A stretch of 64,000 nucleotides of DNA from Solirubrobacter deserti. GTDB taxonomy: Bacteria; Actinomycetota; Thermoleophilia; Solirubrobacterales; Solirubrobacteraceae. The stretch covers positions 62,001 through 126,000 of the forward strand of contig NZ_JAPCID010000010.1 of the NCBI RefSeq assembly GCF_027587175.1, read 5' to 3'. Position 1 is the first letter of the stretch. Each line of letters begins with the position of its first letter. Positions 1 through 64,000 of the stretch are shown one piece after another. The position numbers were made by a program, and so were the translations under genes. The notes below the pieces were generated by a model. The model was not told the DNA's origin. It was given only the letters and a program-made list of their open reading frames with translations, and did no database searches.

Positions 1-423
1 TTCGCGATCGACCTGCCGGAGGACGTCGAGCTGGTCGACCAGCCGGGCACGTTCCTGGTCGCCCGCGACGGGAGCGGCGCATCGCCCTTCCGCGCCAACC
101 TGACCGTCGTCGCCGAGCAGCTGCCGGAGCCGATCACGCTCGACGAGTACACCGCGCTGGGCGTGGAGCTGCTCGAGCGGCGCGTGCCCGGGTTCCGGCT
201 GATCGACCGCGCCGCGACGACGCTCGCCGGGCACGCCGCCGAGCGGACGCTCGCGACCTACCTCGTCGACCTCGAGCGGCCGGTCTCGGTCACGCTGGAG
301 CAGTGGCGGTTGCTCGTGGACGGCGCGGCGTGGATCGTCTCCTGCTCGTGCGACACCGCCGAGTACTGGCAGGCGGCGGAGGCGTGGACGGCGTGCGCGG
401 AGTCGCTGGAGGTCGCGCGATGA
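1..423 (+). CDS. DcrB/LpqN-like (DUF1795) protein, 5' end outside window
   Basis: The reading frame is open from base 1 and ends at TGA 421-423, so at least 140 residues are present and the N-terminus is missing. The pattern of a central PGF segment, then a hydrophobic strand, then a WIVSCSC strand and a final helix with Y/W/F residues matches the DcrB/LpqN fold as I know it (mycobacterial LpqN lipoproteins; DUF1795 Eag chaperones of type VI secretion). That family match is from memory of the pattern, not from a search. The stop overlaps the next start (ATGA), so the gene is translationally coupled to the two genes after it and belongs to the type VII secretion locus. A signal peptide cannot be judged because the start is outside. 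A role as a secretion-associated chaperone or envelope protein is inference. Confidence 0.6.
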   Translation, partial: FAIDLPEDVELVDQPGTFLVARDGSGASPFRANLTVVAEQLPEPITLDEYTALGVELLERRVPGFRLIDRAATTLAGHAAERTLATYLVDLERPVSVTLEQWRLLVDGAAWIVSCSCDTAEYWQAAEAWTACAESLEVAR

Positions 424-1094
424 TCGAGTTCGAGGAGGCGCACGGCGACCTGCGCGCCCGCGTCGAGGTGATCGACTGGGTCTTAGGCGAGCGTGACGCG
501 CCGCCCGAGGACGCCGGCGTGCTGCTGGTCGACGGCGCGCTGCACCCGCGGCTGCAGGCCGCGCGGGAGATCGTGCGCGCCCCGCTCGCCGAGCTGTGGA
601 TGGAGCGCGGAGACCGGCGCGGCCGCGGCTGGGTGAGCCCGCGCGGGAGCGTGCTCGCGCATCCGCTTCCGGACGGCCGGATGCGGCTCGTGACCGTGCG
701 CACGCCGCTGGTGATCGACGCGCTGGTGCGCCTCAACGACGTCGGCCCGCGGCCGCGCTTCGAGCCGGCGATCCGGATCGCGGTCGCCCCGGCCGCGCTG
801 GCCGAGGCCCTCGCCGCGCGCGAGGCGGTGCGCGCCGGCATCGCCGACCCCCAGCAGGCGGCGGCGTTCGAGCGCGTCGTGGCCGGCCTGCGCGAGCACT
901 GGCGCGTCTCGGCCACCTGGGAGCCCGCCGACGGCGCGCTGGGCGGCCGCGACATCGAGGTACTGGACACCGAAGACGGGTATTGGCTCGTCATCCCCGA
1001 CGATCCGACAGTGGAGCTCTGGCCGGCCACGCCGACGGCGGTCTTCCGCGGGCTGTGCGGCCTGCTGCCCACGTTCGAGGAGGTGCGTTCGTGA
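420..1094 (+). CDS. EspG-like type VII secretion-associated protein (tentative)
   Basis: This is a 224-residue protein with no signal peptide or membrane segment. The ATG at 420 overlaps the preceding stop by ATGA. Residues ~75-105 hold a run of strands ending in a LVRLND-GPRP segment, the middle is a helical Ala/Glu-rich region, and the end carries a HWRVSATW strand followed by EVLDTEDGYW and a terminal helix. This order resembles actinobacterial EspG proteins, cytosolic chaperones that hold ESX substrates, but the similarity is distant and judged by eye. Its place between a DcrB-like gene and a membrane protein, upstream of WXG100 and EccC genes, supports a secretion role. It could equally be an unrelated locus-specific protein. 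Confidence 0.5.
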   Translation: MIEFEEAHGDLRARVEVIDWVLGERDAPPEDAGVLLVDGALHPRLQAAREIVRAPLAELWMERGDRRGRGWVSPRGSVLAHPLPDGRMRLVTVRTPLVIDALVRLNDVGPRPRFEPAIRIAVAPAALAEALAAREAVRAGIADPQQAAAFERVVAGLREHWRVSATWEPADGALGGRDIEVLDTEDGYWLVIPDDPTVELWPATPTAVFRGLCGLLPTFEEVRS

Positions 1095-1627
1095 CCTTGC
1101 GGCCTGGCATCACGGCGCGCGTCGTGTTCTTCGTGCTCGCCCTCGCCCTGTTCGCCCTGGGCGTCGGCGCGCTGTTCTCCAACCCGGTCGTGGGCGCGAT
1201 CGGCGTCGCGCTCTTCGGCTTCGCGCTGGTGAACGCGAGCTTCCGGCTCTTTCACCCGCGGTCGTACGCGACCGTCGTGGGGGAGGACGGCTTCCGCGTC
1301 CACGACTGGCGCGGCCGCCTCGTCCACGACGTGGCCTGGAGCGAGCTCTCGCACCTGACCGTCTTCGGAGGCAACGGGCTGCGCGGCCCCGGCTCGCTGT
1401 TGTTGCTCGCCTGGCGCTGCGAGCCCCGCCGCCCCGGTCCCGGCCGCCAGCCCTGGTCGGGCGGCGGCACCAACGCCATGGGGGAGGCCTTCGACGGCGC
1501 GCTGCCCGCCGCCTACCTGGGCGCCGAGCGCATGCTCGAGCTGTTCAAGGACCGCGCCGAGCGCGCCCACGTGGCCGGCCACCGCGCCCCGCAGCGCGTC
1601 GGCGACATCCGCCTCGAGCCGTTCTGA
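1091..1627 (+). CDS. Two-TM membrane protein with cytosolic PH-like domain
   Basis: This is a 178-residue protein. The GTG start at 1091 overlaps the previous stop (GTGA), which fixes the start. Two hydrophobic segments lie at about residues 9-27 and 30-47, followed by a soluble part with alternating strands (YATVVGEDGFRVHDW, then VAWSELSHLTVFG), a layout typical of bacterial PH-like membrane proteins. A tryptophan/glycine-rich loop and a C-terminal helix follow. It is the last gene of the three-gene forward unit and is followed by a hairpin terminator. Function is unknown; an accessory membrane component of the neighbouring type VII system is inference from context. Confidence 0.7.
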   Translation: MTLRPGITARVVFFVLALALFALGVGALFSNPVVGAIGVALFGFALVNASFRLFHPRSYATVVGEDGFRVHDWRGRLVHDVAWSELSHLTVFGGNGLRGPGSLLLLAWRCEPRRPGPGRQPWSGGGTNAMGEAFDGALPAAYLGAERMLELFKDRAERAHVAGHRAPQRVGDIRLEPF

Positions 1628-1633
1628 GGCAAA

Positions 1634-1660
1634 GAAAAACCCGCCATGGGGCGGGCTTTT
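1634..1660. terminator. Bidirectional intrinsic terminator between convergent genes
   Basis: The stem is CCCGCC (1640-1645) paired with GGCGGG (1650-1655) around a 4-base ATGG loop. It is flanked by an A run on the left and CTTTT on the right, so it can end transcription from both sides. It sits between the forward three-gene unit ending at 1627 and the reverse WXG100 gene ending at 1683. Confidence 0.85.
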
Positions 1661-1682
1661 CCGAACGGCTGGGTGCGGCGCC

Positions 1683-1970
1683 TCAGTGGAAGCTGGACGC
1701 GACGCTCTGCTCGGTCTGCTCGTAGTTCACGCCCGCCTGCTGCGTGAGCTGGCTGATGCCCGTCAGGGCTTCCTGGATGCCGCGCGACGAGCGCTGCCAC
1801 TCGGCCCACAGCTCCTGGAAGCGCGCCTGCGCGACGCCCTGCCACTCCGACTGCAGCGGCGCGACCTGGCCGGCCAGCTGGGAGAGCGTGGACTCGATGT
1901 TGGCCGCGCCCGCGTTGAGCTGGGCGCCGATCGACTGCAGCTGCTCGGGGGTAACAGCGATGTTGGGCAT
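1683..1970 (-). CDS. WXG100 family type VII secretion substrate (EsxA/EsxB-like)
   Basis: This is a 95-residue, all-helical protein, the usual WXG100 length. The turn motif is present as W43-Q44-G45, a conservative variant of WXG, flanked by two long amphipathic helices. A C-terminal Y83-x-x-x-E87 matches the YxxxD/E export signal of ESX substrates. A GGAGG sequence lies about 12 nt before the start codon at 1970. It is transcribed divergently from the EccC gene 87 bp away. No second esx gene is adjacent, so it may form homodimers as in Firmicutes-type systems; that is inference. Confidence 0.92.
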   Translation of the reverse strand: MPNIAVTPEQLQSIGAQLNAGAANIESTLSQLAGQVAPLQSEWQGVAQARFQELWAEWQRSSRGIQEALTGISQLTQQAGVNYEQTEQSVASSFH

Positions 1971-2057
1971 TGGTGGATGTGCCTCCCTTTAGTGCAAACG
2001 TCAGATGAGGCGTACCCCGGGTCCCGAGCGGGAACACACCTTTCCAGTTCGACGACG

Positions 2058-5000
2058 ATGACGAGGCCCCAGACGGACACCCTGCACCGCCCGCCGCGGG
2101 CGTACCCGCCGGCGGTGCCGAGCGACAAGCTGCGCCTCGCCGCACCCCCGACCGAGCCGCAGCCGCCGCAGGTCGGGATCATCAGCCTGCTGTTCCCGGT
2201 GGTCGGCGGCGTCGGCATGCTCGGCTTCGCGATCGCGTACGGCTCCAGCACGTTCCTCTACATCGCCGGCGCGATGATCTGCCTGCTGCTGCTGTTCTCG
2301 ATCGGCATGCGCTGGTCGCAGAAGCGCATGGTGCGCAAGCGTGCGGCGGCGGACGCGCGCCGCTACGCCGACTACCTGCGCCAGACCGACCGTGAGCTCG
2401 CCGTCGCGGGTGAGCTCCAGCGCGGCGCCCTCGCCCGCCTGTACCCCGAGGCCAAGCAGCTGTGGACGCAGCTGGTCAAGGGCCGCGACGTGTGGGAGCG
2501 CCGTCCGCACGACAAGGACTTCCTGCACGTGCGCATCGGCGAGGGCACCGTGGAGCTCGACAAGCAGGTCGAGTTCGACCTCGGCATGAACGTGCTGGCC
2601 GAGTATCAGAAGCAGTCGCTGCACGAGGCCAAGCGGCTGATCGAGCGGCGCACGAAGCTGCGCAACGAGCCCGTGGTCGTGGACCTCGCGGACTGCGGCG
2701 TGCTGGCGGTCACCGGCGAGCGCACGCGCGCCCGGGCGTGGGCCCGCGGGCTGATGGTCCAGCTCGCGGCGGCTCGCGCGCCGCACGACCTGCGCCTGAT
2801 CACCTACTTCGAGGCCGAGCACGCGACGGACTGGGAGTGGGGGAAGTGGCTCCCGCACCAGCGCGTGGATCCGGGCGCGGGCCCGTCCGCGGGCTTGACG
2901 CTCACCCGCACGCCCGCCGAGCTCGAGGCGCTGCTCGAGCGCGAGCTCAAGCCGCGCGCCGACCACCTGCGCCGGCTCTCCGAGGCCGACTCGCACACGC
3001 GCCGGAACTTCGAGCTGGCCGCGCCCGAGCTGGTCGTGCTCGTCGACGGCTTCACGCCCGACGGCGAGATCGCGGGCGGTACGTCGTTCAAGGAGCTGCT
3101 GGCCCGGGCGCGCGAGCTCAAGTGCGTGCTCGTGCTGCTCGCGGACGCGCGCGAGCTCGAGCCTTCGCACATCGACGCCCGCCTGACGGTCCCCGAGCGC
3201 GGGCTCGGCGGCTGGGAGGTCTGGGGCCAGGACGCGCCGTCGATCCCGGAGGTGCGCATCGACGAGGTGGACCTCGGGATCGCGGAGGCGATCGCGCGCA
3301 CGCTCGCGCCGCTGCGCCTGGCCGAGGGCGACAGCGACGGCGAGCGCGGGCTCGGCGCGTCCGTCCGGCTCGTCGAGCTGCTCGGCGCCGACGGCGTCGA
3401 GGCGGTCCCGCCCGCGCCGCCGCACCGCCCGCGTGAGCAGGCGCTGCGCGCGCCGATCGGGCGCACCAAGACCGGCGAGGTCCTGTGGCTGGACCTCAAG
3501 CAGGCGGCCGAGGAGGGCATGGGCCCGCACGGCGTGCTGGTCGGCGCGACCGGCTCGGGCAAGTCCGAGCTGCTGCGCTCGCTCGTCGCGGGGCTGGCCG
3601 CCACGCACGACCCGGAGCAGCTCGCGTTCGTGCTCGTCGACTACAAGGGCGGCGCGGCGTTCGCGGAGCTCAGCCGCCTGCCGCACGTGGCGGGCATGAT
3701 CACCAACCTCTCGCAGGACCTCTCGCTCGTGGACCGTATGCGCGACGCGCTGATCGGAGAGCAGGAGCGCCGCCAGACGATCCTGCGCGAGGCGGGCAAC
3801 GTCGACGACATCGTCGACTACCAGCAGCGCCGGCTCTCGGACCCGTCGCTGCCGCCGCTCCCGGACCTGCTCGTGATCGTCGACGAGTTCGCCGAGCTCC
3901 TCGCCGCGCGGCCCGAGTTCATCGACCTGTTCGTCGGCATCGGCCGGGTCGGCCGCTCGCTCGGCATCCACCTGCTGCTGTCCTCCCAGCGCCTCGACGA
4001 GGGCCGGCTGCGCGGCCTGGAGTCTCACCTGCGCTATCGCATCTGCCTGCGCACGTACTCCTCGGTCGAGTCCAAGCTCGTGCTCGGCACGCCCGACGCC
4101 TACCTGCTGCCGTCGGTGCCCGGCCTCGGCTACCTGAAGGTGGACACAAGCCACTACGAGCAGTTCCGTGCCGCCTACTCGTCCGCGCCGGCGCCCGCCG
4201 AGGTGGACCTGAGCCAGCCGCTGCCGGTGCGCGTGTTCGACACCCAGGCCGTGGACCAGGACGAGCCGGTGGTCGCCCCGGTCGCCACCGGCGCGAGCGA
4301 GCTCAAGCTGCTCGTCGACCGGCTGGCCGCGGGCCGCGAGCGCGTGCACCAGGTGTGGGTGGACCCGCTGTCGGAGGCCGAGCCGCTCGACGCGGTCCTC
4401 GACGCGCCCCCGTTCTGGCGCGGCGGCAACCCGGGACTGAAGGCCACCGTCGGCCGCCTGGATCTGCCCGCCGAGCAGCGCACCGAGCCGTACACCCTTG
4501 ACCTCACCGGCGCCGGCGGCCACGTCGCGATCGTCGGCGCGCCGCGCACGGGCAAGAGCACCGCGCTGCGCACGCTCGCCGCGTCGCTGATCCTGCGCCA
4601 CGCGCCCAACCAGGTGCAGCTGTACGCGATCGACCTCGGCGGCGGCGCGCTCGCGCCGCTGCGGCACGCGCCGCACGTCGGCGGCATCGCCGGCAAGCTC
4701 GACCGCGAGGCGATCCCGCGCGTCGTCGCCCAGCTGCGCGGGGAGATCGAGGACCGCGAGCTGCTGTTCCGCGACCGCGGCTGGGAGGGCATGCGCGACG
4801 CCCGCGCGGCCGCCGACGGCGTCCCGGACATCGTCCTGCTCGTCGACGGCTGGGAGGTGTTCAAGCGCGAGTTCGAGGGCTTGGACCGCCAGGTCGAGGA
4901 GCTCGCCGCGGCGGGCCTGAGCTTCGGCGTGCACGTCGTCGTGGCCGCGAACCGCTGGGCCGAGATCCGGCCGGCGCTGCTGGACAATCTCGGCGCGCGG

Positions 5001-5936
5001 CTGGAGCTGCGCCTCAACGACGCGATCGACTCGCTGGTGAACCGCAAGGCCGCCGAGGCGCTGCCGGACGTCGCGGGCCGCGCGCTCACGCCGGGCGGGC
5101 TGCACGTGCAGCTCGCGCTCCCGCGCGTGGACGGCGAGCACAGCGACGAGGGGATCGGCGACGCGCTGACGATGATCGCGCGCCAGGCCGCCGAGCACTG
5201 GGACGGCAAGCGCGCCGATCCGATCCGGCTGCTCCCGCGCGTCCTGCACAGCGTGCCCGCGCCCGACGAGCACGGCATCGCGATCGGGATCGAGGAGCGC
5301 GCACTCGAACCCGTCCGCGTGGACCTGCTCGAAGGCGACCCGCACCTGCTCGTCTTCGGCGACGCCGAGACCGGCAAGTCCTCGCTGCTGCGTACGCTCG
5401 CCCACGGCCTGCCCGACGACGTGCGGCTGACGGTCGTGGACGTGCGCCGCTCGCTCGCCGACCTGGCGGACGCGGCCCACCAGTACGCGACCAACACGCT
5501 GCAGGCGCAGGAGGCGGCGAACGCCCTCCAGCGCGAGCTGTTCCCGCGGCTGACCACGCCCGACCCGGACGGCCCGCGCCACGTCGTGCTGTTCGACGAC
5601 TACGACCTGTCCACCGGGCCGACCGGCGGGCCGCTCGCGCCGCTGCTCGACCTCGTCGCCGTCGGCCGCGACATCGGCCTGCACGTCGTGCTCACCCGCC
5701 GCGTCGGCGGCAGCGCCCGCGGGCTCTATGAGCCCGTCTTCGCCCGCCTGCGCGAGCTGGGCTCGCCCGGGCTGATCATGAGCGGCGATCCGAGCGAGGG
5801 CGCGCTGCTGCCGGGCGTCAAGGCCGCCCCGCAGCCGCCCGGCCGTGGCCTGCTCGTCCGCCGCGGCGAGCGCCCATTGCTCGTCCAGACCGTCTTCACC
5901 CCCGCCGGACATCTCGCCAAAGAGGGAGCCAGATGA
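2058..5936 (+). CDS. eccC: EccC-type FtsK/SpoIIIE ATPase of type VII secretion
   Basis: This 1292-residue protein is the motor that docks and pushes WXG100 substrates through the membrane complex. The N-terminus has a proline-rich stretch and two adjacent membrane segments (about residues 39-60 and 63-84). Three FtsK-like ATPase modules follow. The first has Walker A GATGSGKS (496-503) and a proper Walker B ending D609-E610. The second has GAPRTGKS (827-834) with a degenerate Walker B (LLVDGWE), and the third has GDAETGKS (1101-1108) with LFDDYD. The fused EccCa+EccCb arrangement matches single-chain EccC proteins outside mycobacteria. The ATG at 2058 was chosen because upstream sequence in this frame antisenses the WXG100 gene. 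Its stop overlaps the next gene by ATGA. Confidence 0.93.
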   Translation: MTRPQTDTLHRPPRAYPPAVPSDKLRLAAPPTEPQPPQVGIISLLFPVVGGVGMLGFAIAYGSSTFLYIAGAMICLLLLFSIGMRWSQKRMVRKRAAADARRYADYLRQTDRELAVAGELQRGALARLYPEAKQLWTQLVKGRDVWERRPHDKDFLHVRIGEGTVELDKQVEFDLGMNVLAEYQKQSLHEAKRLIERRTKLRNEPVVVDLADCGVLAVTGERTRARAWARGLMVQLAAARAPHDLRLITYFEAEHATDWEWGKWLPHQRVDPGAGPSAGLTLTRTPAELEALLERELKPRADHLRRLSEADSHTRRNFELAAPELVVLVDGFTPDGEIAGGTSFKELLARARELKCVLVLLADARELEPSHIDARLTVPERGLGGWEVWGQDAPSIPEVRIDEVDLGIAEAIARTLAPLRLAEGDSDGERGLGASVRLVELLGADGVEAVPPAPPHRPREQALRAPIGRTKTGEVLWLDLKQAAEEGMGPHGVLVGATGSGKSELLRSLVAGLAATHDPEQLAFVLVDYKGGAAFAELSRLPHVAGMITNLSQDLSLVDRMRDALIGEQERRQTILREAGNVDDIVDYQQRRLSDPSLPPLPDLLVIVDEFAELLAARPEFIDLFVGIGRVGRSLGIHLLLSSQRLDEGRLRGLESHLRYRICLRTYSSVESKLVLGTPDAYLLPSVPGLGYLKVDTSHYEQFRAAYSSAPAPAEVDLSQPLPVRVFDTQAVDQDEPVVAPVATGASELKLLVDRLAAGRERVHQVWVDPLSEAEPLDAVLDAPPFWRGGNPGLKATVGRLDLPAEQRTEPYTLDLTGAGGHVAIVGAPRTGKSTALRTLAASLILRHAPNQVQLYAIDLGGGALAPLRHAPHVGGIAGKLDREAIPRVVAQLRGEIEDRELLFRDRGWEGMRDARAAADGVPDIVLLVDGWEVFKREFEGLDRQVEELAAAGLSFGVHVVVAANRWAEIRPALLDNLGARLELRLNDAIDSLVNRKAAEALPDVAGRALTPGGLHVQLALPRVDGEHSDEGIGDALTMIARQAAEHWDGKRADPIRLLPRVLHSVPAPDEHGIAIGIEERALEPVRVDLLEGDPHLLVFGDAETGKSSLLRTLAHGLPDDVRLTVVDVRRSLADLADAAHQYATNTLQAQEAANALQRELFPRLTTPDPDGPRHVVLFDDYDLSTGPTGGPLAPLLDLVAVGRDIGLHVVLTRRVGGSARGLYEPVFARLRELGSPGLIMSGDPSEGALLPGVKAAPQPPGRGLLVRRGERPLLVQTVFTPAGHLAKEGAR

Positions 5937-7249
5937 ACAACACCGCCGCCGTCACCATCGCGGGGCCGGACCGCAAGGTGGACCTCGTGGTGTCCACCGA
6001 GACGCCGCTGCAGGAGCTGATGCCCACGTTCGTGGAGCTCAGCGCCGACGAGGCGCCCGACGGTCCGGTGTGGAGCGTCGCGCCTCCCGGCCGCGAGCCG
6101 CTGCCGCTCGAGCGCACGCTCGCGCAGAGCGACGTCACGGACGGCACGGTGTTGCAGCTCGTCCAGCTGCGCTCGCAGGCGTTGGCGCCGCCGAGCCCGG
6201 CGGCGCTGCGCGTGCCGGAGGAGCCGTCGCGCGGCACGCCGCGCCAGCGCACCGAACAGGCACTGCCGGAGGCGCTGGGCAAGGGCGCCCGGATGAGCGC
6301 GGCGATCAGCGCCTTCTTCGGGCACGAGGAGGAGCCGCCGATCGTCGAGTCGGCCGAGCCGCGGCAGGTGACCAACCGCGAGGTGCTCACGCGCCCGGCG
6401 CAGAAGGGCGCGATGGAGCGCGCCAAGGCGGCGTGGCGCGAGTCCGACTACCAGGGCCGGCTGAACCGGACGATCGCCGCGCCGCGGCTCACGCGTTGCG
6501 CGACGATCGCGGTCGTCTCGCCCAAGGGCGGCGTCGGCAAGACGACGCTGACGGTCCTGCTCGGCTCGCTGCTCGCCCGCGAGCGCCGCGACCGCATCGT
6601 CGCCGTGGACACCAACCCCGACTACGGCTCGCTCGGCCGGACGCTCACACCCGACCACCAGGTGTTCGTCGACGACCTCGGCGACCTGCTCGAGCAGCCG
6701 GACCTGTCGGTGACGTCGCTGGACCGCCGGCTCGGCCGCGCGATCGAAGGTCTGATGGTCTTGCCCGCGCCGACCGACCCGCAGCGCATGGCCCGCCTGG
6801 ACGAAGATGCTTACCTGCGCGTGATTCGGCGCCTGCAGACGATGGTCGGCGTGCTCGTGCTCGACTGCGGTACCGGCCTGCAGGAGCCGGCGGCGCGCGC
6901 CGCGCAGGCGTGCGCGGACCAGCTCGTGCTCGTCTCGGACGCGCACCCGTCGACCGCGTCCTTGGTGACCGAGGCCGCCGAGCTGCTGCGCACGGTCGGC
7001 CCACCGATGACGCTCGCGGTCAACAAGATGCCCGACAAGAAGGCCGCGCAGATCGATCTCGACGGCCTGGACGCGCTCGTCCCGGACGCCCAGGGCCTGG
7101 TCTGCATCGATGACGAGCCGGCGGCGGCCGCGCGCGTGGCCGCCGGCGACTTCACCTGGGACGACGCGCCGGCGAGCTGGAACCGTCAGGTCCGCGAGCT
7201 CGCCGTCACGTTGCAGGCCGACTGGGACCGGCTGGGGCTGGCCGGCTAG
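5933..7249 (+). CDS. YukD-like ubiquitin fold fused to MinD/ParA-type ATPase
   Basis: This 438-residue cytosolic protein starts at an ATG overlapping the eccC stop. Residues ~1-82 resemble the YukD/EccD N-terminal ubiquitin-like domain (VDLVVSTETPLQELMPTFVEL and a final VLQLVQL strand). Residues ~85-190 are a proline/charge-rich linker. The rest is a MinD/ParA-type ATPase with the deviant Walker A KGGVGKTT (198-205), a VLDCGTG Walker B-like strand and a LAVNKMPDKK segment. MinD-like ATPases such as EspI are known in mycobacterial ESX-1, and YukD is known as a separate protein or as the EccD N-terminus. Having both in one chain next to EccC is unusual. A role in regulating EccC or positioning the secretion complex is inference. 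Confidence 0.85.
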   Translation: MNNTAAVTIAGPDRKVDLVVSTETPLQELMPTFVELSADEAPDGPVWSVAPPGREPLPLERTLAQSDVTDGTVLQLVQLRSQALAPPSPAALRVPEEPSRGTPRQRTEQALPEALGKGARMSAAISAFFGHEEEPPIVESAEPRQVTNREVLTRPAQKGAMERAKAAWRESDYQGRLNRTIAAPRLTRCATIAVVSPKGGVGKTTLTVLLGSLLARERRDRIVAVDTNPDYGSLGRTLTPDHQVFVDDLGDLLEQPDLSVTSLDRRLGRAIEGLMVLPAPTDPQRMARLDEDAYLRVIRRLQTMVGVLVLDCGTGLQEPAARAAQACADQLVLVSDAHPSTASLVTEAAELLRTVGPPMTLAVNKMPDKKAAQIDLDGLDALVPDAQGLVCIDDEPAAAARVAAGDFTWDDAPASWNRQVRELAVTLQADWDRLGLAG

Positions 7250-10200
7250 GGGTTGGTGGTGGACAGGGTGAAGGTCACCGTCTTGGAGTAGGTGCCCGTT
7301 CGCAACGGGTCGGTGCGCTTGATCAGCTGCCGGAAGGTGACGTCGACCTCGTCGTTGCTCACCGGCTCGTTCCAGGTCGTCTTCTCCAGCTCGACGCGGA
7401 GCGGCTCGGCGAGCGTGAACGCGCCGTTGGTCATGTGGCCGGGGTTGCTGACCGACAGCGTCGCGTCACCCGCGGTGGAAATCACCGTCGCGGTGGTCGT
7501 CGCCGTGTAGTCCATGGTGATCCCGGGCGTGAACGGATCGAAGCGCGCCGCCGGACCGAGCGTGAGCGACAGCGTCGCGGGCACCGTGCCGCCCACGGTG
7601 CCGCTCGCAACGGTCACCGGCACGTCGAACGCCTGCACCTCGTCCTGCGCGTTGACGAAGGAGACGAGCAGCGAGACGCCCTTCTCCAGCCGCTTCGCCG
7701 CTTCGGCGCTGATCGGGAGCGACAGCGTGCTCGCGCCCACGGCCACGTCGAACGTCCTGCTCGCCAGGACACCGCCCATCATGTCCGGCGCCCACGGCGG
7801 CGTGGAGCCGTCGGCGGCGCTGCACGCGCTGAGCCCGTAGTCCGGCGCCGGGTTGGTCGCCGGGTCACAGCTCGTGTTCCACACGCGCGTGTAGCCCTTG
7901 TTGCCGTCCCGCGGGTCGACGCCGTACAGGAACAGCCGCGCCTTGCCGGCGGCGCCCGCGGTGACCTTCAGGTCGACGGTGCCGGGTGAGGCCGTCCAGC
8001 CCGTGATCGTCAACCCGCGGGCAGCGGGCGCCGGCTCGCGGCCGGAGATCGGCACGCCGTTGCGCGCGGACTGGGCGATCGTCTGCGGCGAGTCCGCGCT
8101 GTCGAGCGGGCTCGCGAGCTTGGGCTCGGCGGGCGTGGTCGGGCGGCCCGCCGGCGGCGTGTAGCCCGGCAGCGTCGCGCGGCCCCAGCGGTACGGGTCC
8201 GACTGCACCGAGCCGAACGTGGCCCACGCCAGGCGCGTGCTCATGTCGATGTGGCGCAGCACGGTCGAGCCGGTCCCGGCCGTGTTGTCGTCGTTGTCGT
8301 AGGGCGTGATGTTCAGGCCCATCCGCTCCGGATCCACGGCGGCGGGGAGAATCGCCATCGGGACCTTGACCTCGAGGTTGTAGCCGCCGCCCGCGTAGGC
8401 GTGGCTCGTGCCGACGTCGTTGGTGCCGACCCACGTCGCGGTGGACTTGACCTGCACGCCGGGCGCGTTCGGGCCGTCCGGGATCGTGGCCGCGAGCGGG
8501 CCGGTGGAGTAGCCCTGGTGGTTGTCGGCGTCACGCGACCAGCACGGGCCGTTGACGCCGTTGCCGTTGCGGTTGGCCGGGTCGTTGGTGAACGGGAAGA
8601 CCGCGAGCTTGAACGTGTGCGCGGTGTCCATCGCGTTCTCGGACGCCCGCCCGCGCGGGTCGATCAGGATCTCGACCGAGTCCGCCAGCCAGTGCCCGAC
8701 GCACTCCTCGGGCGTGACCGCATAGCTCTGGAAGTCGTCCTGGACGCGGATGAAGAAGTACAGGTCGTCGCCGGAGCGGGTGACCTTCGCGTACGTCTGG
8801 TTTGCTCCCGCCGAGCCGCAGTCGACGCCGAGCGGCACGCAGTCGCGCGTCGCGCCGCCGGGCTCCCACTTCTTGCCGACGTCGAGCGACTCGCCGGTGT
8901 ACTCGCCGGCGCCCTCGGCGCCGTCGAGCGTGGGCGTGGCGCCGGCCGGGATCGACGTCTTGGGCACGATCGCCAGCGTCAGGTCCTCGAACCCGGTGCC
9001 GTTGCCGTTGTAGGTCGTCGTGATGCGCACGTTGACGTTCGTGTTGACCTGCTGGCCCGGCGGGTTGCCGGGGTTGGTGGTCGGCAGCGTCGCGTTCGTG
9101 AAGCTGTTGGAGACGCTGAAGTTCACGGTCGTCTCGGCACCGGGCGCGAGCGTCGCGTAGGGCTTGCTCGTCGCGTCGGCGGCCAGGCCGGCCGGGAGCG
9201 TCAGCCGCACCTCGCCGCTCTGCGGCTCGTCCGACCAGTTGTGGACCTTCACCGGCAGCGTGAAGGTCTCACCGGCGGCGGTCGTCTGCACGGCGCCGGA
9301 GCGGCCGATGCGGCGCGCGAGCGGCGCCGTCTCCTCCGTCCACTGGTCGTACTCGGCGAACTTGCCCCAGCGCTGGAACAGGCCCTCGACGGGCGAGACC
9401 ACGCGCACGACCTGGTCCGTGTAGCCCTTCGCGCCGCCGGCCGTCCAGGTGGCGGAGACCTTGTAGTTGGTGTTGACCGCGGCGGTCGCGCTCGGCGTGA
9501 CCGTGAACGTCACGGTCTGCCCGCCCGTGCCCACGGCGGGGACGGGCTTGGCCGCGTCCACCGTCCAGCCGGCCGGGACGTTGAGCGCCACGGAGCCGGC
9601 CGGGATCGTCCCGGACGGCGCCTTCAGGTGCACGGTCGCTTGGAACGGTCCGCCGGGCGTGTTGTAGAAGTCGCTGAAGGTGAGGTACTGGAGCGTCCCG
9701 AGCGGCAGCCCGCCCGGGTCGGGCTTGACGGCGCCGTAGAGGATGGCGTCGTCCTTACCGGCCGCCGCGTTGAGCGAGCCGTCCGGGTTCACGTTGGGCT
9801 GGAACGGGACGAAGTTGCCGGTCATGCCGAAGCGCGAGCACCCCGGCGCCTGCAGCTCCTTGAACATCACGCGGCTCTGCGTCGGGTAGGCGCGCGTGCC
9901 CTCCATCGCCACCTGCGCCCACGTCTTGGCCGTGCCCGCGGGCTGGCCCTGGACGTTGCCCGGCGGCCAGCGGTACGGGGACGCGTAGCCCGTCCACACG
10001 CCGGACACGTTGTCCAGGCCGGTGGGCGTGAAGCCCGTCGTGCAGTCCGGGGCTGAGGTGGTCCCGCCCGTGCCCGCGGTCGCGCCGCCGGAGAAGACCT
10101 TCTTGACCTGCCAGGTGGAGAGCGCGTTCGGGCCCGTCAGCTGCTCCGGGAACATCGTCGGATCGGCCGCGGCCTGCATCCCCTCCCAGATGTACCGGCC

Positions 10201-10692
10201 GGCCTGCTGATGGTTGCCGTGGCCGGCGGCGAGCGAGGGCGTGAAGCCGACGTAGATGTCGGGCTGGGTCATGCGGATGATCCGCGTGATCCGGCGCAGC
10301 GTCTCGTCACCCCAGAAGTACTGCGTGAGCGGCGCGCTCTGGTTGTAGAAGAAGTCGACCTGGTCGATGTTGAAGATGTCGACCGTGCCGGACCGGTAGT
10401 GCGCGACGCGATCCTCGTTCTCGCGCCGCAGGCCAAGCGCCGGGCCGAGCTCGGTGCCGGTGGCGTTGCCGCCGCCCTCGCCGCGCGTGACCATGATGAT
10501 CCCGCACTTGACGTCGTAGCGGGCGTGCCAGACGCCGCACGGCCCGATGATGCTCGTGTCGTCGTCAGGATGGGCCCACTCGCCCATGACGTTGATCTTC
10601 ACCGCCTCGCTCGCGGTGTACGGCGCGGCTGAAGCGGCTCCCGGCGCGCACAGCGCCGCCGCCAGGACCATCGCAAACGACCAACGTCTCAT
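7246..10692 (-). CDS. Secreted multidomain PIG-L family deacetylase
   Basis: This is a 1148-residue secreted protein. The ATG at 10692 is chosen because GGAGGAGAGG lies just upstream and a signal peptide follows directly (cleavage near ASAAP, residues 20-24). A PIG-L deacetylase domain comes first, with the zinc motif A40-H-P-D-D-D45 and a second histidine pair at H158/H161. Next come two NEW3/CARDB-like beta domains (about 350-570), then a CBM9/DOMON-like domain (about 595-810) carrying the typical SVEILIDPRG strand. A Cys-containing region follows, and the last ~116 residues are a module also found at 20697-21041. PIG-L enzymes remove N-acetyl groups from glucosamine-type substrates; the CBM9-like part suggests a glycan target. 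Its stop overlaps the convergent gene's stop. Confidence 0.88.
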   Translation of the reverse strand: MRRWSFAMVLAAALCAPGAASAAPYTASEAVKINVMGEWAHPDDDTSIIGPCGVWHARYDVKCGIIMVTRGEGGGNATGTELGPALGLRRENEDRVAHYRSGTVDIFNIDQVDFFYNQSAPLTQYFWGDETLRRITRIIRMTQPDIYVGFTPSLAAGHGNHQQAGRYIWEGMQAAADPTMFPEQLTGPNALSTWQVKKVFSGGATAGTGGTTSAPDCTTGFTPTGLDNVSGVWTGYASPYRWPPGNVQGQPAGTAKTWAQVAMEGTRAYPTQSRVMFKELQAPGCSRFGMTGNFVPFQPNVNPDGSLNAAAGKDDAILYGAVKPDPGGLPLGTLQYLTFSDFYNTPGGPFQATVHLKAPSGTIPAGSVALNVPAGWTVDAAKPVPAVGTGGQTVTFTVTPSATAAVNTNYKVSATWTAGGAKGYTDQVVRVVSPVEGLFQRWGKFAEYDQWTEETAPLARRIGRSGAVQTTAAGETFTLPVKVHNWSDEPQSGEVRLTLPAGLAADATSKPYATLAPGAETTVNFSVSNSFTNATLPTTNPGNPPGQQVNTNVNVRITTTYNGNGTGFEDLTLAIVPKTSIPAGATPTLDGAEGAGEYTGESLDVGKKWEPGGATRDCVPLGVDCGSAGANQTYAKVTRSGDDLYFFIRVQDDFQSYAVTPEECVGHWLADSVEILIDPRGRASENAMDTAHTFKLAVFPFTNDPANRNGNGVNGPCWSRDADNHQGYSTGPLAATIPDGPNAPGVQVKSTATWVGTNDVGTSHAYAGGGYNLEVKVPMAILPAAVDPERMGLNITPYDNDDNTAGTGSTVLRHIDMSTRLAWATFGSVQSDPYRWGRATLPGYTPPAGRPTTPAEPKLASPLDSADSPQTIAQSARNGVPISGREPAPAARGLTITGWTASPGTVDLKVTAGAAGKARLFLYGVDPRDGNKGYTRVWNTSCDPATNPAPDYGLSACSAADGSTPPWAPDMMGGVLASRTFDVAVGASTLSLPISAEAAKRLEKGVSLLVSFVNAQDEVQAFDVPVTVASGTVGGTVPATLSLTLGPAARFDPFTPGITMDYTATTTATVISTAGDATLSVSNPGHMTNGAFTLAEPLRVELEKTTWNEPVSNDEVDVTFRQLIKRTDPLRTGTYSKTVTFTLSTTNP
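7249..7596 (-). repeat. Repeated C-terminal surface module, copy A
   Basis: This stretch encodes the last 116 residues of the PIG-L protein. It aligns end to end with the last ~115 residues of the DUF1080 protein (20697-21041), about three quarters identical by hand count. Shared blocks include VGGTVPATLSL, TTATVISTAGDA, TNGAFTL and LRTGTYSKT, and both end in TFTLSTTNP. It is all-beta with no membrane anchor. Confidence 0.9.
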
Positions 10693-10711
10693 GCGGCCTC
10701 TCCTCCCACAC

Positions 10712-10737
10712 TCGAACCCCATCGAACGACATCGAAC
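10712..10737. promoter_or_regulatory. Three direct TCGAAC repeats at 10-bp spacing
   Basis: TCGAAC occurs at 10712, 10722 and 10732, exactly one helical turn apart, between the PIG-L start and its likely promoter. A TAAGTT box on the reverse strand (forward 10752-10757) could be the -10, which would place the repeats in the leader. The spacing suggests cooperative binding of a regulator on one DNA face; this is inference. Confidence 0.5.
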
Positions 10738-10780
10738 AGAGCGGTGTTCTCAACTTATGCCCGCTGTCAAGTCGCCTGGC

Positions 10781-10786
10781 TACCCT
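10781..10786 (+). promoter_or_regulatory. Putative -10 box TACCCT of a leaderless gene
   Basis: TACCCT ends 8 nt before the GTG at 10795, and no ribosome binding site is visible, so the transcript probably begins at the start codon. Confidence 0.45.
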
Positions 10787-10794
10787 CGGCTTTC

Positions 10795-11460
10795 GTGCGT
10801 TGGATCTCCGGAGCCCTCCTCGTCACCGCGCTCGCGCTGCCCGCGAGCGCGCAGGCCGAGCCCATGCTGACCGTCGAGCTGGAGCGCCAGTCCGTCCGCT
10901 ATGGCGGCGCGCACCAGGTCGACGGGACCCTCACCGACGGCACCGCGCTGCTGGCGGGCCAGGAGGTCATCCTCGAGGGCCGGCGCTACCCCTACGAGGG
11001 CTCCTACCGCGTCATCGAGCGCAGCCGGACGGACGCCGACGGCGAGTTCCGCTTCTCCGCCGAGCTGGACCGCAACCACCGGCTGCGCGTGGTCGCGCCT
11101 GCCCAGCAGGTCCAGTCCGAGCGCCTGCAGGCCTACACGCTGCCGGGCTTCGAGCTCTCCTTCCGGGCCATCTCGCCCGGCGTCGTGCGCCTCTACCAGC
11201 GCTACACGGTGCCCAAGCCGGTGCGGCTGAGCTCGCCGACGCTGTTCTACCTGGGCCGCCGCGGCGCCGAGCGCGCGTCGCTGCGCCGCACCGGCAACGT
11301 CCGCCGCGTGCGCGCCGGCCGCTACACCTCGCAGGTCACCGTCACCCTTCCCTCCAGCTGGAACGGTGCGTTCCGGTATGCCTCGTGCTTCCGCGCGTCC
11401 GCCGGGTCCGGCATGGGTGACCCGGAGCAGAGCTGCCCGCGCTTGCGCCTGGAATTCTGA
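10795..11460 (+). CDS. Small secreted beta-rich protein of unknown function
   Basis: This is a 221-residue protein. The GTG at 10795 is preferred because it opens directly into a signal peptide (hydrophobic core about residues 4-16, cleavage near SAQA) and is preceded by a TACCCT box. The mature part has a carboxypeptidase-regulatory-like or Ig-like start (YGGAHQVDGTLTDGTALLAGQEV), then RTDADGEFRFSAEL, as in repeat domains of actinobacterial surface proteins. Two cysteines near the end (CFRAS and SCPRL) could form a disulfide. I do not recognise an enzyme. It stands alone between a divergent PIG-L gene and the sugar operon. Confidence 0.75.
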   Translation: MRWISGALLVTALALPASAQAEPMLTVELERQSVRYGGAHQVDGTLTDGTALLAGQEVILEGRRYPYEGSYRVIERSRTDADGEFRFSAELDRNHRLRVVAPAQQVQSERLQAYTLPGFELSFRAISPGVVRLYQRYTVPKPVRLSSPTLFYLGRRGAERASLRRTGNVRRVRAGRYTSQVTVTLPSSWNGAFRYASCFRASAGSGMGDPEQSCPRLRLEF

Positions 11461-11475
11461 ACACGCCGCCGCGAC

Positions 11476-11500
11476 CTGTGCAAAGCTGTGCGTTCTTGTG
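11476..11500. promoter_or_regulatory. TGTG repeats at 10-bp period before deoR-type gene
   Basis: CTGTGC occurs at 11476-11481 and 11486-11491, and a third TGTG falls at 11497-11500 over the start codon. The exact 10-bp phasing upstream of a DeoR-family gene suggests its own operator. Confidence 0.4.
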
Positions 11501-12253
11501 ACACTTCTTCCGGCACAGCGCCGCGCCGAGATCCTGCGAGCCGTCCGCGGCGGCCAAGCGCACGTGTCTGATCTCGCCGAGAGCTTCGGCGTGTCGGAGA
11601 TGACCGTACGGCGGGACCTGCACCGGCTGGCGCGCGACGGCAAGCTCGAGCGCGTGCACGGCGGCGCCATGGACACCGCGGGCTCCGAGCCGGGGTTCTC
11701 GCAGATCGAGGTGGAGCGCTTCGACGTCAAGGACCGGCTCGGCAAGGCCGCGGCGGACCTCGTCGAGGACGGGCAGACGGTCATGGTCGACATCGGCACG
11801 TCCACGCTGCAGATGGCACGCCACCTGCACGGCAAGCAGATCACGGTCGTCACGACCAACCTCGCGGCGGTGGAGGAGCTGCTGCCGGATCCGGGGATCG
11901 AGCTCGTGCTGCCCGGCGGGATCGTGCGCCGCAACTACCGCTCGCTGGTGGGCGTGCTGGCGGAGGACTCGCTGCGCCAGCTCAAGTCCGACGTCGCGTT
12001 CCTCGGGACGAGCGGCGTGGACGGCGAGCTGGGCGTGTGGGACACCACGATGGTCGAGGTGCCGATCAAGCGGCTGATGATCGCGGGCGCGGACTGCGTC
12101 GTGCTGATCGCCGACCATGCGAAGTTCTCCATGACCGGGATGGTGCGTGTGTGCGGGCCGGAGGCGCTCGACCACGTGGTGACGGACGCGCCGCTGCCGG
12201 CCTCGGCGCGCTCGGTCGTCGACGGGCACGGCATCGAGGTGACAGTGGCGTGA
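11498..12253 (+). CDS. DeoR-family transcriptional regulator of sugar operon
   Basis: This 251-residue protein has the standard DeoR-family layout. The N-terminal helix-turn-helix reads RRAEILRAV...VSDLAESFGVSEMTVRRDL, followed by the LERVHGGA loop. The sugar-phosphate-binding domain follows with VDIGTSTLQMARHL and TSGVD segments. GTG at 11498 is chosen because it places the HTH at the usual distance from the N-terminus; upstream in-frame sequence is not helix-like and overlaps the previous gene. Family members repress their operon until a phosphorylated sugar binds. The stop overlaps the next start (GTGA variant), so the regulator is cotranscribed with the genes it probably controls. Confidence 0.9.
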   Translation: MTLLPAQRRAEILRAVRGGQAHVSDLAESFGVSEMTVRRDLHRLARDGKLERVHGGAMDTAGSEPGFSQIEVERFDVKDRLGKAAADLVEDGQTVMVDIGTSTLQMARHLHGKQITVVTTNLAAVEELLPDPGIELVLPGGIVRRNYRSLVGVLAEDSLRQLKSDVAFLGTSGVDGELGVWDTTMVEVPIKRLMIAGADCVVLIADHAKFSMTGMVRVCGPEALDHVVTDAPLPASARSVVDGHGIEVTVA

Positions 12254-13587
12254 AGCTCACGATCGTGGGTGGAGGCGGGTTCCGGGTGCCGCTCGTGTAC
12301 GGCGCGCTGCTCGCCCGCAAGGAGCGGCTCGGGCTCGACGAGGTCGTGCTCTACGACATCGACGAGGCGCGCCAGGCGCGCATCGGGCAGGTGCTCGAAG
12401 GGCTCGCGGCCGAGAAGGGCGTCGAGCTGCCGTTCCGCACGACGACCGACTTGGTCGACGCCGTCTCCGGCGCCGACTTCGTCTTCTGCGCGATCCGCGT
12501 GGGCCAGCTCGAGGGCCGCGTGATCGACGAGGACGTCCCGCTCGGGATGGGCGTGCTCGGCCAGGAGACGACCGGGCCGGGCGGCATCTGCTTCGCGCTG
12601 CGCACGATCCCGGTGATGACCAAGCTGGCCGAGACGATGGCCGAGCACTCCAACGGCTGGCTGATCAACTTCACCAACCCTGCGGGCATGGTCACCGAGG
12701 CTTGCCAGCGGATCCTCGGCGACAAGGTCATCGGCATCTGCGACTCGCCGTCGGGCATGTGCCGGCGCGTGGCCGCCGTGCTCGGCCGGGATCCGAAGGA
12801 GCTGTGGTTCCACTACTTCGGGCTCAACCACCTGGGTTGGCTCACCGAGGTGCGCGACGGCACCGGCGCGCCGCTGCTGGACACGCTGCTGGCCGACGAC
12901 GCCGCCCTCGAGCGCTTCGAGGAGGGCCGGCTGTTCGGGGGCGAGTGGCTGCGGACGCTCGGCATGCTCCCGAACGAGTACCTCTACTACTTCTACTACG
13001 CCGCGGACACCGTCAACGCCATCCGCGGCGGCGGCTCCCGGGGCGCGTTCCTGCTCCAGCAGCAGCGCGAGTTCTACGCCCGCAACGGGCACTCTCCGAA
13101 GGCGGCGCTGGAGGACTGGCGCACCACCCGCCACGACCGCGAGCGCACCTACATGGCCGAGGCGCGCGCCGCCGCCGGCCAGGAGGGCGAGCACGACATC
13201 GAGGAGAACTCGGGTTACGAGAGCGAGGCGATGGCCGTCGTGGACGCGATCGTCAACAACACGCGCGAGGTGCTCATCCTCAACACCGCCAACCGCTCCG
13301 CGCTGCCGTTCCTGGACGAGCGCGCGGTCGTCGAGGTGCCGTGTGTGGTCGGCCGCCACGGCCCCGTGCCGGTGGCGATCGGCGAGGTCCCGGCGCACGC
13401 GTCGTCGCTCATCTCGACCATGAAGGACGTGGAGCGCACGACGATCGAGGCCGCCTTGACCGGCTCCGAGCAGCTCGCGATCAAGGCCTTGGCGCTGCAC
13501 CCGCTCGTGCCGTCGGTGTCGACCGCGCGCGAGATCTTCGACGGCTACCGCCGGCGGCTGCCGGCGCTCGCGGAGGCCTTTGCGTGA
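12250..13587 (+). CDS. Glycoside hydrolase family 4, 6-phospho-beta-glucosidase-like
   Basis: This 445-residue protein has the complete GH4 layout. The N-terminus is an NAD-binding fold (KLTIVGGGGFRVPLVYG, then VVLYDIDE), followed by NFTNPAGMVTEA. The catalytic metal pair is visible as C164 (GICDSP) and H194 (GLNHLGW), which bind Mn2+ in this family. GH4 enzymes cleave glycosides by an NAD-dependent oxidation-elimination mechanism, usually acting on 6-phosphoglycosides. Here the importer is an ABC system, which does not phosphorylate its cargo, so the true substrate may be an unphosphorylated glycoside or one phosphorylated by the adjacent PfkB kinase. Start GTG overlaps the deoR stop; the end overlaps the kinase start. 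Confidence 0.88.
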   Translation: MKLTIVGGGGFRVPLVYGALLARKERLGLDEVVLYDIDEARQARIGQVLEGLAAEKGVELPFRTTTDLVDAVSGADFVFCAIRVGQLEGRVIDEDVPLGMGVLGQETTGPGGICFALRTIPVMTKLAETMAEHSNGWLINFTNPAGMVTEACQRILGDKVIGICDSPSGMCRRVAAVLGRDPKELWFHYFGLNHLGWLTEVRDGTGAPLLDTLLADDAALERFEEGRLFGGEWLRTLGMLPNEYLYYFYYAADTVNAIRGGGSRGAFLLQQQREFYARNGHSPKAALEDWRTTRHDRERTYMAEARAAAGQEGEHDIEENSGYESEAMAVVDAIVNNTREVLILNTANRSALPFLDERAVVEVPCVVGRHGPVPVAIGEVPAHASSLISTMKDVERTTIEAALTGSEQLAIKALALHPLVPSVSTAREIFDGYRRRLPALAEAFA

Positions 13588-14492
13588 CCGTGGACATTGC
13601 CTGCGCGGAACCCGCGTTCCTGGACCTGACGCTGGTGGGGCTCGACCAGATCCCGCGCCCGGGGGAGGAGCGGCTGGCCGAGGACTTTCTGCGCTCGCCC
13701 GGCGGCGGCGCGATCACCGCGATCGGCGCGGCGCGGCTCGGGCTCACCAGCTCGCTCGTGTCCCCGCTCGGCGACGACGGCGTCGGGATGATGCTGCGCT
13801 CGATGCTCGCCGACGAGGGCGTGCGCTGGGACGGCCGGATGGTGCAGCGCACGCCGGTGACGGTGATCATGCCCACCGACGGCGACCGCGCGATGGCGAC
13901 CTTTGACCCGGGGGAGGGCGTCACCGGCGCCGAGCTCGCCGCCGCCGAGCCGCGCTCGGTGGTGCTGAGCATCCCCCGCTTGCCCCTCGCGCCGGCGGGC
14001 GCACGCACCTACGTCTCGGTCGGCGACCTGGACGCGCGGGCGCTCGCCGGTGGCGAGTTGCCGGACATGGGCGGGTCCCGGGCGCTGCTCGTGAACGAGC
14101 GCGAGGCGCAGCTCCTTACCGGCGCCGGCGATCCGGAGCGCGCCGCGGCGCAGCTCGCCGAGGTCGCGCCGCTGGCGATCGTCACGTTGGGGCCGGACGG
14201 CGCACTCGCCGTCGGGGCGGAGGGGACGGTCCGCGTGGAAGGCGTGGCCGTCGAGGCAGTGGACACGACGGGGGCCGGCGATCTGTTCGCCGCCGCCTAT
14301 GTGTGGGCCGACCATTGGGGGGCGGCGCTCGAACAGCGCCTGCGCTGGGCGGTCCTGTACGCGTCGCTCTCGGTGCGGGTCGCCACGGCGACCGCGGGGG
14401 CGGTGACGTTGCGGGCGCTCTTGGAGGAGGGCGCGGGATATGGGCTGCCGTCGCCAGTGCGACAGCCGGCAGCGATGAAGGAGGACCAGTGA
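13584..14492 (+). CDS. PfkB-family carbohydrate kinase
   Basis: This 302-residue protein has the ribokinase/PfkB fold. The glycine-rich N-terminal signature appears as RSPGGGAITAIGAARLG, and the C-terminal ATP/anion-hole motif is DTTGAGDLFAAAY, with the catalytic aspartate in GAGD. It phosphorylates a sugar or sugar acid, possibly the product of the neighbouring GH4 enzyme; the exact sugar cannot be read from sequence. GTG at 13584 overlaps the previous stop and the end overlaps the binding-protein start, so it is tightly coupled in the operon. Confidence 0.88.
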   Translation: MTVDIACAEPAFLDLTLVGLDQIPRPGEERLAEDFLRSPGGGAITAIGAARLGLTSSLVSPLGDDGVGMMLRSMLADEGVRWDGRMVQRTPVTVIMPTDGDRAMATFDPGEGVTGAELAAAEPRSVVLSIPRLPLAPAGARTYVSVGDLDARALAGGELPDMGGSRALLVNEREAQLLTGAGDPERAAAQLAEVAPLAIVTLGPDGALAVGAEGTVRVEGVAVEAVDTTGAGDLFAAAYVWADHWGAALEQRLRWAVLYASLSVRVATATAGAVTLRALLEEGAGYGLPSPVRQPAAMKEDQ

Positions 14493-15832
14493 AGGCGAAG
14501 AGTGTGCTGGCTGCCGTGCTCGCCCTGTCGGCGCTCGCCGGCTGTGGTGGCGCGCCCGGTGGCGGCGACGAGGACAAGGCGGCGGCGACGCCGTCGGCGA
14601 CGGCCGAGGCCAAGCCGGACATCTCCAAGGCCGGGAACGTCACGCTGCGCGTGTGGGATCAGAACGTGCGCGGCGGGCAGAACGCGGAGATCGAGGAGCT
14701 CAACAAGCAGTTCCAGGCCAAGTATCCGAACGTCACCATCGAGCGGACGAAGAAGTCGTTCGAGGATCTGCTCAAGACGGTCAAGCTCGCCGCCTCGGGT
14801 GACGACGCGCCGGACGTGATCCAGGTCAACCAGGGCCGTGGGACGATGGGCGAGATCGTCAAGGCCGGGCTGCTGCGGCCGGTGGACGACTACGCGAAGG
14901 TCTACGACTGGGAGTCGCGCTACTCCTCGACGCTGCTGGACCTCAACCGCTTCTCGTCCGACGGCGCCGAGTTCGGTTCCGGCGAGCTGTACGGGCTCTC
15001 CCAGATGGGCGAGATCGTGGGCGTGTTCTACAACAAGGACAAGGTGACCACGCCGCCGACGACGCTGACCGAGTTCGAGGCCTCGCTGCAGCAGGCCAAG
15101 GACGCCGGGGACACGCCGATCATGTTCGGCAACCTCGAGAAGTGGCCCGGCATCCACAACTTCGAGAGCGTGCTCGGGCAGACGGCCGACAAGCAGGCGA
15201 TCCGCGACTTCGTGTTCGCCCGCGAAGGCGCCTCCTTCGACAACCCGGAGTTCCAGGCCGGCGCGACGAAGATCAAGGAGTGGGTCGACAAGGGCTACTT
15301 CAACAAGGACTTCAACGGCACGGACTACGACCCGGCCTGGCAGTCCTTTGCCAAGGGCGACTCGTGGTACCTGATCGCGGGCACGTGGGTCACCGCCGAC
15401 CTGGCCGAGCAGATGGGCGACAAGGTCGGCTTCATGCTCATGCCGGGCCAGGACCCGAACGCGCCGGTTTCCCTCGGCGGGGAGGACCTGCCGTTCACGA
15501 TCTCCTCCGCGTCGAAGGTGCCGGACGTCGCGGCGGCCTACATCGACTTCCTCACGGACGCGAACGCGGCCAAGGTGCTCGTGGACACGAACAACCTGCC
15601 GGCGATGAAGGGCGCGCCGACGCCGTCCACCGGCGTGTCGGTCGAGGTCGCGCAGGCGTGGCAGAAGCTCAACGACGCCGACGGCGTGATCCCGTACCTG
15701 GACTACACGACGCCGACGTTCTACGACGACATCTCGAGCGCCATCCAGGAGCTGCTGGCGGGCAAGCAGTCGCCGACCGAGTTCACCGCCGGGGTGCAGG
15801 AGGCGTACGACAAGTGGGCGGAGTCGCGCTGA
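14489..15832 (+). CDS. Sugar ABC transporter lipoprotein substrate-binding protein
   Basis: This is a 447-residue family 1 extracellular solute-binding protein. A lipoprotein signal ends in the lipobox LAGC with C19, followed by a Gly/Asp/Ala-rich tether. The mature part has typical features of CUT1 sugar binders: TLRVWDQN, an EELNKQFQAKYPNV segment, DVIQVNQG, then WYLIAGTW and PAYIDFL-like helices near the end. It captures a sugar outside the membrane and hands it to the two permeases that follow. Start GTG overlaps the kinase stop. Confidence 0.92.
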   Translation: MKAKSVLAAVLALSALAGCGGAPGGGDEDKAAATPSATAEAKPDISKAGNVTLRVWDQNVRGGQNAEIEELNKQFQAKYPNVTIERTKKSFEDLLKTVKLAASGDDAPDVIQVNQGRGTMGEIVKAGLLRPVDDYAKVYDWESRYSSTLLDLNRFSSDGAEFGSGELYGLSQMGEIVGVFYNKDKVTTPPTTLTEFEASLQQAKDAGDTPIMFGNLEKWPGIHNFESVLGQTADKQAIRDFVFAREGASFDNPEFQAGATKIKEWVDKGYFNKDFNGTDYDPAWQSFAKGDSWYLIAGTWVTADLAEQMGDKVGFMLMPGQDPNAPVSLGGEDLPFTISSASKVPDVAAAYIDFLTDANAAKVLVDTNNLPAMKGAPTPSTGVSVEVAQAWQKLNDADGVIPYLDYTTPTFYDDISSAIQELLAGKQSPTEFTAGVQEAYDKWAESR

Positions 15833-15833
15833 C

Positions 15834-16754
15834 GTGGCGGTAGCCGCTCCGTTAGAAGCGGCCTCCCGTGAGGGTTCGCCGGGCGAGCGCCCGCCCGGCG
15901 AGCCGCGCCTCGTCGGCTATCTGTACCTGCTGCCGGCGTTCGTCGTGTTCGCCGGCTTCGTCCTGTACCCGCTCTACCGCGCGGCGTACATCTCGCTGTG
16001 GGACTGGGACGGGCTGACCGCCGGCACGTGGGCGGGTTTCGACAACTACGCCGAGGTCTTCACGGACGAGGATCTGCGCGCGGCGTTCGTGCACGCGCTG
16101 ATCCTGCTGCTGTTCTACGCGGTGCTGCCGCTGCTGATCGGGCTCGCTCTGGCGGGGGTGATGGCGCGGGCGCGTGTGCGCGGGCTCGCGTTCTTCCGGG
16201 CGGTGCTGTTCCTGCCGCAGGTGGTCGCGATGGTGGTTGTCGCGCTGATGTGGAAGATGATCTACCAGCCGACCGACGGCGCCCTGAACCGCTTCCTGGG
16301 CTGGTTCGGGATCGAGGGCCGGTCGTGGCTGGGGGACTTCAACCTGGCGCTGCCGAGCGTGGGCCTGGTGGGGACGTACGTGTACTTCGGCCTGGCGATG
16401 GTGCTGCTGACCGCCGGGGTGCAGAAGATCCCGACGTCGTTGTACGACGCGGCGCGCGTGGACGGCGCCGGGCCGTTCCGCGAGTTCCTGGCGGTGACGC
16501 TGCCCGGCCTGCGCGGGGAGATCGCGGTGGCGCTGACGCTCACGACGATCTACGCGCTGCGCAACTTCGACCTGGTCTACATCACCACCAGCGGCGGGCC
16601 GGGGAACGCGACGTCGGTGCCGGCCTTCCAGGTGTTCTCGCGCGCGTTCGAGAGCGGGCAGGTGGGCAGCGCCGCGGCGGTCGGCATCACGCTGACGGTG
16701 ATCATCTTCATCATCTCGCTGGGCATCAACCGGATCGCGGAGCGCTCAACTTGA
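15834..16754 (+). CDS. Sugar ABC transporter permease, MalF type
   Basis: This is a 306-residue membrane protein with six predicted transmembrane segments. A disordered proline/glycine-rich N-terminus precedes the first segment (YLYLLPAFVVFAGFVLYPLY). The coupling (EAA) loop is DAARVDGAGPFREFLAVTLP, which docks onto the ATPase. The GTG start at 15834 lies one base after the binding-protein stop. It forms the channel with the next gene. Confidence 0.92.
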   Translation: MAVAAPLEAASREGSPGERPPGEPRLVGYLYLLPAFVVFAGFVLYPLYRAAYISLWDWDGLTAGTWAGFDNYAEVFTDEDLRAAFVHALILLLFYAVLPLLIGLALAGVMARARVRGLAFFRAVLFLPQVVAMVVVALMWKMIYQPTDGALNRFLGWFGIEGRSWLGDFNLALPSVGLVGTYVYFGLAMVLLTAGVQKIPTSLYDAARVDGAGPFREFLAVTLPGLRGEIAVALTLTTIYALRNFDLVYITTSGGPGNATSVPAFQVFSRAFESGQVGSAAAVGITLTVIIFIISLGINRIAERST

Positions 16755-17569
16755 CCTCGCGCGCGGAGCAGACGCTCGGCTACGTGATCCTCGGCGTGTT
16801 CTCGCTGATCGCGCTGCTGCCGATCGTCGGCATCCTGTTCACGGCGCTGCAGGACCCCGACGGCGTGGCGGCGTTCGGGTCGCTGAACGGGCTGCACTTC
16901 GAGAACTTCAAGACGGCGTGGGAGGACGGGAACTTCGGCTCGTACCTGAAGTCGAGCATCATCGTCTCCGTATCCGTGGTCTTCTTCGCCACGCTCTTCT
17001 CGATCCTCGCCGGGTACGCGTTCGGCCTGATGCGCTTCCGCGGCTCGACCGTGCTGTTCTACCTGTTCCTGCTCGGGCTGATGGTGCCCACGGAGGCGAT
17101 CATCGTGCCCCTCTACTACGACCTGCGCGACCTGAACCTGACCAACACCTACTGGGCGCTGATCCTGCCGCAGATCGCGACGTCGGTGGCGTTCGGGACC
17201 TACTGGATGCGCACGTACTTCCGGACCGTGCCGCGGTCCTTGGTCGAGGCGGCGCGGCTGGACGGCGCGTCCACGTGGTTCACGCTGTGGCGCGTGCTGC
17301 TGCCGCTCGCGCGGCCGGCCGTGCTGACCATGACCGTGCTGCTGTTCATGTGGACCTGGAACGAGTTCCTGCTGGCGCTCGTGATGGTGAGCGACGAGTC
17401 GCTGCGGACGGCGCCGCTGGGGCTCAGCTTCTTCCAGGGCCGCAACACGAGCGAGCTCTCGTTGATGGCGGCCGCTTCGGTGATCGTGGCCCTGCCCGTG
17501 GTGATCTTGTACATCTTCCTCCAGCGACACTTCATCCGCGGGATGCTGGCCGGGGCGGTGAAGGGCTAG
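16751..17569 (+). CDS. Sugar ABC transporter permease, MalG type
   Basis: This is a 272-residue membrane protein with six predicted segments. The start is a rare TTG at 16751 that overlaps the previous stop (TTGA) and leads directly into the first membrane helix (LGYVILGVFSLIALLPIVG); no other start fits. The EAA loop is EAARLDGASTWFTLWRVLLP. It pairs with the preceding permease. Confidence 0.92.
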   Translation: MTSRAEQTLGYVILGVFSLIALLPIVGILFTALQDPDGVAAFGSLNGLHFENFKTAWEDGNFGSYLKSSIIVSVSVVFFATLFSILAGYAFGLMRFRGSTVLFYLFLLGLMVPTEAIIVPLYYDLRDLNLTNTYWALILPQIATSVAFGTYWMRTYFRTVPRSLVEAARLDGASTWFTLWRVLLPLARPAVLTMTVLLFMWTWNEFLLALVMVSDESLRTAPLGLSFFQGRNTSELSLMAAASVIVALPVVILYIFLQRHFIRGMLAGAVKG

Positions 17570-18570
<1,001 letters not shown>

Positions 18571-18574
<4 letters not shown>

Positions 18575-19086
18575 TCTTCTACGGCTTCAACCTCTCGGCC
18601 GACGGCTACGTCATGGACGCCGAAGGCAACTTCGACTGGTCGGCCCCTGACGAGGAGCTCCACGAGTACTGGAACCAGGCCCAGCGCGAGACCGTGCTCA
18701 ACGTCTACGGCCGCAAGCTGTGGGAGACGATGAGCTACTGGCGGGCGCCGCCGCCGGACTCCGCGCCGGTGGAGCGGGCGTTCGCCGAGGCCTGGCAGGC
18801 GACGCCGACGATCGTCGTCTCGCGCACGCTACGACGGGTCGACGGCGCCGAGCTCGTGCGCGACGTGTCCGAGGTCCCCGACCGCGACGGCCCGGTGCAG
18901 GTGGGCGGGCCCACGCTCGCCGCGGCGATGTTCGATCGCATCGACGAGTTCCGGGCGATCCTCTACCCGACGGCCGTCGGCGGCGGCACGCCGTTCTTTC
19001 CCGCGGGCGTGCGGTTGCGCTTGAAGCTCGTCGAGACGCGGCCGTTCGAGTCAGGCGCGGTCCTGCTGCGCTATCAGCGCGCGTAG
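18571..19086 (+). CDS. Dihydrofolate-reductase-fold (RibD C-terminal) protein
   Basis: This 171-residue protein has the RibD_C/DHFR fold seen in many actinobacterial reductases of unknown substrate. Visible features are IFYGFNLSADGYVMD at the start, YGRKLWETM, VVSRTLR, then VGGPTLAAAMFDR and the IYPTAVGGGTPFF-like segment (here LYPTAVGGGTPFF). NADPH-dependent reduction is expected from the family. GTG at 18571 overlaps the ATPase stop, making it the last gene of the operon, although its link to sugar uptake is unclear. Its 3' end overlaps the convergent nucleotidyltransferase gene by 36 bp. Confidence 0.85.
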
Positions 19087-19713
19087 GTTGGCGGCCGCGT
19101 AGTCGACGTCGAGGCCGGCGTAGTTCTCGGGCAGCCCGCCGAGGTAGATCGCGCGCGCCTTGGCCAGCGCCTCGTGCGGGAAGCGCGCGAGCGCCCAGGC
19201 GGCGGCTTCGCCCTTGGAGGCGATGTCGCCGGTCACGAGCGAGTAGTAGATCCGGCACAGCGTGAGCAGCACGTTCGTGGTGTCCTCGTGCAGGTCAAGC
19301 AGGACCGGCTCGACGGTGTCGAGCATCGCCTGCCGGATCTCGTCCGGCGCGGGCGGCTCGAGCAGCGCCTGCGGCGGCGGCCCGTGCAGTGTGCGGCTGG
19401 CAAGCAGGACCTTGTGGACGAGGATCGGCAGGTCGTGGTTCTCACCCTCCTCCCAGCGGTCGGGCAGCCAGCCGCCCCACTGGAACTCCATGCGCCCGTG
19501 CGCGACCACCGTCACCTCGACGTTGCGCCCCTTGATGGCGCGCAGACCTTCGAACAGGCGCCGCTTCTGCGCGTCCGTGAGGCGCTCCCGCGCCACCACG
19601 AACACGTCGAGGTCACTGCGCGGCTGGAGCCCACCGTGCACCGCGGAGCCGAACAGGTACACGCCGCGCGGGTCGAGCTCCGCCACCAATTTCTGAGCCG
19701 CGCTGAGCTCCAT
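19051..19713 (-). CDS. AadA-like nucleotidyltransferase (DUF4111)
   Basis: This 220-residue protein carries the nucleotidyltransferase core GSAVHGGLQPRSDLDVFVV, that is GS followed by DxD, and a C-terminal DUF4111-like helical domain (RIYYSLVTGDIASKGEAAAWAL). This order matches aminoglycoside adenylyltransferases of the ANT(3'')/ANT(9) type. The alternative is a relative acting on another substrate, because many environmental actinobacteria carry such genes. ATG at 19713 is chosen since it starts just before the conserved YLFGSA strand. It is convergent with the sugar operon. Confidence 0.8.
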   Translation of the reverse strand: MELSAAQKLVAELDPRGVYLFGSAVHGGLQPRSDLDVFVVARERLTDAQKRRLFEGLRAIKGRNVEVTVVAHGRMEFQWGGWLPDRWEEGENHDLPILVHKVLLASRTLHGPPPQALLEPPAPDEIRQAMLDTVEPVLLDLHEDTTNVLLTLCRIYYSLVTGDIASKGEAAAWALARFPHEALAKARAIYLGGLPENYAGLDVDYAAANLRALIAQQDRA

Positions 19714-19797
19714 GCGCAAAGGTTTTACAGACACGCGCGTGTTCCGTGACGATCGCGCGTAGACACGGAAGTGCCAACGGCGCCACGCTCCGGTTGT

Positions 19798-19836
19798 GGG
19801 GAACCAAACTCGCGCATATCGACAGTTTGGTTCCCC
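19798..19836. promoter_or_regulatory. Perfect 13-bp inverted repeat operator with promoter core
   Basis: The arm ggggaaccaaact (19798-19810) is repeated in reverse complement at 19824-19836 with a 13-bp spacer. A TTGTGG (19795-19800) and a TATCGA (19817-19822), 16 bp apart, would put the promoter core across the repeat. It lies 8 bp before the GTG of an AbiEi-HTH protein, a family known to repress its own promoter by binding inverted repeats. Confidence 0.65.
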
Positions 19837-19843
19837 CGATTCC

Positions 19844-20713
19844 GTGATCGCACAGATCGCCGCACGGCAGTACGGGGTCGTGACCGTGGCGCAGATGCAC
19901 GCCGCCGGGCTGAGCGACAGCGCGATCGGGCGGCGCGTGCGAGCCGGGCGCTTGCACCGTGTGGGCCAGGGCGTGTACGCGGTCGGCCACGCCGCGCTCG
20001 CGCAGCAGGGACGCTGGCTCGCCGAGGTGCTGGTGGCGGGTGAGGGCGCCGCTCTCACCGGACTGGCGTGCGCGAAGCACTACGAGATCTGGCGCTACCG
20101 CGTCTCCCTCATCGATGTCGTTGTCCCGGCACGCCGGCGCCCGAAGACAACAGCGCGGATCCACAGATGCGACACGCTCGATCCGCGCGACGTGACCGGG
20201 TTCAAGGGCATTCCCGTCACCACGATCCCGCGACTCCTCGTCGATCTCACCGGCGAATTGACGAAGTGGGAGCTCGCGAACGTCATGCACGAGGCCGAGT
20301 TCAAGGACCTCCTGCGCCTCGACCATGTGCGGGACGCGCGGGAGCGGGCGGGGCGGCGCAACCACATCACCCGGCTCGACGATGCGATCGCCTTGCACGA
20401 GCGCGGCAGTGCCGGTATCCGCAGCCGCGGCGAGGGCCGCTTCCTCAACGCGCTCGAGCAGGCCGGGCTGGAGGAACCACTCGTGAACACCCACCTCAAC
20501 GGCTACGAGGTCGACTTCCACTGGCCGGACCTCGCGCTCGCGATCGAGCTCGACGGTCCTCACCACCGGCGAACGAGAACCCGCCACGAGGACGCACGCA
20601 AAGAAGCCGCCTGGCGAGCAGGCGGCTTCGAGGTGCTGCGGTTCAGAGAGGGCGAGCTGGAGGCGGCCACCCGAGCGGTGGCCGCCCACCGGACTACGGG
20701 TTCGTGGTGCTGA
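19844..20713 (+). CDS. AbiEi-type HTH protein fused to DUF559 endonuclease-like domain
   Basis: This is a 289-residue protein. GTG at 19844 is chosen over GTG 19796 because the latter lies inside the upstream inverted repeat. The N-terminal ~45 residues form the AbiEi winged-HTH start (QIAARQYGVVTVAQMHAAGLS, then GRRVRAGRLHRV and YAVG). The middle resembles the AbiEi antitoxin core. Residues ~200-289 form a DUF559/Vsr-like nuclease fold with E-, then VDFHWPDLALAIELDG-PHH, carrying the D and ExD-type acidic residues, and ending in EVLRFREGE. No AbiEii toxin gene is adjacent, so it is an orphan. This architecture is common in actinobacteria and its role is unproven; phage defence or DNA repair are guesses. 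Confidence 0.82.
   Translation: MIAQIAARQYGVVTVAQMHAAGLSDSAIGRRVRAGRLHRVGQGVYAVGHAALAQQGRWLAEVLVAGEGAALTGLACAKHYEIWRYRVSLIDVVVPARRRPKTTARIHRCDTLDPRDVTGFKGIPVTTIPRLLVDLTGELTKWELANVMHEAEFKDLLRLDHVRDARERAGRRNHITRLDDAIALHERGSAGIRSRGEGRFLNALEQAGLEEPLVNTHLNGYEVDFHWPDLALAIELDGPHHRRTRTRHEDARKEAAWRAGGFEVLRFREGELEAATRAVAAHRTTGSWC
20603..20629. terminator. Hairpin within the 3' end of the DUF559 gene
   Basis: GAAGCCGCCT (20603-20612) pairs perfectly with AGGCGGCTTC (20620-20629) around a 7-base loop. It lies inside coding sequence where two convergent genes approach each other. No T tract follows, so it may be a terminator for the reverse gene or only a coding coincidence. Confidence 0.4.
20662..20686. 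terminator. Second perfect hairpin at the convergent junction
   Basis: GGCGGCCACC (20662-20671) pairs perfectly with GGTGGCCGCC (20677-20686) with a 5-base loop. It sits 8 bp before the 3' end of the reverse gene and within the last codons of the forward gene, a position expected of a bidirectional terminator, though no T tract is present. Confidence 0.5.
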
Positions 20714-22481
20714 GCGTGAAGGTCAGCGTCTTGGAGTACGTGCCCGTGCGCAGCGGGTCCGTGTCCTTGATCAGCTGCTTGAACTCCACGTCGACCTCCT
20801 CGTTGGACACCGGGGCGTCCCACGAGGACTTCGAGAACGAGACGCGCAGCGGCTCGGGCAGCGTGAAGGCGCCGTTGGTCAGGTGGCCGGGCTCGCTCAC
20901 GGTCAGCTTCGCGTCGCCGGCGGTCGAGATGACCGTGGCGGTCGTGGACGCCGTGTAGTCCTTCTCGACGCCCGGGACGAACGGCTCGAACGAGGCCGCG
21001 GCGACGTTCAGCGACAGGGTGGCCGGGACAGTGCCGCCGACCGGAACGTCGCGCGCGACGATGATCTCCGGCGCGAGGGCGGTCTTGAACACGGTCGCGC
21101 CCGCGTTGTCGACGCTCACCTGGCAGTAGATCGTCTTGCCGAGGTCGGCGCCGGTGGGCGTGTAGGTGTTGCCCTCGCCCACGATCTGCGCGTCCAGCCA
21201 GGTGAGGTTCGCCGTGCCGGACCGCGAGGTCGGCGGCGTGGTGGTGTTGTTGTAGTCGAGCTGGTTCGGGGCGCGGAAGCGCGGGTGGTTCTCGGGGATC
21301 TTGTTGGCCCGGTACCACGTGACCCAGCGGGTCGAGCCGGCGGCCGCGTTCCACCCGCCGTGGTTGCAGGTGAGCGGCTCGCTCTGGTAGCCGGTGCCGC
21401 TGACCGACGGCGCGACGGTGTTGACCGGCAGGTCGGCGGCGGTGAACTCCTTGACCTGCATCTCGCGGTAGGAGATGCGGTCGTTGCCGCCGTGGGTCTG
21501 CAGGCCGAGGTAGCCGGCGGCCAGTTGGCGAGCCATCGTCGGCGGGTCACCGGCGCGCGACGCGGTCTTCGGGATCGCGTTGTCGAACTGGTTGAGGATC
21601 TTGCCGTCGACCAGGACGGTGTACTGCTGGCCGATCGTGCGGATCTCCATCTCGTGCCAGACGCCCTTGTCGAGGCGCTCGTACGTCCGCGACTGCTCGG
21701 CGTTGAGGTTGCGGAAGTTGTAGATCGAGCCGGTCTTGATCGGATCGGTCGACGGCTGCGGACCGCCGCCCGTCAGCGTCTCGTTGATCTGCACCTCGTG
21801 GCCGCACGCGACCTGCGTCCAGTGCTGGTGGTTGTTCGCGTTGCCGTTGGTGGTCAGCGGCTGGCCGTTCAACCCGTTGACGTTGTAGACGCCGGCGGCG
21901 GTCGACCGGGCGCAGTAGCCGCCCGTGTAATCGAACGCGGGCGGGAGGTTCGGGGTTGAGCCCGGCCACTTGTAGGTGGTCGACGGCGCCGGCTCCGTCC
22001 GGTTGCACAGCGGGATCGCTCCCGGGCACACGTCGAAGTTGAAGCCGGTCGGCTTCTGGGCGAGCACCGCGTTGGTGTCCGCGCCCGTGTAGCGGACCTC
22101 CGGCGTGCGGATCATCACGCCGCCGTTGCGGGTGGACGTGGGCGTGTCCTGCACCTGGTACTGGATGCGGAACACCGCGTCGCCGAACGCCTTCACCGGG
22201 TACCAGTAGGCGCCGAACGGCGAAGCGCCGACGTCGATCGCGCCGTTGCTGGTGTTCAGCGTCGCCTGGCCCAGGCCGCCTTCGGACGCGGGCCGCGACT
22301 GAGCGGCTGTGCCGGCCGCGAACAGCCACTTGTCGAACGACGCATCCGAGCCGGTCGCCGTTCCGTCGAAGATGTACCGGAAGCCCGGGTCGGGCGCCGG
22401 AGCCGTGTACTGCGCCTGCGCGGCCGGGGCCGCCAGCAGGGCGGCGAACCCCGTCATGCACGCGAGCAAGCTGCGTTGCAT
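20694..22481 (-). CDS. Secreted DUF1080 (3-keto-disaccharide hydrolase) family protein
   Basis: This is a 595-residue secreted protein. GGAGGGGG lies just before the ATG at 22481 and a signal peptide ends near AQAQY. Residues ~30-345 form a DUF1080 concanavalin-like domain, recognisable from FRYIFDGTA near the start, NGGVMIRTPE in the middle, then GVWHEMEIRTIGQQYTVLVDG and GYLGLQTHGGNDRISYREM. DUF1080 proteins include enzymes that hydrolyse 3-keto-glycosides. An Ig-like domain follows (about 350-470, APSVSGTGYQSEPLTC). The last ~115 residues are the module shared with the PIG-L protein. The two proteins probably sit on the same surface or act on related glycans. Confidence 0.87.
   Translation of the reverse strand: MQRSLLACMTGFAALLAAPAAQAQYTAPAPDPGFRYIFDGTATGSDASFDKWLFAAGTAAQSRPASEGGLGQATLNTSNGAIDVGASPFGAYWYPVKAFGDAVFRIQYQVQDTPTSTRNGGVMIRTPEVRYTGADTNAVLAQKPTGFNFDVCPGAIPLCNRTEPAPSTTYKWPGSTPNLPPAFDYTGGYCARSTAAGVYNVNGLNGQPLTTNGNANNHQHWTQVACGHEVQINETLTGGGPQPSTDPIKTGSIYNFRNLNAEQSRTYERLDKGVWHEMEIRTIGQQYTVLVDGKILNQFDNAIPKTASRAGDPPTMARQLAAGYLGLQTHGGNDRISYREMQVKEFTAADLPVNTVAPSVSGTGYQSEPLTCNHGGWNAAAGSTRWVTWYRANKIPENHPRFRAPNQLDYNNTTTPPTSRSGTANLTWLDAQIVGEGNTYTPTGADLGKTIYCQVSVDNAGATVFKTALAPEIIVARDVPVGGTVPATLSLNVAAASFEPFVPGVEKDYTASTTATVISTAGDAKLTVSEPGHLTNGAFTLPEPLRVSFSKSSWDAPVSNEEVDVEFKQLIKDTDPLRTGTYSKTLTFTLSTTNP
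20697..21041 (-). repeat. Repeated C-terminal surface module, copy B
   Basis: This encodes the last ~115 residues of the DUF1080 protein and matches copy A at 7249-7596 along its whole length, with one single-residue gap near residue 15. Differences are mostly conservative, which indicates selection on the protein rather than a recent DNA duplication. Confidence 0.9.
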
Positions 22482-22516
22482 CTCTCCCCCTCCACTTCTG
22501 TCAAAGGACAGCCGGA

Positions 22517-22522
22517 TTTATA
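22517..22522 (-). promoter_or_regulatory. Putative -10 box TATAAA for the DUF1080 gene
   Basis: TATAAA on the reverse strand is the most AT-rich hexamer in the region and lies 35 bp upstream of the ATG at 22481, which has its own ribosome binding site. A GCCGG...CCGGC inverted repeat brackets it and could be an operator. No good -35 is visible. Confidence 0.45.
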
Positions 22523-22551
22523 CCGGACCGGCGAGGCTTGTTTTCTGTAAG

Positions 22552-23160
22552 TCAGGAGACCGCCAGGTGCACCGCGATGCCCAGCACGAGCACGCGTCCG
22601 CCGATCGCGAGCGTGCGCCGGATCGCGGGCGTCACCCAGCGCCCCGCGTGCCCGGCGGCCAGCGGCAGGAACAGGTGCCAGCCGCCCGTGCCGACAGCCA
22701 CGCCGAGCACGAACGCGGCCACCGCGCCCGCGCCGTCGACCGACAACGCGGTGGCGACCGCGGCGAACGAGGCGATCGTGAGCGGGTTGACCGCTGTGAT
22801 GGCGAAGAAGCGCGCGTAGTGCGAGCGCGCGCTGCCGCTCGTGTCCATCTCGCGCACCTCGGGATCGCGCCACAGGCCCGCGAGCCCGTGGAGCGCGATC
22901 GCGGCCAGCACGGCGGCCGCGAACAGCTTGATCTCGCGCTCGTGCCCTGACAGCGCGGCGCCCGCGAAGCCGCCCGCGACGCCCGCGATCACCGCGTAGA
23001 CGACGTCGACCGTCGCGACCCCCATCCCCGCAGCCACGCCCTTGCGCGGCCCGCCCACGACCGCCGCCTCGATCAGCAGCAGCGACACCGCCCCGATCTG
23101 CATGGCGATGGCGAGTCCTGCGACGAGCCCGGCGACGAACATGCGCCTGTTCTGCTCCAT
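22552..23160 (-). CDS. LysE/RhtB-family amino acid exporter
   Basis: This ~202-residue membrane protein has six predicted helices in the LysE arrangement, opening with FVAGLVAGLAIAMQIGAVSLLL and carrying an AVNPLTIASFAA helix typical of the family. LysE proteins export basic or other amino acids. It is divergent from an Lrp-type regulator, the classic arrangement for amino-acid-controlled export. The start is uncertain: ATG at 23184, 23160 and 23142 are all possible, and the last best matches the usual family N-terminus. Confidence 0.85.
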   Translation of the reverse strand: MEQNRRMFVAGLVAGLAIAMQIGAVSLLLIEAAVVGGPRKGVAAGMGVATVDVVYAVIAGVAGGFAGAALSGHEREIKLFAAAVLAAIALHGLAGLWRDPEVREMDTSGSARSHYARFFAITAVNPLTIASFAAVATALSVDGAGAVAAFVLGVAVGTGGWHLFLPLAAGHAGRWVTPAIRRTLAIGGRVLVLGIAVHLAVS

Positions 23161-23198
23161 CGTGCCGCGGAACGCAAGAACCATCGGCGAAAGACTGA

Positions 23199-23204
23199 GA
23201 CAAT
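23199..23204 (+). promoter_or_regulatory. Putative -10 box GACAAT of the Lrp-type gene
   Basis: GACAAT ends 7 nt before the ATG at 23212, with no ribosome binding site, which fits leaderless transcription. It departs from TANNNT at the first base. Confidence 0.35.
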
Positions 23205-23211
23205 CGCGGTC

Positions 23212-23655
23212 ATGGACCCCACGGACAGCGAGATTCTCAGGCTGCTCCGCGCGGACGGGCGTCTGTCCTGGCGGGAGCTCGGCGCCGCGGTGGGCCTGAG
23301 CGCGAACGCCGCCGCCGACCGCGTCCGCCGCCTGCGCCAGCAGAAGGTGATCCTCGGCTTCACGGCGCTGATCGACCCCGCCGCGGGCGGCCGCAACCTG
23401 GAGGCGCTGGTGGGCATCACGCTCGCGCACGGGGTGGACTCGGACCAGTTCGCGGTGGAGGCGTCGCGGCTGCCGTCGGTGATCGAGGTGCTGCACCTCA
23501 CCGGCGCGCCGGACTATCAGCTGCGCGTGGCCTGCCGCGACACCGCCGAGCTCGACATGCTGCTCAGGACGTTGCGGGTCCGCCACGGCGCCGCGGACAC
23601 CGAGACGACGATCGTCCTCAGGTCAGGTCCGCCGGCCGGGACGGCACCCGCCTGA
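23212..23655 (+). CDS. Lrp/AsnC-family transcriptional regulator
   Basis: This 147-residue protein has an N-terminal helix-turn-helix (DSEILRLLRADGRLSWRELGAAVGLS...ADRVRRL) and a C-terminal RAM ligand-binding domain (VIEVLHLTGAPDYQLRVACRD). It probably senses an amino acid and controls the divergent exporter gene whose start is only about 30-50 bp away. The 3' end overlaps the convergent gene by 38 bp. Confidence 0.9.
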   Translation: MDPTDSEILRLLRADGRLSWRELGAAVGLSANAAADRVRRLRQQKVILGFTALIDPAAGGRNLEALVGITLAHGVDSDQFAVEASRLPSVIEVLHLTGAPDYQLRVACRDTAELDMLLRTLRVRHGAADTETTIVLRSGPPAGTAPA

Positions 23656-24238
23656 GGGTGAGCCCGTCGTCGAGCTGCCGGTCTGCGCGCCCGTGGGAGA
23701 CGGCGAGCGCGAGGGCGTCGCGCGCGAGCTCTACCAGGCCCAGCCGGTCGGCCTCGAGCACGCCGTCACCCGTGGCAAGGTGCCCGTTCGCGTCCACCCG
23801 CTGCAGGAACCCGTCGAGCGCGCGGCGCAGCATCGCGACCTCGTCGAGCGCGCCCTTGCGCTGCGTGAGCGTGTCCTGCCCGAGCGCGGTCCGCAGCACG
23901 TTGACCATGAAGGTCGCGGTCGGGTCGCCCGGGGTGAGCTCGCGCCACTCGCCCAGCACGCCGCCCGTCACCAAGGACTGGGCGGCGATGTGCGTTGCGC
24001 CGTCCGTGGCGGTGATGAGCACCCGCTCCGGCTCGAACGCGAGCAGCATGAGCCCGGTGACCGCGCCCGACGAGTCGGCCACGATGCCCTGCACGCGCCG
24101 GATCGCCGAGTCGTCGTCGGGCTCGTTGAACTCGTGCGCGCGCACGTGCCCGGCGTCGTCGCGCGTGAAGAGCGTCGGCTTGCGCGACTCCTCGTGCACG
24201 GCGTACTCGGCCATGATGTCGGCGAGCTGGCGCGGCAT
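23618..24238 (-). CDS. Hypothetical cytosolic protein
   Basis: This 206-residue protein has no signal or membrane segment. A first half with alternating strands (PTLFTRDDAGHVRAHEF, MLLAFEPERVLITATDGATHIAAQ) is followed by a mainly helical half (DEVAMLRRALDGFLQRVDAN). I do not recognise the family. The ATG at 24238 is the natural start. It overlaps the Lrp-type gene tail to tail and follows the anti-sigma-like gene on the same strand with a 20-bp gap. Confidence 0.65.
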   Translation of the reverse strand: MPRQLADIMAEYAVHEESRKPTLFTRDDAGHVRAHEFNEPDDDSAIRRVQGIVADSSGAVTGLMLLAFEPERVLITATDGATHIAAQSLVTGGVLGEWRELTPGDPTATFMVNVLRTALGQDTLTQRKGALDEVAMLRRALDGFLQRVDANGHLATGDGVLEADRLGLVELARDALALAVSHGRADRQLDDGLTLRRVPSRPADLT

Positions 24239-24258
24239 CGGGCCAGCCTAGAGATCGA

Positions 24259-25053
24259 CTAGCCCGGCGTGAGTCTGTTCAAGTTCTCGCGCGTGGGGGG
24301 AAGGGACTCCAGCGCCTCGACGACCACCGTCGTGCGCTGCTCGCCGATCTGTGAGGTCCGGTCGGGGCCGTAGATCGCCATGACCGAGCGTGAGCCGAGC
24401 GGGGTGCCGGTGTCCGCGTCGATGAAGTACTCGGCGCGTGAGCGGTCCCAGGTGACGATGTAGCGCTTGGCGGCGCGGCCGTTGAAGGTCGTGTCGCCGG
24501 CGGGGTCGAGCGCGCCCCGCTCGTACGCCTGCCGGAACTCGCGCAGGAAGCCGGGGGCGTGCTGGTCGATGTACATGCGGGCGTCGCCGCCGTCGGAGCG
24601 GCGGGCGGTGTCCCCGTTGGTGAAGTGCAGGACGCCATCGGCGTCGAGGTACTCCTCGAAGCGCTCGCCGCTCGAGTGGCGCGAGATCGTGTGCCAGCGC
24701 GCCCCGAGCTGCCAGCGCTCCTCGGTGCGCGATTCCGACGGCGGGACGCCCGGGCCGTTCGACTCCGTCCGTGAGGTGATGCGCGTGTAGAGGATCTCCT
24801 CGGCGGGCACGGCGGTCTGCGCGTACGCCCGGGCGGCGAGGTCGGGTGGCGTGACGTCCGGCGCGAGCAGCGCGAAGCCCGCGATCGAGGCCGCGACCGC
24901 GAACGGGACGGCGAGCGCAGCGCGGCGGGTCCGGCGCCGGCGGCGCCGCCGGGGCGTCGACACCAGCCGGGTGAGGAGGTCCTCCGGGACGGGGACTTCG
25001 AGATCGCGCGCGGGGTCCGCGGCGCGCAGGCGGTCGAGCGTGTCAGTGGTCAT
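24259..25053 (-). CDS. Membrane-anchored partner of ECF sigma factor (anti-sigma-like)
   Basis: This is a 264-residue protein. A short acidic/helical cytosolic N-terminus (TLDRLRAADPARDLEVPVPEDLL) is followed by an Arg-rich stretch and one membrane helix (about residues 43-64). The outer domain contains strands such as EEILYTRITSRTE, then RWQLGARWHTISR and RAAKRYIVTWDRSRAEYFIDADTG, similar to lipoprotein/MucB-like sensor folds. It overlaps the sigma gene by 11 bp, the usual arrangement for a sigma factor and its membrane regulator. No zinc HxxxCxxC motif is present, so anti-sigma function is inferred from context. Confidence 0.75.
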   Translation of the reverse strand: MTTDTLDRLRAADPARDLEVPVPEDLLTRLVSTPRRRRRRRTRRAALAVPFAVAASIAGFALLAPDVTPPDLAARAYAQTAVPAEEILYTRITSRTESNGPGVPPSESRTEERWQLGARWHTISRHSSGERFEEYLDADGVLHFTNGDTARRSDGGDARMYIDQHAPGFLREFRQAYERGALDPAGDTTFNGRAAKRYIVTWDRSRAEYFIDADTGTPLGSRSVMAIYGPDRTSQIGEQRTTVVVEALESLPPTRENLNRLTPG

Positions 25054-25618
25054 GCGTGGGCTCCGGGGACGAGGGAAGACGCGCGGGCGCGGCGTGGCCG
25101 GGCGGACCCGGCGACAGGCGCGGTGGGGCGGGGTCGTCAGCGGCCGCGAGCGCCGCGCCGAGGCGCCGGCGCGCGCGGGACACGCGCATGGCGAACGCCA
25201 GGCGGGTCGTGCCGGCGACCTTCGCCCCGTCGGCCAGGGACAACCCGTCCCAGGCGACCAGGCGCAGCGCCTCGCGGTCCGTCTCGCTCAGCCGGGCGAA
25301 GGCGCGCAGGACGGCGTCGCGTTCGCCCAGCGCGTCGGCGGGGTCGCGGCCGAACGCCACATCGGCCGACCGGGACGCCTTGACGCGATCGCTCGCGGCC
25401 GCCCGGCGGCGGGTGGACAACTCGCGCGCGGCCACCACGTACAGCCACGGCAGCGGCTCGGCCGGGACGCGCTCCAGCCGCCGCCAGGCGACGGCGAACG
25501 TCTCGGCGGCGACGTCCTCGGCGGTTGCGGCGTCCGTGCGGCGCCGCGCGAAGCGCAGCACGGCCGGGTAGTGCTCGCGGAACAGGGATTCAAAGCGGGC
25601 GCGGTCGCTCACAGCCAC
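25043..25618 (-). CDS. ECF-type RNA polymerase sigma factor
   Basis: This 191-residue protein has sigma region 2 (FESLFREHYPAVLRFARRRT, EDVAAETFAVAWRRL) and region 4 (LSETDREALRLVAWDGLSLADGAKVAGTTRLAFAMRVSRARRRL), with a proline-rich tail. It directs RNA polymerase to its own promoters when released by the membrane partner encoded downstream. The start may be GTG 25618 or GTG 25612. It is divergent from the damaged peptidase gene. Confidence 0.9.
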   Translation of the reverse strand: MAVSDRARFESLFREHYPAVLRFARRRTDAATAEDVAAETFAVAWRRLERVPAEPLPWLYVVAARELSTRRRAAASDRVKASRSADVAFGRDPADALGERDAVLRAFARLSETDREALRLVAWDGLSLADGAKVAGTTRLAFAMRVSRARRRLGAALAAADDPAPPRLSPGPPGHAAPARLPSSPEPTHDH

Positions 25619-25637
25619 TACACGTCGCGAGCACGCG

Positions 25638-25643
25638 TATGTT
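25638..25643 (+). promoter_or_regulatory. Putative -10 box TATGTT of a leaderless gene
   Basis: TATGTT ends 7 nt before the ATG at 25651 and no ribosome binding site is visible, fitting the leaderless pattern seen elsewhere in the window. Confidence 0.45.
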
Positions 25644-25650
25644 GACGCCC

Positions 25651-25902
25651 ATGGACGTGCTGATCGACGCCGATACGCTGCGTTCCCCGGAGCTGCGTCA
25701 TGAGATCCCTGCGGGGATCATCGACGCGTTCCTGTATGGAGAGCGTGACGGCGAGCCGTTCGCGGCGACCTTACCGCTCGACGCGCCGACGATCGCGCAG
25801 GCGCGGTCCCGCCCGGCTTTCCGCTGGAGACCGCCGACTTCCTGCGCGCGCACGGCATCACGCTGCACGTCGACCGCGCGCGCTTCGACCGCCGCCGGCG
25901 CG
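25651..25902 (+). pseudogene. N-terminal fragment of M24 peptidase, frame broken near 25800
   Basis: Reading from ATG 25651 gives MDVLIDADTLRSPELRHEIP and a further ~30 residues, matching the beginning of actinobacterial M24 (Xaa-Pro peptidase-like) proteins as I know them. At about 25795-25803 the coding signal switches frame: the continuation AVPPGFPLETADFLRAHGI is in the next frame and has no start codon. Compared with the family, roughly 60-70 residues of the N-terminal domain also seem missing, so an internal out-of-frame deletion is more likely than a single sequencing error. The original frame ends in TGA 25903-25905, overlapping a GTG of the other frame. Confidence 0.65.
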
Positions 25903-26597
25903 TGAAGTCCGCGCGGGAGCTCGACGGGATCCGGCGGGCGACCCACGCCGCGCAGCTCGGCCTGCAGGCCGCCCGCGAAGCGCTCGAACCGGGCCGCACC
26001 TGCGAGGAGCTGCGCACCATCGTGCGCTCCGCGGTCGAGCCGCACGCCGCGCTCGGGGAGTTCATCGTCGCCCACGGCCCGCAGACGGCCACGGGTCACG
26101 GCCCCGGCAGCGGCCCGATCCAGCCGGGCGAGCCCGTGATCGTCGACCTCGCGCCGCAGGACCGCGAGACCGCGACCTTCTCCGACATCGCGCGCACGTT
26201 CGTCGTCGGCGAACCGGACCCCGAGATCGCGCGCTGGCACCAGCTCGTCCTGGAGGTGCTCGAAGACGCGATCGCGCACGTCAAGCCGGGCGTCGACGGC
26301 CGCGAGCTCTACGCGCGCGCGTGCGATCGCTTCGAAGGCGAGGGCTTCCCCACCCAGCGCAAGCCGGGCGAGCACGTGATGGAGGGGTTCCCGACCGCGC
26401 TCGGCCACGGGGTCGGACTCGAGGTCCACGAGGCGCCGAGCCTCGGTCGCTCCGGCGACGAGCTCGTCGCCGGCGACGTCATCACGATCGAGCCGTTCCT
26501 GTGCCGTCCCGGCTTCGGCGGCGTGCAGGTGGAGGAGATCCTGCTCGTCACCGACACGGGCGCCGAGCGGCTCAGCGACTTCACACGCTCGCTCTGA
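25902..26597 (+). CDS. M24 metallopeptidase catalytic domain (Xaa-Pro peptidase-like)
   Basis: This is the intact catalytic part (231 residues) of the broken gene. All five metal ligands of the pita-bread fold are visible: D in VIVDLAPQ, D in TFSDIARTF, H in ALGHGVGLEVHEAP, E in TIEPFL and E in VQVEEILL. The first start codon in this frame is GTG 25902, which overlaps the stop of the N-terminal fragment (GTGA), so translational coupling could still produce the catalytic domain alone. The coding frame extends upstream to about 25803 without a start. Such peptidases remove N-terminal residues before proline. Whether the shortened product is stable is unknown. It overlaps the convergent gene by 17 bp. 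Confidence 0.75.
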   Translation: MKSARELDGIRRATHAAQLGLQAAREALEPGRTCEELRTIVRSAVEPHAALGEFIVAHGPQTATGHGPGSGPIQPGEPVIVDLAPQDRETATFSDIARTFVVGEPDPEIARWHQLVLEVLEDAIAHVKPGVDGRELYARACDRFEGEGFPTQRKPGEHVMEGFPTALGHGVGLEVHEAPSLGRSGDELVAGDVITIEPFLCRPGFGGVQVEEILLVTDTGAERLSDFTRSL

Positions 26598-27795
26598 GAA
26601 TCGCGGCGAGATCGTCCGCGGTGACCTCCCGCGGCGCCACCGCGAGCAGCCGCCGCTGGGCCAGCGCGCCCTCGACCAGCGCCGGGATGTCGTCCTCCCC
26701 GTAGCCGAGCTCACCGAGCGACGGCACGCCGAGGTCGGACATGAGCGCGGACAGCGTCTCCGGCAACGACGTCCCGTTCAGCAACGACGCCGCGTGATCA
26801 TGGCGCTCGGGAGCCGCCTCGTGCGTGAACGCGAACGCCGCCGGTGCGGTGACGATCACCGAGATTCCGTGCGGGATGAACCGGCCCGGGTAGCCCGGCG
26901 GCTCGTACTCGTGCTTGAGACCCGCGATCGGATACGCGCACGCGTGCGGGATGTGCACCCCCGCCGAGCCGAACCCGACGCCCGCCATCGACGCCGCCAG
27001 CATCATCGCGCCGCGCGCCTCGACGTCATCGCCGTCCGCGACCGCGCGCCGCAGATAGCGCCCACCGTACTCCAGCGCCTTCGCCGACCACACGTCCGCG
27101 ACCGGGTTCGATCCCTGGTACGGCGGCCGCTCGCCCGGGGATGCGGGCCGCTCCCGCGACGTGTACGGCCGTGCCAGGTAGGACTCGGCCGCGTGGCAGA
27201 CGACGTCGAGCCCGGTCGCCGCGACCACCTCCGCCGGCAACGTCCGCGCCAGGTCCGGATCGACGATCGCCTGCGACGGCCGCAGGTAGCGGTGGGAGAT
27301 GCCGGTCTTCACGCGCCGCTCCGGGATGTCCAGTACGGCGACGGTCGTCGCCTCCGAGCCGGTTCCGCACGTGGTCGGGATCGCGAGATGCGGGAGCAGC
27401 GGCGACGGCGGCGCCTTGCCGCCGCCGATCGGCGCGTTCACGTAGTCCATGACCGGCGCCGGGTGCGAGGCGATCAGGTTCGCGACCTTCGCGGTGTCGA
27501 CCGCGCTCCCGCCGCCCAGCGACACGAACCCGTCGACCTCCTCGCCCACCGCGAAGTCCGCGGCCTCCTGCAGCGAGTCCAGCGAGGGCTCGACCCGGGC
27601 GCGGTCGAAGACCACCACGTCGCACTCCAAAGACGCGAGCACCCGGTCCAGATGCGGGATGCCCGGGTCGGTCACGAGCAGCGCCCGGGTCACGCCCAGG
27701 CGCTGCAGCTCCCAGCCGGCGTCATCGACCGCGCCGGGGCCGAACTTGATCGGCGTCGCTTCGAGCGTGAAGACGGACTCCACGCTCGTGGTCAT
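26581..27795 (-). CDS. Iron-containing dehydrogenase, hydroxyacid-oxoacid transhydrogenase type
   Basis: This 404-residue group III iron-dependent alcohol dehydrogenase is closest to ADHFE1/HOT. Motifs shared with that subgroup are GGGSAVDTAKVANL, VMDYVNAPIGGGKA, AIPTTCGTGSEAT, DVVCHAAESYLARPY, the PYQGSNPVADVWSAKALE segment and GVHIPHACAYPIAGLKH. HOT oxidises a 4-hydroxyacid such as 4-hydroxybutyrate while reducing 2-oxoglutarate. The histidines of GVHIPHAC and FIPHG are expected metal ligands. The ATG at 27795 overlaps the previous gene's stop (TAATG). Confidence 0.85.
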   Translation of the reverse strand: MTTSVESVFTLEATPIKFGPGAVDDAGWELQRLGVTRALLVTDPGIPHLDRVLASLECDVVVFDRARVEPSLDSLQEAADFAVGEEVDGFVSLGGGSAVDTAKVANLIASHPAPVMDYVNAPIGGGKAPPSPLLPHLAIPTTCGTGSEATTVAVLDIPERRVKTGISHRYLRPSQAIVDPDLARTLPAEVVAATGLDVVCHAAESYLARPYTSRERPASPGERPPYQGSNPVADVWSAKALEYGGRYLRRAVADGDDVEARGAMMLAASMAGVGFGSAGVHIPHACAYPIAGLKHEYEPPGYPGRFIPHGISVIVTAPAAFAFTHEAAPERHDHAASLLNGTSLPETLSALMSDLGVPSLGELGYGEDDIPALVEGALAQRRLLAVAPREVTADDLAAILRASV

Positions 27796-28547
27796 TACCG
27801 GATCGTGAAGCTCGTACGCACGTTGGTGCGGCGCGAGCCCTGCGTGACCGTCGCGTTGACGGTGTAGCGGCCCTTCTTCATGCCGCGCGTGGAGCCGAGG
27901 TTCAGGCCCACGAGCTTGCCGGGCAGCGCCGCGATGGCGGCCATGTTGCCGGACTTGGTGCCGGGGCCGGAGATGCGGAAGGAGCCGCCGATCGGGTCGA
28001 TCGAGTTGCCGAGGTTGCGCACCGGCAGGATCACGCTGCCCGACCGGACCTGCGCGGCGCCCGTGCGGAAGCGGAACGACTTCTTCGACGGGTTCAGGCG
28101 CAGCTTCGAGATCAGCCGGTAGTTCGGGATGATGCCCTTGCGGCCCTTGGTGTTGGTCGGCTTGCCGAGGATGTCGACGCTCGCGTACAGCGAGCTCAGG
28201 CGCCGCACCATGCGGAAGCTGATCGGCCGCTTCGCGCCGGCGCCGATCGTGAACGAGCGCGTCGTCGCGCGCACGTAGCGGGTGAGGTTCGAGCGCGGAT
28301 CGGCCAGGACCGTGCCGTTGAGCTGCTGGCGCCACGGGCGGACGGTGACGGTCACGCGCAGCGTCTCGCGCGTGGTGTTGTTGAGCGTGAGCGAGCCGAC
28401 CGTGCCCAGCTTGGCACGGTTCTCGAGGCTGGCCGGCGTGACCGCCAGGCCACCCGACTGCGCATGCGCCGCCGTCGCAGAACCGAGCACACCGACGCAG
28501 GCGACGACCACCGGCACGGCAACACGCCGCGTCTTCACAGACACCAT
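27795..28547 (-). CDS. Secreted protein of unknown function
   Basis: This is a 250-residue exported protein. ATG at 28547 is chosen because GGAGGG lies 4 nt upstream and a clean signal peptide follows (VAVPVVVACVGVLG, cleavage near AHAQS). The mature protein is beta-rich with many Arg/Lys and resembles DUF916/COG1470-type secreted domains: LAVTPASLENRAKLGTVGSL, a TLNNTTRETLRVTVTVRPW strand, ISFRMVRRLSSLYASVDIL, then a second Ig-like half. I cannot assign a function. Its stop overlaps the start of the transhydrogenase gene, an unexpected pairing. Confidence 0.78.
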   Translation of the reverse strand: MVSVKTRRVAVPVVVACVGVLGSATAAHAQSGGLAVTPASLENRAKLGTVGSLTLNNTTRETLRVTVTVRPWRQQLNGTVLADPRSNLTRYVRATTRSFTIGAGAKRPISFRMVRRLSSLYASVDILGKPTNTKGRKGIIPNYRLISKLRLNPSKKSFRFRTGAAQVRSGSVILPVRNLGNSIDPIGGSFRISGPGTKSGNMAAIAALPGKLVGLNLGSTRGMKKGRYTVNATVTQGSRRTNVRTSFTIR

Positions 28548-28663
28548 CAGACCCTCCACAGAGATTGACCCATGCGCTTCCTCAAGCGCCGGAGCAGTGT
28601 CTCCCTGCTCTCTAAGCGCTCGCTGAAGAGTCCTGTAAGGGAACCTTCAGGTTTGCGTCATCC

Positions 28664-28679
28664 GGTTCGTAAGCGAACC
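28664..28679. promoter_or_regulatory. Small inverted repeat before DUF1697 gene
   Basis: GGTTCG (28664-28669) and CGAACC (28674-28679) form a perfect 6-bp repeat around TAAG, 9 bp before the ATG at 28689. It could be an operator or a leader hairpin. Confidence 0.35.
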
Positions 28680-28688
28680 TGTGCGCTG

Positions 28689-29192
28689 ATGCCCCGCAAC
28701 ATCGCCCTCCTCCGCGGTATCAACCTCGGCGCCAAGCGCCGCGTCGCCATGGCCGATTTGCGGGCACTTCTCGAGGCGCTGGGCTACACCGACGTTCGTA
28801 CGGTCCTCGCGAGCGGTAATGCCATCTTCACCGGCCGCGTGTCTCGCGCCCAGCTCGAGGCGGCGCTCGAAGAACGCTTCAAGATGAAGATCGACGTCGT
28901 GCTGCGCACGATGGACGAGCTGCGCGCCGTCGTCGAGGCCGACCCGTTCGGGGAAGCGGTGACCAACCCGACGCGCTACTTCGTCGTCTTCGGCGACCGT
29001 GAGCCGGATCTCGCCTACCTCGAGGGGCAGGACTTCGCCCCCGACGCCTACGCGGTCCGGGGGCGGGAGATCTACGCGTGGTGCCCGGAAGGCATGCAGA
29101 ACTCGCGCCTAATGAAGGCTTTCAGCAAGGCGCCCGCCACCGGCACCGCGACCGTTCGCAACTGGGCCACGGTCGGGAAACTGCTCGAGTAG
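28689..29192 (+). CDS. DUF1697 family protein
   Basis: This 167-residue protein matches DUF1697: it opens with IALLRGINLGAKRRVAMADLR, continues with YTDVRTVLASGNAIF, and ends with MKAFSKAPATGTATVRNWATVGKL, all typical of the family. No function is established for it; the fold is small and cytosolic. ATG at 28689 is chosen because the conserved NIALLRGIN strand follows directly. Its last 84 bp overlap the convergent gene. Confidence 0.88.
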   Translation: MPRNIALLRGINLGAKRRVAMADLRALLEALGYTDVRTVLASGNAIFTGRVSRAQLEAALEERFKMKIDVVLRTMDELRAVVEADPFGEAVTNPTRYFVVFGDREPDLAYLEGQDFAPDAYAVRGREIYAWCPEGMQNSRLMKAFSKAPATGTATVRNWATVGKLLE

Positions 29193-29714
29193 CCGGCGCG
29201 CGCCGTCGTCCTCGAGCGTCGCCTTCACCAGGTGATCGAGGCCGAGCACGCCTGAGTTGCGGATGAGACGGGCATGAAGACTCGGGTGAAGACCGGCCGG
29301 CGAAGGCGCGTTCATGGCAGGCGGTGGGAACGAGCGCCGCGCGGCCTCGGCGTCGAACTGGAGCGCGCCGGCCTGAGCGAGTGCGAGCGCGAGGTGCTCG
29401 CCGTCGATGCTGCGCGACCCGTGGCGGGCGGCTTCCTCGCGGGCGCGCACGAGCGCGGCGCGCGCGGCTTCGGAGAGCGTCGGCGGCGAAGTGAGGTCGC
29501 GGTAGCGCCGGTGCGCCGCCTGGCGGGAGATCCCGAGCGGACGCGCGATCTGGGTGTAGGTCTGTCCTTCCTGGAGCGCGCGGGCGACCAGGTGGCGCTC
29601 CAGGACGTCGAGCTCGGCGCGCAGCGCGGTGAGCGCGCGAAGGCTCGCGGTGGGTTCGGCGGTGAGCGTGCGCTCCAGCAGCGAGAGCGTCTTCTGCGGG
29701 TTGTACGGGGCCAT
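29109..29714 (-). CDS. HTH protein with Clp N-terminal-like domain
   Basis: This is a 201-residue protein. Residues ~25-75 hold a helix-turn-helix (LQEGQTYTQIARPLGISRQAAHRRYRDL), and residues ~80-185 resemble a Clp N-terminal repeat (SEAARAALVRAREEAARHGSRSIDGEHLALALAQ, then GLHPSLHARLIRNSGVLGLDHL). This combination is found in actinobacterial regulators of unknown targets. ATG at 29714 is used. The 84-bp overlap with DUF1697 is larger than usual but both coding signals look real. Confidence 0.8.
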   Translation of the reverse strand: MAPYNPQKTLSLLERTLTAEPTASLRALTALRAELDVLERHLVARALQEGQTYTQIARPLGISRQAAHRRYRDLTSPPTLSEAARAALVRAREEAARHGSRSIDGEHLALALAQAGALQFDAEAARRSFPPPAMNAPSPAGLHPSLHARLIRNSGVLGLDHLVKATLEDDGARRLLEQFPDRGPVANGRGAGGGRLAESLH

Positions 29715-29791
29715 TTAACCCGTCAACGCGCCGTGACGATAAAGGTCGGGTATGACTTTCAGCGAGTTGTGACGTTCAGGATGTGTGGGCC

Positions 29792-31282
29792 ATGACCGCA
29801 GTCCCCGCGACACTCCGTCTCCGCCGCGAGAGCACGCTGCGCTCCCGCGCCGCGCGTGGCGACGCGGCCGCGTTCGCGGCGGTCTACGAACGCCACCACC
29901 AGGCCTTGTACCGGTACTGCCGCTCGATCCTGCGCCACGAGGAGGACGCGCAGGACGCGCTGCAGAGCACGATGACGCGCGCGTTCGCGGCGCTGCAGAC
30001 CGAGGAGCGCGACTTCGAGCTGCGCCCGTGGCTGTTCCGGATCGCCCACAACGAGGCGATCTCGCTGCTGCGCAAGCGCCGGGACACGACGGAGCTCGAC
30101 GACATCCCGGTGGCGGTGGAGCTGGACGACCAGGTGAGCGAGCGCGAGCAGCTGCGCCTGCTGGCCATGGACCTCGCCGACCTGCCGGAGCGCCAGCGCG
30201 CGGCGCTCGTGCTGCGCGAGCTCAACGGGCTCTCCCACGCGGAGATCGCGGTCGTGCTCGAGACGTCGGCCGCGAACGTCAAGCAGGTCATCTACGAGGC
30301 CCGCACCGCCCTGTTCAGCGCACGGGAGGGGCGTGAGATGCCCTGCGAGGACGTGCGCCGCAAGCTCTCGGACGGCGACGGCCGTGTGCTGCGCAGCCGC
30401 GGGCTGCGTGCCCACCTGCGCTCTTGCTCCGGTTGCCGCGCCTTCCAGGCCGACATCGCCACGCGCGAGAAGCGGCTCGCACTGCTGGCGCCGCCGCTGC
30501 CGACCGCCGGCGCGGCCGCGCTGCTGGCGCAGATCCTCGGCGGCGGGACCGCGAAGCTGCTCGCCTGCGTCGCGATCGCGGGCGGCGGCGCGACGGTCGC
30601 CGCGACCGAGTTCTACAAGCCGCCGCCGGCCGCCGACGCGGAGGCGCCTCCGGCCCTGCCGGAGCGCGAGAAGCGCGCCGCCGCGCCGACAACGGCGACG
30701 GCCACCCCGACGCCGGTCGTCACCGCCGCGCCGACCGCCGCCGCCGCGAGCAGTGCTCCCGAGCGCCCGGCGAAGAAGCGGCCGGCCGCGAAGAAGGCCA
30801 AGCCGAAGCCGAAGCCGAAGCGCGAGCGCCCGCGGACCGTCGGGCTCACGATCCCGGCCGACCCGCGCCCGGGCAACACCGACGCGGCCGGCTCGCGGCC
30901 GGCGGAGACGCCGCGCGCCGAGAGCCCACGCGAGGACACGCCGCGCACCTCGCGGCCCGCGCCGCGGCAGGATCGTCCCTCCTCGCGCGCGGACCGTCCC
31001 GCGCCGAAGGCGGACCGGCCCGCGCGCAAGAACCCGCCGAAGGCCGACAAGGTCAAGCCGGAGAAGGCCAAGCCCGAGAAGCAGAAGCCGGCCAAGCCGG
31101 TCGAGCAGCCGGCGTCCACGCCGCCGCCGGCCGCGACCGCGACGCCCGTCAGCGAGCTCCCGCCTGGCCAGGCGAAGAAGCAGGACCGCGCCGAGCACGT
31201 CCCGCCCGGCCAGGCGAAGAAGCAGGCCAACGACGACGAGGACGACGACGACGGCGGCGGCGACGAGGACGACGACGACTGA
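29792..31282 (+). CDS. Sigma factor fused to zinc anti-sigma-like domain, TM helix and long tail
   Basis: This is a 496-residue chimera. Residues ~15-180 are an ECF sigma factor: region 2 (FAAVYERHHQALYRYCRSIL, DAQDALQSTMTRAF) and region 4 (LPERQRAALVLRELNGLSHAEIA...NVKQVIYEAR). Residues ~190-225 form a zinc-finger anti-sigma motif H208-x3-C212-x2-C215 preceded by CEDVRRKLSDG. A membrane helix follows at ~257-276. The remainder, about 220 residues, is Pro/Lys/Ala-rich and should lie outside the membrane, with two PPGQAKKQ repeats and a terminal run of acidic residues. Sigma factor and anti-sigma are normally separate proteins. A membrane-tethered sigma factor released by proteolysis is inference. 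The start could also be GTG 29783. Confidence 0.85.
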   Translation: MTAVPATLRLRRESTLRSRAARGDAAAFAAVYERHHQALYRYCRSILRHEEDAQDALQSTMTRAFAALQTEERDFELRPWLFRIAHNEAISLLRKRRDTTELDDIPVAVELDDQVSEREQLRLLAMDLADLPERQRAALVLRELNGLSHAEIAVVLETSAANVKQVIYEARTALFSAREGREMPCEDVRRKLSDGDGRVLRSRGLRAHLRSCSGCRAFQADIATREKRLALLAPPLPTAGAAALLAQILGGGTAKLLACVAIAGGGATVAATEFYKPPPAADAEAPPALPEREKRAAAPTTATATPTPVVTAAPTAAAASSAPERPAKKRPAAKKAKPKPKPKRERPRTVGLTIPADPRPGNTDAAGSRPAETPRAESPREDTPRTSRPAPRQDRPSSRADRPAPKADRPARKNPPKADKVKPEKAKPEKQKPAKPVEQPASTPPPAATATPVSELPPGQAKKQDRAEHVPPGQAKKQANDDEDDDDGGGDEDDDD

Positions 31283-31307
31283 CGGCGGCGCCCATCCCGA
31301 GTAGGGT
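31279..31307 (+). promoter_or_regulatory. Promoter with CTGACG / TAGGGT, leaderless phoD-like gene
   Basis: CTGACG (31279-31284) and TAGGGT (31302-31307) are 17 bp apart, and the -10 ends 8 nt before ATG 31316. This is the best -35/-10 pair among the leaderless-type starts. Confidence 0.6.
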
Positions 31308-31315
31308 CCTCGCCG

Positions 31316-32707
31316 ATGCCAGGCGTATGGGTGACGGCGGGCGCGCCGCTCGCGAGCGGCGACGGCTGGCGGGTCTGGTACTCGTGGCCCGCCGGTGAGT
31401 TCACGCCCAAGCCGCCGCGCGTGCGGACCGCGGCCGGGCAGCCCGTGCAGCTCGTCGACACGCCGTGGGCACCGCAGCCCGCCCCGAACGGATCCAAGCG
31501 GCAGATGGCGGTCAAGGAGCTGCGCCTCAAGGACGCGCAGCCGGGCGCGCTGTACGAGGTCACGATCCCCGAGCGCGGCCGCCCGCAGCATTGGCGCACG
31601 CTGCCGAACCAGCTGCCCGTGTCGCTGATCATCGGCTCCTGCTTCTGGCTCAACGACGACAAGGACGGCCACTACTCGTCCGCGGTCGTCGAGCTCGTCC
31701 AGCGCGAGCGACCCGCGTTCAAGGTGCTGATGGGCGATCAGATCTACGCCGACGTGTGGTCGCCGCTGCCGGTCAAGCTCCGGGAAGGGCTCGCGGGCAA
31801 GTACGAGCGCTACTGGGGCGACGGCGCCTACCAGGACCTGCTCGCGGCCTGCCCGACGCTCGTCTCCTGCGACGACCACGAGTTCTGGAACGACTTCCCC
31901 GAACCGCAGCTGCAGGTCCCGTACTCGTGGGACCGCTTCGGCCCCGACAACGCGCAGGCGCTGCACGAGCTCTACGACGCCTACCAGGCCGCGCTGAATC
32001 CGGAGGGCAAACGCCACAGCCGGCTGGACGTCCCGCCCGTGTCGTTCTTCGTCGCCGACACGCGCTCGAACCGCACGCGCATGAAGGCCGACGAGCCCGC
32101 GCTCATGCTCGAGCGCCAGTGGCAGGCGCTCGAGGACTGGGCGCACGAGCTCCACGGCCCCGGCGTGCTGATCCTCCCGCAGCCGCTGCTCAAGCAGGGC
32201 GGCAGCCCGACGGACAAGACGCTGGTGGACTTCAAGCAGTCCGACCGCCTGGGTGCGATCTTCGAGGCGGCGCTCGGTGGGGACACCGGTGACGGCAAGC
32301 CCCACGACATCCTCATCCTCACCGGCGACATCCACACCGGCCGCATCAGCTCGGCCGAGATCGTCGGCGCGCAGGGCCAGATCTTCGAGCTCGTCGCGAG
32401 CCCGGCCTCGATGGTCACGCCGTACCTGAAACCGTTCGGCTTCGAGCCCGAGCACCCGCCGGACAAGCTCACGATCAACCGCCGCACGTGGCAGATCACC
32501 GCGCACCAGCGCCTCAGCGCGACGGTGGACAACAACGTCGGCCTGATCAAGATCGCGCCCGGCCGCAACGGCCGTACGCGCTTCAGCCTGCAGCTCTGGC
32601 GCGTGCGCCCGTACGTGTCCGTCCCCGGCCGCCTGCAGTTCTGGAAGCGCAAGGCGGCCAAGGGCGCGCAGCCGATCCACGACCCCATCGACCTCGAGCT
32701 CCGCTGA
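31316..32707 (+). CDS. PhoD-like metallophosphatase
   Basis: This 463-residue protein is a PhoD/alkaline phosphatase D-type phosphoesterase without a signal peptide, so it is probably cytosolic. An N-terminal Fn3-like part is followed by IIGSCFWLND, MGDQIYAD, SCDDHEFWND and LILTGDIHTGRIS, which together supply the metal ligands. These enzymes act on phosphodiesters or monoesters. It heads a tight three-gene set: the next gene starts 13 bp after it with a strong ribosome binding site. Confidence 0.87.
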   Translation: MPGVWVTAGAPLASGDGWRVWYSWPAGEFTPKPPRVRTAAGQPVQLVDTPWAPQPAPNGSKRQMAVKELRLKDAQPGALYEVTIPERGRPQHWRTLPNQLPVSLIIGSCFWLNDDKDGHYSSAVVELVQRERPAFKVLMGDQIYADVWSPLPVKLREGLAGKYERYWGDGAYQDLLAACPTLVSCDDHEFWNDFPEPQLQVPYSWDRFGPDNAQALHELYDAYQAALNPEGKRHSRLDVPPVSFFVADTRSNRTRMKADEPALMLERQWQALEDWAHELHGPGVLILPQPLLKQGGSPTDKTLVDFKQSDRLGAIFEAALGGDTGDGKPHDILILTGDIHTGRISSAEIVGAQGQIFELVASPASMVTPYLKPFGFEPEHPPDKLTINRRTWQITAHQRLSATVDNNVGLIKIAPGRNGRTRFSLQLWRVRPYVSVPGRLQFWKRKAAKGAQPIHDPIDLELR

Positions 32708-32720
32708 AGGAGGAGAACCA

Positions 32721-33464
32721 GTGCTCCGGCACTCCAACAGCGCTGAACAGAACCCGGACGTCAAGGACGTCACGGACACGTACGCCGAAGAGGACAACAC
32801 GCGCTTCTTCGCCGAGGCCACGGACCAGCTCGGCGGCCCGCGGGCGCTGATCGGGCTCGTCGGCGCCTGCGACCTGCCCGGTGTCGCGCTGCGCCGCGCG
32901 CAGTCGATCCTGCGCTGGGACCGCCGCCCGAGCCTGTGGTCGCACGCGTTCCTGGTGGTCGACGACGGGATCCGCGAGGTGACCCTGCACAGCCGCGCCG
33001 GCCACTTCCCCGAGCCGGCCGACAACGCCATCACGCCCGGGACGCTCGACCTCTACGAGCGCGACCCCAACGTCGCGCTGCTCAAGGTGAGCATGAGCGA
33101 CGAGGAGGCGGCCGCGGTGGCCCACCGCGCCGTCAAAGAGCCCAACCTCGAGCGCCTGCGCTACGACTTGTTCGAGGCGCTCGGCTTCTGGCAGGCCTAC
33201 CTGTGGACGCGCGGCACCGCGAACCCGCTCGAGCAGGGCATCCCGATGGCGGCCTCGGCGCTGATCGAGTACTGCTTCGAGGCCATCCAGCTCGACCTCA
33301 CCCCCGGTGCCAACGACCGCAACTCCGCCCCCGAGCACCTGTGGAACGGGGCCCGCTGGTGGACGGACGCCTTCGGGGAGTTCGGCCGCAAGATCGAAGG
33401 GCGGGCCGTGATCCGCGACCGCCACTGCCGCGTCCTCGGTCCAGGAGAAACCACATGGAAGTGA
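32721..33464 (+). CDS. Putative LRAT/permuted NlpC-P60-like protein
   Basis: This is a 247-residue protein. AAGGAGG precedes the GTG at 32721, which fixes the start. An N-terminal strand region WSHAFLVVDDG-REVTL supplies a histidine, and a later helix YCFEAI supplies a cysteine. That His-then-Cys order is the one seen in circularly permuted NlpC/P60 and LRAT-like thiol enzymes. The assignment rests only on this pattern. No signal peptide is present. It lies between the PhoD-like and cupin genes and overlaps the cupin by 10 bp. Confidence 0.55.
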   Translation: MLRHSNSAEQNPDVKDVTDTYAEEDNTRFFAEATDQLGGPRALIGLVGACDLPGVALRRAQSILRWDRRPSLWSHAFLVVDDGIREVTLHSRAGHFPEPADNAITPGTLDLYERDPNVALLKVSMSDEEAAAVAHRAVKEPNLERLRYDLFEALGFWQAYLWTRGTANPLEQGIPMAASALIEYCFEAIQLDLTPGANDRNSAPEHLWNGARWWTDAFGEFGRKIEGRAVIRDRHCRVLGPGETTWK

Positions 33465-33847
33465 TTCGTCCCCACCAGCACGCGACCCAGCGCGGCCCCG
33501 CCGAGTGGTTCACGGGCGACGTGTACATCGACCCGATCACCACCGGCCCGCACGTGAAGCTGCTGAGCGTGCACTTCACGCCCGGCGCGCGGACCGCCTG
33601 GCACAAACATCCGTTCGGCCAGACGATCCACGTCACGGAGGGCTCGGGCCTCGCGCAGTCGCGCGGAGGAAGGATCGAGCCCATCCGGGCCGGCGATACC
33701 GTGCACTTCGAGCCCGGGGAAGAGCACTGGCACGGTGCCGATTCAGCGAACTTCATGACCCACTTGGCGATGCAGGAGATCGCCGACGACGGCTCAGACG
33801 CGATCTGGGGCGACCACGTCACGGACGCCGAATACACGCAGCGCTGA
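33455..33847 (+). CDS. Small cupin-domain protein
   Basis: This is a 130-residue single-domain cupin. Motif 1 supplies metal ligands in PGARTAWHKHPFGQTIHVTEG, and motif 2 is PGEEHWHGAD. AGGAGA lies just before the ATG at 33455. Close relatives are annotated as carboxymuconolactone decarboxylase-linked or quercetinase-like cupins, but the substrate cannot be deduced. It overlaps the preceding gene by 10 bp and the convergent exporter gene by 54 bp. Confidence 0.88.
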   Translation: MEVIRPHQHATQRGPAEWFTGDVYIDPITTGPHVKLLSVHFTPGARTAWHKHPFGQTIHVTEGSGLAQSRGGRIEPIRAGDTVHFEPGEEHWHGADSANFMTHLAMQEIADDGSDAIWGDHVTDAEYTQR

Positions 33848-35218
33848 CGGGCGGGAGAGCCACAGCGCGACGGCGGTGGCGACCAGCAGCACGCCCGCGC
33901 CGACCACGAACGCGTAGTGGTAGCCGGAGAGCAGGTCCGCGGGCGCGGTCGAAGCGCCCGTGCGCTCGGCCGCGAGCGTCGCCAGCACGGCGAGGCCGAT
34001 CGCGCCGCCGACCTGCACGGTCGTGTTGATCAGGCCGGAGGCCAGGCCCGAGTCCTCGGGCCGGACGCCGGACATCGCGAGCGTCATCAGCGCGGGGGTG
34101 GAGAGGCCGGCGCCCAGGCCGATCAGCACGGTCGCGGGCAGCACGTCGACGACGAAGTTCCCGTCGATCGGCGCGCGGGCGAACAGCAGCAGACCCGCGA
34201 CGATCAGCAGCATGCTCGGCACGAGGATCGTGCGGGGCGCGAAGTGCTGGGAGAGCTTGAGCGACGTGATGCCCATCACGACGGTGGAGGGCAGGAACGC
34301 CAGGCCGACGGCCAGCGGGTCGTAGCCCAGGACGAGCTGGAGATACAGCGCCCCCAGGAAGAACAGGCTGAACATGCCGACCACCAGCAGCGCCATCACG
34401 ACGTTCGCGCCGGTCACGTCGCGTGACGCGAACAGGCGCAGCGGCATCAGCGGCGTCGCGATGCGGGCCTGGCGCACGAGGAAGGCGACCAGCGCGACGG
34501 CGGCGACGCCGGCGAGGATGAGCGTGCGCTGGGCGAGCCAGCCGTGCTCGGCGACACCGAGGACGGCGTAGACGCCCACCATCACGCCGCCCGTGAGCAG
34601 CGCGGCGCCGGGCAGATCGGCGCCCGCGCGGATGCCGATGCCGGGCCGGTCCTCGACCAGCCGCAGCGCCAGGACGCCGACGACGATCCCGATCGGCGCG
34701 TTGATGAGGAAGATCCAGTGCCAGTCGAGCGCGTCCGTGAGCACGCCGCCGGCCAGCAGGCCGATCGACCCGCCCGCGGAGGCCACGAAGCCGTAGACGC
34801 CGAGCGCCTTGGCCTGCTCGCGCGGCTGCGGGAACATCGTCACGATCATCCCGAGGACGACCGCGGAGGTGAGCGCGCCGCCCGCGCCCTGCACGAAGCG
34901 GGCGGCGATCAACATCCCCTGGGTCTGCGCGACCGCGCAGGCGATTGAAGCGAGGGTGAAGATGGCGAGGCCGGTGAGGAAGACGGTGCGCTGCCCGATC
35001 AGGTCACCGGCGCGGCCGGCCAGCAGCAGCAGGCCGCCGAAGGCGATCAGGTACGCGTTGACGACCCACGCCAGGTTGCTGGCGGTGAAGGACAGGTCGT
35101 CCTGGATGGAGGGGAGGGCGACGTTCACGATCGTGGCGTCGAGGACGATCATCAGCGTCCCCGCGCACAGGACGTGGAGCGCGGCCCAGCGGTTGCGTTC
35201 CGGGGAGGAGGAGGTCAT
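33794..35218 (-). CDS. MFS drug exporter, DHA2 (EmrB/QacA) type
   Basis: This 474-residue protein has about 14 membrane helices. The family motifs are MIVLDATIVNVALPSIQDDL in the first helix, LLLAGRAGDLIGQRTVFL between helices 2 and 3, and the motif C-like region VASAGGSIGLLAGGVLTD. Family members export drugs, antibiotics or dyes using the proton gradient. No dedicated repressor gene is adjacent, and the upstream gene is a divergent two-component system. Confidence 0.9.
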   Translation of the reverse strand: MTSSSPERNRWAALHVLCAGTLMIVLDATIVNVALPSIQDDLSFTASNLAWVVNAYLIAFGGLLLLAGRAGDLIGQRTVFLTGLAIFTLASIACAVAQTQGMLIAARFVQGAGGALTSAVVLGMIVTMFPQPREQAKALGVYGFVASAGGSIGLLAGGVLTDALDWHWIFLINAPIGIVVGVLALRLVEDRPGIGIRAGADLPGAALLTGGVMVGVYAVLGVAEHGWLAQRTLILAGVAAVALVAFLVRQARIATPLMPLRLFASRDVTGANVVMALLVVGMFSLFFLGALYLQLVLGYDPLAVGLAFLPSTVVMGITSLKLSQHFAPRTILVPSMLLIVAGLLLFARAPIDGNFVVDVLPATVLIGLGAGLSTPALMTLAMSGVRPEDSGLASGLINTTVQVGGAIGLAVLATLAAERTGASTAPADLLSGYHYAFVVGAGVLLVATAVALWLSRPSALRVFGVRDVVAPDRV

Positions 35219-35321
35219 GCCCGTACAGACGGCACGCGCGCCCGAAACTCATCGCTCGCGCTAAGAGTGTTCTCATCGTCGTCTTACGTCCAGCCGAGCC
35301 GGACGCCCCAACCTCGGGCGG

Positions 35322-35537
35322 GTGCGCGTGCGCCCGTTGACCGTCGTCCTGTGCGCGCTGGCGTTCGCCGTCGGGACCGTCGTGGTCGTCACGCTGGTCG
35401 TGCGGCCGCCGGCTCCCCCGGCCGTGCGGGCGATCGAGCTGCTGCCCGGCGCGCCGACCGTGACGCCGACGCCCACGACGTTCGCTCCGCCCGAGGACGA
35501 CGACGCCGACGAGGACCCGTTCGACGACGATGAGTAG
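35322..35537 (+). CDS. Small single-TM protein with acidic outer tail
   Basis: This is a 71-residue protein (GTG 35322, or GTG 35328). It has one membrane helix (about residues 5-27), a Pro/Thr-rich linker and a strongly acidic end (EDDDADEDPFDDDE). It overlaps the histidine kinase start by 8 bp, so it is translationally coupled to the two-component system. The orientation with the acidic tail outside is inferred from the Arg at the N-terminus. A cation-binding accessory of the kinase is a reasonable guess. Confidence 0.65.
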   Translation: MRVRPLTVVLCALAFAVGTVVVVTLVVRPPAPPAVRAIELLPGAPTVTPTPTTFAPPEDDDADEDPFDDDE

Positions 35538-36834
35538 CCGGACGCGGATCGTGCTGTCGGTCGCGCTGCTGTTCGCGCTCGCGACGGCGCTGTCGACGCT
35601 CGCGCTGCGGCAGGTGCTGCTGGCGCGTGTCGACGCGCGCATCCAGTCCGCGCTCGCGCAGGAGGCGGCCGAGCTGCAGCAGTTCGCCGAGCAGGTGCGG
35701 GTCGCCGACGCGCGCACGCTCTTCGACCAGTTCCTGGCGCGCGACGTGCCCGACGAGGCCGAGGCGTCGTTCACGTTCGTCGGCGAGCAGCCGTACCGCT
35801 CCAACGCCGACCTCGGCGCGAGCCAGGAGCTGATCGACGGCGTGCGGGACCTCGGCGACGTGGACGCGGTCGAGCGCGGCGACCTCGACGACTCCTACCG
35901 CTACCTGGCCGTGCCCGTGAACCTGCGCGGGGAGCGCGTCGGGACGTTCGTCGTGACCTCCGACCTCGGACGCGAGCGGGGCGAGGTGGCGGAGGCCGTG
36001 CGCGTCGCGGCCGGGATCGGCTTCGGCGTGGTCGTGCTCGTGTCGCTGCTCGCGTTCGCCACCGTCGGACGCGTGCTCGCGCCGCTCGACGAGCTCGGCG
36101 CGACGGCCCGCTCGATCGAGTCCGGCGACGACCTCACGCGCCGCATCGACGTGCGCGGCGGCGACGACATCGCCGAGCTCGGGCACCTGTTCAACGCGAT
36201 GCTCGACCGGCTGGAGATGGCGTTCGCGCTCCAGCGCGAGTTCGTGTCCGACGCCGGGCACGAGCTGCGCACGCCGATCACGATCATCCGCGGCCATCTG
36301 CAGCTGCTCGACCGCGACCCGGAGACCTACCGGATCGTGTCCGACGAGCTCGATCGGATGAGCCGCTTCGTGGAGGACCTGCTGACGCTGGCGAAGTCCG
36401 AGCGGCCGGACTTCCTCATGCTCTCCGAGCTGGACCTGGACCTGCTGACGGACGAGCTGATGGCCAAGGCGAAGCGGCTCGCGCCGCGCCGGTGGACGCT
36501 GGAGGCGACCGGCGCCGGGTTGCTGCGCGGAGACCGCCAGCGGCTCACGCAGGCCGTCATGAACCTCGCGCACAACGCGGTCCAGCACACGCACGAGGGC
36601 GACACGATCACGCTGGGCTCCGCTCACAGCGGAACCGAGGCCCGGCTGTGGGTGGCCGACACCGGCCCGGGCGTGGCCGAGGAGGACCGCGAGCGGATCT
36701 TCGAGCGCTACGCCGGCGACGGGACCGGCCTGGGTCTGGCGATCGTCCGGACGATCGCGCTCGCGCACGGCGGGCGGGTCGAGCTGGAGAGCGACGACGG
36801 CGCGAGGTTCACGATCGTGCTGCCCGCCTCATGA
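35530..36834 (+). CDS. Two-component sensor histidine kinase
   Basis: This 434-residue kinase has two membrane helices (about residues 7-27 and 156-178) around a ~125-residue sensor domain. HAMP (VGRVLAPLDEL...SIESGDDLTRRI) comes next, then a HisKA dimerisation helix with the phosphorylated H244 in SDAGHELRTPI, and a catalytic domain with NLAHNAVQHT, WVADTGPGV and GTGLGLAIVR. It overlaps the response regulator gene by 4 bp. The acidic membrane peptide upstream and PepSY protein downstream suggest it senses the cell envelope or cations. Confidence 0.93.
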   Translation: MSSRTRIVLSVALLFALATALSTLALRQVLLARVDARIQSALAQEAAELQQFAEQVRVADARTLFDQFLARDVPDEAEASFTFVGEQPYRSNADLGASQELIDGVRDLGDVDAVERGDLDDSYRYLAVPVNLRGERVGTFVVTSDLGRERGEVAEAVRVAAGIGFGVVVLVSLLAFATVGRVLAPLDELGATARSIESGDDLTRRIDVRGGDDIAELGHLFNAMLDRLEMAFALQREFVSDAGHELRTPITIIRGHLQLLDRDPETYRIVSDELDRMSRFVEDLLTLAKSERPDFLMLSELDLDLLTDELMAKAKRLAPRRWTLEATGAGLLRGDRQRLTQAVMNLAHNAVQHTHEGDTITLGSAHSGTEARLWVADTGPGVAEEDRERIFERYAGDGTGLGLAIVRTIALAHGGRVELESDDGARFTIVLPAS

Positions 36835-37496
36835 GCAGCCGGATCCTGATCGCCGAGGACGAGCGCAACCTGGTCGCGTTCCTGGAGAAGGGCCTGCGGG
36901 CGGCCGGCTACGTGACCACGGCGGTGGGGGACGGACCGTCGGCGATCGCGCTGGCGCGCGACGAGGACTTCGAGCTGATGATCCTGGACCTCGGGCTGCC
37001 GGTGCTGGACGGCACGGAGGTGCTGCGGACGCTGCGGGCGCAGGGCCGGACGCTGCCGATCCTGATCCTGAGCGCGCGCGACGACGTGCGCGACAAGGTC
37101 GCCGGACTGCAGCTCGGGGCCGACGACTACGTGACCAAGCCCTTCGAGTTCGACGAGCTGCTCGCGCGCGTGCAGGTGCGGCTGCGCGCGGCGGGGACGA
37201 GCGCGCCGACGGTGCTGACCGTCGGCGGGATCGCGCTCGACCTGCGTACGCGCCGGGCGAGCGTGGACGGGGAGACGGTCGAGCTCTCGGCGCGCGAGTT
37301 CGCGCTCCTGGAGCTGCTACTGCGCCACCCGGACCAGGTGCTCAGCCGCCAGCAGCTGCTGGCCCGGGTGTGGGGCTACGACTTCGACCCCGGCTCCAAC
37401 GTGGTCGAGGTCTACGTGGGCTACCTGCGCCGCAAGCTGGGCGCCGCGCACATCGAGACCGTGCGCGGCATGGGGTATCGCCTGCGCGCCACGTAG
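36831..37496 (+). CDS. OmpR-family response regulator
   Basis: This 221-residue protein has a receiver domain with the acidic pair in IAEDERN, the phosphorylation site D53 (LMILDLGLPVLDG), T/S in LILSARD and K in VTKPFEF. A winged-helix DNA-binding domain follows (VELSAREFALLELLLRHPDQVLS...NVVEVYVGYLRRKLG). ATG overlaps the kinase stop (ATGA), so the pair is cognate. Confidence 0.95.
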   Translation: MSSRILIAEDERNLVAFLEKGLRAAGYVTTAVGDGPSAIALARDEDFELMILDLGLPVLDGTEVLRTLRAQGRTLPILILSARDDVRDKVAGLQLGADDYVTKPFEFDELLARVQVRLRAAGTSAPTVLTVGGIALDLRTRRASVDGETVELSAREFALLELLLRHPDQVLSRQQLLARVWGYDFDPGSNVVEVYVGYLRRKLGAAHIETVRGMGYRLRAT

Positions 37497-37518
37497 GGCG
37501 ACCCCCCGGGGGCAAGCG

Positions 37519-37986
37519 TCAGTCGTCGTCGCGGTCCACGCGCAGGACCTTGCCGGTGCGGGCGTCGACGTCGACGTCGGTGTCGTCGGCGAAGCCGATC
37601 TGCCACACGAGCTGCCCCTCGTCGCTGTCGAGGTCGGCGTCCGTGAGCGCGGTCTCGCCCACGCGCGGGGCGGCGGCGCGCAGCGCCGCGACGAGGCTGA
37701 CCCGCGCCTGGTCGACCTCGGTCTCGCGGTCGTCGCGGCGCGTCTTGGTGACCTTGCTGCCGTCGAGCGCGACGAGCTTCTGGGTGCCGTCGGCGAACGT
37801 GACCTCCCAGTGGCGGCGCTCCTTGTCGAGCTCGTACAGCTTGGCCGAGACGCCCTTGGAGGCGGTCTGCACGGCGCGGACGGCGTCGGAGGAGGAGGCG
37901 GCGGTCGCTCCCGTGACCGCGAAGGCGGCGGTCCCGGCGACGGCGGCGGTGGTGGCGGTCAGCCCTGCGATCGTGCGCTTCTTCAT
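37519..37986 (-). CDS. Secreted PepSY-domain protein
   Basis: This 155-residue exported protein has a signal peptide (MKKRT then an Ala/Thr-rich core, cleavage near ATAAS). Two PepSY-like repeats follow: VSAKLYELDKERRHWEVTFADG with QKLVALDGSKV, and a second ending in VWQIGFADDTDVDVDARTGKVLRVDRDDD. Such proteins often accompany two-component systems that respond to cations or envelope stress. It is convergent with the response regulator gene, 22 bp apart. Confidence 0.85.
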   Translation of the reverse strand: MKKRTIAGLTATTAAVAGTAAFAVTGATAASSSDAVRAVQTASKGVSAKLYELDKERRHWEVTFADGTQKLVALDGSKVTKTRRDDRETEVDQARVSLVAALRAAAPRVGETALTDADLDSDEGQLVWQIGFADDTDVDVDARTGKVLRVDRDDD

Positions 37987-38044
37987 GCTCTTCAGCGTGC
38001 GCACTCGCGCTAAGGCGGCCCTGTGACCGATATGAGACCGCTCT

Positions 38045-38050
38045 TATCGT
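38045..38050 (+). promoter_or_regulatory. Putative -10 box TATCGT of the NmrA-like gene
   Basis: TATCGT ends 7 nt before ATG 38058. GTGACC at 38023-38028 is a plausible -35 with a 16-bp spacer. No ribosome binding site is present. Confidence 0.5.
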
Positions 38051-38057
38051 CTTGGGG

Positions 38058-38885
38058 ATGAGCCTTGTCATCACGGGTGCGTCCGGCCAGCTCGGCCGGC
38101 TCGTCACCGCTGAGCTGCTGAAGACCGTCGAGCCGTCGGAGCTGATCCTGCTCACCCGCGCGCCCGAGGCACTCGACGTGCCGGGCGCGCAGGTGCGCTC
38201 GTTCGACTGGAACGCCGCCACGCCGGCCGCGTTCGAGGGCGGCGAGCGGATGCTGCTGATCTCCGGTCCGGACATCGGCGCGCGCGTGGACGGCCACAAG
38301 GCGGCGGTCGACGCCGCGGTCGCGGGCGGCGTGCGGTTCATCGCCTACACGTCGATCCCGAACCCGTCCGACAACAATCCGATCGTGGTCGCGGCCGAGC
38401 ACCGCGCGACCGAGGAGCACATCCGCGCGAGCGGCGCGCGCTGGGCGATGCTGCGCAACAACATCTACGCCGAGATCCAGGCACCGGCCTACCAGGCCGC
38501 GATCGCCACCGGGCGCCTGGTCACCAACGGCGGGCCGGTCGGCTTCGTCAGCCGCCTGGACTGCGCCCGTTCCGCCGCCGCGGTGCTCGCGGGCGGCGAC
38601 CACGACGGCCGCGAGTACGACATCACGGGTCCGGAGGCGCTCGGCCCGGCCGAGCTCGCGGCGCTCTTCTCGGAGCTCGGCGGCAAGCCGGTCGAGCCCG
38701 TGCTCGTCGGCGACGAGGAGTACATCAGCGGCCTGGTCAAGAACGCGGGCATGCCGGACGCGGTGGCGACGATCTACTCGACGTTCGGCATCGGCGCGCG
38801 GCTCGGCTACTCGGCGGTGGTCAGCCCCGCCGTGCGCCAGCTCACCGGCCACGACCCGCTCACGCTGCGCGAGGTCCTTTCCTAA
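38058..38885 (+). CDS. NmrA/QOR2-like NAD(P)H-binding reductase
   Basis: This 275-residue protein has an atypical short-chain dehydrogenase fold with the nucleotide motif VITGASGQLGRLV and then ILLTRAPEAL. Segments such as FIAYTSIPNPSDNNPIVVAAEH, WAMLRNNIYAE and FVSRLDCARSAAAVLAGG closely resemble NAD(P)H:quinone oxidoreductase 2 (QOR2/YtfG). Quinone reduction or redox sensing is expected. It shares a terminator hairpin with the convergent TetR gene, a regulator that may control it. Confidence 0.87.
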   Translation: MSLVITGASGQLGRLVTAELLKTVEPSELILLTRAPEALDVPGAQVRSFDWNAATPAAFEGGERMLLISGPDIGARVDGHKAAVDAAVAGGVRFIAYTSIPNPSDNNPIVVAAEHRATEEHIRASGARWAMLRNNIYAEIQAPAYQAAIATGRLVTNGGPVGFVSRLDCARSAAAVLAGGDHDGREYDITGPEALGPAELAALFSELGGKPVEPVLVGDEEYISGLVKNAGMPDAVATIYSTFGIGARLGYSAVVSPAVRQLTGHDPLTLREVLS

Positions 38886-38909
38886 AGAGGGACAGTCCCT
38901 CTTTAGGAA
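38879..38909. terminator. Perfect 14-bp hairpin containing both stop codons
   Basis: TTCCTAAAGAGGGA (38879-38892) pairs perfectly with TCCCTCTTTAGGAA (38896-38909) around CAG. The forward gene's TAA (38883-38885) and the reverse gene's TAA (38903-38905) lie symmetrically inside the two arms. The next bases are AAAA on the forward strand. It serves as a very compact bidirectional terminator. Confidence 0.8.
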
Positions 38910-39472
38910 AAGAGGCGGTCGAGGTGGGCGTCGAGCGCCTCGACCACTCGCTGCGGATCGCCCTCGCCGAACAGCAGCGGTTCGGCGAGGCCCGAGTTGA
39001 GCGCCAGCAGCGTCATCGCCTCGCGCTCGGGGTCCGCGACACCCGCCTCGCGCAGCATCGTGGTGAAGATCTCCTCGAGCTCGTTGAGGTCGGCGCGCAG
39101 CTTGGCCCCGAGCTCGGGCGAGAACATCGCGCGGTGGGCGAACGCGATGGACACGCGCAGCGCGGCCGTGCGGCGCGCGTCGAGCGGCAGCAGCTCGAGC
39201 AGGATCTCGCGGACCGCGCCCTTCCACGAGCCGGCGGCGTTCGCGCGCTCGTCGGCGCGCCGGCCGATGTCGTCGCTCACGACCTGGTACGCGTGCCGCA
39301 ACATCTCGTCCTTGCTCTTGAAGTAGTGCTGGACGGTGCCGATCGAGACGCCCGCGCGGTCGGCGATCGTGCGGATGCTCGCCGCCTCCAACCCGGACTC
39401 CGCGACGACGCTCAGCAGCACCTCGGTGAGGCGCGCGCGGCGTTCGTCATGGTCGACCGGGGCAGGTGTCAT
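38903..39472 (-). CDS. TetR-family transcriptional regulator
   Basis: This 189-residue protein has the TetR helix-turn-helix (LTEVLLSVVAESGLEAASIRTIADRAGVSIGTVQHYFKSKDEML) and a helical ligand-binding domain of the BetI-like/TetR_C_6 type. ATG at 39472 is chosen because a TACCAT box lies 8 nt before it on the reverse strand. It is divergent from the next gene by only 25 bp and convergent with the NmrA-like reductase; either may be its target. Confidence 0.9.
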   Translation of the reverse strand: MTPAPVDHDERRARLTEVLLSVVAESGLEAASIRTIADRAGVSIGTVQHYFKSKDEMLRHAYQVVSDDIGRRADERANAAGSWKGAVREILLELLPLDARRTAALRVSIAFAHRAMFSPELGAKLRADLNELEEIFTTMLREAGVADPEREAMTLLALNSGLAEPLLFGEGDPQRVVEALDAHLDRLFS

Positions 39473-39490
39473 ACGAGTGTATGGTACGCT
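39470..39490. promoter_or_regulatory. Overlapping divergent -10 boxes and palindrome
   Basis: TACCAT on the reverse strand (forward 39481-39486) ends 8 nt before ATG 39472, and TACGCT (39485-39490) ends 7 nt before ATG 39498. The palindrome CATAC-GAGT-GTATG (39470-39483) covers the TetR start and its box, a plausible autoregulatory operator. Confidence 0.55.
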
Positions 39491-39497
39491 GGCGGCT

Positions 39498-40091
39498 ATG
39501 CCCACCACCTTCAGCGTTCAGTACGAGGGTCGCACGATCGAGGTGGTGCCCGACGCGATCACCGAGCGCGACCGGGTGCGGCTGCTGGTGGACGGCGAGA
39601 CGGTTGCGGGGAGCAAGGCGAACGGCCGGAACACCGTGCTGGCTGGCGACGGGCTCGAGGTGCGCGCCGTTATGCCGTTCTGGGGCGGCAGCGTCACGAG
39701 CGCGTCGCTGGTCGTGGAGGACGGCGAGATCGAGCTCGAGCCGGAGCCCGGCACGCGCGCGGCGCGCCGGGCCGCGTTCGCCCGCGCCCATCCGAAGCTG
39801 TACGCGTCGCGGCACGTGGTCTCCGGCGCCGCGCAGGTGGCGGCGGCGATCATCGGCTTCACGTTCCTGCTGGGACTGCTGCCGGACATCTCGATCGACC
39901 TGCCGGACATCCCGCTCCCGGCAATCGATCTGCCCGACATCCCGTGGCCGTCGGTCGACCTGCCGGACATCGCGGTGCCGGGCTGGATCAAAGCGATCGC
40001 CGAGTCCAAGCAGTACTGGCTGCCGATCCTGGTCGGCCTGCTGCTCGCCAGCCGCGAGCTCAAGCGGCGGAAGCAGCTGCGCCGCGGCTAG
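39498..40091 (+). CDS. Membrane protein with tandem DLPDI repeats
   Basis: This is a 197-residue protein. A cytosolic beta-rich half (FSVQYEGRTIEVV, DGLEVRAVMPFWGG) is followed by a charged helix, a membrane helix (about residues 112-131), the repeats, and a second hydrophobic helix (about 172-187) with a basic tail. The repeat region has three ~10-residue units of the form [I/V]DLPDIxxPx, with SIDLPDIPLP, AIDLPDIPWP and SVDLPDIAVP. The family is unknown to me. It is divergent from a TetR regulator that probably controls it. Confidence 0.75.
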   Translation: MPTTFSVQYEGRTIEVVPDAITERDRVRLLVDGETVAGSKANGRNTVLAGDGLEVRAVMPFWGGSVTSASLVVEDGEIELEPEPGTRAARRAAFARAHPKLYASRHVVSGAAQVAAAIIGFTFLLGLLPDISIDLPDIPLPAIDLPDIPWPSVDLPDIAVPGWIKAIAESKQYWLPILVGLLLASRELKRRKQLRRG

Positions 40092-40094
40092 CCT
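40089..40094 (+). promoter_or_regulatory. Putative -10 box TAGCCT before TTG-start hydrolase gene
   Basis: TAGCCT overlaps the preceding stop codon and ends 7 nt before TTG 40102. The same hexamer and spacing recur before 46213. Confidence 0.4.
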
Positions 40095-40101
40095 TCACGG
40101 C

Positions 40102-40677
40102 TTGCTCGAGCTCGACACCCCGCACGGTCCCGCGCGCGCCCACCCTCACCTCGTGGACGGCGCGTCGACCGTGCTCGTGCTCGGCCACGGCGCGGGCGGC
40201 GGCGTCACCGCGCCGGACCTGGTGGCCGCGACGCAGACCGCCAACGAAGCCGGCGTCTCCGTCTACCTGATCGAGCAGCCCTACCGCGTCGCGGGCCGCA
40301 AGTCCGCGGCGCCGGCGCCGCAGCTCGACGCGGCCTGGACGGCGGTCTGCGCGGGGCTGCCGATCGAGGGTCTCACGCTGCTCGTCGGCGGCCGCTCGTC
40401 CGGCGCCCGCGTGGCCTGCCGGACGGCCGAGGCGGTCGGCGCGGCCGGCGTGCTGTGCCTCGCGTTCCCGCTGCACCCGCCCGGCCGGCCGGAGAAGACA
40501 CGGCTGCCCGAGCTGGAGGGCGTGAAGGTCCCGGTGCTGATCGTCCAGGGCGAGAGCGACCCGTTCGGGATGCCGCCCGAGGCCCCGGATCGCACCGTCG
40601 TGCGGCTGCGCGGCAACCACAGCCTGCGCAGCGACGTCAACGGGCTGCGCGCCGCGGTCCGCTCGTTCCTCGGCTAG
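40102..40677 (+). CDS. Alpha/beta hydrolase, KANSL3/Tex30-like
   Basis: This 191-residue protein has a small alpha/beta-hydrolase fold. Visible are the GHGAGGG oxyanion region, LLVGGRSSGARVACR with the nucleophile serine in GRSSGA, VLIVQGESDPFG with the acid, and GNHSL with the histidine. The start is a TTG at 40102, chosen because no ATG or GTG is available between the previous stop and the first strand. The substrate is unknown. The stop overlaps the stop of the convergent gene. Confidence 0.8.
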   Translation: MLELDTPHGPARAHPHLVDGASTVLVLGHGAGGGVTAPDLVAATQTANEAGVSVYLIEQPYRVAGRKSAAPAPQLDAAWTAVCAGLPIEGLTLLVGGRSSGARVACRTAEAVGAAGVLCLAFPLHPPGRPEKTRLPELEGVKVPVLIVQGESDPFGMPPEAPDRTVVRLRGNHSLRSDVNGLRAAVRSFLG

Positions 40678-41084
40678 AGCGCGGGAACGACCGCGACGTC
40701 GATCAGCCGCGCGCACGTCGAGCGGGCGCGCGCGGGGGCGAGCATCAGCTCGTCGAGCACGCCGCGCAGCGTGCGCGCCGCGAGCGTGGGGGAGAGCCGC
40801 GCCGGGCGGACGCTGACCGCGCATACGAGCCGCACGTACGCCGTGCCGCGCTGGGCGGCGACGCGCTCGACCTCGAACGAGTCCAGGTGGTAGCCGTCGC
40901 CCTCGAGCGTGGCGTGCTCGTGACGGTGCTCGAGGTCACCGAGCAGCTCCACGCACCAGTCGGTGTCCGTCCGTTGCGCACAGAGACAGTCCACCGCCCA
41001 GACGCCGACCACCTCCGCGCGTTTGACGACGCGATCCTGCAGTTCGGTGGCTGGGCGTGATGCTGCAGCTGCGGTCGCGGCCAT
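40674..41084 (-). CDS. Hypothetical protein
   Basis: This is a 136-residue protein with an Ala/Thr-rich start and a mixed alpha/beta remainder (AEVVGVWAVDCLCAQRTDTDWCVELLGDL, SFEVERVAAQRGTAYVRLVCAVSV). It holds several cysteines but no clear metal motif. No signal peptide is convincing. I do not recognise it. The coding signal is supported by strong strand alternation and a matching stop overlap with the hydrolase gene. Confidence 0.6.
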   Translation of the reverse strand: MAATAAAASRPATELQDRVVKRAEVVGVWAVDCLCAQRTDTDWCVELLGDLEHRHEHATLEGDGYHLDSFEVERVAAQRGTAYVRLVCAVSVRPARLSPTLAARTLRGVLDELMLAPARARSTCARLIDVAVVPAL

Positions 41085-41137
41085 GGGTCTCTCCTGATCC
41101 CGATCTCCGGCCTCGGTCTTCCCCAGCCCTCGGTCAT

Positions 41138-42562
41138 TTACACCTGAGCGGCGGCGAGGAGAGAGATGGCGCGCTCGACGGCAGGTTCGGCGAGCGCGCC
41201 GTAGCCGAGGACGAGCCCGCGGGAGCCGCCCGGCTCGAAGCGGTGCAGCGCGAGCGGCTCGACGCCGACGCCGCGGGCCGCCGCGCGCTCGGCCGTGGCG
41301 TGCTCGTCGAGGTCGCCCTCCGCGAGCACGAAGAGGCCGGCCGGCGGCGCGGGACGGACCGTAAGATGCGGGAGCCTGGCCGCGAGCGCGGTGAGCAGCG
41401 TGGCGCGCCGGCTGGCGTAGGTGGCGCGGGCGCGGCGCAGGTGGCGGTCGAGCTCACCGCGTTCCAGGAAGTCCGTGAACGCGAGCTGCGTGATCACGTC
41501 GTTGGCCGTGGCCTCGATCGCGCGCGTCGTGGTCAGCGGCCAGGTGAGCCAGCTGGGCGTGAGCATCCAGCCGAGCCGCAGACCCGGCGCGAGCCGCTTG
41601 CTCGCGCTGCCGAGCAGCACGACGCGCTCGGGCGCGAGGCCCTGGACGGCGCCCGGCCGCTGCTCGGAGAGCTCGGTGTCGTAGTCGTCCTCGATGATCA
41701 GCGCTTCCTGGTCGGCCGCCCAGTTCACGAGCGCGGCGCGGCGGTCAGGGCTGAGCGCGACCCCGGTCGGGAACTGGTGGCCGGGCGTGACGAGCACGGC
41801 GCGAACGCCGTCGAGGAGGTCGACGCGCACGCCCTGCTCGTCGACGGGAACCGGGACGACTGTGAGCCCGGCCTGCTCGATCGCGAGCCGTGCCGGGTGC
41901 CAGCCCGGGTCCTCGACCGCGATCTGCTCCGCACCGGTCATGCGCAGATACCGGCACAGCTCCACGAACCCGGCCCGGAAGCCGCCGCACACGATCAGGT
42001 GCTCGGGGTCGGCGGCCGCGCCCCGCGTGCGGGCGAGCTGCGTGGCGAGCGCCTCGCGCAGGCCGGGCAGGCCGCGCGGGTCGGGCTCGCCGAGAGTGGC
42101 GAACGGCGCCGTGCGCCAGGCCGCGCGCAGTGACCGCAGCCACGCGTCGGCGGGAAAGCCGGCGAGGTCGGGGACACCGGGCCGCAGGTCGTAGGCGAAC
42201 GCGGGCAACAGGCTGCGCGCGGGCTCGCGCACGCGCTGCTGGACAGCCGCGGCGACGCGCACCGGCGCGCCCTGGCGCAGCGCGAGATAGCCCTCGGACG
42301 CGAGCTGCCCGTACGCCTCGGTGATCACGCCGCGCGAGACGCCGAGCGCGGCCGCGAGCGCGCGCGTGGACGGCAGCGCCGCGCCCGCGGGGATCCGCCC
42401 GGCCTGGATGCTCGCGCGCAGCTGGCGCTCGACCTGCTCGTGGAGCGGCTCGTCGCCACCGCGCTCGAGCGGTCCTACCGGCCCGGCCGCCGGCGGCGCG
42501 CCGGCCTGACCGCGCTCGGGCGGCTTCCCAACTGGACCTCTCCGAGCGGCCACAACTGGCAC
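41138..42562 (-). CDS. MocR-type GntR regulator with aminotransferase domain
   Basis: This 474-residue protein has the usual MocR length. The N-terminal winged helix is LHEQVERQLRASIQAGRIPAGAALPSTRALAAALGVSRGVI, and the rest is a class I aminotransferase-like PLP domain with the lysine in GSASKRLAPGLRLGWM, plus the EDDYDTEL segment. MocR proteins sense PLP or amino compounds and regulate vitamin B6, GABA or taurine genes. GTG 42562 is taken as the start because the frame has no closer start that keeps the full HTH plus the normal linker. It is divergent from the FAD oxidoreductase gene, the probable target. Confidence 0.87.
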   Translation of the reverse strand: MPVVAARRGPVGKPPERGQAGAPPAAGPVGPLERGGDEPLHEQVERQLRASIQAGRIPAGAALPSTRALAAALGVSRGVITEAYGQLASEGYLALRQGAPVRVAAAVQQRVREPARSLLPAFAYDLRPGVPDLAGFPADAWLRSLRAAWRTAPFATLGEPDPRGLPGLREALATQLARTRGAAADPEHLIVCGGFRAGFVELCRYLRMTGAEQIAVEDPGWHPARLAIEQAGLTVVPVPVDEQGVRVDLLDGVRAVLVTPGHQFPTGVALSPDRRAALVNWAADQEALIIEDDYDTELSEQRPGAVQGLAPERVVLLGSASKRLAPGLRLGWMLTPSWLTWPLTTTRAIEATANDVITQLAFTDFLERGELDRHLRRARATYASRRATLLTALAARLPHLTVRPAPPAGLFVLAEGDLDEHATAERAAARGVGVEPLALHRFEPGGSRGLVLGYGALAEPAVERAISLLAAAQV

Positions 42563-42585
42563 TGTAAAGCTGACCAGCTTCGGCG

Positions 42586-42591
42586 TAGCTT
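42586..42591 (+). promoter_or_regulatory. Putative -10 box TAGCTT of the FAD oxidoreductase gene
   Basis: TAGCTT ends 7 nt before ATG 42599, with no ribosome binding site. Confidence 0.45.
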
Positions 42592-42598
42592 CCTGGGC

Positions 42599-43759
42599 AT
42601 GGAGACCATCACGATCGTCGGCGCAGGGCTCGCGGGGCTGACCGCGGCGATCGCGTGCGCCGAGGCCGGTGCGCCGGTCGTGCTCTACGACGCCCACGCC
42701 GAGCCCGGCGGCCGCGCGCGGTCCCTGGACGCGCCGTACCGGGCGAACCTCGGGCCGCACGTGCTCTACAGCGACGGGGAGCTGTGGCGGTGGCTGAAGG
42801 AGCGCGAGCTGCTGCCGCCGGTGGCGGGCGCTCCGCTCACCGGCGTGCGGCTGCGCTGGGACGGTGCGATCCACCGGACGCCGCCGCTCGGGCTGATCCC
42901 GTCGGTGCTCAAGCTGCGCGGGCGGCGCCCGCCGGTCGACGAGTCGTTCCGGTCGTGGGCCGCGAGCCACGCCGGCGATCGCGCCGCGGAGCTGCTCTCC
43001 TCGCTCGCGGGCGTGTTCACCTTCCACCACGACCCGGGCGAGCTGTCGGCGGCGTTCGTGTGGGAGCGGACGGGCCGGATCGCGAGCCCGCCGCCGTCCG
43101 TGCGGTTCGTGATCGGCGGCTGGAGCGCGCTCGTGCACGCGCTGGTGAGCCGCGCGCGTGCGTTGCACGTCGAGTTCCGGCTGGGCGAGCGCGTCACCGA
43201 GCTGCCGTCCACGCCGGTGATCGTCGCGCTCGAGCCGGCCGACGCCCGCGCGCTGCTCGACGACGACTCGCTGCGCTGGCCGAGCGGGCACACGGTCTGC
43301 ATCGACCTCGGGCTCGAGGGCCGTCGCGGCGACCCGTTCGTCGTCTCCGACCTCGACGAGTGCGGCTGGATCGAGCGCTTCTCGGCTGCCGACAAGACGG
43401 TCGCGCCCGCCGGGCACGAGCTCGTGCAGGCGCAGATGCCGGTCCGCCCGGGCGAGCCGATCGAGGCCACGACGCGCCGTCTGGAGCGGATGCTCGACCT
43501 CGCGTTCCCCGACCGCGCGGCCCGCACCCACTGGCACCGCCGGATGGTGATGGACGGCCGCACCGGCGCGCTCGACCTCCCCGGGACCACCTGGCGCGAC
43601 CGCCCGGCGCTCGATCGCGGTGACGGCACCACGTTCATCGCGGGCGACTGGGTGGCCGCGCCGGGACTCCTCGGCGAGGTCGCGTTCAAGAGCGCGGTCG
43701 AGGCGGCGGCGCTGGCCGTCAGCGCGGCGAGCGTGGTTTCGCTGCGGCGCGCGGCCTGA
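42599..43759 (+). CDS. FAD-dependent NAD(P)-binding oxidoreductase (phytoene-desaturase-like)
   Basis: This 386-residue protein has a Rossmann FAD motif ITIVGAGLAGLTAAIACAEAG followed by EPGGRARS, the usual GG-doublet of amine oxidase/carotenoid desaturase-type flavoproteins. The C-terminal FAD contact is FIAGDWVAAPGLLGEVAFKSAVEAA. The second, substrate-facing half is not typical of a particular enzyme. It is divergent from the MocR gene and overlaps the following convergent gene by 41 bp. The substrate is unknown. Confidence 0.83.
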   Translation: METITIVGAGLAGLTAAIACAEAGAPVVLYDAHAEPGGRARSLDAPYRANLGPHVLYSDGELWRWLKERELLPPVAGAPLTGVRLRWDGAIHRTPPLGLIPSVLKLRGRRPPVDESFRSWAASHAGDRAAELLSSLAGVFTFHHDPGELSAAFVWERTGRIASPPPSVRFVIGGWSALVHALVSRARALHVEFRLGERVTELPSTPVIVALEPADARALLDDDSLRWPSGHTVCIDLGLEGRRGDPFVVSDLDECGWIERFSAADKTVAPAGHELVQAQMPVRPGEPIEATTRRLERMLDLAFPDRAARTHWHRRMVMDGRTGALDLPGTTWRDRPALDRGDGTTFIAGDWVAAPGLLGEVAFKSAVEAAALAVSAASVVSLRRAA

Positions 43760-44150
43760 CCAGCGCGGCGGCCGCCGCGGCGGCGACCGCCAGCGCCGCG
43801 GACGCGATCCACATCGACACCGGATAGGCGAACGTCTCGAGGCCGTCGCTGCGGACGGCCGACGGCGGGGCGAGCAGCCACCAGACCACGAAGGCGCAAC
43901 CGAGCGCGAGCGCCGCCGCGACGATCGCGGCCACCGTGCGGTCGGGCCAGCGCAGCACGAGCGCGCCGCACAGCGCGGCCGACAGGCCGAGCCCGCCGGC
44001 GACGTCGGGCACACGCGCGATCCACTCCGGGCCGAGCCCGAGCGGCCCGGAGCGCTCGTCGCTCGCGCCGAACAACGTCAGGTCGTCGACGGCGCTGAGC
44101 TGGGAGAACACGACGGCGACGAGGCCGGCGGCGATCAGGAGCAGCCGCAC
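43719..44150 (-). CDS. Small four-TM membrane protein
   Basis: This is a 143-residue protein with four hydrophobic segments: LLLIAAGLVAVVFS near the start, LGLSAALCGALVLRW, VAAIVAAALALGCAFVVWWLL and WIASAALAVAAAAAAALV. GTG 44150 overlaps the upstream gene end by 16 bp and leads directly into the first helix. The family is unknown to me. It is the last gene of a three-gene overlapping unit. Confidence 0.7.
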   Translation of the reverse strand: MRLLLIAAGLVAVVFSQLSAVDDLTLFGASDERSGPLGLGPEWIARVPDVAGGLGLSAALCGALVLRWPDRTVAAIVAAALALGCAFVVWWLLAPPSAVRSDGLETFAYPVSMWIASAALAVAAAAAAALVRPRAAAKPRSPR

Positions 44151-44482
44151 GAGGCCCGGCGTTCCGCGTCGATCGTCTCGGCCTGCAGCGGATCCATCCA
44201 CAGCTCCCAGCGGCCCGAGGCGGACTGGCGCTCGTCGCGGAAGTGGTACGGGCGGCACCCGCCGAATTCGCGCGTGCGTAGGGTGAAGACGCCGCCGAGC
44301 ACGGACGAGATGCGCCGGCGCGGCCAGCCCAGCGCGTCCTCGATCGCCGGGAACGGCCGCGGCTCGTCGGGCGTGCGCGCGAGCTCGTGCAGCAGCGCGC
44401 GCATCAGGTCGCTGCAGCGGTCGTGGAAGGCCGCGATCTCGCCGGGCTCGTCCATCGCGTTGTCGGGCGCGTGCTCGTTCAC
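44135..44482 (-). CDS. Small protein, DUF6416-like winged helix (tentative)
   Basis: This is a 115-residue protein. The start GTG 44482 overlaps the previous stop. A helical half (FHDRCSDLMRALLHELARTP) is followed by AIEDALGWPRRRISSVLGGVFTL and then REFGGCRPYHFRDER, WELWMD. The helix-turn-helix with an SVLGG turn and an FGG-RPY wing recalls small actinobacterial DUFs (DUF6416 type) that look DNA- or protein-binding. This is from memory and not certain. Confidence 0.6.
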   Translation of the reverse strand: MNEHAPDNAMDEPGEIAAFHDRCSDLMRALLHELARTPDEPRPFPAIEDALGWPRRRISSVLGGVFTLRTREFGGCRPYHFRDERQSASGRWELWMDPLQAETIDAERRASCGCS

Positions 44483-44904
44483 TCGTCCTCGATCGGCCTG
44501 CCCAGAAAGGCCTCGATGGCGAGGAAGGTGGCCTTGTGGGCGAGCGGGCCGAGGCGCAGTGCGGCACCGTCGTCGGTGTCGCGCACACTGACCGCCAGGT
44601 GGACGCGCTCCAGGCGCGCCGCCTGCTGGGCGGCACGCGCCTTGCCGCTCTGGCCGTGGTAGTGCGCGTCGATGCCGAAGCGGCCGCCCTCGACGGGCCA
44701 GATGCTCAGCTGGTCGGGCGCCCAGGTCGGGCCGGTCTCGGCCGGGAGCGCCATGTACGGCACGAGGTCCGTGCGCGCGTCGCGCTCGCCGATGTTGCGC
44801 CGCGCGGACCACGCGCGGTCGTCCGCGGCGGGCTTGGGCGGCGTGGTCGGCACGATCTCCGTGCTCGGCGGCTTGTCGTTCTTGCGGCGGCGCACTGGGA
44901 TCAA
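44479..44904 (-). CDS. Hypothetical cytosolic protein
   Basis: This is a 141-residue protein with a proline-rich basic N-terminus (VRRRKNDKPPSTEIVPTTPPKPAADD) and a compact C-terminal half (GPTWAPDQLSIWPVEGGRFGIDAHYHGQ, then RVHLAVSVRDTDDGAALRLGPLAHKATFLAIEAFLGRPI). I do not recognise the family. It is first in an overlapping unit with the two small genes that follow and starts 32 bp after the gene upstream on the same strand. Confidence 0.65.
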   Translation of the reverse strand: MIPVRRRKNDKPPSTEIVPTTPPKPAADDRAWSARRNIGERDARTDLVPYMALPAETGPTWAPDQLSIWPVEGGRFGIDAHYHGQSGKARAAQQAARLERVHLAVSVRDTDDGAALRLGPLAHKATFLAIEAFLGRPIEDE

Positions 44905-44936
44905 TGATGCCGCGCGATCCGCGCGGGTCGCGCGGG

Positions 44937-45203
44937 TCAGGCGTCATCCACGTCCCAGTCGAACGCCCGGCCGAGCTCGACCGCGACCGTGTCGGCAAGC
45001 TTCCCGAACAGCTTGTCGGTCGCCTTGTCCTGCCCGGCCGGCATCGACAGCGTGAGCGACTCGTCGTCCCAGCCGATGTCCAGCCCGCTGTCCTCGAGCC
45101 GCTCCACGCGCTCCGGGCCGAACGCGACCTCGATCCGCTCCCACTCGTCGGCGACGCGCTCGCTGCCGACCGTCGCGCCGCTGTAGGTGATGTCGACGCT
45201 CAT
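44937..45203 (-). CDS. Small hypothetical protein
   Basis: This is an 88-residue acidic protein (VDITYSGATVGSERVADEWERIEVAFGPERVERLEDSGLDI, then a TLSMPAGQDKATDKLFGKLADTVAVELG helix). It resembles an Imm-like or binding module but I cannot name it. The start ATG overlaps the end of the HEAT-repeat gene (45200), showing translational coupling. Confidence 0.65.
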   Translation of the reverse strand: MSVDITYSGATVGSERVADEWERIEVAFGPERVERLEDSGLDIGWDDESLTLSMPAGQDKATDKLFGKLADTVAVELGRAFDWDVDDA

Positions 45204-46135
45204 CGCCTCAGCGCCCGGATCGCGCGCTGTCGCGCTGTGCGCCCGAACTCCGAGCGCGGCGCCATCGCCTCCAGCGCGGGCAGGGCCGCCGGATCGCCGA
45301 GCTTGCGCAGCGCCTCGGCGGCGTGCCCCTCGAGCTCGGGATCGTCCAGCCGCTCGATCAGCGGCTCCAGCGCCGGCGCATAGCGGGCGCGGCCGAGCGC
45401 GATCAGCGCCATCTGCGCCGCCATGCCCTGGCGCGGGTCGGTCGCGAGCGGCAGCAGCCGCGGGGCGAGGTCCGTGCGGTTGAGGTCGTGCAGGGCGTTG
45501 CCGACGCTCCACCGCCAGTGCTCGGGCAGCTCGAACCGCCCGAACTCGCGCAGCAGCGCCTCGGTCAGCCCGGGCGGGTCCGGAACCACCGCGAGCAGCT
45601 GCAGGATCCAGTGCTTGTGGTGCTCGGAGCGCTCCAGCCAGTCCACCAGCAGCGGCGCGTACGGGTCCGGGTTCGCTTGGATCCGCTCGGCGGGGTGCCC
45701 GTCGAGCGGTGCGCCCGCCGCCGCGAACTCGGCCAGCATCCGCTCGTACTCGGCCTCGGCCGCGGGGTCGGGCTCGGGCAGCTCGCCGCCGCTGAAGTCG
45801 ATCACCTCGGTCTCGGGCGGGTGCAGCAGCCACTTGAGCCAGTTCATGCTCGGGCCCTTGTACCCGCGCCAGAGCGCGACGAGCGTGAAGATCAGCCCGT
45901 GCTGGCCGAAGCTGACCGACCCGTCCTCTGCGCGCACCCACTCGACGGCGAGCCGGTCCACGACCATCCCGGTCGTGGCACCGTCGCCGATCTCCACGTT
46001 CCAACGCTCGTTCTCACGACTGGAGCGCCGCAAGCTGACGAAGCGCCCGTCGCCATGGACGACGTCGAACACGCCACGTCGCTCGTGAAACCCATTCGCG
46101 AGCCGTCGTCGCTCGGGTGCACCGCCACGTGCCAC
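45200..46135 (-). CDS. HEAT-repeat-like protein
   Basis: This is a ~311-residue protein. The N-terminal ~110 residues contain strands (FVSLRRSSRENERWNVEIGDG, MVVDRLAVEWVRAEDGSVSFGQ), and the C-terminal ~170 residues are helical repeats of the PBS-lyase/HEAT kind (RWSVGNALHDLNRTDLAPRLLPLA, YAPALEPLIERLDDPELEGHAAEALRKLG). Such repeats bind proteins. The start is uncertain: GTG 46135 gives the longest form. It overlaps the next small gene. Confidence 0.68.
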   Translation of the reverse strand: MARGGAPERRRLANGFHERRGVFDVVHGDGRFVSLRRSSRENERWNVEIGDGATTGMVVDRLAVEWVRAEDGSVSFGQHGLIFTLVALWRGYKGPSMNWLKWLLHPPETEVIDFSGGELPEPDPAAEAEYERMLAEFAAAGAPLDGHPAERIQANPDPYAPLLVDWLERSEHHKHWILQLLAVVPDPPGLTEALLREFGRFELPEHWRWSVGNALHDLNRTDLAPRLLPLATDPRQGMAAQMALIALGRARYAPALEPLIERLDDPELEGHAAEALRKLGDPAALPALEAMAPRSEFGRTARQRAIRALRR

Positions 46136-46199
46136 TCGATCTCGTTGCCCTCCAGTGCGCGCAGCGCCGCGAGCAGCTCGTCGAACACGCGCTCGAGCG

Positions 46200-46205
46200 T
46201 AGCCT
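46200..46205 (+). promoter_or_regulatory. Putative -10 box TAGCCT of a leaderless small gene
   Basis: TAGCCT ends 7 nt before GTG 46213 with no ribosome binding site, identical in sequence and spacing to the box before 40102. Confidence 0.4.
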
Positions 46206-46212
46206 TGCGCCG

Positions 46213-46551
46213 GTGACCGGCCGCCCCGTGGACCTCGGCTTCTCGATCGCCGACGCCGAGGAGGTCGAGCTGGCCCATGACGGCGACGACCTGACGGTCA
46301 GCTTCACCGACTGGGCGGACCGGCGGCGGAGCGTGACGTTCACGGACACGGTCGCGCTGCGCTGGCAGCGCGCGGACGACGTCGCGCCGGGCGAGGCGTA
46401 CGACGGTGCCAACGAGATCGCCGACTCGCCCTGGCTCGAGCGCCACCGCCAAGCCGGCGAGGCCACCGGTGAGCACCGCCACCTCAAGCTGAACTTCAAC
46501 GCCGCGGGCTGCCTGGAAGTCCTGTGCTCAGCGGTCGCGCGCCCGCAGTAG
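46213..46551 (+). CDS. Small hypothetical protein
   Basis: This is a 112-residue acidic protein (RPVDLGFSIADAEEVELAHDGDDLTVSFTDWADRRRSVTF, ending in a KLNFNAAGCLEVLC strand). It looks like a small beta protein of the kind found beside HEAT-repeat or immunity-type genes. I do not recognise it. GTG 46213 is supported by the TAGCCT box. It overlaps the convergent gene by 24 bp. Confidence 0.6.
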   Translation: MTGRPVDLGFSIADAEEVELAHDGDDLTVSFTDWADRRRSVTFTDTVALRWQRADDVAPGEAYDGANEIADSPWLERHRQAGEATGEHRHLKLNFNAAGCLEVLCSAVARPQ

Positions 46552-46731
46552 GCCGAAGCCGAGCACCGCCGCCCAGACGACGCCGGCCACGAGCAGCAGC
46601 TGCGCGTACGGCGACGCGGTCTCGCCGCGCACGAGCTGAACGATCACGGCGATCACCAGCACGAGCGTGAGGACGTTCCCGATCGCCCGCTCGGCGGCGT
46701 GCTCGACCTGTTTGCGGGCTGCGCGTTCCAT
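46528..46731 (-). CDS. Small two-TM membrane protein
   Basis: This is a 67-residue protein with a charged N-terminal helix (RAARKQVEHAAERA) and two membrane helices (IGNVLTLVLVIAVIVQLV and AQLLLVAGVVWAAVLGFGLL). No family is recognised. It lies 18 bp before the 3' end of the upstream lyase gene on the same strand, so it may be cotranscribed with it. Confidence 0.65.
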   Translation of the reverse strand: MERAARKQVEHAAERAIGNVLTLVLVIAVIVQLVRGETASPYAQLLLVAGVVWAAVLGFGLLRARDR

Positions 46732-46749
46732 GCCGCCGAACCTACCCAG

Positions 46750-47802
46750 CTACTGCCCGTAGGCCTCGGCGAGCTCCGGGTCCTTGCGCGCCAGCATGTC
46801 GGCGAGGTCGACGAGCACGCGCGCCTGCTTGTAGGTCGCGTCGTCCTGCATCTTGCCGTCGAGCATGTGCACCCCGGAGCCGTCCGGGATCGCCTCCAGC
46901 ACGCGGCGAGCGAAGCGGACCTCCTCCGGGTCGGGGGAGAAGACGCGCTTGGCGATCGCGATCTGCACCGGGTGCAGTGACCAGGCGCCGACGCAGCCCA
47001 TCAGGTAGGCGGCGCGGAACTGGGCCTCGCAGCCCGGCTCGTCGCGGATGTCGCCGAACGGGCCGTAGTAGGGGAAGATGCCGGCCGCGGTGCAGGCGTC
47101 GACCATGCGCGCGAGCGTGTAGTGCCACAGGTCCTGCTGGTAGGAGGGCCGGGCGATGTCGCCGTCGGGGTCGGCCATCACGAGGTAGCCCGGGTGGCCG
47201 CCGCCCACGCGCGTGGTCTTCATCCGCCGTGAGGCCGCGAGGTCGGCCGGGCCGAGCGAGATGCCCTGCATGCGCGGTGACGCGACGGCGATCTCCTCGA
47301 CGTTCGCGACGCCCGCCGCGGTCTCCAGGATCGCGTGGACGAGAATCGGCCGCTGCAGCTCCGCGCGCGCCTCCAGCTGGGCGAGCAGCCGGTCGACGTA
47401 GGCGATGTCCCACGGACCCTCGACCTTCGGGATCATCACGACGTCGAGCACGTCGCCGATCTCGGTGACCAACGTCACGAGGTCGTCGAGCACCCACGGC
47501 GACTCCAGCGCGTTGACGCGCACCCACAGGGGCGTGCCACCCAGGTTGGCGGAGCGGCCCACCTCGACCAGCCCGGTGCGCGCCGCCTCCTTGCGGTCGG
47601 CCGCCACCGCGTCCTCCAGATTTGCCAGCAGGATGTCGGCCGAACGCGCCATCTCCGGTACGCGGGCGCGCAGCTTCTCGTTGGACGGATCGAAGAAGTG
47701 GATCATCCGCGACGGGGTCGTCGGGATCTCCCTGACCGGTGCGGGGGCGCCGACGGCGAGCGGCGCGAAGAACGACCGAGGGCTGCGCATCAGGGGCATC
47801 AT
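46750..47802 (-). CDS. CitE/HpcH-type CoA ester lyase (malyl/citramalyl-CoA family)
   Basis: This 350-residue protein is a CitE-like TIM-barrel lyase. Key segments are [19 protein letters not shown] (acidic metal and arginine region), [13 protein letters not shown] with the substrate-contacting arginine, [28 protein letters not shown] with the metal-binding glutamate, and LGPADLA. Family members cleave or form malyl-CoA, beta-methylmalyl-CoA or citramalyl-CoA. It is divergent from a MaoC hydratase, as for the M. tuberculosis pair Rv2498c/Rv2499c, which are adjacent. The substrate is not resolved. Confidence 0.87.
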
Positions 47803-47810
47803 GCCGTGCC

Positions 47811-48311
47811 ATGAGCCCAGTCGACACCGATGGACCGACGCGCGAGGCCTCCGGCGCGCACCCGTACGGCCGCTACCTGGAGGAATTCGAGGTCGGCGCC
47901 GTCTACAAGCACTGGCCGGCGAAGACGGTCACCGAAGCCGATGACCACCTCTTCTGCCTGCTGACGATGAATCACCACCCGTTGCACATCAACGATGTCT
48001 ACGCAGCCCAGTCCCAGCAGGGCCGCAACGTGGTCGTCGGCCCGTACGTCTACAGCCTCGCGCTCGGCATGAGCGTCTCCGACATCTCCGGCAAGGCGAT
48101 CGCGAACCTCGCCACCGAAGCGCTCAGCCATCCGGCGCCGGTGTTCCACGGCGACACCCTGTTTGCCGAGACGGAAGTCCTGGAAATCACCCCCTCGAGG
48201 TCAAAGCCGGATCGCGGAACGGTGAAGGTCCACACCCGCGTCCTCAACCAGGACGGAACGCTTGTGGCGGAGTTCAAGCGCCTTGTGCTCGTGCCCAAGA
48301 AGCAAGTTTGA
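47811..48311 (+). CDS. MaoC-like hot-dog enoyl-CoA hydratase
   Basis: This 166-residue protein is a MaoC hot-dog hydratase. The catalytic Asp/His region is visible as [21 protein letters not shown], followed by [32 protein letters not shown] and a terminal [17 protein letters not shown]. It hydrates an unsaturated CoA thioester, possibly mesaconyl-CoA, given the divergent CitE-type lyase 8 bp away. ATG 47811 is used; no ribosome binding site is evident. Confidence 0.88.
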
Positions 48312-48501
48312 ACGTCACTGGCAAAACCTCGCAGAGCGGGCCACCCAATTGTCTGGTGGTGTTCGCGGGTAGCTTCCCCTAAGCTGGAGAAGGCGGAGTG
48401 ATCGTTTTGGCGCGTCGGCGTTCTCGGCGCGGCGAATCGGTCTTCGCATTCCGTGAAGGTTTGTACTGACCAAACAAACCCTAGAGAGGCTGATCTCACC
48501 A
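48312..48501 (+). promoter_or_regulatory. Leader region of pckG with inverted repeats
   Basis: No gene is seen here. Three small inverted repeats occur: CCACC/GGTGG (48341-48359), AGCTT-CCCCT-AAGCT (about 48372-48386) and GGTTTG/CAAACC (48458-48480). The last lies 21 bp before the pckG start and is a candidate operator or mRNA structure. Confidence 0.4.
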
Positions 48502-50301
<1,800 letters not shown>

Positions 50302-50310
50302 CGTGCAGGC

Positions 50311-53300
50311 ATGAGCCTCGCGGAGGAGACCGAGGCCGGCCCCGACGATTACCGCGAACGTCTACTCGATCTCGCCGAGTCCAACGGCGGCGAGATCGCG
50401 CGCGCCTTCGCGGGCGCCTACGTCCGCCGGCTGTCCACCGATGGCAGCATCTCGCCCGAGCACCTGTGGGCGGAGATCCACGGTGTCCTGAAGTTCGCGG
50501 ACACCCGCGGCCACAAGCCGGTCGCCGTGCGCGCGTTCAACCCGACGCTGGCCGACGACGGCTACGAGCCGCTCGGCAGCGTGCTGGAGACCAACAGCGA
50601 CGACTGGCCGTTCCTGGTCGACAGCGTGAGCGCGGCGCTGGAGGCGCGCGGCGAGCACGTCGCGCGGCTCGTGCACCCGATCATCGGCATCGCGCGCGAG
50701 AACGGCGCGATCAGCTCCGTCAGCCACGCGCGCAACGCGGCGCACCGCGAGTCGGTGATGCACTTCGACCTGACCCGCCGCCTCACCGCGCACGAGTTGG
50801 AGGAGCTGCAGACCGACGTCGAGACCGTCCTGCACGCCGTTCGCAGCACCGTCACCGACTTCGGCGCGATGACCCAGCGCGTGGAGTCGATGATCTCGCT
50901 CGCGCGCAAGGCGTCAACGCGCTATGACAGCGACGAGATCCGCGAGGCGGTCGACTTTCTCGCCTGGCTGCTGCGCGGCAATTTCGTCCTGCTCGGCGCG
51001 CGCGAGTACGAGATCACGGGCGACGCCTACCGCTGCGTGCCCGGTTCCGGCCTCGGCATCCTCGCCGACGAGGAGCGCTCGGCCTACAGCACGCCCGTGC
51101 CCCTGTCGGAGCTGCCGGAGGCGCTGCGCGTGCTGGCGACCAGCGGCGAGCTGCTGATCGTCGACAAGGCCAACGCGCGCTCGCCCGTGCACCGGCACGA
51201 GCGCATGGACTACGTCGGCGTGCGCCGCATCACGCCGGACGGCGAGATCGCCGGCGAGGCGCGCCTGCTGGGCCTGTTCACGAGCAAGGCCTACACCGAG
51301 CCGGCGTCGGAGACCCCCGTCCTGCACCGCAAGCTGCGGCGCGTGCTCGAGGCCGAGGACCTGATCGAGGGCTCCCACGACTACAAGTCCGCCGTCTCGC
51401 TGTTCGACACCTTCCCCAAGGACGAGCTGTTCGCCGCGCCCGTGGACGACCTTCGCCGCGCGGTGGTCGCCCTGCTCGCGCTGGAGGGAACGGACCGCGT
51501 ACGGCTGCTCGGCCGCCGCGCCCGCGACGGCCGCAGCGCCGCGTTCATCCTCGCCCTCCCGCGCGACCGCTACCGCGCGCTGCTGGTCGAGCGCGTCACG
51601 CGGCTGTTCAAGCGCCGCTTCAAAACGAAGGACGTCGAGGCCCAGCACATGCTCGGCGAGGGCGGCAGCCGCGTGCGCGTGCACTTCCTCGTGCACGCGC
51701 CGGACGGGCTGCCGGAGATCGCGAACGCCGAGCTCGAGCGCGAGGTGGTGCAGCTCGCGCGCACGTGGGACGACGCGCTGTCCGCGGCCCTGGCCGAGCG
51801 CTTCGGCCCGGCCCGCGGCCGGCTGCTGCGCTCCATCTGGGCCGCGCACCTGCCCGAGCACTACAAGGGCTACACGTCGCCGCAGGTCGGCGCGCTGGAC
51901 ATCGCGCTGCTCGAGCAACTGTCCGAGCAGGGTCCGTTCCTCGTGTCGCTGCAGCCGCTCGCCGCGCACACGCGCATCGCGCTCTACAAACGGGGCCCGA
52001 AGGTCGAGCTGGGCGAGGCGCTACCGATGCTCGAGGACCTCGGGCTGCGCGTGATCGAGGAGATCTCCACCCGGCTGACCGGCGAGGACGAGACGTGGGT
52101 GCAGGAGTTCCGCGTGCTCGGGCCGGACGGCTCCCCGCTCGACCTCGATGCCGTCGGGAACCGCGTCGCGGAGCTGCTCGCCGCCGTCCATCGCGGCGCC
52201 GCCGAGACCGACAACCTCAACCGGCTCGTGATCACGGCCGGGCTGGACCGGCGCCAGGTCGCGATCCTGCGCGCGTACCGCAAGTACCGTCAGCGCGTCG
52301 GCACGCGCTTCACCGAGAGCTACCAGAACGACGTGCTGGTGGCCAACAGCGCGCTCACGGCCAAGCTCGTGCGCTTCTTCGAGCTGCGCTTCGACCCCGA
52401 GCTGGAGACCGACGAGGAGGCCGAGGCCGCGCTACGCGAGGAGATCCTCGCCGATCTCGAGGAGGTCGCCTCGCTCGACCACGACCGCATCCTGCGCAAC
52501 CAGCTGACCGTGATCGAGGCGACACTGCGCACCAACGCCTACAACAGCGACCGCGAGGCGCTGGCGTTCAAGATCCGGTCGGCCGACGTGCCGGCGGTCC
52601 CGCAGCCCGCGCCCTACCGCGAGATCTACGTCTACTCGCCGGACGTGGAGGGCATCCACCTGCGCGGCGGGCCGATCGCCCGCGGCGGGCTGCGCTGGTC
52701 GGACCGGCAGGACTACCGCACCGAGGTCTTCGGGCTGATGCGCGCGCAGCTGACCAAGAACGCCGTCATCGTGCCCGCGGGCGCGAAGGGCGGCTTCTAC
52801 ATCAAGCGCGGCGACGACGTGGAGCGCCACTACGTCACGTTCATCCGCTCACTGCTCTCTGTCACCGACAACCTCGTGGACGGGATGGTCGTGCCGCCGC
52901 CCGCGGTGCGCGTGCGTGACGGCGACGACACCTACCTGGTCGTCGCGGCCGACAAGGGCACCGCGACCTTCTCCGACACCGCGAACCGCGTCTCCCGGGA
53001 GTACGGGTTCTGGCTGGACGACGCGTTCGCGAGCGGCGGCTCGGCCGGCTACGACCACAAGGCGCTCGGCATCACGGCCAAGGGCGCGTGGGAGTCGGTC
53101 AAGCGCCACTTCAAGGAGCTCGGCGTCGACACCCAGCGCGACGAGTTCACCGTCGTCGGGATCGGCGACATGAGCGGTGACGTGTTCGGCAACGGCATGC
53201 TGCTCAGCGACCGCATACGGCTCGTGGCCGCGTACGACCATCGCCACGTCTTCATCGACCCGTCGCCGGACGCCGCGCGCGGCTTCGAGGAGCGCAAGCG

Positions 53301-55017
53301 GCTGTTCGAGACGCCGCGCTCCTCCTGGGACGACTACGCGCGCGAGTTGATCTCCGAGGGCGGTGGCGTCTACCCGCGCACGGCGAAGTCGATCACGTTG
53401 AGCCCGCAGGCGCGTGAAGCGCTGGGCGTCGAGGAGGAGCGCCTGGCGCCCACCGACGTCATCCGCGCGATCCTGCGCGCGCCGGTGGACCTGCTGTGGA
53501 ACGGCGGGATCGGGACCGTGGTCAAGGCGAGCACCGAGACCGATGCCGACGCTGCGGACCGCTCCTCCGACGCCATCCGCGTCAACGCGGACGAGCTGCG
53601 CGCGAAGGTCGTGGGTGAGGGCGGCAATCTCGGCTTCACGCGCCGCGCGCGCGTCGAGTACGCGTCCGCCGGCGGGCGCATCAACGCCGACTTCATCGAC
53701 AACTCGGCCGGCGTGGACTGCTCCGACCACGAGGTCAACCTGAAGATCCTGCTCGGCCTGGCCGAGCGCGCCGGCGAGCTCACGCGCGAGGAGCGCGACG
53801 AGCTGTTGTTCCAGGTCACCGACGACGTCGTCGCGCACGTCCTGTACGACTCCTTCCAGCAGGCGCAAATCATCGCCCAGGAAGTCGACCGGTCGGCGTC
53901 GCGGCTGTTCGCCTACGAGGACCTGATGGTCCAGCTCGAGGAGTTCGGCATGCTCTCGCGCGCGGCCGAGGACCTGCCGGGCTCGGAGGAGATCGGAGAG
54001 CGCCGGCGGGCCGGCCGCGGCATGGAGCGGCCCGAGCTCGCGACCCTGCTCGCCTACTCCAAGCGCCTGCTGGCCCGCGCGCTGGAGGAGTCCGACTTCG
54101 TCGACGAGCCGTGGCTGGAGCGCGACCTGCGCGCGTACTTCCCTGCGCCGGTCGTCAAGCGCTTCGGCCACTTGATCGCCGAGCACCCGCTGCGCACGCA
54201 GCTGATCTGCATGGTCAACGCCAACGCGATCGTCAACGCGCTCGGCCCGACCTTCATGTCCCAGCTGGTGGCCGAGCGCGGCGCCGTGCCGGCGGACGTG
54301 GTGCGCGCGTTCCGGATCGCGCGCGAGGTGACCGGCGCGGACGCGCGCTGGGAGGTTGTCGAGCGCCTGGACGCCGGCTCCCGCGACGCGCAGCTCGAGC
54401 TGATGGGCAGCATCGACTCCCTCGTGGAGGCCACGACCCGCTGGTATCTCACCTGGGAGCCCGAGGGCGAGATCGCCGCGACGATCGCCGCCGGCCGGGA
54501 CGGCTTCGAGCGGCTCGCCGCCGCCCTCGGCGAGCTGGGGTCCGAGGAGCGCAGGCGCCGCCGCGAGCAGACGGTGGAGCGGCTGGTCGGCGCGGGTGTG
54601 CCCGAGCCGCTGGCCCAGGCCCACGCGCTGCGCCCCGAGCTGCGCTACGCGCCGGACATGGTGTGGGTCGCGGGCGCGACGGGGCAGCCGATCGAGCGGG
54701 TCGCCGAGGTCTTCTTCGACGTTGGCGCCGAGCTGCGCCTGGACTGGATCGAGGGCGAGCTGGACCGCATCCCGGCGCCCACCCGCATGCAGCGCTGGGC
54801 GCTCCAGGCCGTGCGTGAGGACGCCGCGCAGATGCGCCGCGAGCTGGCCGGCGCGGTGCTGGCCGAGTCCGACGGCGACGTCGACGCCTACCTGCAGGAG
54901 CGCGGCGCGGCCCTGCGCCGGTTCACGAGCTTCCTGCGCTCTCTGACCCGGGAGGGCGAGCCGGACCTGGCGGGCCTCACCCTCGCGGTCCGGCAGCTGC
55001 GCGCGCTCGCCGGTTGA
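50311..55017 (+). CDS. gdhB: NAD-specific glutamate dehydrogenase, 180-kDa class
   Basis: This 1568-residue protein belongs to the large NAD-GDH class. An N-terminal ~680-residue region with ACT-like parts precedes the catalytic core. In the core, RGGPIARGGLRWSDRQDYRTEV and VPAGAKGGFYIKR (catalytic lysine) mark glutamate binding, then GDMSGDVFGNGML and VGEGGNLGFTRRARVEY mark the nucleotide-binding side. The enzyme oxidises glutamate to 2-oxoglutarate. With PEP carboxykinase upstream, it would feed amino-acid carbon into gluconeogenesis. ATG follows the pckG stop by 9 bp. Confidence 0.95.
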   Translation: MSLAEETEAGPDDYRERLLDLAESNGGEIARAFAGAYVRRLSTDGSISPEHLWAEIHGVLKFADTRGHKPVAVRAFNPTLADDGYEPLGSVLETNSDDWPFLVDSVSAALEARGEHVARLVHPIIGIARENGAISSVSHARNAAHRESVMHFDLTRRLTAHELEELQTDVETVLHAVRSTVTDFGAMTQRVESMISLARKASTRYDSDEIREAVDFLAWLLRGNFVLLGAREYEITGDAYRCVPGSGLGILADEERSAYSTPVPLSELPEALRVLATSGELLIVDKANARSPVHRHERMDYVGVRRITPDGEIAGEARLLGLFTSKAYTEPASETPVLHRKLRRVLEAEDLIEGSHDYKSAVSLFDTFPKDELFAAPVDDLRRAVVALLALEGTDRVRLLGRRARDGRSAAFILALPRDRYRALLVERVTRLFKRRFKTKDVEAQHMLGEGGSRVRVHFLVHAPDGLPEIANAELEREVVQLARTWDDALSAALAERFGPARGRLLRSIWAAHLPEHYKGYTSPQVGALDIALLEQLSEQGPFLVSLQPLAAHTRIALYKRGPKVELGEALPMLEDLGLRVIEEISTRLTGEDETWVQEFRVLGPDGSPLDLDAVGNRVAELLAAVHRGAAETDNLNRLVITAGLDRRQVAILRAYRKYRQRVGTRFTESYQNDVLVANSALTAKLVRFFELRFDPELETDEEAEAALREEILADLEEVASLDHDRILRNQLTVIEATLRTNAYNSDREALAFKIRSADVPAVPQPAPYREIYVYSPDVEGIHLRGGPIARGGLRWSDRQDYRTEVFGLMRAQLTKNAVIVPAGAKGGFYIKRGDDVERHYVTFIRSLLSVTDNLVDGMVVPPPAVRVRDGDDTYLVVAADKGTATFSDTANRVSREYGFWLDDAFASGGSAGYDHKALGITAKGAWESVKRHFKELGVDTQRDEFTVVGIGDMSGDVFGNGMLLSDRIRLVAAYDHRHVFIDPSPDAARGFEERKRLFETPRSSWDDYARELISEGGGVYPRTAKSITLSPQAREALGVEEERLAPTDVIRAILRAPVDLLWNGGIGTVVKASTETDADAADRSSDAIRVNADELRAKVVGEGGNLGFTRRARVEYASAGGRINADFIDNSAGVDCSDHEVNLKILLGLAERAGELTREERDELLFQVTDDVVAHVLYDSFQQAQIIAQEVDRSASRLFAYEDLMVQLEEFGMLSRAAEDLPGSEEIGERRRAGRGMERPELATLLAYSKRLLARALEESDFVDEPWLERDLRAYFPAPVVKRFGHLIAEHPLRTQLICMVNANAIVNALGPTFMSQLVAERGAVPADVVRAFRIAREVTGADARWEVVERLDAGSRDAQLELMGSIDSLVEATTRWYLTWEPEGEIAATIAAGRDGFERLAAALGELGSEERRRRREQTVERLVGAGVPEPLAQAHALRPELRYAPDMVWVAGATGQPIERVAEVFFDVGAELRLDWIEGELDRIPAPTRMQRWALQAVREDAAQMRRELAGAVLAESDGDVDAYLQERGAALRRFTSFLRSLTREGEPDLAGLTLAVRQLRALAG

Positions 55018-55387
55018 TCCCGTGGTCTGAGTCGTTGCCGGCGTTGCCCTGCGTGGAGACGTAGCGGCCGGCGCGCACGCCGGCGACGGCCTCGCGCATC
55101 GGCTCGTAGGCGTCCGGCTTGCCCTTGCAGACCTGCTGGACGCCGAGGAAGATGCTCGTCGCCGCGCGCAGGCGGCTCATGCGCTCGAAGCGCTCGGTGT
55201 CGGCGAGGGCGAAGTAGGCGCGCTTGCCGAAGCGGTTGACGTGGCGCTCGTCGCCGCACGTGAACTCGTACGGGTGCGCGGTGACGAGCTCCAGCCGCGC
55301 CTCGTAGTCGATCTGGGTGCGCGGCGGCTCGGCGGCGCCGCAGCCGGCGAGCACCAGCAGCGCGAGGCTAGTCGCGACCGTGCGCAT
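54977..55387 (-). CDS. Small lipoprotein
   Basis: This is a 136-residue protein with a lipoprotein signal ending LVLAGCG (lipid-modified cysteine at residue 16). The mature part (IDYEARLELVTAHPYEFTCGDERHVNRFGKRAYFALADTE) is short and helical, with two further cysteines. No family is recognised. The 3' end overlaps gdhB by 41 bp and the start lies inside the downstream end of the YkgJ-type gene, with a 20-bp overlap. Confidence 0.7.
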   Translation of the reverse strand: MRTVATSLALLVLAGCGAAEPPRTQIDYEARLELVTAHPYEFTCGDERHVNRFGKRAYFALADTERFERMSRLRAATSIFLGVQQVCKGKPDAYEPMREAVAGVRAGRYVSTQGNAGNDSDHGINRRARAAAGPRG

Positions 55388-56000
55388 CCATGAAGATCTC
55401 CACGGGCCCGCGCGCGGCTCTGGCGAAGTGCTGGTCGAGGAACTCCGTGTTGGGGATCATCGCGTCGAAGTCCTTCCAGATGCGATCGTCCTCGACGCAG
55501 CTGTACTTGCGGCAGACCGACGGGCGCTCCTCGTAGATCGTGCAGAAGTGGGTCTCCTCGTGGGACTTGTGGCAGTAGCCGCCGGAGCCCTGGCGGTTGA
55601 AGTACGGGCGGCCGAGGTCCCACTTGAGCGGCCCACCGCGCTCGATCTCGTCCACGGTGAGCGGGAAGCTGAAGCTGCAGCAGGCGCCGCGGCAGTAGGG
55701 GATCCGGGCCTCGCAGTCGACTTCCAGGCCGGGGTCGACCAGGTCCTCCGGCGTGTCCTTTCGGACCTTGATCCCGACATCGACGTTCCGGCCGCTCTTG
55801 TGGGTCTCCGTGCGGACCGTCTCCACCATCGCGAGGAGCTCCTGGCCGTCGAGCAGCCCGTTCTGGACGAGCAGCGCGGCGAGCCCGTTGGCGAGCGCGT
55901 TGGCGTCGTCGACGTGTTGCGCAGTCTGGGTTATGGCGCTGTGGACGAACTGGTTGCCCCGGTCGACCTGGCGTTCGAGCTCGTTCAGCGGTTCGGCCAT
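55368..56000 (-). CDS. YkgJ-family cysteine cluster protein
   Basis: This is a ~210-residue protein. The first ~85 residues are helical, and the rest carries the CxxxCC-type cluster YCRGACC followed by GGYCHKSHEETHFCTIYEERPSVCRKYSC, the metal-binding pattern of the YkgJ/UPF0153 family. Family members are thought to bind zinc or iron-sulfur. ATG 56000 is chosen because TAGGGT lies 7 nt upstream on the reverse strand. It is divergent from the next gene by 41 bp. Confidence 0.87.
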   Translation of the reverse strand: MAEPLNELERQVDRGNQFVHSAITQTAQHVDDANALANGLAALLVQNGLLDGQELLAMVETVRTETHKSGRNVDVGIKVRKDTPEDLVDPGLEVDCEARIPYCRGACCSFSFPLTVDEIERGGPLKWDLGRPYFNRQGSGGYCHKSHEETHFCTIYEERPSVCRKYSCVEDDRIWKDFDAMIPNTEFLDQHFARAARGPVEIFMDAHGRD

Positions 56001-56007
56001 GTGCACG

Positions 56008-56013
56008 ACCCTA
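56008..56013 (-). promoter_or_regulatory. Putative -10 box TAGGGT of the YkgJ-family gene
   Basis: On the reverse strand TAGGGT ends 7 nt before ATG 56000, matching the hexamer before the PhoD-like gene at 31302. Confidence 0.5.
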
Positions 56014-56027
56014 GTCCCGCCCGGCGC

Positions 56028-56033
56028 TAACGT
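56028..56033 (+). promoter_or_regulatory. Putative -10 box TAACGT of the enoyl-reductase-like gene
   Basis: TAACGT ends 8 nt before GTG 56042. With the reverse box at 56008 it makes a closely spaced divergent pair. Confidence 0.5.
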
Positions 56034-56041
56034 CCACCGCC

Positions 56042-57136
56042 GTGTACGACATCGTCGTCTTCGGCGCGACCGGGTTCGTCGGCCGGCTGATCGCGGAGTA
56101 CCTGGACTCCACGGACGCGGACGTGGCGCTCGCGGGCCGCTCGCGGGAGAAGCTCGAGGCGCTCGGGATCGACCGGCCGCTGATCGTCGCCGACGCCGAC
56201 GACCCGGCCGCGCTGGCGCGCAGCGCGCGGGTGGTGGCGACGACCGTCGGGCCCTACCGCAAGGGCGGGCTCAAGCTCGTCGACGCGTGTGTGGAGGCGG
56301 GCACCGCATACTGCGACCTGACGGGCGAGATCCTGTTCGCGCACGAGGCGATCGCGCGCCACGAAGCGGCGCGGGCGTCGGGTGCGCGGATCGTCCTCTC
56401 GTGCGGGTTCGACTCGATCCCGTCGGACCTCGGCACGTTCCTGCTGCACCAGGCGGCGGGCGAGCTGGGCGAGACGACGCTGGTCGTGAAGGCGCTGCGC
56501 GGCGGCGCGTCCGGCGGAACGCTCGCGTCGATGAAGGGCCAGGTCGACGAGATGCGCGGTGACCGCGCCGCGCGCAAGGTGGTCCTCACGCCCAACTCCC
56601 TCGGCGGCACCGACCGCTCGCGCGACGTGCGCTCGGTCATGCGCGACCCCGAGCACGGCTGGGTCGGCCCGTTCGTGATGGCGTCCTACAACACGCGGAT
56701 CGTGCGGCGGTCCTCGGAGCTGCTCGGCTACGGGCCCGCCTTCACCTACCGCGAGGTGTCCGCGTACGGGAACCCGCTGGTGGCCGCCGGCTTCACCGCC
56801 GGCCTCGGCGCACTGGCCGGCGGCCTGGCGTTCCCGCCGACCCGCTTCCTGCTCGACCGGGTCCTGCCCGGTCCGGGCGACGGACCGTCGGAGAAGGCCC
56901 GCGCCAACGGCCACTTCAAGGTCGAGGTCCACGGCGCCGGGCATGTCGCCACGGTCGCCGCCAAGGGCGATCCCGGCTACGCCGCGACGGCCGTGATGAT
57001 GGGCGAGAGCGCGCTCACGCTGGCACGCACCGAGGGGGAAGGCGGGGTGCTGACGCCGGCCGCGGCGATGAGTGACGCGCTCGTCGAGCGGCTCCGTCGC
57101 GCCGGGATGACGCTCGCGGTCAAATCGTTCACATAA
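56042..57136 (+). CDS. Saccharopine dehydrogenase-like / trans-acting enoyl reductase family protein
   Basis: This 364-residue protein has an N-terminal nucleotide-binding fold (YDIVVFGATGFVGRLIAEYL, then VALAGRSREKLEAL). Segments such as VGPYRKGGLKLVDACVEAGTAYCDLTGE and CGFDSIPSDLGTFLLH match the saccharopine dehydrogenase-like family that includes M. tuberculosis trans-acting enoyl reductase Rv2953. A segment with hydrophobic residues (TAGLGALAGGLAF) could contact a membrane. The substrate is unknown; a lipid enoyl group is possible. Confidence 0.87.
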   Translation: MYDIVVFGATGFVGRLIAEYLDSTDADVALAGRSREKLEALGIDRPLIVADADDPAALARSARVVATTVGPYRKGGLKLVDACVEAGTAYCDLTGEILFAHEAIARHEAARASGARIVLSCGFDSIPSDLGTFLLHQAAGELGETTLVVKALRGGASGGTLASMKGQVDEMRGDRAARKVVLTPNSLGGTDRSRDVRSVMRDPEHGWVGPFVMASYNTRIVRRSSELLGYGPAFTYREVSAYGNPLVAAGFTAGLGALAGGLAFPPTRFLLDRVLPGPGDGPSEKARANGHFKVEVHGAGHVATVAAKGDPGYAATAVMMGESALTLARTEGEGGVLTPAAAMSDALVERLRRAGMTLAVKSFT

Positions 57137-57152
57137 TCCGCACGCTGCGGCG

Positions 57153-57189
57153 TAGGCTTGCGTTCCTGATTTCCAGACGATCAGGAGGG
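57153..57189 (+). promoter_or_regulatory. Promoter and ribosome binding site of the phosphodiesterase-nucleotidase gene
   Basis: TAGGCT (57153-57158) with a TTCACA 19 bp upstream forms a possible promoter. AGGAGGG (57183-57189) lies 3 nt before ATG 57193, so this gene has a true leader, unlike its neighbours. Confidence 0.5.
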
Positions 57190-57192
57190 TTC

Positions 57193-60100
57193 ATGGAGCG
57201 ACGAGTGCCGATGGTCGCGGCAGTGGGAGCCGCGGCTGCGCTCGCGGTCGGGCTGGCAGCGCCGTGGAGCGGGGCCGACGCGAACGGGGGATGGCAGGAC
57301 GGCCGCGACCAGAGTGGCAAGCTGCTCTTCTTCGCCGCTGACGGCCTGACGCAGGACCGGCTCGAGGACTTCGCCGACCAGGGCGTGACGCCGGGCTTCG
57401 CGAAGCTGCTGCGCCAGGGCGCGCGCGCCGACGGCCACGGCCTGCTCACGCAGGCGCCGCCGAACACCGGCGCGGGCTGGTTCACGCTGGCCACCGGCGC
57501 GTGGCCGGGCGTTCACGGATCGACGAACAACACCTTCCACACCAACAACACGGCGTACAACCCGGCCAGCCCGAACAACACCGGCTTCAGGGGGTCGCGC
57601 TCGTTCTCCAGCCCGGGCGTGCTCCAGGCCGAGACGCTCGCCCAGGCGGCCGAGCGCGGCGGCAAGAAGGTCGCCCAGATCGAGTGGGCCGGCGGGCGCA
57701 GCGGCGCCATCAACGGCCCGACGGTCGACTACCGCAGCTTCTTCTCCGGTCGCGGCGTGGCCACGAACTACATTGCGCCGTCCGACAGTGAGTCGTTCAC
57801 GCGCCAGTTCGGCCTGCAGTTCGACCACCCGCAGGGCTTCGCCGGCAACGCGCCGTTCCCGGGCGCCGCGCCGGCCAGCGCGACCGGCTGGACCAGCGTC
57901 CCGCGCTCGTTCAGCGCCCCGAAGGAGATGCGCCTGCGCGTCATCGACTTCGGCACGGACAAGTACGGCCTCAACGCGTACATCTACGACTCCACCAACG
58001 ACCGGCGCACGAACTACGACCGCGTCCTGTTCAGCCGCACCAAGAGCGGCGCGAAAGCCGACCGGGTCGCCGACCTGGCCGAGGGCGAACCGTTCGCGGA
58101 CGTGAAGGTCAAGATCGTCGGCGGCGCCAACGAGGGCAAGACGGCCTCGTTCCTGGTCAAGGTCGAGCGGCTACGCAAGGACCTTTCGCAGGTGCGCCTG
58201 TTCCACACGTCGGTCACGCGCGCGCTGGCCACGTGGAACGGCTTCTCCGAGCCGGGCTTCACCGGCTCCTTCGAGGACTACATCGCCGAGAAGTTCCCCT
58301 CCTCGCAGGCCGGCGACTTCGCCGTGCTCGAGGCGGGCATCGTGTCCGAGGACACCTACATCGAGCAGAGCGAGTACTGGGCCGAGCTCTACCAACCGCT
58401 CGCCGAGTACGTGATCACCAAGTACCAGCCGGACCTCGCGCTCGTCGGCGACCCGCGCACGGACGAGATCCAGCACCAGTTCCTGGGCCTGGTCACGAAG
58501 AAGCTGCCCAACGGCGCGCGCAACCCGGCCTACGACGACACGAACGTCGACGGCTACAAGGACAACCGCGTCAAGCAGCGCGAGCGCTACATCCGCGACG
58601 CCTACAGGGGCGCGGACAAGACGATGCGCCTGGCGCAGAACCTCATGCGCGAGCGCAATCTGACGACGTTCGTCGCCTCCGACCACGGCTTCGCGCCGCA
58701 GTTCCTGGCCATCGACGCCAGCAAGGTGCTCGTGGACCTCGGTCTGCTGTCGACGCCGCAGACCGGCAATTGCACGCTGCCCGCGACCGAGACGATCGGC
58801 AAGGCGAAGGTCTGCTACGCCGGCGGGGCCGCGCAGATCTACCTCAACCGCGCGGAGCGCGACACGGCCACGCCCGGGCTCCAGCAGGTCCCGGCGGCCG
58901 AGGAGGCCGCGACGGTCGCCCGCATCCGCGCCGCCTTCGAGGCGCTCAAGGACGACAACGACTGGAACGGCGACGGCCGCCCCGAGCAGTGGGAGGTCAT
59001 CGACCGCACGTACACCAAGGCCGAGGCGCGGGCCATCCCGAACGGCCCGAAGACGACGGCCGACATGGCGCACCCGACGCGCACGGGCGACCTGGTCGTG
59101 TTCGCGTCCCCGCCGTACCAGTTCGACGGCGCGACGCCGGGCACGCTGTTGGGCCTGTCGGCGTTCTTCGGCCAGCACGGGTACGTGCCCGACCTCCAGG
59201 ACCGGCGCGCGAACGTGAACATGCGCGCGACGTTCCTGGCCGGCGGCAACGCGATCAAGAGCGGCAAGGTCCGTGACCTGCAGTCGATCGACCTCGCGCC
59301 GACGGCCGCGTACCTGCTCGGCGTCCCGGCGCCGCAGCACAGCCAGGGCGTCGTCCGGCGCGACCTGCTGGGCAACGGGCGTGACGTGACGCCGGTGAAC
59401 ATCATCGGCCTCAACGACTTCCACGGCCAGCTCACGCCGTCGACGTTCGGCTACGACACGCTGCAGGCCTCGGTCGGCGGCGCGGCACAGCTGGCGACGC
59501 TGTTCGACGAGGAGGCGTTCGCGCTGCCCGGCGACACGCTGCTGGTGTCCGGCGGCGACAACGTCGGCGCGTCCCCGCCGATCTCCTCGCTGCTCGAGGA
59601 CATGCCGACGATCGACGTCATGAACGCGTGGGGCATGGACGCGACCGCGTTCGGCAACCACGAGTTCGACTTCGGTCCGACGCGCATCCTCAAGCAGCAG
59701 GCGGCGTCGAACTTCCCGTGGCTGTCGGCGAACATCGTCCAGACCTCGAACAACCAGCCGCCGTCGTACGTGAAGCCGTCGACGGTGATCCGCGTCAACG
59801 GCGTTCAGGTCGGCCTCATCGGCGCGACGGTCAAGAGCACGCCCGAGCTCGTCGCGGCGGGCAACACCGCCGGCCTCGCGTTCCTGGATGAGGCCGAGCG
59901 GATCGAGCGCGAGTCGAACATCCTGCGCGCGCGCGGGATCAAGGTCCAGGTCGTGGTCATCCACGAGGGCGCGACCGCCGGCGAGAACGCCGTCGACGGC
60001 CGCCCGGCCGCCCCGTGGGCGGGCCCGATCATGCAGATCGTCGAGAAGCTGCAGAACACGACGATCGACCTCGTGGTCGCAGGGCACACGCACCGCGCGG

Positions 60101-60942
60101 CCAACACCGTGGTCGGCAAGATCCCGGTGGTGGAGGGCTACAACGCCGGCGTCTCCTACTCGGTCGCCCAGATGATGGTCGACCGCACGGGCGACGTCGC
60201 CTGGACCGGCGCCGCAACGCGCACGGCCAAGAACCTCGGCGTCAACTCGCGCACGGACGTGAAGGCGATCGTCGACAAGGCCGACATCGACACCGCGCCG
60301 CTGCGCAACCAGGTCATCGGCCGCCAGTCGATCGACATCCTGCGCGACGATCCGGCGCGCTTGAAGGAGTCCGCGATGGGCAACATGGTCGCGGACGCCA
60401 TGCGCGCGCGGTACCCGGGCGTGCAGGCGGCGCTGACCAACTCGGGCGGCCTGCGCCAGGATCTGCGGATGGCGCCGACCGGCGCCGAGGGGGTGGGCGA
60501 GATCACGTGGGGCGAGGTGTTCGGCGTGCTGCCGTTCGGCAACCGCACGACGATCCTCACCGTGGCCTACGAGGACCTCGTGGCCGCCTTCCAGAACGGG
60601 TTCCGCCCGCCGTGCGGCGACACGAGCGTGAGCACGGGTCGCACGCCGCAGTTCTCGGGCTTGCAGGTGCAGATGCACTGCACGGGCACCACCCCGGTGA
60701 TCGACAACATCTGGCTCACGCCGGAGGGCGTCAACGGTCCCAAGAGCCTGCTGGCGCCGGGCAGCTCGGTGCGCATGGTCATCCCGGACTTCATGTACAC
60801 CGGCGGTGACGGGTACACCTCGTTCGCCCGCGGCACGAACGTCCTGCAGCCGGGCGACGGCCTGCTCGAGGTGACGATCGACTACATCACGGCGAACTCG
60901 CCGGTCGCGCCGGTCGTCGACGGCCGCCGCATCGGTCCGTGA
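57193..60942 (+). CDS. Secreted phosphodiesterase fused to 5'-nucleotidase
   Basis: This is a 1249-residue secreted fusion. A signal peptide covers about residues 1-32. Residues ~35-730 form an alkaline-phosphatase-superfamily nucleotide pyrophosphatase/phosphodiesterase-like domain: LLFFAADGLTQDRLEDF, the nucleophile region PPNTGAGWFTLATGAWPGVHG, a GDPRTDEIQHQFL segment and VASDHGFAPQF. From residue ~734 a 5'-nucleotidase begins: IIGLNDFHGQL, VSGGDNVGA, FGNHEFDFGP and VAGHTHRAAN supply both metal sites, and a 5'-nucleotidase C-terminal domain follows with LTNSGGLRQDL. The protein could turn an external dinucleotide or NAD-type substrate into nucleoside plus phosphate; that is inference. Confidence 0.88.
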   Translation: MERRVPMVAAVGAAAALAVGLAAPWSGADANGGWQDGRDQSGKLLFFAADGLTQDRLEDFADQGVTPGFAKLLRQGARADGHGLLTQAPPNTGAGWFTLATGAWPGVHGSTNNTFHTNNTAYNPASPNNTGFRGSRSFSSPGVLQAETLAQAAERGGKKVAQIEWAGGRSGAINGPTVDYRSFFSGRGVATNYIAPSDSESFTRQFGLQFDHPQGFAGNAPFPGAAPASATGWTSVPRSFSAPKEMRLRVIDFGTDKYGLNAYIYDSTNDRRTNYDRVLFSRTKSGAKADRVADLAEGEPFADVKVKIVGGANEGKTASFLVKVERLRKDLSQVRLFHTSVTRALATWNGFSEPGFTGSFEDYIAEKFPSSQAGDFAVLEAGIVSEDTYIEQSEYWAELYQPLAEYVITKYQPDLALVGDPRTDEIQHQFLGLVTKKLPNGARNPAYDDTNVDGYKDNRVKQRERYIRDAYRGADKTMRLAQNLMRERNLTTFVASDHGFAPQFLAIDASKVLVDLGLLSTPQTGNCTLPATETIGKAKVCYAGGAAQIYLNRAERDTATPGLQQVPAAEEAATVARIRAAFEALKDDNDWNGDGRPEQWEVIDRTYTKAEARAIPNGPKTTADMAHPTRTGDLVVFASPPYQFDGATPGTLLGLSAFFGQHGYVPDLQDRRANVNMRATFLAGGNAIKSGKVRDLQSIDLAPTAAYLLGVPAPQHSQGVVRRDLLGNGRDVTPVNIIGLNDFHGQLTPSTFGYDTLQASVGGAAQLATLFDEEAFALPGDTLLVSGGDNVGASPPISSLLEDMPTIDVMNAWGMDATAFGNHEFDFGPTRILKQQAASNFPWLSANIVQTSNNQPPSYVKPSTVIRVNGVQVGLIGATVKSTPELVAAGNTAGLAFLDEAERIERESNILRARGIKVQVVVIHEGATAGENAVDGRPAAPWAGPIMQIVEKLQNTTIDLVVAGHTHRAANTVVGKIPVVEGYNAGVSYSVAQMMVDRTGDVAWTGAATRTAKNLGVNSRTDVKAIVDKADIDTAPLRNQVIGRQSIDILRDDPARLKESAMGNMVADAMRARYPGVQAALTNSGGLRQDLRMAPTGAEGVGEITWGEVFGVLPFGNRTTILTVAYEDLVAAFQNGFRPPCGDTSVSTGRTPQFSGLQVQMHCTGTTPVIDNIWLTPEGVNGPKSLLAPGSSVRMVIPDFMYTGGDGYTSFARGTNVLQPGDGLLEVTIDYITANSPVAPVVDGRRIGP

Positions 60943-60950
60943 TCCCTGAG

Positions 60951-60986
60951 CCGGGGCCATGAGACGATTGCGTCTCGTGGCCCCGG
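60951..60986. terminator. 16-bp hairpin after the nucleotidase gene, over the LuxR start region
   Basis: The left arm (60951-60966) pairs with the right arm (60971-60986) over a 4-base loop. All 16 positions pair in RNA, one as G-U. It starts 9 bp after the upstream stop and has no T tract. It likely ends the upstream transcript and may also bury the GTG start of the next gene. Confidence 0.65.
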
Positions 60987-63508
60987 CATTGTTGGAACGT
61001 GACGCACCGCTCGGCGCGCTGTTGGGCGCGCTGAGCCGTGCACAGGCCGGGCACGGCTCGACCGCGCTGATCTCGGGCGAGGCGGGGATCGGCAAGACGT
61101 CGCTCGTGCGAGCGTTCGTCGGGGAGGCCCGGGCGCGCCTGCTGTGGGCCGCGTGCGACGACCTCGTCACGCCGCGGACGCTCGGCCCCCTGTGGGACGC
61201 GGCTCCGTCCGGCGGGCCGCTGGAGGCCGCGTTGCTCGAAGGTCGCGAGGTGTTCGGCGCGCTGATGGCCGAGCTCGCGGTCGAGCGGCCGACGGTGCTG
61301 GTGATCGAGGACGCGCACTGGGCCGACGACGCGACGATCGACGTGCTGGGCTACGCCGCGCGGCGAATGAGTTCGCTGGGCGCGCTGCTGGTGCTGACCG
61401 TGCGGGACGAGGGGCTGGTCGCCGGGCACCCGCTGCACCGGTTGCTGGGCGTGCTCGCGGGGGAGAGCGTGCACCGGCTCGAGCTCTCGCCGCTGTCGCG
61501 CGACGCGGTCGTGCGGCTCGTGAACGGCACGGGCCGCGACGCCGACGCGGTGCATTCGCTCACGCGCGGGAACCCGTTCTTCGTCGCGGAGGCGCTGGCG
61601 GCGGCGCCGGGCGAAGTGCCGGCGAGCGTCAAGGACGCGGTGCTCGCGCGGCTCGACGGCGTGTCGCCCGCGTGCCGGGAGGCGATCGAGCGGCTGAGCG
61701 TGATCCCGTCCGCGTTCCCCTCGACGCTGCTCGGCGTGCCGCTGGGCGTGCTGGCCGAGGCCGAGCGGGCCGGGCTGGTGGAGGCGCGCGAGGCCGGGAT
61801 CGCGTTCCGGCACGAGCTCGCGCGGCGGGCGGTCGAGCAGTCGCTGCCCGAGCTGCGGCGGCGGCTGCTCAACGCGGAGGTGGTCGGCGCGTTGCGACTC
61901 GCCGGAGTGAGCGATCGCGCGCGGCTGCTGCACCACGCGGTCGCGGCGGGGGACGTCGCGACGCTGCTCGCCGAAGGGCCGGAGGCGGCGCGCGAGGCGG
62001 CGCGCGCCGGCTCGCACCGGCAGGCGCTGGCGCACTATGAGGCGGTCATCGAGCACCTGGCCGGGCTGGAGGAGCGGGCGCGGGCCGACGTGCTGCACGG
62101 CTACGCGTGGGAGCTTTACAACGCGGCGCGGTTCATCGAGGCCGTCGAGGCCGGTCGCGCGGCGCTGGGCCTGTACGAGACGTTGGGCGATCCCGAGGCG
62201 CTCGGGTTGTGCCTGGCGCGCCTGTCGCGGCTGCTGCTGATGGCGGGCGAGACCGACGAGGCGTTCGCGGCGGCCGAGCGGTCCGTCCGGCTGCTCGGCG
62301 ACCACGCCGGGGCGGTCCTGTACCTGGGCGCGATCTACGCGCTGACCGCGCAGGCGTCGGAGGCGATGCCCGTGCTCGAGCGCGCGGACCGGCTCGCGGT
62401 GCAGAGCGGGCGGGCCGACCTGGCGGCGCTGTGCCTGAACTACCTCGCGATGGCGCGCGTGGAGGCGGGGGAGATCGACGCCGGCCTGGAGACGATGCGC
62501 TCCAGCATCGCGCTGGCCCGCGCGGGCGAGCACTTCGAGGCGCTCGCCCGCGGCTACGTGAACCACGTCGAGCTGCTCGCGCGCGTGGGCCGCTTCGACG
62601 AGCTGGTCGCGGAGATCGACGCCGGACTCGAGTTCACCCGCGACCACGGCTTCTGGTCGCACGCCTACAACCTCGACGTGCACCGCATGGTGCTGCTGCT
62701 GCGCCGGGGCGAGTGGGACGCGGCGGAGGCGGGCCTGCGCGAGCTGGTGTCCGCCGCCGGCGGGGACACGGGGTACCTGTACGCCTACTCCGTGCCCTGG
62801 CTCGGCCGGTTGCTGGCGCGGCGGGGCGACCCCTCGGCCGCGGCGCTGCTGAGGGAGGCATGGGAACGCGCGAAACGGGCGCGCACGCTGGTGGGCGTCG
62901 CCTACGCGGGCCTGGCCCGGGCCGAGTGGGCCTGGCTGGCCGAGGACGCCGCGGCCGCGCGCGAGGTCGCCGACGAGCTGCTCCCGCGCCTGTCGCACCC
63001 CGGTGGCGCCTGGTTCCGTGGCGAGCTCCTGCGCTACCTCACCCGGGCCGGCGTCCAGATCCCCAGCGCGACGGACGTGCCCGCGGCGTGGGCGGCCGGC
63101 CTCGCCGGGGAGTGGCGGACCGCCGCCTCGCTCTGGCGTCGCGCCGGCGATCCGTACGAGTGCGCGCTCGAGCTCGCGTTGAGCGGCGAACCGGACGCGA
63201 TCGCGGAGGGTCTCGAAATCCTCGACCGGCTCGGCGCCACGCCGGCCGCCGAGCTCGCCCGCGCCGGCCTGCGCGAGCGCGGCGCGCGGGTCCCGCGCGG
63301 GCCCAACGCGGCCACGCGGGGCAACCCCGCCGGGCTCACCGAGCGCCAGCTGGCCGTGCTCGCGCTCGTGCGCGAAGGCCTCACCAACGCCGAGATCGCC
63401 GAGCAGCTCGTGCTCTCGGTGCGGACGGTCGACCACCACGTGGCGGCGATCCTGTCCAAGCTCGGGGTCAAGTCCCGCCACGAGGCCGCGGCGATCGAGC
63501 TCGACTAG
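60977..63508 (+). CDS. LAL-type LuxR-family transcriptional regulator
   Basis: This ~843-residue regulator has a Walker A ([12 protein letters not shown]) near residue 35 and Walker B-like [15 protein letters not shown] in the AAA-type domain, a long helical TPR-like middle and a C-terminal LuxR helix-turn-helix ([36 protein letters not shown]). LAL proteins integrate a signal through ATP and TPR regions and activate genes. An ATG at 60959 in the same frame is rejected since it lies in the hairpin. GTG 60977 is used; TTG 60989 or 60992, giving the common LLERD start, is equally possible. Confidence 0.9.
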
Positions 63509-63566
63509 CGGCGCTCGCGCGCGCCATGTCCGACGGCGCTCCTCGATCGTTGGGTAGGTCTTGACC

Positions 63567-64000
63567 ATGCCCGTCTCACCTCAGCCCGTCCAGAAGCGTC
63601 GCCGCGACCGGGGCTCCGCCGCCGCCGACGGCCTCGGACAGCCGGCTGAAGTGCCGAAGGGCGGGTGGCGCGACCGCGTGCGCTCGAAGCCGGGCGTCGG
63701 TCAGGCCTACCGCGTCGGCGTGTTCGTGCTCGGGCTGCTGTGCATCATCGCGGGCTTCGCGCTGGCGGTCCTTCCGGGGCCGTTGACGATTCCGCCGGTG
63801 CTGCTCGGACTGTGGATCTGGTCGACCGAGTTTCGCTTCGCCCGGCGGTTCTTCGACTCCTTCAAGGACAAGGCCCAGAACGCATGGGACCACGCCAAAC
63901 AGCACCCGGCCAGCTCGGCCGCGATCACCGTCGGCGGTCTCGCGGCGGCCGGCGTGGCGATGTGGGCCGTCGCGCACTTCGACCTGGTGGCCAAGGGCAA
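63567..64000 (+). CDS. PGPGW-type small transmembrane protein, 3' end outside window
   Basis: The reading frame runs from ATG 63567 to the window end, 144 codons without a stop. A basic disordered N-terminus is followed by a membrane helix, then LPGPLTIPPVLLGLWIWSTEF, which recalls the PGPGW transmembrane family (TIGR02611). An amphipathic helix (RFARRFFDSFKDKAQNAWDHA) and another hydrophobic segment follow. Function is unknown in that family. Confidence 0.75.
   Translation, partial: MPVSPQPVQKRRRDRGSAAADGLGQPAEVPKGGWRDRVRSKPGVGQAYRVGVFVLGLLCIIAGFALAVLPGPLTIPPVLLGLWIWSTEFRFARRFFDSFKDKAQNAWDHAKQHPASSAAITVGGLAAAGVAMWAVAHFDLVAKG

What the first reader, a model, noticed from the sequence alone, without database searches (positions are those of the whole stretch)
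5933..7249. YukD ubiquitin-like domain fused to a MinD/ParA ATPase beside EccC
The N-terminal ~82 residues look like YukD/EccD-N and the C-terminal ~245 residues carry KGGVGKTT. YukD and MinD-like EspI are separate proteins in described T7SS systems. The fusion, coupled to eccC by ATGA, suggests a soluble ATP-switched regulator that docks on EccC or positions the secretion complex. I do not know of a described system built around this protein.
Basis: partly seen in the sequence, partly recalled or inferred. Interest (0 to 1): 0.75.

Follow-up and report, generated by a model that had tools for sequence, protein, structure and literature searches.

The report
Ubiquitin-like/MinD fusion beside secretion ATPase
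A bacterium's stripped-down type VII secretion locus carries a soluble protein that joins the ubiquitin-like docking piece normally found on the membrane protein EccD to a MinD-type ATP switch, and this fusion sits with the secretion motor in some bacteria but is kept without it in others.

Summary
Window 5933-7249 encodes 438 residues: a ubiquitin-like domain closest to EccD's (residues 1-80), a linker, and a MinD/ParA ATPase with intact KGGVGKTT (198-205). It overlaps eccC by ATGA, with a divergent WXG100 gene nearby. I found 11 such fusions, one clade of a MinD tree (100/97). Six lie in a cluster with eccC, directly after it in two (the window and L193); one is read across two contigs. Those six genomes have WXG100 over cut-off, but no EccB or EccE, and no EccD or mycosin over cut-off. 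Where a gene overlaps the eccC end (4 checked), it begins with a YukD-like domain, fused to MinD in two. The other five fusions are orphans; four of their genomes show neither EccC nor WXG100 over cut-off. Most likely the ubiquitin-like domain docks on EccC in place of the EccD arm, and MinD adds an ATP-dependent dimer or positioning switch. Docking is inferred, and one eccC-coupled fusion, plus another clade member beside eccC, has a degenerate ATP site. The papers searched listed no such protein. New variant of a known kind.

The parts
5933..7249 (+). YukD-MinD fusion, 438 aa
5933..6172 (+). residues 1-80: ubiquitin-like domain of EccD-N/YukD type
   Evidence: Pfam YukD 57.9 bits; model and fold search
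6173..6397 (+). residues 81-155: linker with two predicted helices (103-110, 117-129) and a pattern that most fusions share (by eye)
   Evidence: alignment A2 and model; function unknown
6398..7246 (+). residues 156-438: MinD/ParA-type ATPase domain
   Evidence: hmm range, VIA-align Z 25.8 to 1g3q
6524..6547 (+). deviant Walker A KGGVGKTT, residues 198-205
5933..5936 (+). ATGA overlap of eccC stop and fusion start
2058..5936 (+). eccC, 1292 aa, two TM segments and three FtsK/SpoIIIE stretches
   Evidence: TIGR03924 693.6 and TIGR03925 648.3 bits for the frame 1971-5936; Pfam; gene and TM calls
1683..1970 (-). WXG100 protein, 95 aa, divergent from eccC
   Evidence: TIGR03930 74.5 bits, cut-off 44.85
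1091..1627 (+). small membrane protein: one 46-residue hydrophobic stretch, weak STM3941-family match (17.6 bits, cut-off 40)
   Evidence: membership in the system inferred from position
420..1094 (+). 224 aa protein without family match
   Evidence: membership inferred from position
1..423 (+). DcrB-like protein (27.0 bits, cut-off 27.2); its start lies upstream of the window in L002
   Evidence: membership inferred from position

Best explanation
It is the soluble ubiquitin-like subunit of a reduced actinobacterial type VII secretion system in whose genome no EccB, EccE, EccD membrane domain or classical mycosin was found. SHOWN by computation: an EccD-N-type ubiquitin-like fold, a MinD-type ATPase fold with intact Walker A, a four-base overlap with eccC, one clade of such fusions. 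INFERRED: the ubiquitin-like domain docks on the membrane-proximal DUF/first nucleotide-binding region of EccC, as the EccD arm does in ESX-3 and ESX-5, so the fusion replaces the arm that EccD would supply. INFERRED: the MinD domain dimerises with ATP, pairing or placing EccC units and gating assembly by nucleotide state. Where the ATP site has decayed, only the scaffold role can remain.
For: The domain's closest folds are EccD ubiquitin-like domains, and so is its best non-fusion sequence match (L203_9). In ESX-3 these contact the EccC DUF (PMC6986878, passages); [quoted passage not shown] In the 4 loci checked for it, the gene following eccC with a four-base overlap begins with a YukD-like domain: window and L193 (fused to MinD), L070 and L071 (without MinD; weak matches, Pfam 24.4 bits and own profile 17 bits). 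In the 6 genomes with fusion and eccC in one cluster, EccB and EccE are absent and no EccD or mycosin passes its cut-off, while controls G480 and G428 are positive. WXG100 over cut-off occurs in exactly these 6 of the 11 fusion genomes. eccD, a MinD gene and eccC are separate neighbours in G480 (L203). Fusion clade 100/97.
Against: Five of 11 fusions are not with eccC, and four of those genomes show no EccC or WXG100 over cut-off, so the protein has some use without the system. The Walker A is degenerate in L193_2, which directly follows eccC, and in L229_1. L070, L071 and G381 carry both a separate YukD-like protein and the fusion, so there the fusion is not the only ubiquitin-like subunit. 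G380 has, on another contig, an EccD-like hit below cut-off (65 bits) that covers most of the model (1-405 of 455) near an EccC fragment. In G421 the WXG100 gene is not on the eccC contigs. The VIA-align margin over other ubiquitin-like folds is small. No complex was modelled and no interface residues were compared. What forms the membrane pore is not explained.
Confidence: 0.5

Rival explanations
1. It works like mycobacterial EspI: a MinD-type protein that reports ATP level and restrains EccC, the ubiquitin-like domain being only its tether.
For: MinD-like genes stand in or near ESX loci: after EccA in L105 (EccA, EccB, EccE by NCBIfam), after an EccA-like gene in L146 (by eye), and about 4 kb from eccC in L077. 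EspI is described as a negative regulator of ESX-1 tied to ATP (PMC12663572, passages citing Zhang 2014; the original was not held).
Against: None of the 9 rows that I labelled EspI-like falls inside the fusion clade (100/97); M. tuberculosis EspI itself was not in the tree. Two clade members beside eccC have lost the ATP motif, which does not suit an ATP sensor.
Confidence: 0.2
2. The clade's core job is independent of type VII secretion (a positioning or partition ATPase with a ubiquitin-like adaptor, perhaps toward FtsK), and its place with eccC is a secondary recruitment.
For: G124 (93% complete), G157 (96%), G583 (89%) and G378 keep fusions but have no EccC and no WXG100 over cut-off. All five orphans have an intact ATP motif.
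Against: Orphans share no gene neighbourhood that I could see. Of the 7 fusion genomes with EccC (6 over cut-off, G421 just below it and split over contigs), 6 have the fusion in the eccC cluster, and the seventh (G377) has another member of the clade there. The ubiquitin-like domain is closest to EccD's.
Confidence: 0.2
3. The MinD domain is only a structural dimeriser and the protein is a passive scaffold for EccC, with ATP irrelevant.
For: Degenerate Walker A in L193_2 (eccC-coupled) and L229_1.
Against: KGGxGKTT is intact in 10 of 11 fusions, the window included.
Confidence: 0.1

Closest known systems
EccD of T7SSa (ESX)
   Same: N-terminal ubiquitin-like domain: best fold and sequence relatives
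   Different: The multi-TM domain is absent and a MinD ATPase follows instead; no TM segment by hydropathy
YukD/EsaB/TsxB of T7SSb and most other subtypes
   Same: Soluble ubiquitin-like protein encoded near the EccC/EssC ATPase
   Different: Those are small single proteins (PMC11217815, passages); here fused to MinD and closer to EccD-N
EspI (ESX-1) and the MinD-like proteins of ESX loci
   Same: MinD-like ATPase in or near ESX loci, with an N-terminal extension
   Different: Outside the fusion clade of the MinD tree; no YukD domain found in the EspI-like gene calls
CpaE/TadZ of Tad pili (recalled)
   Same: Adaptor domain followed by a MinD-type ATPase; a SAF-domain membrane protein stands beside the fusion in L070 and L071, with a below-cut-off CpaB match in L070 (44 of 71 bits)
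   Different: CpaE's N-domain is receiver-like (recalled), not ubiquitin-like; L071_8 reaches SAF but not the CpaB model

Membership tests
YukD/EccD-N ubiquitin-like domain | ubiquitin-like fold with sequence match to the family | tested here: met
   Pfam 57.9 bits vs 27; folds of the predicted model
MinD/ParA ATPases | deviant Walker A KGGxGKTT and SIMIBI fold | tested here: met
MinD/ParA ATPases | C-terminal membrane-targeting helix of MinD | tested here: inconclusive
   amphipathic helix 414-428 (moment 0.48), but it is the last helix of the predicted fold
T7SS in general | EccC/EssC ATPase and WXG100 protein at the locus | tested here: met
T7SSa (ESX) | EccB | tested here: not met
   0 of 11 fusion genomes; controls G480 and G428 positive
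T7SSa (ESX) | full EccD with TM domain | tested here: not met
   G000: only the fusion's N-terminus matches (45.9 bits). Over cut-off in 1 of 11 (G377); G380 has a 65-bit hit over 1-405 of 455 on another contig
T7SSa (ESX) | EccE (absent from some ESX-4) | tested here: not met
   0 of 11; controls positive
T7SSa (ESX) | mycosin MycP | tested here: not met
   no match over cut-off in 11 genomes; many below-cut-off subtilase-like hits; controls positive
T7SSb | EssB/YukC | tested here: not met
   0 of 13 genomes searched; Bacillus subtilis control positive
T7SSb | EsaA, EssA | not tested
   no search left
T7SSc-T7SSj | ATPase clade and accessory genes of PMC11217815 | not tested
   their ATPases were not fetched or placed in a tree
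EspI | MinD domain grouping with EspI-like proteins of ESX loci | tested here: not met
   fusions are their own clade (100/97); the 9 EspI-like rows lie in an 18-row group (94/81) with unlabelled rows
EspI | ATP-level control of export | not testable with these tools
   experiment

The most novel reading that the evidence does not exclude
A distinct actinobacterial type VII secretion subtype made of EccC, WXG100 and a soluble ubiquitin-like/MinD fusion, without EccB, EccD, EccE or mycosin, in which an ATP-switched soluble adaptor takes over the EccD arm. Its EccC branches outside the ESX group, and the adaptor has a second life in genomes that lost or never had the secretion system.
Probability: 0.35. 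Interest if true: 0.78.

Novelty: new variant of a known kind. Interest (0 to 1): 0.6.

Why it matters
Nearly all described type VII systems (T7SSd is the stated exception, PMC11217815) have a ubiquitin-like domain whose job is unclear: EsaB/YukD alone, or built into EccD. A natural fusion of that domain to a MinD-type switch, in a locus without the usual membrane partners, would show that the ubiquitin-like domain is a portable EccC-docking unit. It would also make its role testable with two soluble proteins. [quoted passage not shown]

Tried and rejected
Chance or frame artefact: rejected, the same chain recurs in 11 genomes.

EccD remnant by a broken frame: rejected, there is no TM segment in the protein and a full MinD domain follows in frame.

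Origin of the fusion from a neighbouring eccD plus an EspI-like gene: not supported, since the MinD domain does not group with the EspI-like rows.

Sequence homology of the 488 aa upstream protein to the similar-sized L071_3: not among its hits at E<1.

Function of orphans from context: no shared neighbours seen.

Sampling limits. (order, 231 genomes): 15 YukD hits, 10 over cut-off; 4 are fusions (G000, G124, G157, G287). Of the rest, G081, G242 and G256 were fetched but my gene calls gave no YukD gene there, and G272 was not fetched. One search kept 80 of 273 relatives and I gene-called 16 of the 80. One search matched 48 of 396 genomes; I fetched 18 regions, of which L195, L200, L201 and L202 gave no relative in my gene calls and were not used. 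G685 (match from position 87) and other hits starting further in were not fetched. The trees left out duplicates, fragments and some distant ParA rows. A first genome-contig scan with the single protein found nothing. B. subtilis YukD is not among the 50 rows shown. One search's motif search printed the wrong place for L193_2; its Walker A was read.

Full report
What is there. Window 5933-7249 (+) is one 438-residue frame. It starts four bases inside the end of eccC (ATGA, 5933-5936) behind a ribosome-site-like aagagggag. Pfam gives YukD (6-76, 57.9 bits, cut-off 27) and CbiA (192-231). NCBIfam EccD matches only residues 7-84. The AlphaFold model has mean pLDDT 86. The first domain predicted alone (mean pLDDT 83) has EccD1 and chains of ESX-3 complexes as its eight best Foldseek matches. 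Its seven best VIA-align rows are EccD chains of ESX-3/ESX-5 entries (6sgz_E, Z 12.7, rmsd 2.0 over 82 residues); other ubiquitin-like folds start at Z 11.1, so the margin is small. Chain identity rests and entry titles. The ATPase part matches MinD/ParA (1g3q, Z 25.8, rmsd 2.5 over 231). By sequence too, the best non-fusion match to the fusion YukD profile is an EccD (L203_9, 54.9 bits), and PDB chains of EccD1 are found.

Surroundings. eccC is 2058-5936 (+), with both EccCa and EccCb models over cut-off. WXG100 is 1683-1970 (-). Upstream on the strand of eccC lie a DcrB-like protein, a 224 aa protein and a small protein with a long hydrophobic stretch. Beyond the window (locus L002) come a 488 aa protein with a weak WXG100-like N-terminus and a 95 aa EspC-like frame. 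In the own genome only this YukD hit is found at E<=0.001.

Relatives. brought in ten more proteins with the same two domains: L034_8 (G124, the same contig as L068), L035_13 (G157), L056_12 (G287), L067_5 (Dormibacterota MAG, G377), L069 (G378), L070_7 (G379), L071_9 (G380) and L072_1 (G381), the last two from MAGs labelled Streptosporangiaceae, L192_7 (G583) and L193_2 (G421). L069, L071 and L072 needed N-terminal extension of my gene calls; the start codon of L069 is a guess. In a tree of 57 MinD domains these 11 are one clade (100/97), and none of 9 EspI-like rows lies in it. A second tree adds one more member, L229_1 of G377, whose start is cut by the contig end (12 rows, 98/96). Within the clade, copies with and without eccC are interspersed.

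Association with secretion. The fusion directly follows eccC with a four-base overlap in the window and L193. In L070 and L071 eccC, a YukD-like gene (again overlapping by ATGA), a SAF-domain CpaB-like membrane protein and the fusion follow one another (SAF 30.7 and 22.7 bits, cut-off 21). In L056 the order is fusion, a second MinD gene, WXG100, eccC. G381 has the L071 order across a contig break: eccC and the first part of the YukD-like gene in L228, the rest, the SAF protein and the fusion in L072. The YukD-like matches of L070_5 and L071_7 are weak (Pfam 24.4 bits, cut-off 27, for the first; own profile 17 bits and no Pfam match for the second). Five fusions (L034, L035, L067, L069, L192) have no eccC in the 14-21 kb read.

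Whole-genome tests on the 11 fusion genomes, with G480 and G428 as positive controls. EccC is over cut-off in G000, G287, G377, G379, G380 and G381. In G421 an eccC-like gene runs to the end of contig C35 (501.6 bits, cut-off 509.15), and its end probably opens contig C263 before the fusion. G124, G157, G378 and G583 give only 56-107 bits; gene lengths of 749-837 aa in three of them (and, by eye, neighbours in G124 and G157) suggest FtsK; G583 was not inspected. EccB 0 of 11. EccE 0 of 11. Mycosin over cut-off 0 of 11. EccD over cut-off 1 of 11 (G377); G380 has a 65-bit hit over 1-405 of 455 on contig C268, near an EccC fragment. EssB 0 of 13, with B. subtilis positive. WXG100 is over cut-off in exactly the six genomes with fusion and eccC in one cluster (in G421 on other contigs); no hit in G124, G378 and G583; 24.5 bits in G157 and 30.8 bits in G377. 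Completeness is 93% (G124), 96% (G157) and 89% (G583); for G378 it is not given.

Mechanism. [quoted passage not shown] EsaB is essential for export in S. aureus RN6390 (PMC5845737, passages). With no EccD found and a YukD-like domain translationally coupled to eccC, the simplest reading is that this domain docks on EccC. The MinD part would then add ATP-dependent dimerisation or placing. Against a universal ATP step, L193_2 and L229_1 have degenerate Walker A motifs, while 10 of 11 fusions keep KGGxGKTT. Against a purely secretory role, four genomes keep the fusion without detectable EccC or WXG100.

Unfused counterpart. In G480 (L203) eccD, a MinD gene and eccC are separate neighbours. In G377 (L229) a member of the fusion clade, eccD and eccC are neighbours, but the start of that member lies off the contig, so whether it has a YukD domain is unknown. 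The MinD gene of L203 is a long branch on the EspI-like side, so it is a functional parallel, not a proven ancestor.

EccC tree (16 rows): under a midpoint root the window's EccC lies outside the 8-row group that holds the ESX rows (99/99); its exact place relative to L056's is weakly supported (84/82).

Literature. Nine searches, with YukD, EccD, EspI, MinD, ParA, Thermoleophilia and EccC among the terms, listed no paper on a YukD-MinD fusion. I judged by listings (capped: 15 of 225, 15 of 33, 10 of 64 and 10 of 16) in one open library. PMC11217815 (abstract, sections 7, 12 and 16, and passages) describes subtypes T7SSc-j, holds no word beginning with MinD or EspI, and notes Tad pilus genes beside T7SSg and T7SSh. 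[quoted passage not shown]

Verdict. A real fusion with one clade and a genuine new variant of type VII parts. The docking mechanism is plausible but untested, and not every member works with EccC.

Noticed in passing
L226 10659-16486 (own genome, contig C390): A second T7SS-like locus: protein kinase gene followed by an EccC-like protein with an N-terminal FHA domain, preceded by a YukD-like stretch judged by eye (a YukD hit in a similar gene of G346 scores 23.9 bits, cut-off 27), with weak WXG100-like hits and a weak DcrB-like gene nearby.
   Followed up: partly
L058, L060, L061, L057: Stand-alone YukD-like proteins beside E1/ThiF-like genes and, in L058, a JAB gene (ThiF 170 bits, JAB 47.6 bits in L058): bacterial ubiquitin-like operons in the same order, not T7SS. 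The other three were judged by eye.
   Followed up: partly
L056 11010-11960: A second MinD-like ATPase gene directly after the YukD-MinD fusion and before WXG100 and eccC.
   Followed up: partly
L070 3-3779: A tubulin-like (Tubulin_2, 197 bits) gene and a VWA-like protein (by eye) next to the WXG100-eccC-fusion locus.
   Followed up: no
L070 9209-9895; L071 8172-8897: SAF-domain, CpaB-like protein between the YukD-like gene and the fusion, recalling the unexplained Tad pilus genes beside T7SSg and T7SSh.
   Followed up: partly
L063 1715-2896: A 393 aa protein with a weak N-terminal YukD match (21.6 bits, cut-off 27) and, by eye, a TM and extracytoplasmic part.
   Followed up: no
L037, L039: MinD-only relatives of the fusion among genes that look like a conjugation apparatus (by eye; no family search).
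   Followed up: no
window 7246-10722 (-): PIG-L deacetylase-like protein with a CBM9-like domain, convergent with and overlapping the fusion end by four bases.
   Followed up: no
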